Shown here piece by piece: positions 1-25,331 of a stretch of 25,331 bases of DNA. The position numbers were made by a program, and so were the translations under genes. Location of the stretch: the NCBI GenBank assembly GCA_030753015.1, contig JASMDC010000042.1, positions 1 to 25,331 on the forward strand, in the 5' to 3' direction. The notes beneath the pieces are model-generated. The model was not told where the DNA came from. It saw only the letters and a program-made list of their open reading frames with translations, and searched no databases. The DNA comes from Candidatus Undinarchaeales archaeon (GTDB taxonomy: Archaea > SpSt-1190 > JASMDC01). Numbering within the stretch: the stretch's first letter is position 1; each line of letters opens with the position of its first letter.

Positions 1-446
1 AGGAAGCCGATCCCGATGTCGTTCACGCACGTCTCCACGTCCTTTGGTGTCAAGGTAATGTTCACGCCCAGGCTTTCGAGGAGGTCGGCGGACCCCGACC
101 TGCTAGACACGCTTCTGTTCCCGTGTTTGGCCACCGACACGCCCGCACCAGCCACGACGAACGCGACTGTGGTGCTGATGTTGAACGTCCCGGAGCCATC
201 GCCGCCAGTCCCGCACGTGTCCACGGCAGTGCCCTGTACCGAGATGCTCTCGGCCTTCTGACGCATCACGGTCGCGCACGCGAAGATCTCGTCAACGGTC
301 TCGCCCTTCAGTCTGAGCGCCGTCAGGAACGCAGCGATCTGCGCAGGTGTCGCGCTTCCTCCCATGATCTCGTTCATGACGTCGAGCGCCTCTTTCTCCG
401 ACAGGTCCTTGCCTTCGATGACCTTCTTGATTGCTTCTTTTATCAT
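1..446 (-). CDS. trpD: Anthranilate phosphoribosyltransferase, N-terminal part (cut by window edge)
   Basis: Transfers phosphoribose from PRPP to anthranilate, the second step of tryptophan synthesis, in the cytoplasm. About 148 residues are visible. The PRPP-binding loop [17 protein letters not shown] is at residues 77-93, and [18 protein letters not shown] follows at about 107-124; both are hallmarks of the family. A full enzyme is about 340 residues, so the catalytic C-terminal half lies outside the window. The ATG at 446 directly follows the TGA stop of trpG (449-447), and a GGAGGGA Shine-Dalgarno site sits inside the end of trpG, so the two genes are translationally coupled in one trpE-trpG-trpD transcript. 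No internal promoter is apparent. Confidence 0.95.
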
Positions 447-1016
447 TCATGCTCCCTCCAGGAAGTTTCTGAGGATGTCCTTACCATGTTCTGTAAGTAT
501 CGATTCGGGGTGGAACTGAACGCCGTAGATCGGATACTCGCGGTGCTGGACCGCCATGATCTCGTCGGCCTCCGTCCTGCCGGTGATCTCCAACTGGTCG
601 GGGAAGCCCTCCCGGGCGATCACGAGCGAGTGGTACCGGGTCGCGGTGATGGGGGTCGGGACATCGGCGAAGATGCCCGTGCCGGTGTGATGGATGGGGC
701 TCGTCTTCCCGTGCAGGAGGTTGGCCGCCCTCTCGATAGTGCCCCCGAACACCAGTCCCATGGCCTGATGGCCCAGGCACACGCCGAGTGTCGGTATCGT
801 CCTGCTCATCGTCCGCAGTATATCGAGGGTAACGCCCGAGTCCTTGGGATGTCCGGGCCCCGGGCTGAGCACGATCCTGTCGGGCTTCGCCGCCATGGCC
901 TCCTCCAGGGAGATGTCGTTCCGCTCGACGATGATCTCTGCTCCCATCTCGCCGAGATACTGGGCGATGTTGTAAACGAACGAGTCGTAGTTGTCGATGA
1001 TGAGGATCCTAACCAC
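447..1016 (-). CDS. trpG: Anthranilate synthase component II, glutamine amidotransferase
   Basis: Class I glutamine amidotransferase that hydrolyses glutamine and channels ammonia to TrpE for anthranilate formation. The N-terminus ILIIDNYDSFVYNI, the oxyanion region SPGPG, the nucleophile elbow GVCLGHQ (Cys83 if counted from 1025) and the His/Glu pair in VQFHPES (172 and 174) are all present; the length of about 190 residues is normal. I prefer the GTG at 1016, giving MVRILIIDNYDSF, because family members begin just before this stretch and a GGGGTGG site ends 5 nt upstream. A GTG at 1025 would add three residues. The start overlaps the trpE stop (GTGGTTAG), which indicates coupling. Amidotransferases of p-aminobenzoate synthase (PabA) look alike; the trpE/trpD neighbours decide for TrpG. 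Confidence 0.93.
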   Translation of the reverse strand: MVRILIIDNYDSFVYNIAQYLGEMGAEIIVERNDISLEEAMAAKPDRIVLSPGPGHPKDSGVTLDILRTMSRTIPTLGVCLGHQAMGLVFGGTIERAANLLHGKTSPIHHTGTGIFADVPTPITATRYHSLVIAREGFPDQLEITGRTEADEIMAVQHREYPIYGVQFHPESILTEHGKDILRNFLEGA

Positions 1017-2256
1017 TGTGGCCACCCCCCAGTACCGACATCATGGCGCCCATCTTGTTCTCCGTCTCTATGAACTCGTTCTCCGGGACCGAGTCGGCGA
1101 CGATGCCGGCGCCCGCTTGCAGGTACGCTTTGTTGCCTTTGGTGAAGATCGATCTGATCGTGATGGCGAAGTCCATGTTCCCGTTGAAGTCGAAGTACCC
1201 CACCGCGCCCGCATATGGACCTCTCCGGGTCATCTCGAGCTCCTCGATGATCTCCATGGCCCTGATCTTGGGCGCTCCCGATACAGTGCCCGCAGGGAAG
1301 CATGAGCGCAGCGCGTCGAAGCAGTCCCGGTCCTTGCGCAGCTTGCTCGTGACGTTAGAGACGATGTGTTGGACATGCGAGTACTTCTCGCAGCCCATGA
1401 GCTCGTCCACCTTGACCGAACCGTACTCGGAGACGCGGCCCATGTCGTTGCGATGCAGGTCCACGAGCATGATGTGCTCGGCCCGCTCTTTCTCGTCGAG
1501 GAGCATGCTCACCTTCAGCTTCTCATCCTCCTCGGGATCCTTGGACCGGGGACGCGTACCGGCCAGGGGGCGGGTGGTGAGGACGCTGTTCTCGAGCCGC
1601 ACGAGCATCTCGGGGGAGGAACCGAAGACCTTCGATTCGTCGAAGTCGATGTAGAAGAGGTAGGGCGAGGGGTTCACCTGCCTGAGGATCCGGTACATGT
1701 CGAACTCGTTGCCCTTGAACGTCGCTTCCGTCCGCCGCGAGATGACCGTCTGGAAGATGTCGCCCGCCCGGATGTACTCCTTTGCCTGCTCGACCGCGTC
1801 CTCGAACGCAGGGCTCTTCATGTTGGTACGCGGTTTGCCGATGGTGAGCTCTTCATGTTCCTCATCACGATAGCCGTTGATAAGACCCTCGACATCCCGT
1901 TCCATCCTGTGCGAGATGAGATATGCCTTCCGGTGGATGTGGTCGAAGCAGACCACCTGTGACGGGATGATGAAGTGGGCGTCGGGAAGGTTCAGTTCGT
2001 CCTTCCTCAGCTCGGGGAGCCGCTCGAAGAAGCGGACGATGTCGTAGGAGAAGTAACCCACCATTCCGCCCGAGAAAGGGAGGAAGTCGACGGGCTCGGC
2101 ACTGAAGTCGTAGAACTCGCGTCGCAGGTACTCGTACGGATTCTCGCACTTTTCCCGGGTACCGTTGAACCGCACCTCGTGCCCCTTGGACCTGAATGAG
2201 AACACCGGATCGAACCCGATGAAGGAGTATCGCGCGGTCTTCTTGGTGCCCTCCAC
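1009..2256 (-). CDS. trpE: Anthranilate synthase component I (5' end unresolved)
   Basis: Converts chorismate and ammonia to anthranilate, the committed step of tryptophan synthesis. Chorismate-enzyme signatures are clear: EHIMLVDLHRND at 260-271, CFPAGTVSGAPK at 319-330, and QAGAGIVADSVPENEF at 380-395, counted from the GTG at 2256. That GTG is only the first usable in-frame start. The same frame stays open to 2430 and encodes plausible TrpE sequence upstream, including LLES at 2257-2268, which with the following residues forms LLES-x10-S, the tryptophan-binding feedback motif. The true N-terminus is therefore further upstream, and the 415 residues given are a minimum against a usual 430-520. 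The gene heads the minus-strand trp operon and overlaps trpG by 8 bp. Confidence 0.9.
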   Translation of the reverse strand: MEGTKKTARYSFIGFDPVFSFRSKGHEVRFNGTREKCENPYEYLRREFYDFSAEPVDFLPFSGGMVGYFSYDIVRFFERLPELRKDELNLPDAHFIIPSQVVCFDHIHRKAYLISHRMERDVEGLINGYRDEEHEELTIGKPRTNMKSPAFEDAVEQAKEYIRAGDIFQTVISRRTEATFKGNEFDMYRILRQVNPSPYLFYIDFDESKVFGSSPEMLVRLENSVLTTRPLAGTRPRSKDPEEDEKLKVSMLLDEKERAEHIMLVDLHRNDMGRVSEYGSVKVDELMGCEKYSHVQHIVSNVTSKLRKDRDCFDALRSCFPAGTVSGAPKIRAMEIIEELEMTRRGPYAGAVGYFDFNGNMDFAITIRSIFTKGNKAYLQAGAGIVADSVPENEFIETENKMGAMMSVLGGGHSG

Positions 2257-2434
2257 CGATTCCAGGAGGAAGCTCTCGTCCTTGTACTCCTGCTTGATGG
2301 CGGCATAGGCACCGACGACATCGAATCGGTCGAGACGGAGGTTCCGGACACTTGCCGTCAGAAGGTGGTGCTTGGGCGTGGGACTACCTTTGCGCTTCTT
2401 TCCGCCGACGCCAAAGGTGATCCCTCCTTTTCAT
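2257..2434 (-). other. In-frame 5' extension of trpE without a conventional start codon
   Basis: This stretch is open in the trpE frame from 2430, just inside a TGA at 2433-2431. From about 2350 it reads SVRNLRLDRF, then AYAAIK and SFLLES, which resembles the TrpE N-terminal domain, yet contains no ATG, GTG or TTG in frame. The predicted transcription start is near 2438. An ATG at 2434 opens only a 16-residue frame (MKRRDHLWRRRKEAQR). A GGAGGG site at 2427-2422 is correctly placed, 8 nt away, for a TTG at 2414, but that frame stops at 2360-2358, just where the trpE frame takes up recognisable sequence. Likely explanations are a one-base deletion (real or assembly), a frameshift, or a rare start codon such as the CTG at 2361. 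Confidence 0.6.
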
Positions 2435-2461
2435 GCGATCGAATAGATAAGACGTCTCCAG

Positions 2462-2470
2462 CTATTTAAA
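2462..2470 (-). promoter_or_regulatory. TATA box of the trp operon
   Basis: TTTAAATAG on the minus strand. Archaeal spacing of about 27 bp puts transcription start near 2438, a few bases before the ATG at 2434. The TGTACA palindrome begins 22 bp upstream of this box. Confidence 0.65.
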
Positions 2471-2491
2471 GATTGCTATTTATTGTTGATA

Positions 2492-2511
2492 ATTGTACAT
2501 TAATGTACAAT
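2492..2511. promoter_or_regulatory. 20-bp perfect palindrome with two TGTACA boxes (candidate TRP-box operator)
   Basis: ATTGTACATTAATGTACAAT reads the same on both strands. It holds two TGTACA hexamers (2494-2499 and 2504-2509) with centres 10 bp apart, about one helical turn. TGTACA is, to my knowledge, the core of the TRP box bound by TrpY in Methanothermobacter at its trpE promoter. Here it lies between the TATA boxes of trpE and the divergent DHH gene, about 22-25 bp from each, so it could control both. Which protein binds is inferred; a trpY gene is not in this window. Confidence 0.6.
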
Positions 2512-2535
2512 ACATTTGTTGTATACCCCTAGTAA

Positions 2536-2544
2536 AAGTATAAG
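2536..2544 (+). promoter_or_regulatory. TATA box of the DHH phosphoesterase gene
   Basis: AAGTATAAG centred about 31 bp before the ATG at 2571, which predicts a leaderless or nearly leaderless mRNA. Confidence 0.55.
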
Positions 2545-2570
2545 AACCGGCCTGGAGCGCATCCTGTCAC

Positions 2571-3959
2571 ATGGACGCCGAGCACCTCGTCCCGCCGGAT
2601 GAACTCTACGATAAAGCGGTCACTTTTTTCGAGGGCGTCCGCAAGTATGATAAGGTCCTGGTGTACGGCGATGGTGATCCTGACGGGATGACCGCTGCGG
2701 TGTGCGTGTCAGAAGTGCTGGACGCACGGCTCGCCAACTACGACGTGCGGTTCACCCGTGGCCAGCTCAACACAAAGGACGTCGAGCAGGTGGCCCAGGG
2801 CAAGTACAACAAGGTCTACTGCACCGATTTCTGGGAGATATACGAGTCGCCTGTCGAGGTCGTGGCCGACATGGTGGAGAAGGTGAAGGAGTTCGTGGTG
2901 TACGATCACCATGACATACGCACCGCGGGTCGCGAGAACCTCGACCGCCTATACGAGGAGCTGGACAGGCGGGGCATCCGTGACCGGTTTACTCTCATCA
3001 ATCCCAATCTCGAGGGTGTCGTGGACGTCCCCAACGGCTCGGCCTGGGAGTACCGTGTAGCCGAGCGATATGTAGCCCGCCATCCGCAGGCCCTGCTCGC
3101 CAAGCATATGTCGCGACTCAAGGAGGTGGCGACGGCAGGAGCGATCCTCGACTACTGCGCACCCCAGTCGGCCGACCTGGTGGCCGAAACGTTGCTCGAG
3201 CATCCCGAGTCGCTCGACTTCGACCGAAAGGGCCTGAGAAAGGCGCTGGACGACTACCAGAACGCCACGCCCGGGGACACTGTCACGTTCACAGCCTTGA
3301 AGGAAGCGCTGCCGCCGCAGAACGAGCTGCTCGGCTCGACATTCGGCATCGCCGGCCGTAACACGTTCGCCAACTGGATCGTCGCCGGATGGCGCGGTGC
3401 CCAAGACGTGTACAAGGCAGCAAAGGCCATGGCCCGCGGCACGGGCTCGTTCAACGACCTTGTCGAGGACACGGGCAGGTTCCCCGAGTTCTTCAAGAAC
3501 GTGAACCGCGTGGAGGGCGAACTGGCGTCCCAGTACGCGGTGTTCGAGGATGACCTCGCGCATCACGAGCGGGGCGAGGACACCACCGCCACCTCGTTCG
3601 ATGACGAGCTTGGACTCGCTGTGTTCCAGTACTCATCGGAGGACCCACTGCGGTTCGCCAGCCACCTTTCCACCAACCTGCGCGACCGGCACCCCGAGTT
3701 CGCATGGTTCGTATACCAGGTCAACGAGGAGAAGGGGTGGGTCGGTGGTAGCCTGCGTCTTGACGCGGAGCACTTCCCCCAGTACGACCTGGCCCGCGCC
3801 GTGGCCGAAGCGTCAAAGGGCATTGACGGGGCACGCGGCGGTGGCCACAGTGCCGCCAGCGGAGCGAGCATGGCCGAGAAGGACCTCCCGCTGTTCATCG
3901 AGCGTATCAAGGAAGAGCTCAGGCAGCAGCGGAAAGGGTCCGACGAAGAACCCGTCTGA
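2571..3959 (+). CDS. DHH/DHHA1-family phosphoesterase
   Basis: Member of the RecJ-like DHH superfamily, metal-dependent phosphodiesterases acting on single-stranded nucleic acid ends, nano-RNA or cyclic dinucleotides. Of 462 residues, motif I is VYGDGDPDGM (31-40, with Asp34, Asp36 and Asp38), a second-motif aspartate is Asp86 in YCTDF, the DHH motif proper is at 112-114 in VVYDHHDI, and a DHHA1-type ARGGGHSAASG lies near 420-430. Motif I begins with Gly-Asp where many relatives have His-Asp/Asn. The TATA box 31 bp upstream supports the ATG at 2571. It is divergent from trpE and shares the putative TRP-box operator. No domain is recognised for the middle region (about 220-340). The substrate cannot be read from sequence; it is distinct from the longer DHH protein at 21427-23112. 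Confidence 0.85.
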   Translation: MDAEHLVPPDELYDKAVTFFEGVRKYDKVLVYGDGDPDGMTAAVCVSEVLDARLANYDVRFTRGQLNTKDVEQVAQGKYNKVYCTDFWEIYESPVEVVADMVEKVKEFVVYDHHDIRTAGRENLDRLYEELDRRGIRDRFTLINPNLEGVVDVPNGSAWEYRVAERYVARHPQALLAKHMSRLKEVATAGAILDYCAPQSADLVAETLLEHPESLDFDRKGLRKALDDYQNATPGDTVTFTALKEALPPQNELLGSTFGIAGRNTFANWIVAGWRGAQDVYKAAKAMARGTGSFNDLVEDTGRFPEFFKNVNRVEGELASQYAVFEDDLAHHERGEDTTATSFDDELGLAVFQYSSEDPLRFASHLSTNLRDRHPEFAWFVYQVNEEKGWVGGSLRLDAEHFPQYDLARAVAEASKGIDGARGGGHSAASGASMAEKDLPLFIERIKEELRQQRKGSDEEPV

Positions 3960-3998
3960 TGGTGCCGGTCCGGCACTGACGGATTATCACTCACGAAC

Positions 3999-4022
3999 TG
4001 AGATCCCTGAGAACGGATCTCA
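3999..4022 (+). terminator. Hairpin 3' of the DHH gene, possible terminator
   Basis: TGAGATCC and GGATCTCA form an 8-bp stem around an 8-base loop and are followed by a pyrimidine-rich run. A second inverted repeat, GTGCCGG-T-CCGGCAC, lies at 3962-3976 just after the stop codon. Both fall between two plus-strand genes, the second of which has its own TATA box. Confidence 0.35.
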
Positions 4023-4099
4023 TTCCCTCTTTCCATGTGTGATGGGACGGGAAAACCGTGTTATTTTTATACTCCGGACGCTGCTCCCTTTCACCACCC

Positions 4100-4885
4100 A
4101 TGCGATATACTGTCACGCTCCTGTTGCTTGTCCTCCTTTGCGGCTGCACCGGCGGTCCGGCGGACGACCTCGCGGCCAACGCCACGGCGGCGGGTGAGGA
4201 CGCACGTGACGGAGTGAACCGGTTCGCGAACGAGACGTTGCCGCTCCGGGTGGCAGAGCATGAGCCACTGGACCTGTCCAGCGTCGAGAGCTTCGGGCAC
4301 TACCAGCAGTTCTGCAACGAGACCAACGTCCTCGTGGACGAGATGAACCGAGAGTTCGACCTCGGCATGCCGCGCATGGAGCCCACGCTTGAGGGCTGGG
4401 AGAAGGCGGCCGTGACCATCCAGGAGTACGGTCCGCTCATCCATACCCACAACGAGCTCATAGACTCGGCCCGTGCCTACAAGAGGGAACCCACGGAGGC
4501 GAACCTGGAACGTTTCTATCGGGTGTCGGGACGCTTCGCCCTGGAGACCACGCTCGTCTCAGGCCTGGTGTTCTCGGTCCCCGGGATCACAATCATCAGG
4601 GTGGGCTATCACGCGACCAAGGTCAATCGGTTCGACTGGGACCGTTCCAGCAGCATCACGCGGATGCTCAGTGAGGCCAGGGACACAACGAAGGAAGTGC
4701 TCGTCGAGACGAGCCAGACACCAGCCGACGAGGTGATCGAGGGCATCCTCGAGATGGCTAAGGAGCAGGACGGGATCGAAGCAAGCTTCGACGACCTGAA
4801 CGAATCTCTCGGCGATTTAAAGGACGAGCTCGTCAGCGGGCTCGACGATGTCCGACGTCAGGCGGCCGAGATCACGGACGGCTGA
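4100..4885 (+). CDS. Predicted lipoprotein, mostly helical, function unknown
   Basis: 261 residues. The N-terminus MRYTVTLLLLVLLCGCTGG is a typical lipoprotein signal with a lipobox ending at Cys16, so the mature protein should be tethered to the outer face of the membrane. The rest is predominantly helical; a weakly hydrophobic stretch lies around 153-170 (SGLVFSVPGITIIRVGY), and the last 60 residues are charged and coiled-coil-like (ASFDDLNESLGDLKDELVSG). I chose the ATG at 4100 because a TATA-like TTTTTATAC at 4066-4074 lies about 30 bp upstream and because an in-frame ATG at 4058 would put 14 unrelated residues before the signal peptide. I do not recognise a family. An Asn/Thr/Ala-rich linker follows the Cys, as in many archaeal lipoproteins. 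Confidence 0.75.
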   Translation: MRYTVTLLLLVLLCGCTGGPADDLAANATAAGEDARDGVNRFANETLPLRVAEHEPLDLSSVESFGHYQQFCNETNVLVDEMNREFDLGMPRMEPTLEGWEKAAVTIQEYGPLIHTHNELIDSARAYKREPTEANLERFYRVSGRFALETTLVSGLVFSVPGITIIRVGYHATKVNRFDWDRSSSITRMLSEARDTTKEVLVETSQTPADEVIEGILEMAKEQDGIEASFDDLNESLGDLKDELVSGLDDVRRQAAEITDG

Positions 4886-5239
4886 TCGGCGGGAGGGCCG
4901 TCAGCGGTTCCGACCGTGCATGCCTGCGGGGTTCATGCTCTGGAATAGATTGTTCCGCAGCTCATGCTCCCGCGTCGCAGTATGACGCGATAGAAGGCGC
5001 GTATGAGCGCCCATCTCACGTGTTCCATGCGGAGGAGTCGGCTCAAGGACATATCCGAGATATCGGGGCGGGCATGCGAAGGCCTTTTCATACCTTCGAC
5101 AGGGGGGGGCATACTCTGCATCTAGCAATGAGCTACGACCCCCGGCCATATGAACCTTGCACACGTATTTCCAATACGATATCAACGGTAAAGACGATCC
5201 TACCAAGCAATGGCCCTATGGGATGTCCCCGAGGGAGAG
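4886..5239. other. Intergenic stretch without a convincing gene
   Basis: About 350 bp between the lipoprotein gene and the small CxCWKC gene. A minus-strand frame at 4933-5052 (39 codons from the ATG at 5052, MSLSRLLRMEHVRWALIR...) has a TATA-like TATGAAAAGG at 5087-5096 about 40 bp upstream and could encode a basic amphipathic peptide, but there is no other support. A plus-strand frame from the ATG at 5128 is equally unsupported. No RNA gene is seen. Confidence 0.4.
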
Positions 5240-5273
5240 ATATTTAAGCGACGTCCGTCGTTCAAAGGACGTC

Positions 5274-5510
5274 ATGGGCCTTGCCGACCGGGACTACATG
5301 AAAGGCGGGTACGACGAAGGTGACCATCCGCCGGCCTGTACCTGCTGGAAATGCAACGAGGTCCGACGTCGCCGTCGCGCGGAAGAGGGGCCGAGGGCGG
5401 ACGATGGTGCGGAGGATATGCTCGAAGGGCTCCCGCCGATTCTTCAGAACAGGATGTTCTGGGCCGCTGTCGCCGTGCTTGCGGGGCTTTTCCTCCTGCG
5501 TGCGCTGTGA
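5274..5510 (+). CDS. Small tail-anchored protein with CxCWKC metal-site-like motif
   Basis: 78 residues. The N-terminal part reads GLADRDYMKGGYDEGDHPPACTCWKCNEVRR in two overlapping blocks; the three cysteines in CTCWKC preceded by His-Pro-Pro look like a metal-binding knuckle. An arginine cluster and an acidic segment follow, then a C-terminal hydrophobic helix (FWAAVAVLAGLFLLRAL) that ends the protein, so it is probably tail-anchored with the motif in the cytoplasm. The start is chosen from the TATA box ATATTTAAG at 5240-5248, about 30 bp before the ATG at 5274. In-frame ATG 5223 (MSPRERYLSDV) is possible and would add 17 residues, but it lies upstream of that TATA box. Function unknown. 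Confidence 0.65.
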   Translation: MGLADRDYMKGGYDEGDHPPACTCWKCNEVRRRRRAEEGPRADDGAEDMLEGLPPILQNRMFWAAVAVLAGLFLLRAL

Positions 5511-5626
5511 GCGGTCCAGGTCCGAAATATATATTTTGGATCGGTTCATAAGAAAACCTCTATCTAGAGAGTGACAGAGAGTCTGTACTTGGGAGATAGA
5601 AGAGTGGCAGCCGACTCCTCCGCGTG
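5511..5626. other. Convergent intergenic region with an orphan TATA-like palindrome
   Basis: Between the plus-strand small gene and the 3' end of the minus-strand primase gene. It holds AAATATATATTT at 5525-5536, a perfect 12-bp palindrome that could act as a TATA box on either strand, and an inverted CTCTA/TAGAG repeat near 5560-5571. No reading frame follows in either direction. Confidence 0.4.
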
Positions 5627-6895
5627 TCAATCGGGACCGCTCGAGTACACGCATCGTCGGAGGAACAGCTCCTCCTTCCCCACCACGCACCGCTCCCGGT
5701 CCACGTCCATCCCGAGCTCGGCGAGGAACCTGCCGTGCGCCCGGCCCAGCTTGCACTCGACACCCGACGGCACCACGTACGCCAGCTCCGGCGCCTTGGA
5801 GAGCACCTTCATGTTCGTGTCCCGCGTCCGTCCCACGGGCATGTAGACCAGACCGTATCGGGCGAACTGGCCGAGGTTGAGCGAGTCGGCGGCCTTGAGC
5901 ACCTTGAGCATACGCTCTCGCTGGAGGGGCTTGATAGAGATGGAGTAGACCACGTCCTCGTGTGAGAGCACGTAGAAGCTCGGCAGCTTGTAGGTGGTCT
6001 GGAGCTCTTTCAGCCGTTTCTCGTGCTTCTCCTGCCGCCTCCTGAAGTGCTTGAGGACGACCACGCTCAGGTCGGTTCCCGGCACCCGACTGCTCACTAG
6101 GGTCCGGAGACGGGTGGGCGGTGACCTGGCTCCCCATCGGTGCAGCCGCCCGAAGATGGTGCGGACCATTGAAAATGGTCGTTCATCTCCCCAGAAGGGG
6201 ATCCTAGGAGCAGGATAGTAAACACGCTGCACGCGTTTAAGTATTTCGTCCACAGGACGGGCGACCTCGTCCCGAGAGAGCACCGTGCACACGTACCCGG
6301 TCTTGGCGTTGATCGTTCCGGGGATGCGGAAGATGCGGCGCGTGTCGATTGTCGTCTTCCCGTCCACGACGATACCCGCGCCCGTGACCTCCTCCACCAT
6401 GGCCCTGTTCGCCTCCTTGTACGCATCCTCCCGCGACTCGGGATCGGCCTCTGCGATGCGCTGGTTGTCGCACACGACATGGAATCCCTTGCTCCCGCTG
6501 AAGGCGATATATCGCACATCCACACCCATGCCATCGAGGAACCCGAGGAGCGAGAGCGTCTCTTTTCGCACGTTCTCTAGCGTCCCGAGCTCCCCGCCCA
6601 CGTCCAGGTCGAACACAAGGTCGTTGTAGAGGAACATGGCGGTCCTGAGCGCCTTGGGCCCCAGCTTCTCGGGGGTGAGAAAGCAGGAGGTCGTGTAGTA
6701 GGCGTCCTGGGGCGTATGCTTGACCAGCTGCCCCTTGAGCTGGTCAGCGTTACGCACGTGCTCCTTGACCTTTTTGAAGCGGCCGTCGACGCGGAACCGG
6801 AAGTGACGGAACCGTACGTTCGGGATGGGGAACGCGGGCGTCAGTCCCCGGTAGTACGACTCAGCCTTCTTATCGGACCCGGACCAGATTACCAT
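5627..6895 (-). CDS. priS: Archaeo-eukaryotic primase, small-subunit type (divergent)
   Basis: DNA-dependent primase catalytic subunit of the AEP superfamily, which synthesises primers for replication. In 422 residues it shows the catalytic metal motif NDLVFDLDVGG (Asp-x-Asp near residue 93), the nucleotide-binding motif AFSGSKGFHVV near 131-141, and KTTIDTRRIFRIPGTINAKTG near 190-210, matching the DxxRLIRxPGSLHGKTG region of PriS. Motif 2 is SGSKGFH rather than SGxRGYH, and I see no zinc-stem cysteines, so it is divergent. The last 170 residues include a basic helical stretch (HFRRRQEKHEKRLKEL) and no known domain. The ATG at 6895 lies 26 bp inside the upstream 79-residue gene, implying a two-gene transcript. 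It could be a PriS paralogue; no large subunit (PriL) is in the window. Confidence 0.75.
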   Translation of the reverse strand: MVIWSGSDKKAESYYRGLTPAFPIPNVRFRHFRFRVDGRFKKVKEHVRNADQLKGQLVKHTPQDAYYTTSCFLTPEKLGPKALRTAMFLYNDLVFDLDVGGELGTLENVRKETLSLLGFLDGMGVDVRYIAFSGSKGFHVVCDNQRIAEADPESREDAYKEANRAMVEEVTGAGIVVDGKTTIDTRRIFRIPGTINAKTGYVCTVLSRDEVARPVDEILKRVQRVYYPAPRIPFWGDERPFSMVRTIFGRLHRWGARSPPTRLRTLVSSRVPGTDLSVVVLKHFRRRQEKHEKRLKELQTTYKLPSFYVLSHEDVVYSISIKPLQRERMLKVLKAADSLNLGQFARYGLVYMPVGRTRDTNMKVLSKAPELAYVVPSGVECKLGRAHGRFLAELGMDVDRERCVVGKEELFLRRCVYSSGPD

Positions 6896-7109
6896 ACTTC
6901 TCGGCCGTGATGTAGGTCTCCAGCGCGTTGACGAAGCTGGCGGGCGCGTCCCTGGGGCGGACACCGATGAGCGCGGACCTGATCTCGGCCTTGGTCATGC
7001 CGTCGCGGAACCGGTCACCGTGGTTATCCTTGATCCACGCGACCACCGAGTCGTAGCCGCCGTAGTCGGGCCCGTAGATGAGGTCCCAGATGAAGTCGAA
7101 GAATCCCAT
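6870..7109 (-). CDS. 79-residue protein of unknown function, co-transcribed with the primase
   Basis: Begins MGFFDFIWDLIYGPDYGGYDSV and continues with an even mix of charged and hydrophobic residues and no membrane segment; the aromatic N-terminus suggests a small globular or peptide-docking protein. A TATA box GATTTAAAGC at 7131-7140 lies about 26 bp before the ATG at 7109, so the mRNA is leaderless and this gene leads the transcript. Its 3' end overlaps the primase start by 26 bp. I do not recognise the family. The shared transcript raises, as inference only, a role linked to priming or replication. Confidence 0.7.
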   Translation of the reverse strand: MGFFDFIWDLIYGPDYGGYDSVVAWIKDNHGDRFRDGMTKAEIRSALIGVRPRDAPASFVNALETYITAEKYGNLVRVR

Positions 7110-7203
7110 CGGCCGTTCTGCACCATGGATGCTTTAAATCCTTGAGGCCGGGCGAGACGGCGAACGTCACACATAAAAAAACGAGGACGTAGAGGGCACA
7201 ACG

Positions 7204-8283
7204 ATGGACATCAACTCGTACGTCGACACGACGATCACTAGGGCACTGGAGATCAATCCGTCGTACAACCTGGTCACGGCGCTCATCGCCTTCCTTGCCA
7301 CGATCATCATCCTCAGGATACTCAAGGGGACGATCTGGAAGAAGCTCGAGTCGCTCATCGCCGCCAAGGAGGAGACCTTCGACGGCGTCCTCTTCTGGCT
7401 CCTTGATTCTCTGGGTTCCGTCTCCTACGCGGTCATCGGCCTGTGCGTGGCCATTCAGTTCCTCGTCCTTCCGGCCTGGGTGACGAACCTTGTCTATGCC
7501 ATCACCATGGTCGTCGTCTCGATCTACATCGTTGTCGGCCTCCAGAGCGCGATCGACACGACCATCCAGCGGATCGCTGAGAGGAAGAAGGAGCAAGGCG
7601 AGAGGATCGACTCGTCCCTGGTCGACCTCACGGGCAAGTTCCAGAAGGTCGTGCTCTGGGGCCTTGCCGCAGTGCTCATCCTCTCCAACCTCGGCTACGA
7701 TGTCACGGCCCTGGTGGCCACCCTGGGTATCGGCGGCATGGCGCTGGCCTTCGGCCTCCAGCGGGTCATCGAGGACATCTTCTCGTCCTTTTCCATCTAC
7801 CTGGACGAGCCCTTCGAGGTGGGCGATTTTATCGAGGTGGGCAGCGACGGCGGCACCGTCAAGCACATCGGTATCAAGTCCACCCGCATCCAGACACTCC
7901 CCGGGACCGAGCTGATCATCCCCAACCGCGACATCACCGGCAAGCGCATCAACAATTACAAGGTGCGGGAGAAGCGACGAGTGGTGTTCGATTTCGGGAT
8001 CCAGTATGAGACGCCTACGGCGAAGGTCAAGCGCGTCCCAGAGATCGTGACAAAGATCATCGAGGAGATGGAGCAGGCCGAGATCAGCCGTGTCCACCTG
8101 AAGGAGTTCGGGGACTATGCCCTGAACTTCGGCGTTGTCTACCTCGTCGAAACAACGGACTTCACGCTCTACATCAACCTCCATCAGGACGTTCTCATAA
8201 GGATCAAGGAAGCGCTGGAGAAGGAAGGTATCCAGTTCGCCTACCCGACGCAGACCCACTTCGTGGTGAACGCTAACAAGTGA
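7204..8283 (+). CDS. mscS: MscS-family mechanosensitive ion channel
   Basis: Membrane channel that opens on membrane tension to release solutes in hypo-osmotic shock. The 359 residues contain hydrophobic helices near 22-40, 64-90, 95-113 and 148-163, then the glycine/alanine-rich pore helix and its extension TALVATLGIGGMALAFGLQ (168-186). The beta domain follows (LDEPFEVGDFIEVGSDGGTV), with the family signature TLPGTELIIPNRDI in two parts, and a mixed alpha/beta C-terminal domain. With four rather than three predicted helices it is a slightly extended small-conductance type. A TATA-like ACATAAAAAA at 7171-7180 lies about 28 bp upstream of the ATG at 7204, predicting leaderless mRNA. It is transcribed alone, divergent from the 79-residue gene. 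Confidence 0.92.
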   Translation: MDINSYVDTTITRALEINPSYNLVTALIAFLATIIILRILKGTIWKKLESLIAAKEETFDGVLFWLLDSLGSVSYAVIGLCVAIQFLVLPAWVTNLVYAITMVVVSIYIVVGLQSAIDTTIQRIAERKKEQGERIDSSLVDLTGKFQKVVLWGLAAVLILSNLGYDVTALVATLGIGGMALAFGLQRVIEDIFSSFSIYLDEPFEVGDFIEVGSDGGTVKHIGIKSTRIQTLPGTELIIPNRDITGKRINNYKVREKRRVVFDFGIQYETPTAKVKRVPEIVTKIIEEMEQAEISRVHLKEFGDYALNFGVVYLVETTDFTLYINLHQDVLIRIKEALEKEGIQFAYPTQTHFVVNANK

Positions 8284-8299
8284 GCACGGTCGAACCGAA

Positions 8300-8632
8300 C
8301 TAGAACCCGAAGCCCAGTCCCAGCTCGCCGTCCGAGTCGATGACGAGACCGGGAGCTACCTCGATACCGATCCCCCCGCCATAGGTCATGCCGATACCGG
8401 GACCGTCCCACCCGTCGTCGCCCTCAACGGGCGCTGTGTTGTTGGTGGCGGGAGCCTGGTACTCACCGGGCTCGGCGGTGGCCCCGTAGTAGATGGCTGC
8501 TCCTACCCCGGCGACTGCAAGGCCACCGATACCGATCATGGCCCATTCCATGCCCTCAAGGTCGTTGGTGGTTGAGTAGCCCGCTGCAGCGTCAGCCTGT
8601 GCGTACTCGATGGTGTCGAGCTCGATGTCCAT
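8300..8632 (-). CDS. Small membrane-anchored glycine-rich protein, paralogue 1
   Basis: 110 residues: an acidic N-terminal part (MDIELDTIEYAQADAAAGYS), one hydrophobic helix (WAMIGIGGLAVAGVGAAIYY), a linker EPGEYQAPATNNT, and a glycine-rich C-terminus ending in DGELGLGFGF. The next gene encodes a paralogue of identical length and plan. I start at the ATG at 8632 because the paralogue aligns exactly there and the TATA box (8667-8672) lies at a matching distance; an upstream in-frame ATG at 8770 lies within the neighbouring coding region. The acidic N-terminus, single helix and Asn/Thr/Pro-containing linker fit an N-in membrane protein with an exposed glycine-rich tail. Function unknown. Confidence 0.75.
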   Translation of the reverse strand: MDIELDTIEYAQADAAAGYSTTNDLEGMEWAMIGIGGLAVAGVGAAIYYGATAEPGEYQAPATNNTAPVEGDDGWDGPGIGMTYGGGIGIEVAPGLVIDSDGELGLGFGF

Positions 8633-8666
8633 GATCGTCACTGAGGCTCTGGGCACGACCGCCGGT

Positions 8667-8679
8667 TTATAACTCTTAC
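8667..8679 (-). promoter_or_regulatory. TATA/BRE-like element, GTAAnnnTTATAA type (paralogue 1)
   Basis: GTAAGAGTTATAA on the minus strand, 10 of 13 bases identical to the elements at 9109-9121 and 16906-16918. Predicted transcription start near 8640 leaves a leader of about 8 nt before the ATG at 8632. Confidence 0.5.
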
Positions 8680-8741
8680 TGAGAGCGTTGCCGTCTCTAC
8701 TGGGAAAGAAGTACCCCGTCCCGGAATCCTTTCCCCTTTTC

Positions 8742-9074
8742 CTAGAAGCCGAAGCCCAGGCCCAGTTCACCGTCGAAGGTGTAGACTACACCGGGAGCGA
8801 TCTCGAGGCCAAGGTCACCGCCGTAGCTCATACCCAGGCCGATACCGTCCGAACCGCTGTCCTGGTACCCCGCACCGGTGTCGTTCGTGACAGGCGCTTG
8901 ATACTCGCCGGGCTCGGCGGTGGCCGCACAGTAGATGGCAGCACCGATACCGGCCGTCGCCAACGCCCCTACGCCTATCATCGCCCAGTCGGCGCCGTCC
9001 AGGTCGTCAGCTGTGGAATAGTCGGAGGTCGCCTCGGCATGAGCGTACTCGATAGTGTCAAGTGCCATGTCCAT
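8742..9074 (-). CDS. Small membrane-anchored glycine-rich protein, paralogue 2
   Basis: 110 residues with the same order of parts as its downstream neighbour: MDMALDTIEYAHAEA start, hydrophobic helix (WAMIGVGALATAGIGAAIY), the linker AEPGEYQAP, and a C-terminus ending in the identical DGELGLGFGF. Identity is highest in the N-terminus, helix, linker and final ten residues; the centre (DSGSDGIGLGMSYGGD) is looser. The ATG at 9074 matches the paralogue; the ATG at 9080 is also possible, while the in-frame ATG at 9098 lies only about 11 bp from the TATA box (9109-9116) and is too close to be used. One Cys sits at the end of the membrane helix. Probably a tandem duplication; each copy has its own promoter. 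Confidence 0.75.
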   Translation of the reverse strand: MDMALDTIEYAHAEATSDYSTADDLDGADWAMIGVGALATAGIGAAIYCAATAEPGEYQAPVTNDTGAGYQDSGSDGIGLGMSYGGDLGLEIAPGVVYTFDGELGLGFGF

Positions 9075-9108
9075 TATCATCAGAGGGGCGGTTGGCATCC
9101 TCGCAATC

Positions 9109-9121
9109 TTATAAATGTTAC
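9109..9121 (-). promoter_or_regulatory. TATA/BRE-like element, GTAAnnnTTATAA type (paralogue 2)
   Basis: GTAACATTTATAA on the minus strand, identical over 13 bases to the element before the 360-residue gene (16906-16918). TGTTACGC overlaps it (9116-9123 in plus sense) and recurs at 9147-9154, 31 bp away, a possible regulator site. Confidence 0.5.
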
Positions 9122-9253
9122 GCGTATCGTTGTTAAGTAGTAATATTGTTACGCTATACGTAGTGAAACGAGCAATAACTAGGATACATCGTCATTCGCG
9201 CGTAAATATATGAATAGGACTGGTAGGATAGATCCTGTGCCGGACGTACCGGC
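9122..9253. other. AT-rich intergenic region with an orphan TATA-like site
   Basis: About 130 bp between a promoter and the 3' end of the DJ-1 gene. It contains the second copy of TGTTACGC (9147-9154) and a TATA-like TAAATATATG at 9203-9212 with no reading frame after it on either strand. It may hold regulatory sequence or a small RNA; nothing decisive is seen. Confidence 0.35.
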
Positions 9254-9778
9254 CTACTCGCTCTCTGTTATCTCCCTGAGCTTATCGAGGAACGCCTTCA
9301 TGAAGGAGGGAAGGTCCTCGGCGAACCTGGAAGTGACGAGGTTACCGTCAACTACGACGTCCTTGTCGACGATCTTGACACCGGCCTGTTCCAGCTCGTC
9401 GGTGATGGAAAGGAAGCAGGTCATGGTCTTGCCCGAGAGATCGAAGGCCTCCTTGAGCACGAGCCCGCCGTGGCAGATCGCGCCGATGAGCTTGCCCTTG
9501 GTGCACATGTCCCGGACGAAGGCGACGGTCTCAGGATCCCTGCGCAGCTGGTCGGGCGAGTACCCGCCGGGGATGATAAGAGCGTCATAGTCGTCCGCCT
9601 TAACTTCGGCCGCACTGAACCCACTTACGACGGGGTATCCGTGCTTGCCCTCGTAGGACGTGCCCTTCTTCGGGCCGATGATGTCGACGTCGTAGCCCTC
9701 CTCTCGGAGACGGAACTTCGGATAGTGAAGCTCGAGCTCGTCGTAGAGATCTTCGGCGAGGATGGCGATACGGACCAT
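9254..9778 (-). CDS. DJ-1/PfpI-family protein
   Basis: 174 residues, the usual length of the PfpI subfamily, whose members are described as intracellular proteases or protein/nucleotide deglycases of glyoxal adducts. The N-terminus MVRIAILAEDLYDELELHYP matches the flavodoxin-like first strand with the conserved acidic helix (Glu14/Glu16). IIPGGYSPDQLR at 68-79 and the nucleophile elbow IGAICHGG (Cys102-His103) are intact, so the enzyme is expected to be active. A TATA-like ATTAAATAA at 9805-9813 is about 31 bp before the ATG at 9778, predicting leaderless mRNA. It lies just downstream of the nitroreductase gene but has its own promoter. The true substrate cannot be inferred. Confidence 0.9.
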   Translation of the reverse strand: MVRIAILAEDLYDELELHYPKFRLREEGYDVDIIGPKKGTSYEGKHGYPVVSGFSAAEVKADDYDALIIPGGYSPDQLRRDPETVAFVRDMCTKGKLIGAICHGGLVLKEAFDLSGKTMTCFLSITDELEQAGVKIVDKDVVVDGNLVTSRFAEDLPSFMKAFLDKLREITESE

Positions 9779-9827
9779 GATGCGTTCCCTAGCGGGGGTG
9801 ACCCATTAAATAACTACCGTCGAGGGG

Positions 9828-10439
9828 CTAAATCCAATCCACCACGTCGGAGAGCGGACGCCGCGGACGTGGCCGGGGCATGCGGGCCGGGTGGCCCAAC
9901 GTGATGATGCCGGCCACCTCCCAGTTGTCCTCGGGTCGGCCCAACTCCTGCCTGATCCGTTGCTCGACGGCAGCGTCGCCCGTGGCCACCATCGTCCAGC
10001 AGGTACCGAGACCCAGGCCGTGGGCAGCAAGGGAAATGTTCTCGATGGCAGCGCTGGCCGAGTGGACCGAGTGGCTCTTACTGGTGTCCGCGAGGACCAC
10101 GATGACGACCGGAGCCCTGCCGATGAAGGTGAAGAACATCCCTGTGGTCATGTCCTCGATGAGCGCTTTGCGCTTCTCCTCAGGCATACCGGCGAAGCGC
10201 TCTTCGAGTGCGTGACGCTGGGGCGAGAATAACGCCTTCGCACCCCACTGAGAGTAACGACCGATGCGTTCGATGATATCTCTGTCCTGGACCACGACAA
10301 AGCGCCAGGCCTGCTGGTTCTCGGAATTGGGGGCACGCACGCCAGCCTCCAGGATCTTTGTGATGTCGTCCCTGTCCACGGGATCATCGCTGTAACTGCG
10401 GACACTGACCCGGCTGGTGATCGCGTCGAAGAGGTCCAT
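9828..10439 (-). CDS. Nitroreductase-family FMN oxidoreductase
   Basis: 203 residues of the NfnB/FrP flavin reductase fold. The N-terminal ITSRVSVRSYSDDPVDRDDI is the canonical FMN-phosphate-binding arginine motif; APNSENQQAWRFVVV and the C-terminal GLGTCWTM with GIITLGHPA are family hallmarks. The frame runs open far upstream into the hydroxylase gene, but that part is an antisense-frame shadow; I start at the ATG at 10439 because homology begins there and a TATA-like GATTAAAG at 10466-10473, overlapping the hydroxylase stop codon, lies about 30 bp upstream. The gap to that gene is 26 bp with no Shine-Dalgarno site. It may be read with the cluster or independently; a reductive step on an aromatic or heterocyclic substrate is conceivable but unproven. 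Confidence 0.88.
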   Translation of the reverse strand: MDLFDAITSRVSVRSYSDDPVDRDDITKILEAGVRAPNSENQQAWRFVVVQDRDIIERIGRYSQWGAKALFSPQRHALEERFAGMPEEKRKALIEDMTTGMFFTFIGRAPVVIVVLADTSKSHSVHSASAAIENISLAAHGLGLGTCWTMVATGDAAVEQRIRQELGRPEDNWEVAGIITLGHPARMPRPRPRRPLSDVVDWI

Positions 10440-10465
10440 GGGATTATTGAGAGGAGCAAGCTTCT

Positions 10466-12814
10466 TTAATCGTTCGCCTCGGCGTCCTTTGTCGCCAGTG
10501 CCACCTTCTCGGCGGTGACGGGCATGGCGGTGATGCGCACTCCCAGCGCGTCCTCCACGGCATTGGCCACGAGCGGTGCGACCGGGATCATGGGGTGCTC
10601 GCCGACGCCACGCGCACCGAACGGCCCGTCGGGCTGAGCGACCTCCACTATGATGGGGACGGTCTCGTCGGGGATGTCCATGGCGGTGGGGATCTTGTAG
10701 TCGGTGAAGTTCGGGTTGAGAATGCGCCCTTTCTCGTCGAACCGCATGTCCTCGTACAGCACCGTGGCGAGCCCCTGTACGATGCCGCCCACGATCTGGC
10801 CCTTGACCAGATCGGGATTGATCGCACGTCCCACATCGATGGCCTCGGCGACCTTCCTCACCTTCATGCGACCCGTTTCGCGGTCGACCTCGAGCACGAT
10901 GCCTGCTGCGCCAACGGTGTAGTGGACGTTGGGCTTGCCGCCCTGGCTGGTCTCCGGGTCGGAGAGCGCTGAGGAGAACTCGGGCATGAACATGCCACGT
11001 CCCATGATGGGCCCGCCCATGAACGTGCCGTCCTTGTTCATGATACCTTCGATGACAAAGTCCTTCAATGGGAGGTCGAAGTCGGGATCTGTCGTGGAGC
11101 GGACCGCCTCGTCCTCGAGGTAGAGTGTCTTTGCCTGGTAGTCGTGGGCCCGTGCAACGAGCTCGAAGATCTGCGTGCGCGCGTCCTCGGCCGCCAGCTT
11201 GACGGCGTTTCCGCACGACCAGGTGACATGCGACGCCACGGTCTGCCATTCGTACGGATTGCGGTCGGTGTCCGGTGTCTCCACCCTGATCTTCGAGGGC
11301 GGTACGGACAGTACTTCTGCAGCGATCTGGGCCATGGCCGTCATGAACCCCTGGCCGATCTCCATCCCCGAGACGATGACGTTTATGCTCGCGTCCTCGT
11401 TGAACTTGAGGTACGCTCCCGACGATGCATTAGGCGGCATGGCCGGTGCCTTCCAGAAGCAGGCCACGCCCTTGCCGATGGCCTTCGCCGGATCATCGCT
11501 GGCCTCCGCTACGCCCCAGTCGATGGCCTCTGCCACGCGGCCGATGCACTGGTGCAGGCCGGACGGGTTCATGGGGGCACCGTAGGCGAGCGTGTCGCCT
11601 TCCTTAATGGCGTTCTTGCGCCGGAACGCCACCGGATCGATCCCGAGCTTCCGGGCGATGCGGGTCATGTGCGACTCGAGCCCGAAGGTGAACTCCGAGT
11701 ATCCGAAGCCCCGATAGGCACCCGAGGGCGGGAGGTTGGTGTAGCAGCACACCGAGTCGATCCACACGTTGTCTATGCGGTACGGGCCAGTGGCCGAGAG
11801 GCCCACGGCGTTGACGATATTGGCGCCGTACTCTACGTACGCGCCTGCATCCCACCGAAGGACATGCTTGAGCGCGGTGATTGTGCCGTCCTTCTTGACG
11901 CCCACCTTCAGCCGTGCCACCACGGACTGGCGCTGGTAGGTGTTGTAGAACTCCTGCTCCCTGCTCCAGTTGATCTTCACCGGGTGACCGCGCACCATGA
12001 CCGCCAGGGCGGCCGCGAAGATCTCCATGGTCACGCCGGCCTTGCCGCCGAACCCGCCGCCCACGAACGGTGCGATGACACGCACGTCCTTGTGGCTGAT
12101 CCCCAGGGGCGCGAGGGCCTCGGCGAACCCGTGGCGCTGTGTGAAGGGTGACTGTGACGAGGCCCACACGGTGAGGCGTCCGGCATGGTCGAAGAGCGCA
12201 GTCGCCCCGTGGTACTCGATCGCGCAGTGCACGTACCTAGGCACGCGGTAGGTGTCCTCGAACACCAGGTCCGCTTCCGCGAAACCCTTCTCCACGTCGC
12301 CCTTGCGCGTCTTGCGCCAGTGGGCGATGTTCGTGTCCCCCTGAGGGAAGAACCACGGCACGTGGGGGTAGTCGCCCAGGTCGGGATGGACTAGCACGCA
12401 GCCCTCGGCAAGCGCATCGTCCGGATCGAACACCGGTGTCATGGGCTCGTACTCGACCTTCACGAGGGTTGCAGCCCGCTTCGCGGTCCTCGCATCACGA
12501 GCGATGACAGCGGCGACCTGCTCGCCGACGAACCGTACCTTGTCCGTGGGGAAAATGAAACGGTCCTTCATATAGAGGCCGTACTTGTAAGGGAGGTCCT
12601 TTCCGGTGACGACTCTTACGACACCGGGCACCTTCTGGGCCTCGGACGTATCGATGGAGAGGATGCGCGCATGGGCGTGCGGGCTCTCCACAAGCACCCC
12701 GTGGAGGAGGTCAGGGCCGAACTGTAGGTCGTCGATGTACTTGGTGGCGCCGGTGACCTTCTCGAGGCCGTCCACGCGGGTCACGGGCTTACCTACGAAC
12801 CGCTCGCTCGCCAT
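10466..12814 (-). CDS. Xanthine dehydrogenase-family hydroxylase, molybdopterin subunit
   Basis: Large catalytic subunit, 782 residues, typical length. These enzymes hydroxylate aromatic heterocycles or aldehydes with water-derived oxygen. The N-terminal domain starts ERFVGKPVTRVDGLEKVTGATKY (in two blocks) as in the family. Cofactor and active-site motifs: FVGGGFGGKAG, GAYRGFGYSE, EIGQG and the C-terminal GARGVGE (near residue 733), whose Glu is the catalytic base. The CO dehydrogenase loop VAYRCSFR is absent, so this is not a form I CoxL. The start is the ATG at 12814 overlapping the TGA of the [2Fe-2S] subunit (TGATG), with GGAGGTGA upstream. The order FAD-[2Fe-2S]-Mo on one transcript is the standard three-subunit arrangement. 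Substrate unknown; no maturation chaperone gene is seen next to it. Confidence 0.93.
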   Translation of the reverse strand: MASERFVGKPVTRVDGLEKVTGATKYIDDLQFGPDLLHGVLVESPHAHARILSIDTSEAQKVPGVVRVVTGKDLPYKYGLYMKDRFIFPTDKVRFVGEQVAAVIARDARTAKRAATLVKVEYEPMTPVFDPDDALAEGCVLVHPDLGDYPHVPWFFPQGDTNIAHWRKTRKGDVEKGFAEADLVFEDTYRVPRYVHCAIEYHGATALFDHAGRLTVWASSQSPFTQRHGFAEALAPLGISHKDVRVIAPFVGGGFGGKAGVTMEIFAAALAVMVRGHPVKINWSREQEFYNTYQRQSVVARLKVGVKKDGTITALKHVLRWDAGAYVEYGANIVNAVGLSATGPYRIDNVWIDSVCCYTNLPPSGAYRGFGYSEFTFGLESHMTRIARKLGIDPVAFRRKNAIKEGDTLAYGAPMNPSGLHQCIGRVAEAIDWGVAEASDDPAKAIGKGVACFWKAPAMPPNASSGAYLKFNEDASINVIVSGMEIGQGFMTAMAQIAAEVLSVPPSKIRVETPDTDRNPYEWQTVASHVTWSCGNAVKLAAEDARTQIFELVARAHDYQAKTLYLEDEAVRSTTDPDFDLPLKDFVIEGIMNKDGTFMGGPIMGRGMFMPEFSSALSDPETSQGGKPNVHYTVGAAGIVLEVDRETGRMKVRKVAEAIDVGRAINPDLVKGQIVGGIVQGLATVLYEDMRFDEKGRILNPNFTDYKIPTAMDIPDETVPIIVEVAQPDGPFGARGVGEHPMIPVAPLVANAVEDALGVRITAMPVTAEKVALATKDAEAND

Positions 12815-13278
12815 CAACGCTCACCTCCGATCGTCTCGAGCACAGCGTCTATGATCGGCGCGTACCCGGTGCACCGGCAGAGGTTGCCCGTCAGGGCCTC
12901 CTGCACGTCCTCCCTCGAGGGGTTAGGGTTCCTTTCCAGGAGGTCGGTGACCGTGAGGATGATGCCCGGTGCGCAGAAACCGCACTGGAACGCGTTGCGG
13001 TCCAGGAATGCCTGCTGGAGGGGCGTGAGACCGTCCCGGTTGAGACCTTCGAGGGTGGTGACCTCGTGGCCTGCCGCCTCCACGGCGAGCACCAGACAGC
13101 TGCGGACGCTCCTGCCGTCCAGGAGTACGGTACAGGCGCCGCAGTCCCCGCGGTCGCACCCGCACTTGGGGCTGGTGATGCCCAGCCGGTCACGCAGCAC
13201 CTCGAGCAATGTCTCGTTGGGCTCGACGGGGACCATACGCTCCTCGCCGTTCACCGTGATCGTCAGTTCCTGCACCAT
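12814..13278 (-). CDS. Xanthine dehydrogenase-family hydroxylase, [2Fe-2S] subunit
   Basis: Small electron-transfer subunit, 154 residues. The plant-ferredoxin-type cluster is bound by Cys41, Cys46, Cys49 (GCDRGDCGACTVLLDG) and Cys61 (RSC), and the second cluster by Cys99, Cys102 (QCGFCAPG), Cys134 and Cys136 (GNLCRCTGY). The four-helix C-terminal domain with these last four cysteines adjoins the molybdopterin in the complex. All eight ligands are present. Start ATG 13278 directly follows the TGA of the FAD subunit; the stop overlaps the molybdopterin subunit start. Cytoplasmic, and expected to pass electrons from molybdenum to FAD. Confidence 0.95.
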   Translation of the reverse strand: MVQELTITVNGEERMVPVEPNETLLEVLRDRLGITSPKCGCDRGDCGACTVLLDGRSVRSCLVLAVEAAGHEVTTLEGLNRDGLTPLQQAFLDRNAFQCGFCAPGIILTVTDLLERNPNPSREDVQEALTGNLCRCTGYAPIIDAVLETIGGER

Positions 13279-14166
13279 TCAGACCACCCGCTCCCCGTAC
13301 CCGGGCCCATCGCCTGCCAGCCGGCTCGCCGCCGTCCGCAGCGCTCGTGTCAGCAGCACACCCGCCATGTGCGCGCGGTACTCCTTCGACGCTCTGATGT
13401 CGGTGATGGGGGCGATCTCGTCGGGCACCAGCGTCACGGCCTCTTCGATGATGTCGGTGTCCAGCGGACGGCCGTTGAGGACCGCCTCGATATCGCGTGC
13501 CCTGGTGGCCACCGGCCCTACGGCGCAGAACGCCACGCGGTACCGGTCACCCTCGAGAGCGAGGGCGGCGGCTCCCACCTGTGCCAGGTCCTCGCCCGCA
13601 TAACGCCCGGCGCGAACGTAGCATCCTGCATGAGCGTCCCTTGGCAAAGGTACGGCGACACCGGTGACGAGCTCTCCCGCTCCCAGGGCGGTCCGCTTGG
13701 GCCCCGTGAACCATTCCGTGATAGGGATCCGTCGATGCCCGTCGGGTCCGCGCACGAGCACATCGGCCTCGTGGACGAGGAGGGCCGGCCCGCTGTCGAG
13801 CGAGGGCACGGCCGAGCAGATGTTCCCGACGAGGGTCGCACGGTTGCGCACCCCCATGGATGCCACGTTCGTGGCCGCCTCCCAGAGCAGCGGTAGCTTC
13901 TCGCGCACGAGCTCGGACTCTATGATGTCAGTGAATGTGACGAGCGCCCCGATCAGGAGCGCATCATCAGATGCCTCGAGCCGTTCCAGTTCCTTGATAC
14001 CCTTGAGGTCGACGACCGCTCCGGGTTCGTCCCTACCGTCCTTGAGACGGACTACCAGGTCCGTACCACCTGCCAATGGCCGTGCGCCCTCACCATAGCG
14101 CTCCATGAGCATGAGCGCCTCGTCGAGAGAAGTAGGTCTATGATACTCGAACCCGGCTGTGATCAT
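13279..14166 (-). CDS. Xanthine dehydrogenase-family hydroxylase, FAD subunit
   Basis: Medium subunit, about 295 residues, usual length. FAD-binding motifs are ARPLAGGTDLVVRLK near the N-terminus and RNRATLVGNICSAVPSLD around 110-126; the second loop reads TLVGN where xanthine dehydrogenases usually have TIGGN. The remainder matches the CO dehydrogenase flavoprotein C-terminal domain. The frame also opens with GTG at 14172, but AGGTG at 14179-14175 is spaced 8 nt from the ATG at 14166, so I prefer that. It follows the cyclase gene by 11 bp and directly precedes the [2Fe-2S] subunit, so all four are probably one transcript. Electrons leave the complex here to NAD or another acceptor. Confidence 0.93.
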   Translation of the reverse strand: MITAGFEYHRPTSLDEALMLMERYGEGARPLAGGTDLVVRLKDGRDEPGAVVDLKGIKELERLEASDDALLIGALVTFTDIIESELVREKLPLLWEAATNVASMGVRNRATLVGNICSAVPSLDSGPALLVHEADVLVRGPDGHRRIPITEWFTGPKRTALGAGELVTGVAVPLPRDAHAGCYVRAGRYAGEDLAQVGAAALALEGDRYRVAFCAVGPVATRARDIEAVLNGRPLDTDIIEEAVTLVPDEIAPITDIRASKEYRAHMAGVLLTRALRTAASRLAGDGPGYGERVV

Positions 14167-14177
14167 CGTCACTACAC

Positions 14178-14999
14178 CTATTCCTCAGGGGCTCCGAAGG
14201 CGACCATGCGGCAGAGCGAGCTCTCGAGCTCCATACCCTTGAGCGGCATGCAACCGATCCAGCATCGCTTGTTGGACAGCTTCTCGATGTCGCCGCCCAA
14301 GTTCTCCGCGTGGACGAGCTTCAGGGGGAAGAGCTTGAGGTGCATTACCTGATAGTACTCCTCCAGGGGGAACATTACGTCCCATTCCTTCCCGTAGTTC
14401 TTCTTGAGCTTGGCCTCGGCCTCCGCAAAGAGCTTGGGATGCCAGTCGCGGATGATCGTGTTCATGGGGTGGTCGGCGGACCCGCAGTCAACGCCGATCC
14501 ACTTGAGCTTCATCTTGAGTGCCCACTTGTGGAACTCCGGGTTCGGACCGGGATGCTTGACGAAGTAGCGGACCTCGTCGCTCTCGGGCTCGTACCAGGC
14601 GTACCGGTGGTAACCGGTATTGATGACCAGGATGTCGCCCTTGCGGATATCGGCTCGCTCGGTGAGCATCTCGGGTGAGTAGAGGTCGTAGTCCCCCACT
14701 TCCCCGGAGATGTCGACGACGACGCCGGGACCCACCCACTCCTCCAGAGGGACCTGGCCGATGGTCCGGCCGCTGCCGTGGAAGTGGATCTCCCCGTCCA
14801 TGTGGGTGCCCACGTGGTTGGATGTCTTGATGATCTGGCCGTTGGCGCCCTGCCCCATATGGGCACCGGCGATGCGCTTGAAGTACTGGACCTGTAGCGG
14901 CATGTAGCTGGGCCACGGTGGCGTGTGCACGCTCAGCGGCTGGGTAAGGTCGTACATCTTCACTTTGCTCATGAACTCTAGGAACTCGTTCGCGTCCAT
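14178..14999 (-). CDS. Cyclase-family metal-dependent hydrolase (kynurenine formamidase-like)
   Basis: 273 residues of the cyclase family (KynB, isatin hydrolase and relatives), which hydrolyse amide or lactam bonds using metal ions. The metal motif HxGTHxDxxxHF is intact in SNHVGTHMDGEIHFHGSG, the N-terminal MYDLTQPLSVHTPPWP carries the conserved DLTxPL start, and VDCGSADHPMN gives the second histidine region. It is longer than bacterial KynB (about 210) because of an insert around 180-235. First gene of the hydroxylase cluster: TATA-like CCTTTTATTG at 15090-15081 upstream, then a leader of about 60 nt and a GGGGTGA site before ATG 14999. With the adjacent hydroxylase, it suggests ring oxidation and hydrolysis of an N-heterocyclic compound, which is inference. 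Confidence 0.88.
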   Translation of the reverse strand: MDANEFLEFMSKVKMYDLTQPLSVHTPPWPSYMPLQVQYFKRIAGAHMGQGANGQIIKTSNHVGTHMDGEIHFHGSGRTIGQVPLEEWVGPGVVVDISGEVGDYDLYSPEMLTERADIRKGDILVINTGYHRYAWYEPESDEVRYFVKHPGPNPEFHKWALKMKLKWIGVDCGSADHPMNTIIRDWHPKLFAEAEAKLKKNYGKEWDVMFPLEEYYQVMHLKLFPLKLVHAENLGGDIEKLSNKRCWIGCMPLKGMELESSLCRMVAFGAPEE

Positions 15000-15080
15000 C
15001 GATTTTCACCCCGTTCCACAAGTCCCCCTCCCGGATGGCGGTCCGGCGTCAAGGGGACACCGACCACGACCTGCCCAATC

Positions 15081-15090
15081 AATAAAAGGG
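15081..15090. promoter_or_regulatory. TATA-like element between the cyclase and DUF5591 genes
   Basis: CAATAAAAGG on plus, CCTTTTATTG on minus, the only A/T-rich core in this 130-bp divergent gap. It would give a leader of about 18 nt for the plus gene and about 60 nt for the minus cluster. A weaker TTATAG is at 15141-15146. Confidence 0.4.
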
Positions 15091-15129
15091 CTTCGGTCGG
15101 TGGTCGATGTGCCCGCTGGGGAAAGGTTG

Positions 15130-15795
15130 ATGAACCTTTCTTATAGAGGGTGGCCTGTGATCATCCCTCCCGACGAACGCTCATCCCAACCGCTCGAGGG
15201 ACCGGCCGTGCTAACGCATCCCGATATGGAGCGGGCCTGGCGGCATATCGTCGAGGAGTACGAACCACCCCGGCGCGAGTATTGCATCCTCCTCACATGC
15301 TCCATGCGCAGGCCGTATCACGAGAGCCCCTCACATCGGATCTACGACCAGATAATCTTCTCCGTGCTCCCCCGCGAGAAGGTCCATCTCGTCGTGTTCG
15401 GGACCTGCGGTGTGGTGCCCAGGGAGCTGGACGGTGAGTACCCGTTCATGAACTACCGGTTCATGCTGGGGAAGTCCGATCCATCCGTCAAGCGCGCCTT
15501 CGTCCCCCATGAGGCGATGCGGCTCGCAGCCTACCTCGAGCGCAATCGGGACCATTACGAACATATCGTCGCTTATGCTATCGGGGTGTTCCGCGAGGCC
15601 GTCATGCTCGCGAGCGAGATGACGGGTATCCCCATCAAGTTGCTCCCCAACGACGACACGATAACCGCGCTCACGGACCCCTCCCGTCGTTTCCCCGCAG
15701 GCAGTCTCATGGCACAAGAGTACCTGCAGGACCTCGCGGACGCTCTTGCAGATATGGAAGGAGTACCCCGAAAAGAGGCGGTCTTCGAACGCTGA
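15130..15795 (+). CDS. Stand-alone DUF5591 protein related to archaeosine synthase (ArcS)
   Basis: 221 residues. LLTCSMRRPYHESPSH (54-69) fits Cys-x3-Arg-Pro-Tyr-x2-Ser-x2-His, close to the PC-x3-KPY-x2-S-x2-H motif of ArcS, the amidinotransferase that converts preQ0 at tRNA position 15 to archaeosine. The downstream GTCGVVPRELDGEYPFMNYRF agrees with the xVPRELExxYPxxxYD part of DUF5591. Two catalytic-motif positions differ (Pro to Thr, Lys to Arg). The TGT-like N-terminal and the PUA domains of full ArcS are absent, so it is a split or paralogous enzyme; the substrate may not be tRNA-bound preQ0. The ATG at 15130 is chosen with a TATA-like site at 15081-15090; the frame is open to 14923, so the start is moderately certain. 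It converges with the next gene, leaving 1 bp. Confidence 0.75.
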   Translation: MNLSYRGWPVIIPPDERSSQPLEGPAVLTHPDMERAWRHIVEEYEPPRREYCILLTCSMRRPYHESPSHRIYDQIIFSVLPREKVHLVVFGTCGVVPRELDGEYPFMNYRFMLGKSDPSVKRAFVPHEAMRLAAYLERNRDHYEHIVAYAIGVFREAVMLASEMTGIPIKLLPNDDTITALTDPSRRFPAGSLMAQEYLQDLADALADMEGVPRKEAVFER

Positions 15796-15796
15796 C

Positions 15797-16879
15797 CTAG
15801 TGGATGGGTAGGAGGGTGGCGACACCTGCGATAAGGACTGCTTTCTCCACGTCGTACTTGAACCGCTCGTTCACGGCCTCCGTGTAAAGATCCGGTTCAT
15901 AGTCGCCCTTGATCTTCTGCCAGATGCGGCGACCGCAGTTACCCACCATGTCCTGAATGTGCACGTGATGAAGGTCGTCGACGTCCACACGCCCCTCAGT
16001 GTAATCCTCGAGGAAGTTGTTGCCGCTCGTGTGCTCGTACTTGAGAGCTTTGAGGGCGATATCGTTGGATTCAGTGGGGAGGGTGCCGATGTACTTCCCG
16101 GCGGCACGTATGTCGTCGGTCGTGCTCAGCGCCCTGAGAGTGGATGTGGGGCCCACCTTCCGTCCGTCAACAGCCCGCATTGCGTACGCCTCGTCAAGGA
16201 ACCGGACCGTCATGATGGTGGCCATCTCCTTCGATAGCTTTGGTGAGATGCTGATCTTATATGCGGAACCGTCAGTACTGACCCCGAGGGACCCGAACTC
16301 CTTCCAGCCAAGGCTGTCGCTGCTGAACTCCAGGTCAACGTTGTCCAGGAGCTCGAGGTCCTGGTCGTCCCAGTAGTCCGAGCTCTTCATGCGGTCGATG
16401 GCGCTTCTGTACACGTCCGCAGCGTCGTTCTCTCCAAGGTCCTTGTGATGGAACTTGCCCTCGCGATTGTAGAGGTCGATGTTGTGCTTCGTGAATGGGA
16501 TGGGGATATACCCGCCAACGAGCACATCGGTACCAAGGAGCCGTGCCAGCCTGCTCCCCGCGCCCTTCCGCTCCTGGGGCTTGAGTGATTTGAGGTCCAC
16601 GTTACCGATATAGCAGCCGATGGTGTCGGAGTTGGACCCGTCGATCGTGTCCATCTCGTTCTCGCCTATGTGCTCGATGACATAGGTGGTCCCTATTTGG
16701 GCGCTAACCTTGGCACTGTAATGGTACACCGCGTCCATGGCTGAAGCCCCGACCTTGGGCATCTCGTGAAAAAAGTTAGCAGTGGCGTAACCGGCGGCGA
16801 GGCCCACGCCAGCAGCGATCCCGTCCGAGATGTACTCGCGGTTGGGGATCCGCTCCGAGGACACCGTAAGGTATTCCAT
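15797..16879 (-). CDS. 360-residue protein of unknown function
   Basis: I do not recognise a family. Near the N-terminus (19-37) is a hydrophobic, glycine/alanine-rich segment (GIAAGVGLAAGYATANFF), a possible membrane helix or glycine-rich turn. The rest is a soluble-looking mixed protein with many Asp/Ser residues, an HxHK-like cluster (KFHHKDLGEND), and a paired His in DDLHHVHIQDM near residue 310, which could bind metal. It ends with another hydrophobic stretch (AVLIAGVATLLPIH). The ATG at 16879 is about 30 bp from the TATA box (16906-16913), so the mRNA is leaderless. Single gene, convergent with the ArcS-like gene. Its promoter element is identical to that of a 110-residue paralogue at 9109-9121. 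Confidence 0.7.
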   Translation of the reverse strand: MEYLTVSSERIPNREYISDGIAAGVGLAAGYATANFFHEMPKVGASAMDAVYHYSAKVSAQIGTTYVIEHIGENEMDTIDGSNSDTIGCYIGNVDLKSLKPQERKGAGSRLARLLGTDVLVGGYIPIPFTKHNIDLYNREGKFHHKDLGENDAADVYRSAIDRMKSSDYWDDQDLELLDNVDLEFSSDSLGWKEFGSLGVSTDGSAYKISISPKLSKEMATIMTVRFLDEAYAMRAVDGRKVGPTSTLRALSTTDDIRAAGKYIGTLPTESNDIALKALKYEHTSGNNFLEDYTEGRVDVDDLHHVHIQDMVGNCGRRIWQKIKGDYEPDLYTEAVNERFKYDVEKAVLIAGVATLLPIH

Positions 16880-16905
16880 CCGGTGGCGTTCAGGGCAGTG
16901 GCGGG

Positions 16906-16918
16906 TTATAAATGTTAC
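16906..16918 (-). promoter_or_regulatory. TATA/BRE-like element, GTAAnnnTTATAA type (360-residue gene)
   Basis: GTAACATTTATAA on the minus strand, ending 27 bp before the ATG at 16879. Identical to the 9109-9121 element and similar to 8667-8679. Confidence 0.55.
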
Positions 16919-16953
16919 CCCGGGGTAGTAACAGAACGTGAAGTGGATCGCGA

Positions 16954-17121
16954 CTAGAACCGTTCGGCATAGTACGAGTGCTGGTCGCTAACGCTGGCGT
17001 TCCAGATCTTGTACGCCATGAGGAGGAAGAAGGGCAGACCACCGATCATAAAGCCCTTGAAGATGTTCCCGCCAGAGATGCCGCGCCAGGCGATCTCATT
17101 CGACACCTCATGATAGCTCAT
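16954..17121 (-). CDS. 55-residue single-pass membrane protein
   Basis: Too short for most gene callers. Starting from ATG 17121 it reads MSYHEVSNEIAWRGISGG, a hydrophobic helix around residues 22-38 (KGFMIGGLPFFLLMAYK), then IWNASVSDQHSYYAERF. Support comes from a CATAAAAG TATA box at 17147-17154, about 29 bp upstream, giving leaderless mRNA, and from a protein-like composition with one clear membrane segment and polar ends. It is divergent from the sulfite-oxidase-like gene and shares its promoter core, so it may be a membrane partner or anchor for that enzyme (inference). No family recognised. Confidence 0.6.
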   Translation of the reverse strand: MSYHEVSNEIAWRGISGGNIFKGFMIGGLPFFLLMAYKIWNASVSDQHSYYAERF

Positions 17122-17146
17122 GGTGAGAGTGAATATTGGACTTATT

Positions 17147-17155
17147 CTTTTATGG
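17147..17155. promoter_or_regulatory. Shared TATA-like core for the divergent membrane-protein and molybdoenzyme genes
   Basis: CTTTTATGG on plus, CCATAAAAG on minus. It lies about 26 bp before ATG 17176 on plus and about 29 bp before ATG 17121 on minus, so one A/T core probably serves both leaderless genes. Confidence 0.5.
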
Positions 17156-17175
17156 ATTACCTCTCAATCCACCGA

Positions 17176-18039
17176 ATGATGGCCGAAGAAACCACCGATA
17201 CGACCGGAGATGAAGTGGAGGTCATCGACAGGAGGACGTTGCTCAACCGACTGGCCGCTCTAGGTATCGGACTGGTCGGGCTTCGGCTCCTCAGTGACGG
17301 GCAGCTGCTGCGCGTTCTCCAGAGCGCCGAGCGGGAGCCCGAGGTGGCTTCAGCTCTATCAAAGAACAGTGGTGATCGTGTGGTGGTCTCAAAGGGAAAC
17401 GCAACCGACCTGGATCCGAACGCCTCGCCCGAGGCGATACCTGCCGTGGGGGAGCTCGTCATCAGCCCCGACACTCGGCGGGACAACCGCGTACCGCCCG
17501 GCCAGCGCCTGACGACAGGGTTCCCGATCACAGGTGCCGGTCCTATCCACCGCATCGATCCGGGCCACTGGACCTTCTCGATCACTGGGCTCGTAGAGGA
17601 AGAACGAGAGCTCCCCTTCAAGGAGTTCGTTTCCCTCGAGCATGTCAAGGTGCTCTCGGACATCCATTGTGTCACGACATGGTCACGATTGGACAACGTG
17701 TGGGAAGGTATCTCCACGCGGGCGATCAAGGACCTCATCGACATACGGCCAGAAGCCCGTTTCGTCATGGTCCATGCGGCAGGCGGGTTCAGTGCGAACT
17801 TGCCACTGGAGGACTTCTTCGAAGAGGACGTGCTGTTCGCCATCAAGCACAACGATAAGGAGCTGACCCCCGAGCACGGCTACCCCGTCCGCCTCGTCGT
17901 GCCACGGCTGTACTTCTGGAAGAGCGCCAAGTGGGTCACGGGTATCGAGTTCATAGCGGAGAACAAGCCCGGCTACTGGGAATCGCTCGGCTACCACATC
18001 CGCGGGGATCCCTGGAAAGAGGAGCGGTACAGTGGATAG
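17176..18039 (+). CDS. Sulfite oxidase-family molybdopterin oxidoreductase
   Basis: Molybdenum enzyme of the sulfite oxidase/MsrP fold, 287 residues. The catalytic cysteine that ligates molybdenum is in SDIHCVTTWSRLDNVWEGI; KSAKWVTGIEFI and GYWESLGYHIRGDPWKEE are conserved C-terminal cofactor-binding blocks. There is no haem or dimerisation domain, as in the MsrP-like single-domain enzymes, which reduce sulfoxides. The N-terminus (IDRRTLLNRLAALGIGLVGL) resembles a twin-arginine signal, RRTLL plus hydrophobic helix, so export or membrane tethering is likely. Start 17176 (or 17179) fits the TATA core at 17147-17155 with about 26 bp spacing; an in-frame ATG at 17152 overlaps that core. Substrate and electron partner unknown; the divergent 55-residue membrane protein is a candidate partner. 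Confidence 0.87.
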   Translation: MMAEETTDTTGDEVEVIDRRTLLNRLAALGIGLVGLRLLSDGQLLRVLQSAEREPEVASALSKNSGDRVVVSKGNATDLDPNASPEAIPAVGELVISPDTRRDNRVPPGQRLTTGFPITGAGPIHRIDPGHWTFSITGLVEEERELPFKEFVSLEHVKVLSDIHCVTTWSRLDNVWEGISTRAIKDLIDIRPEARFVMVHAAGGFSANLPLEDFFEEDVLFAIKHNDKELTPEHGYPVRLVVPRLYFWKSAKWVTGIEFIAENKPGYWESLGYHIRGDPWKEERYSG

Positions 18040-18040
18040 A

Positions 18041-18097
18041 GTCCCGTTCGGAAGTCTGATGGGACGTTCACGGAACGACGACGGGGAGCGAGCCCCG
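18041..18097. terminator. Inverted repeats between convergent genes
   Basis: The 60-bp gap holds three small inverted repeats: GTCCC/GGGAC (18041-18045, 18061-18065), CGTTC-ACG-GAACG (18065-18077) and CGGGG-AGCGAG-CCCCG (18082-18097). On the plus strand they are followed by TCTTTCTTGG. A shared termination region is plausible but unproven. Confidence 0.3.
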
Positions 18098-18099
18098 AT

Positions 18100-19251
18100 T
18101 CACGTGTCTTTCTTGGCTACCGATTCAGGGGACAAGCGCTTGTAGAACACATGCCATGTCCGGTTACCTATGTAGTTATGGAGCGTTGTGCGGATGCGAT
18201 ACCGATGCTCACGAAGAACGGTCGTGAGCATACCGCGTGCGGGAACGTGGGCGAACACCTTGGCGATACCCTTCTTGGTAAAATGGTGTTCACATCGTTC
18301 CACCAGGCGAGCTGACGCTTCTTGGGCGAGCGGTCCGTCCATCTCCATGATGGCCGATTCGATGAATCCGCAGTCGTCCTGGATCGCGGCAATGAGCCGT
18401 CCGACACGCTTGTTTCCTAGGTTGGCCGATAGCGTGGTCGTGGCACGACCCGAGGTCCCGCTCGCCCGCGAGGACTCAGTCAGGATCGAGAGCTCGTCAC
18501 GGGGCACGAGAAGGAGGCGGTCCGGTTTGAGCGTCGTGTCCACACCATGGAACGGTGCATGGACGCGACGAAGGAGAAGTAGGACATTGTCCCGGATATA
18601 CGTGAGCACTTGGGGCCGGACGTCGGGGTCTATGTCCTCGGCTAGGATGACGCCGGTCCGCATCCCATGGGTGAAGAGCTCTCTGATAATAGGATAGGGG
18701 ACCGGTGGGGCCGGGAGCTCACGCCGCGGGATCACCGCCTTCCGGGGCCGTTCCTTCGGTAAGACCGTCCCCTTGGGGACATAATAGGCACGCCGGGATG
18801 ACTCGCGGATCTTCACAAGTTCCCGGGAGCGTACGAACCGGCGATAGACGCTGGCGAATGAGAGGTATCTGCGGTGCGTGGAAGGAAGATTCCTGCCGTA
18901 GACCGCCTTGATCGCGGCTTTGTAAGTGAGCTTTCCGTCGCGTGCGAGGACCTTGTCGAGCTTGGTGTACGCAGCCTCGTCCCGTTTGACACGACGGGCA
19001 TATCGTGGACTGCGTCCCCTTTTTTTCGCTGACAAAGGTACGAAGACGAGCCGTCCTTTCGAGCGCCTGCCACGGCATAGGCTCATCTCCCTCACGAACT
19101 GGTCATAGAAAGGACGCAGCTCAAGATAACCGGGCGAACTGGAGCTGAGGCGATGGCCGAACACTGCGTTGACTGCCTCGGTGTAGGTAAGTCGGCCGTT
19201 CTGGTGCAACAGATGCCGGAGAGTGGTGAACACGCAATCCCTTTCGAGCAC
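18100..19251 (-). CDS. Protein with duplicated basic domain and possible GNAT-like C-terminus
   Basis: 383 residues from a GTG at 19251. Residues about 8-72 and 95-160 are two copies of one unit: compare NGRLTYTEAVNAVFGHRL with DGKLTYKAAIKAVYGRNL, each followed by YL..., F/VYxxFVR and a VP-ending strand. The unit is helical and basic, compatible with a winged-helix-type nucleic-acid-binding domain. After a Pro/Arg-rich linker (160-190), the C-terminal half contains a helix-strand series ending THNYIGNRTWHVFYKRL-like (YIGNRTWHVFYKRL), which resembles the end of GNAT acetyltransferases, but I see no sure acetyl-CoA loop. The frame continues upstream into the next gene; the GTG is chosen because TTTTATAT (19275-19282) lies about 27 bp away. 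Function unknown. Confidence 0.65.
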   Translation of the reverse strand: MLERDCVFTTLRHLLHQNGRLTYTEAVNAVFGHRLSSSSPGYLELRPFYDQFVREMSLCRGRRSKGRLVFVPLSAKKRGRSPRYARRVKRDEAAYTKLDKVLARDGKLTYKAAIKAVYGRNLPSTHRRYLSFASVYRRFVRSRELVKIRESSRRAYYVPKGTVLPKERPRKAVIPRRELPAPPVPYPIIRELFTHGMRTGVILAEDIDPDVRPQVLTYIRDNVLLLLRRVHAPFHGVDTTLKPDRLLLVPRDELSILTESSRASGTSGRATTTLSANLGNKRVGRLIAAIQDDCGFIESAIMEMDGPLAQEASARLVERCEHHFTKKGIAKVFAHVPARGMLTTVLREHRYRIRTTLHNYIGNRTWHVFYKRLSPESVAKKDT

Positions 19252-19294
19252 TGGTCGTGGCTGTGGCGCCCGTGTTTTATATGTTTGAGCCAGT

Positions 19295-20233
19295 TCAGTA
19301 TTCGTAGTCGAGTTTTTCCGTCCCGAACGTCTGTTCACCACATTCCGAACAGTACTTGGAACCCTCTTGCTCGAGTGTGCAGTCAGGGCACATCCATCGC
19401 CCGCACGCAAAGCACTGCTCGGGGGCCTCGGTAGTATTCCCGCATACGGCACACTCTCTAATGGACACAAGAGCATCCATGGAATAATAAACCGCGGCGG
19501 CCGTGAGCAGGACGAGCAGAACCACGATGACCAGAATGATCTGATTCTGCATCATCAGCTCCCACACGGTCTCCGCTGGGACTGGGGTCGTCGAGCCCTG
19601 GGCTATGTCTTCCAGGGTCTCGTTCGTGATCCTTAGCTCGATGTCCTGGATGAACGCCATGTGAGAAGGACCTCTGCCGGTCGTCAAGGGTTCCAGAACG
19701 ACGAAGTTCTCCCCCTTGGTGACCTTGCAGTTGTTCTTGTTCTTGAGCTCTTCTTTGCGGAACTCCGAGGCGAAGAGCTTCTTGCAGTCCAACTCGAGAC
19801 GACCTTCGCAGTCGAGCATGACGCTGTCGATGTGGCAGCATTGATCCTCATAGTCCGGATCTGTGCATACCTTCACGGAGAAGGATGCGTGCTGCGACAG
19901 TTTGATCCGTGAACCCTCCCTCACGGTGTAGATTGTCACTGTGTCGATGAACTTCTCATCGAGGACATCGAACACGTACGTGAGCCGGTCGTGCACACTA
20001 GTGGGTCCGATTATACCGACTGCACCTGTCTTGCTCTCCGGGCCGCAAAGCCGGCCCTCGGCCGTGGACGGGCATGGGCCGATTATCTTCTCCCTGTTCG
20101 TTTCACCTAGAAAGTAGACTGAATCGCCTTCTAGCACAGGGGCCTGTGCCTGGGCGACGATGGTGAGGATGATCAAGCAGAGGATGATGTGTCTTGCGAC
20201 ATGCCTACTGCTAAGTGATCGTTCTCCTCCCAT
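19295..20233 (-). CDS. Membrane protein with cysteine-rich exterior domain and cytoplasmic zinc-finger tail
   Basis: 312 residues. A signal peptide (HIILCLIILTIVAQAQA, 15-31) is followed by an extracellular domain of about 200 residues with many cysteines (for example VCTDPDYEDQCCHIDSV and MLDCEGRLELDCKK), probably disulfide-bonded; then a membrane helix (IILVIVVLLVLLTAAAVYY) and a C-terminal cytoplasmic tail with four Cys-x2-Cys pairs (CAVC, CFAC, CPDC, CSEC), enough for two zinc ions in a double zinc ribbon or B-box-like arrangement. This could relay an outside signal to a cytoplasmic partner. The ATG at 20233 is chosen because TATATAAAA-type sequence (20258-20266) sits about 28 bp upstream and the signal peptide begins there; an ATG at 20302 would add 23 residues. 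Family not recognised. Confidence 0.75.
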   Translation of the reverse strand: MGGERSLSSRHVARHIILCLIILTIVAQAQAPVLEGDSVYFLGETNREKIIGPCPSTAEGRLCGPESKTGAVGIIGPTSVHDRLTYVFDVLDEKFIDTVTIYTVREGSRIKLSQHASFSVKVCTDPDYEDQCCHIDSVMLDCEGRLELDCKKLFASEFRKEELKNKNNCKVTKGENFVVLEPLTTGRGPSHMAFIQDIELRITNETLEDIAQGSTTPVPAETVWELMMQNQIILVIVVLLVLLTAAAVYYSMDALVSIRECAVCGNTTEAPEQCFACGRWMCPDCTLEQEGSKYCSECGEQTFGTEKLDYEY

Positions 20234-20328
20234 TCTGACATTCACTCTCTTTCTTAGTATATAAAATTCCTTCCACTTCCGACGGTCGGAGTTAACCTTC
20301 ATAAATCATGAGAGAGAATACCATGGCA

Positions 20329-20499
20329 ATGGGGGCCACGGATATGGAGAACGAAAAATTCGAATCTTACATGGCCGAACCCCACAAGATGGGGAACGTG
20401 TTCGAGCAACTGGCTGAACGTGAACGTGACATGTGGATGTGCGAGCTGTACAAGGAGATCGAGCGAGACAACCACTTCTATTCCGTAGGTTGGCTATAG
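20329..20499 (+). CDS. Small acidic protein of unknown function
   Basis: 56 residues from ATG 20329 (63 if the ATG at 20308 is used, 58 from 20323). Highly charged and helical in the middle (NVFEQLAERERDMWMCELYKE), no membrane segment, ending HFYSVGWL with aromatic residues. TTCATAAATC at 20297-20306 is a TATA-like box about 27 bp before 20329, which favours the shorter form. It is divergent from the zinc-finger membrane protein and lies upstream of the coiled-coil gene, which has its own promoter. Could be a small regulator or adaptor; nothing in the sequence decides. Confidence 0.5.
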   Translation: MGATDMENEKFESYMAEPHKMGNVFEQLAERERDMWMCELYKEIERDNHFYSVGWL

Positions 20500-20557
20500 A
20501 TCGCCATCCCCACCCCCTAGGTTCACTTTATATTGTTTGACCTAGTCTGGGGATTCG

Positions 20558-21265
20558 ATGGCCAAGGGCGAGTCGGATAGTAAGAAAGGCCTTGTTGATG
20601 AGAAGAAGCGGATCCTTTCAGAGCTCCTGAAGGTGGAGAAGGAGGAGCTCCGTATCGCTGAGACGGAGCGGAAGCTCGCCCTGGACATCAAGACCATCGA
20701 AGCAGGGGAGAGTCGTATCGAAGAGGCGACACGCCGGATTTCTGACACGGAGAGTCGTCTCACTCAAACCGAGCGCAAGCTCGAGCGGGACCTCTCCAAG
20801 GTCGCAGCCGGGGAGAAACGCATCGAGGCCGAAGAGATCAAGATCGAGGCAGCCGAGGAGAAGATCGAAGAAGGTATCCGGAAGCTGGCCAAGGAAGAGC
20901 GCAAGATCGAGGCCGAGGAACGCAAGATCGAGGCCGTCGAGAAGAACCTTGAGAAGAACATCGAGAAGCTTGCCAAAGAAGAGAAGCGGATCGAGGTCGA
21001 GGAGCGCAAGATCGAGGAAGCAGAGAAGAAGATTTCCGACGATATCAAGACCATCGAGGAGAAGGAAGACGAGATCATTCGCACCGAGAAGCGCCTCGTC
21101 GAGACCGAGGAGTTCCTTCGCCACGAGACCAAGGTCATCGAGTTCCTTGCCTTCATGGGCATCCTCTTTCTCGTTATGATACTTGCGGCCCTGGGATTCT
21201 ATGTCTTCTCGGGCGGTATCATCCCGGCAGCCCCACCCGTGAACTCTACCCCAATCCCTCCGTGA
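20558..21265 (+). CDS. Long coiled-coil protein with C-terminal membrane anchor
   Basis: 235 residues. Residues about 15-190 are one continuous, highly charged coiled coil rich in Glu, Lys, Ile and Arg, with hydrophobic residues in heptad positions. Residues 86-169 are three consecutive units of exactly 28 residues (four heptads). A hydrophobic helix (194-217, IEFLAFMGILFLVMILAALG) and a short Pro-rich outer tail (AAPPVNSTPIPP) follow. The coil therefore projects into the cytoplasm from the membrane. A TATA box ACTTTATATT at 20525-20534 lies about 29 bp before the ATG at 20558, so leaderless. Such a rod could be a scaffold, spacer or cytoskeletal-type anchor; no known family is recognised. 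Confidence 0.75.
   Translation: MAKGESDSKKGLVDEKKRILSELLKVEKEELRIAETERKLALDIKTIEAGESRIEEATRRISDTESRLTQTERKLERDLSKVAAGEKRIEAEEIKIEAAEEKIEEGIRKLAKEERKIEAEERKIEAVEKNLEKNIEKLAKEEKRIEVEERKIEEAEKKISDDIKTIEEKEDEIIRTEKRLVETEEFLRHETKVIEFLAFMGILFLVMILAALGFYVFSGGIIPAAPPVNSTPIPP
20813..21064 (+). repeat. Three 84-bp in-frame repeats encoding 28-residue coiled-coil units
   Basis: Units at 20813-20896, 20897-20980 and 20981-21064 encode residues 86-113, 114-141 and 142-169. Each begins E-[KR]-[RK]-I-E-[AV]-E-E and continues with KIE, then IEKLAKE-like ends. Degenerate copies may extend upstream (residues 36-85). Confidence 0.7.
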
Positions 21266-21379
21266 GCCGTGTACGAACGTGAGGACCTGTCACCCAAGCC
21301 CCTAGCCGGAGGCATGGATGTCGTTGGAACATGATGCGGGGGGCGTTTGCCACTCTATAGGGGTTACAATAAAGGAAAA

Positions 21380-21410
21380 CTATATAAACAACAAATGATA
21401 ATAGTATCAT
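21380..21410 (+). promoter_or_regulatory. TATA box plus inverted repeat before the GAN-like gene
   Basis: CTATATAAAC at 21380-21389 is a strong TATA box. Immediately after it, ATGATA-ATAG-TATCAT (21395-21410) is an inverted repeat spanning the predicted transcription start near 21411, a position where a bound repressor would block polymerase. The leader before ATG 21427 is about 16 nt and contains GGGTGTGGG. Confidence 0.55.
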
Positions 21411-21426
21411 CGGGTGTGGGTTTAAG

Positions 21427-23112
21427 ATGACTAATTCGCTTGATGTTGATGATCTGAAGGCCGATGTGAAGGAAGCGGCCAAACGCGTAAAGGGGGTCAT
21501 CGACAAGGGAGGAAAGATCCTCGTTGTCAGCCACAGCGGCGATACCGATGGTGAGACCGGAGGTGCAATCGCTCTAAAGGGCATCTCCCGCGCCTATGGA
21601 TTTGACAAGCCCTATCTCTGGGACAACAGGGACGGTACCTTCGACGTGAAGGGAACACAGGGCAAGATCGACTACATGCCCGCCTCCTACAATCCCGACT
21701 CAGTGGAAAAGGTCGTCGAAATGGCCAATACAGGCGAGTACGACATGGTGCTCGCGTTCGACTGGGGTTCCGGCCTGCTCCGCTCGCTCTCGAAGATCGA
21801 CAACAAGGTCAGCGTGATCCTAGGTGACCACCATACTCAGGACATCACCGAAAAGGAGCGGCAGAAGCCCGAGTACCAGAACATCCTGGAGATCAACCCG
21901 AACCGGTACGGTCTCGACGAGGGCAAGGACGCCTGTGGCGCTTCTCTCTCTTATCTGGTCGCCAAGAGCGTAGATCCGCGGAACAAGGACCTGGCCGGCC
22001 TGGCCGTCCTCGGCGCTAAGGGGGATATGCAGGACTTCAGACGCGACGGGCTCGAGGGCGATATCTACAAAGAGATAGTCGCTGACGCCGGTTCATCGAC
22101 GGGATCGCACAAGGTCACTGCCGAGAAGGGCTTCATCGTTTACGGACGGGACACCATAGAGCTTCCCAAGCAGCTTCTCACCTACTACAACAGATCCGGT
22201 CCTCTCACACGTGCTCTGGTGCAGAACCACGGGCTCGACTCGGACATTAGTCGTCGCAGGCTGCTCACAGCGTTCGGAAAGATCATGAAGGACGACTGGG
22301 GCATGGACGTGACCGACAAGACGCTCTCACAGCTCTCCGACAAGGAGCAGAAGCAGATGTTCGACAACGTCTACAGGGAGCTCACGACCAGCGGTTACAA
22401 GATAGATAAGGCCAAGTTCGAGGACGAGATAACTGGCACGCTCTACACGTTCAACAACCAGCCCGAGGGTACCAAGTGGCACAACGCCAACGAATACTCC
22501 ACCATCACCTCTGCCTGCTCGAAGATGAACGAGCACGCCACCGCGATCAACGCTCTCCTCGAGCACGCCCAGTCGAAGGACCGGGCAGAGAACACGGTGT
22601 ACAAGGGCTACAAGCGCGCGATCGGCAGGGCTCTCGGCCAGGTCAAGTACGAGGACCGTGACGATATCCGCGTTGCCGATGCCTCTGGCCACAGGGCCAC
22701 TATCACCGGTATCCTTGCAGGCATCTACGTGGATGACGACTTCGAAAAGCCCATGGTCAGCGTCGTCTACTCCAAGCTCCCTAACGGTGGCTACAAGGGC
22801 TCGGTCCGCAGACCTGTGGATTCGCCCCTCTCCTGTTCGGACATGTGCCGCATCGCCGAGACCTACGGAGGTGAGGGCGGCGGCCACCCGTTCGCGGCCG
22901 GGTTCTTTGCTCCCGATGAGAAGGCCCTGGGCAGCATCCTCAAAGACATGGAGGCCTATGCCAAGCAGGGCGGCGGCTCGTACGCGAGCAGCACCCCTGG
23001 TGCCAGCCTCAAACCCTACGAGCAGTTCGTCATGCCCGGGTCCGGGTCGATAAGCGGAAAGGACAACCACGTCCCGATCGATGCACCCGCAGAGGGCTAC
23101 CAGATCGGCTAG
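21427..23112 (+). CDS. DHH-family nuclease, GAN/RecJ-like
   Basis: 561 residues. Archaeal RecJ/Cdc45-type DHH proteins include GAN, an exonuclease associated with the GINS complex of the replisome. Motif I is VVSHSGDTDGETGG (33-46), motif II VLAFDWG with Asp112, DHH at 134-136 (ILGDHHTQD), and the DHHA1 motif GGEGGGHPFAAG near 480-490. The helical middle contains NANEYSTITSACSKMNEHA, matching the xxEFxTxxNAxGR region characteristic of GAN relatives, which supports the assignment over simpler oligoribonucleases. At motif I it has HxxDTDGE, not HxDxDG of bacterial RecJ. A Gly/Ser/Pro-rich tail of about 50 residues closes the protein. The TATA box at 21380-21389 and the inverted repeat over the start site indicate a single, possibly regulated gene. 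Exonuclease activity is presumed. Confidence 0.78.
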   Translation: MTNSLDVDDLKADVKEAAKRVKGVIDKGGKILVVSHSGDTDGETGGAIALKGISRAYGFDKPYLWDNRDGTFDVKGTQGKIDYMPASYNPDSVEKVVEMANTGEYDMVLAFDWGSGLLRSLSKIDNKVSVILGDHHTQDITEKERQKPEYQNILEINPNRYGLDEGKDACGASLSYLVAKSVDPRNKDLAGLAVLGAKGDMQDFRRDGLEGDIYKEIVADAGSSTGSHKVTAEKGFIVYGRDTIELPKQLLTYYNRSGPLTRALVQNHGLDSDISRRRLLTAFGKIMKDDWGMDVTDKTLSQLSDKEQKQMFDNVYRELTTSGYKIDKAKFEDEITGTLYTFNNQPEGTKWHNANEYSTITSACSKMNEHATAINALLEHAQSKDRAENTVYKGYKRAIGRALGQVKYEDRDDIRVADASGHRATITGILAGIYVDDDFEKPMVSVVYSKLPNGGYKGSVRRPVDSPLSCSDMCRIAETYGGEGGGHPFAAGFFAPDEKALGSILKDMEAYAKQGGGSYASSTPGASLKPYEQFVMPGSGSISGKDNHVPIDAPAEGYQIG

Positions 23113-23282
23113 AGATGCGAGCGCACCCTAGCACTCATCACACCCCAGGTAGATAGCATGGCGCGGTGACGGTCGTCCCACAACACCCACCCGATGGCCA
23201 CCACCCCGCCATCCCTGTCTGCAATCGTGGTGCGCTGGCAGGATAGCCGTACCGCACGAAGGTGCTGGCCTGCGTCCGTCAC
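23109..23282 (-). CDS. Possible small gene antisense to the intergenic region
   Basis: A 57-residue frame from GTG 23282 to TAG 23109, overlapping the stop codon of the GAN-like gene in convergent orientation. It reads VTDAGQHLRAVRLSCQR, then RDGGVVAIGWVLWDDRHRAM and MSARVRSHL, with three Trp codons and a protein-like order of strands. A weak TATA-like GAAAAAGG (23309-23317) is about 30 bp upstream. Without homologues it remains a guess; the region otherwise shows no gene. Confidence 0.3.
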   Translation of the reverse strand: MTDAGQHLRAVRLSCQRTTIADRDGGVVAIGWVLWDDRHRAMLSTWGVMSARVRSHL

Positions 23283-23342
23283 CTTGCGAGGTCGGGCGTC
23301 GAGACGTGACCTTTTTCAATCTAGCTGGTGATAGAGGTACCG

Positions 23343-23672
23343 ATGGTTCCCCCCGAGCAGATCCAGGTGAGATGTCCCGGTTGTGGAGTGAGGATGGGTG
23401 AAGCGCACAACCGTGCATGCATGATCCCCATCTGCTCCGTGTGCGGAGATCCTTTGAACCAGTGTGGGCACTTCCCCGAGGGCAACACCGTGTGGAACGG
23501 CATCCAGCACCGGGAGGAGGTGCTCGTTGCCGAGCTGCTCGGTCTATTCGTGAAGTGGACCGGGAGCGAATGGGTGACCTGTCCTCCCGAGGATCCGGGG
23601 GCCCGATACGATCTCATACGTGCCTCGATGGTCATCAAGAAGGCTCTCAGGAAGATACGGGGCAAGATATAA
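23343..23672 (+). CDS. Small zinc-ribbon protein
   Basis: 109 residues from ATG 23343; GAGGT ends five nt upstream, which suits translation from a leader. The N-terminal half has VRCPGCGVRMG and PICSVCGDPLNQCGHFPEG, two Cys-x2-Cys pairs (plus a third Cys and His nearby) that form a zinc ribbon. The C-terminal half is a helical, basic stretch (ASMVIKKALRKIRGKI), compatible with nucleic-acid or protein contact. In-frame GTG 23328 would add five residues. It lies between GAN-like and TFB genes; no partner is evident. Family not recognised. Confidence 0.7.
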   Translation: MVPPEQIQVRCPGCGVRMGEAHNRACMIPICSVCGDPLNQCGHFPEGNTVWNGIQHREEVLVAELLGLFVKWTGSEWVTCPPEDPGARYDLIRASMVIKKALRKIRGKI

Positions 23673-23752
23673 CTACGAGCAGTCTACCTGGACGGCGGAA
23701 GCGAGTGCTCTACATACCGGGAGTGAATCCTTTCCGAAGGTAACGATCCCCA

Positions 23753-24763
23753 CTAGAGCGATTCTAGGATGAAGCCGTTCTCCATCACGTCGGTCGCGGG
23801 CAGGTCCTGGGGCTTGAGCGAAGGCTTCCGCGCCCTGGACCGGTTCCTCCGAGCGCGTCGCTCGCCCGGCGGCTCGAGGTTAAGGTGCTCCTTGAGCTCA
23901 TGGTACCGGTTGCGCAGCGTGATCTCCGTGATACCTGCCACGGAAGCGGCCTGCTTCTGGGTGAAGCCCATCCCCTTGATCCTCGCTGCGAGGTAGAGGG
24001 CTGCGAGAGCGATGCCCTTGGGATCCTTACCGTTTGTGATGTTCGTTTGCTCGGCAGCGCGGGTGATGCGGACTGCCTCCATCTCGACATCACGCGGTAG
24101 TTCCAATGCCGAGGCATACTTGGGGATGAAATCCTCCGGAGAGGCTGGTGTGATCTTGATGCCGAGGCCTCGCGATACGAGCCGATGGGCCTTCCCGATG
24201 TCACGCTTGGGGATGCGGAACACCTGTGAGAGGTCCTTGAGGGTCACAGGGCACTTGTTCTGCTTGCATACGGCGTAGAGAACGCCCGCGAGCACGCATT
24301 CTGACGAGCGGCCGCGGATGCCACGCTTCTTGAGGAAGTTCCGGTAGAGGAAGGCGGCCTGCTCCTCGACGATGCGGGGCAGGTTGAGGAAGGATGTCGC
24401 GCGAGTGAGCTCCGTGAGCCCCTCCTTGAGCGTCACGTCCTTTGATGGCGTGGAGAACCTGTTCTGCCATTTGCTCAAACGCTGGTACTGGTTTCGCATC
24501 TGTCCGTTGGGCAGTTTGTTGAGGTCTGCGGACGTACCGATCTTGGTAGCGAGTCCGCCATCATGCTTGGTGAGCGAGAGTGGAGCTCCTACGCGCTCCT
24601 TATCGTTACTGGAGTCATCGCTGAACGATCTCCATTCCTTATTGGTGTCCACCATCGATTCGCTAATGACGAGACCACAGGATGAACAGATGAGCTCGGC
24701 ACGGATGGCGTCGTTTTGAAGATTGTTGGAACCGCATTCAGGACAGTCGTTGATGAACTCCAT
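23753..24763 (-). CDS. tfb: Transcription initiation factor B (TFB) with basic C-terminal tail
   Basis: Archaeal homologue of TFIIB that binds TBP-TATA and recruits RNA polymerase. 336 residues. The zinc ribbon has Cys7, Cys10, Cys26 and Cys29 (CPEC...CSSCGLV) with the usual x2-x15-x2 spacing; the B-reader begins DTNKEWRSFSDD. Two cyclin repeats cover about 125-205 and 220-305, the second ending TQKQAASVAGITEITLRNRY, the DNA-recognition helix that reads the BRE. Then come about 40 extra residues: RRARRNRSRARKPS and an acidic end, beyond usual TFB length (about 300). ATG 24763 is chosen over an upstream in-frame ATG at 24829 because TATATAAGG-type sequence (24789-24797) lies about 30 bp upstream and the zinc ribbon begins there. 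The window shows only this copy. Confidence 0.95.
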   Translation of the reverse strand: MEFINDCPECGSNNLQNDAIRAELICSSCGLVISESMVDTNKEWRSFSDDSSNDKERVGAPLSLTKHDGGLATKIGTSADLNKLPNGQMRNQYQRLSKWQNRFSTPSKDVTLKEGLTELTRATSFLNLPRIVEEQAAFLYRNFLKKRGIRGRSSECVLAGVLYAVCKQNKCPVTLKDLSQVFRIPKRDIGKAHRLVSRGLGIKITPASPEDFIPKYASALELPRDVEMEAVRITRAAEQTNITNGKDPKGIALAALYLAARIKGMGFTQKQAASVAGITEITLRNRYHELKEHLNLEPPGERRARRNRSRARKPSLKPQDLPATDVMENGFILESL

Positions 24764-24949
24764 TGGAGATACCCGTCGAAATTTAGCCCTTATATATGTT
24801 TTCTTTTGTGCGAAAGTTTCAGGCCGCATACCATAATTTCACGAAGTATTACGATGACCCCGTTCATTGTTCTCACGCTGTTAATTAATGGAGAGACGCC
24901 CGCAGATAATCGACGCCTTTTTAAACTCAGCCTTTCCCATTTGGTCGGG

Positions 24950-25331
24950 ATGGAATTGCTCAACATCCTTGCCCTCATCGTCTTAGGGGCCTTGGTTGTG
25001 TATATTATCAACGAGCGGCGTGCCTTGTACTTCCCAAGTACGCGTCGTATAGTGGACACAATAGCCGATTTTGCTCAAATAACGGATGGGGACGTGGCCG
25101 TTGACCTCGGGGCCGGAGATGGCCGCGTATGTATAGAATTGGCTCAACGAGGAGCTGTATGCATTGGTATAGAGCGAAATCCTTTCCTTTTCTGGAGGGC
25201 AATGAAAAAGGTAGATGCAACGGATGTCAAGGATAGGATCACGCTCGTCAAGCAGGACCTCAATGAATATGACCTGTCAGGTGCGACCGTTGTCGTGGCG
25301 TTCCTCTCCCAGACCACCACATACCCGCTCA
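24950..25331 (+). CDS. Membrane-anchored class I SAM-dependent methyltransferase, partial
   Basis: Runs off the window; 127 residues visible. The N-terminus (LLNILALIVLGALVVYIINERR) is a membrane anchor; next comes a linker and a Rossmann methyltransferase domain with motif I AVDLGAGDGRVCIELAQ, motif II acidic end GIERNPFLFWRA and a motif III/IV stretch (LVKQDLNEYDLSG). The arrangement resembles small archaeal and bacterial methyltransferases, whose substrate (protein lysine or small molecule) cannot be told here. ATG 24950 follows TATA-like CTTTTTAAAC (24917-24926) by about 27 bp. An ATG at 24854, in frame, would add 32 residues but would place that TATA box inside the gene. The DNA is visibly poorer in GC than its neighbours. 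Confidence 0.8.
   Translation, partial: MELLNILALIVLGALVVYIINERRALYFPSTRRIVDTIADFAQITDGDVAVDLGAGDGRVCIELAQRGAVCIGIERNPFLFWRAMKKVDATDVKDRITLVKQDLNEYDLSGATVVVAFLSQTTTYPL

Follow-up and report, generated by a model that had tools for sequence, protein, structure and literature searches.

The window, that is, the whole stretch of 25,331 nucleotides analysed here, carries two adjoining minus-strand genes whose products, proteins A and B, are both 110 residues long and end in the same ten residues. An earlier note read this conserved C-terminus as a likely recognition or assembly signal. The locus raises the question of which part of the two proteins behaves as such a signal, and on how many other proteins of the genome that part is found.

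Results

The gene pair in the window

The features of the two genes, all on the minus strand, are as follows.

8303 to 8632, minus: tagged protein A (P0001), 110 aa; stop codon at 8300-8302
8745 to 9074, minus: tagged protein B (P0002), 110 aa; stop codon at 8742-8744
8555 to 8632, minus: N-terminal head of A, MDIELDTIEYAQADAAAGYSTTNDLE; head-profile match, E 2.8e-11
8997 to 9074, minus: N-terminal head of B, MDMALDTIEYAHAEATSDYSTADDLD; head-profile match, E 1.6e-8
8486 to 8545, minus: Gly/Ala-rich hydrophobic helix of A, residues 30-49; hydropathy 2.04 over 17 residues
8928 to 8987, minus: Gly/Ala-rich hydrophobic helix of B, residues 30-49; hydropathy 1.88 over 17 residues
8450 to 8473, minus: linker EPGEYQAP of A, from the A/B alignment
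8892 to 8915, minus: linker EPGEYQAP of B, from the A/B alignment
8303 to 8332, minus: last ten residues of A, DGELGLGFGF, common only to A and B
8745 to 8774, minus: last ten residues of B, DGELGLGFGF
8666 to 8672, minus: TTATAAA as read on that strand, the TATA-like box of gene A; 34-40 bases upstream of the start codon
9109 to 9115, minus: TTTATAA as read on that strand, the TATA-like box of gene B; 35-41 bases upstream of the start codon

The two genes are tandem paralogues, as the earlier note had it: both are minus-strand ORFs, and their products align without gaps over 110 aa each at 65% identity. The alignment also bears out the parts that were described, namely an acidic head, one hydrophobic helix, the EPGEYQAP linker and an identical last decapeptide. 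Each ATG is preceded by its own TATA-like box about 40 bases 5', which makes both start codons credible. Synonymous divergence between the genes is near saturation (dS 1.3) and dN is 0.24, indicating that the copies are old and maintained. Thus, the conservation of the tail is no artefact of a fresh duplication; it is a comparison of two sequences. Selection had been proposed for the head, the helix and the terminus. The proposal holds well for the head and helix, the long parts under the strongest constraint (dN/dS about 0.1), and less well for the Gly-rich tail of residues 77-110 (about 0.3). Residues 62-76 form the least constrained stretch. The linker contains no amino-acid change, and the final ten codons differ by four synonymous and no non-synonymous changes. 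No described family matched the head or A/B in searches of Pfam (25 of the 26 tagged proteins introduced below, without L017), NCBIfam, PHROGs, PADLOC and PDB sequences, in agreement with the note's remark that the family was unfamiliar.

The C-terminal decapeptide was rejected as a family mark, because a search of the genome with the C-terminal halves of A and B returned just the two window genes (next best E = 0.13). The motif therefore has two copies in this genome, both in a tandem duplicate, and the same search did not find it on the other 24 tagged proteins. A tail common to A and B alone does not qualify as the invariant recognition signal of a protein family. The decapeptide could still be a recognition or assembly signal of the pair itself, a role compatible with an N-terminal tag, and it is identical in both proteins with codon changes that are synonymous only, alternates Gly with hydrophobic residues and closes on Phe. 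We consider this improbable, since the decapeptide is absent from every other genome protein visible to the search, the evidence comes from n = 2 tandem duplicates, and the AlphaFold model built from the two-sequence A/B alignment has a mean pLDDT of 35. The Gly-rich tails are the cargo part of the A/B pair. By eye, the tails (8303-8404 and 8745-8846, minus), with Gly alternating with hydrophobic residues and a Phe end, resemble the last strand of an outer-membrane barrel.

An N-terminal module on 26 proteins

The element of recognition type lies at the opposite end from the one that the earlier note stressed: it is the head at the N-terminus, which 26 proteins carry in front of about 18 different groups of cargo. 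The first sign of this came from a search of the genome with protein B, in which further matches were limited to its first half. A profile of six N-termini then yielded 19 additional members at E < 0.06 and a twentieth at 0.22. The profile of head plus helix (25 rows, 24 members and one artificial consensus row) and the profile of the head only (26 real rows) returned the identical 26 proteins, spread over 18 of the 117 contigs of the 3.85-Mb genome. With the 25-row profile nothing else fell below E = 0.08; with the head-only profile the weakest member scored E 5e-6 and the next match about 1.2-1.3. A and B thus share the head with 24 further, mostly unrelated proteins. The module stands at the extreme N-terminus in 26 of 26, though the six-frame searches could match anywhere. 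Since the profiles include their own matches, each member was retested by leave-one-out, with all sequences at 50% or more identity to it removed from the training set. All 26 were recovered, at E from 7.5e-5 (L030) to 6.5e-14, and each placed among the 26 best of the 4,349 ORFs of the surrounding regions. The count comprises the matches that passed the search's initial filter, and highly diverged members may be missed.

Most tagged genes have their own TATA-like box, indicating that they do not form one operon. The genome is a bin with an estimated contamination of 5%; contamination as the cause of the set was rejected, the tagged regions being similar in G+C (0.58-0.63) with mostly TATA-type promoters. 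Beside the tagged genes, no family recurs beyond a few scattered ordinary ones, and no candidate for a partner, receptor or scaffold was found there.

The head is about 27 residues long and begins at the initiator Met or a few residues after it, often as MY. It is strongly acidic with few basic residues, and the charge balance flanking the helix is not decisive for the topology. Sequences representing each cargo group once (n = 18), aligned with the end of the head as anchor, give the motif D-L-E-[TS]-x-G-Y-[GA]-x-A-x-A-A-[DE]-G-Y-x-x-x-[DE]-D-L, whose spacing is fixed in most members. Among these representatives the Asp before the final Leu is invariant, the final position is Leu or Met, and the two Tyr, nine residues apart, are kept in 12 (first) and 15 (second) of 18. 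In the 26 heads (8997-9074 minus, for example), Y, A, A and Y occupy every third position (Y-x2-A-x2-A-x2-Y) between two D-L pairs. The helix that follows is rich in Gly, Ala, Val and Leu and spans about 17-20 residues; L026 and L027 have only a weak first helix. Against within-sequence shuffles of the 18 representatives, the column score reached 46.6 SD for the head, 14.5 SD for the spacer and helix, and 0.5 SD for the 20 residues after the helix. Conservation therefore extends to letters and spacing in the head and mainly to composition in the helix, and it is absent from the sequence past the helix.

This pattern bears on whether the head has any special function, or whether a single gene start was spread by duplication and fusion, with the head conserved by descent only. 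Several tandem duplicates occur among the tagged genes (the A/B pair on C54, a pair on C45 and four genes on C29) and the set is confined to one genome, as spread by descent would predict. However, heads from different cargo groups have diverged widely and yet keep the spaced residues, next to a helix kept mainly in composition, and the A/B head has a dN/dS of about 0.1 at near-saturated synonymous sites. Descent without function is thus very unlikely.

Cargo behind the module

Five cargo proteins have a transglutaminase core (L019, L028, L029, L033 and, below the cut-off, L031). Two of the five, L019 and L029, combine DxDxDG thrombospondin-3-like repeats with C93/LapG-type similarity. The tagged genes L069:7117-8166 and 14756-16015 (C41), 6.6 kb apart, encode DxDxDG repeats and a C93/transglutaminase-like domain; the LapG model was matched by 2 of the 26 members, probably these two C41 proteins. 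In L020 and L022 the cargo consists of FG-GAP repeats in one and a DUF4347-like domain in the other, each placed directly behind an LSGC at the end of the helix. L013 carries LURP-one/scramblase-like cargo. On C29 (L066:5824-12201), four tandem tagged genes encode proteins with lengths of about 470-560 aa; these contain degenerate repeats (SRSDAVNIMNVVDQYEDVGG-like) and show weak similarity to phage tape-measure and minor tail models. What remains are small proteins that lack known domains, and a second hydrophobic segment occurs in several of them. Across the set, several two-helix members (L023, L027 and L028) end in a K/R-containing tail.

The same genome also has untagged transglutaminase-like proteins, with ordinary signal peptides (L128 and L130) or other membrane segments and no head. 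Their presence suggests that the tag marks a subset of envelope proteins. In an all-against-all comparison, the window ORF 16942-18039 and L076:5201-6463 (C106) matched each other. The latter is a plain lipoprotein-like ORF without a head, whose signal peptide ends in LVAGC. The former has an RR-containing hydrophobic segment (DRRTLLNRLAALGIGLVG) inside the frame, and given this segment the real start codon of the ORF may be further downstream than the listed GTG.

Distribution of the module

No tagged member was found in nine other genomes of the phylum, where the single match (E 0.006) covers the helix only, nor in 394 archaeal genomes or two further phyla; together, the genome searches covered about 530 different archaeal genomes. 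Phage and plasmid records held no relatives of the head. Pattern scans of GTDB r220 contigs and IMG/VR gave no relatives either, which is weak evidence given that an exact match to a degenerate peptide was required. Weak full-protein matches in G050 and G053 were rejected because they lie inside or opposite unrelated genes. Within the searched sample, the module is thus restricted to this genome, and conservation of the head is known from it alone.

At 3.85 Mb, the genome compares with 0.6-1.1 Mb in nine other genomes of the phylum and class. Its EF-2 is 52-56% identical to that of its own phylum and up to 59% to that of Woesearchaeota and other archaea. This is either an unusually large DPANN-affine genome or one whose placement is uncertain. 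An EF-2 about equally distant from its own phylum and from others indicates an isolated lineage, and this isolation may be why no relatives were found.

Discussion

A proposed export or sorting signal

Conserved letters ahead of a hydrophobic segment, on many different cargos, are the anatomy of an extended targeting signal. We therefore propose, with a probability of roughly 0.55, that the module is a lineage-specific extended N-terminal export or sorting signal that is read in the cytoplasm, a function inferred from its anatomy. The head would be recognised in the cytoplasm by a dedicated, putative receptor, which would bring the following hydrophobic segment to the membrane; the cargo would end up outside, with the helix as an uncleaved anchor. 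In the case of L020 and L022, with their LSGC lipobox, the cargo would instead be held by lipid after removal of the head and helix.

The orientation depends largely on the cargo. A position of the cargo outside the cell, and hence of the head inside, is favoured by the FG-GAP repeats, the thrombospondin-3-like repeats and the LSGC lipoboxes. The reverse arrangement, in which an outward-facing acidic head serves as an external recognition tag and the cargo is cytoplasmic, would suit the positive-inside rule, because the head has few basic residues. It is nevertheless improbable, as those cargo features place the cargo outside and the two-helix members with basic tails fit a head inside.

A head inside the cell could also be retained there as a docking or assembly tag, with the anchored proteins binding a scaffold or clustering in a membrane domain or internal compartment. 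This alternative is not likely, though it is the one we take most seriously. In most members the helix looks uncleaved and a lipobox is missing, the K/R-containing tails of L023, L027 and L028 are consistent with both ends being inside, and the fixed spacing of Tyr and Ala suggests a binding surface. On the other hand, no scaffold candidate lies near the tagged genes, and the head would be lost from the two members that combine surface-type cargo with an LSGC straight after the helix. If LSGC is used, conservation of the head in L020 and L022 must reflect a role before cleavage, and such a role favours the cytoplasmic sorting signal over a permanent docking tag.

Several observations count against the sorting signal. 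The neighbourhoods of the tagged genes share no recurring partner or receptor gene, and no second tagged genome was found. The head is acidic, unlike the n-regions of normal signal peptides, with a flanking charge balance that leaves the topology unfixed. The first helices of L026 and L027 are weak. A canonical lipobox ends the helix in just two members, and about 9% of shuffles give two or more members a loose lipobox pattern. The LURP-one/scramblase-like and repeat-protein cargo could be cytoplasmic.

A more specific version of the sorting signal is somewhat less probable than its opposite: a dedicated DPANN-affine pathway in which an acidic two-tyrosine tag (DL...Y...Y...DL) would direct a varied set of at least 26 proteins to a special site in the membrane or at the surface through a receptor of its own, unrelated to known signal-peptide classes. 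Apart from the Sec, Tat, lipobox and pilin signals, no N-terminal sorting tag with conserved letters is known to us from archaea, and to our knowledge protein targeting in uncultured DPANN-type archaea has been little explored. A dedicated receptor pathway, if demonstrated, would make this a categorically new kind of signal. The tag on 26 proteins provides a ready list of a putatively co-sorted set, including transglutaminase/LapG-like enzymes, calcium-type repeats and lipoproteins. The motif is clear enough for mutation and offers a route to finding its receptor, and the head is a concrete search marker for new genomes of the lineage.

Comparison with known signal classes

The N-termini were compared with the established archaeal signals. 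The set does not fit Tat signals: RR before the helix is absent in 25 of the 26 and present only in L029. The acidic heads, with no consistent [KR]G site in the 26 N-termini examined by eye, do not fit archaeal type IV pilin (class III) signals. LSGC, of a lipobox type that has been studied in Haloferax (PMC2945643), is the only lipobox (L-[AST]-[GA]-C) at the end of a helix, and it is confined to L020 and L022. These two of 26 resemble archaeal lipobox (class II) signal peptides, whereas the other 24, A and B among them, have no canonical lipobox, and the plain lipoprotein-like L076:5201-6463 has no head. A scan of all 26 members against NCBIfam revealed no shared signal family.

The module has in common with known extended signals a conserved N-terminal segment shared by unrelated cargo. 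In Gram-positive bacteria, the YSIRK/G-S motif (PF04650) likewise consists of conserved letters in the N-terminal signal region of many surface proteins with differing cargo, and in the proteins that bear it the motif is associated with specialised secretion at the septum (PMC12445088). YSIRK, however, stands at the start of the hydrophobic core, whereas the head described here is acidic and precedes the core by as much as about 30 residues. The host is an archaeon, no sortase-type tail was seen, no PF04650 match was found in 25 of the 26 members (all but L017), and none of the 26 heads contains the YSIRK letters. The ESPR (PF13018) of autotransporters and two-partner secretion proteins is a long N-terminal extension before the hydrophobic segment of the signal sequence (PMC2805444), and the module is similar in this respect. 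It differs in being acidic and archaeal, and its cargo lacks autotransporter or two-partner secretion domains; the Pfam scan of 25 of the 26 members gave no match to PF13018 or to such domains. The acidic, archaeal head is thus unrelated in sequence to YSIRK and ESPR; if the proposed role is right, it would in outline act like such extensions.
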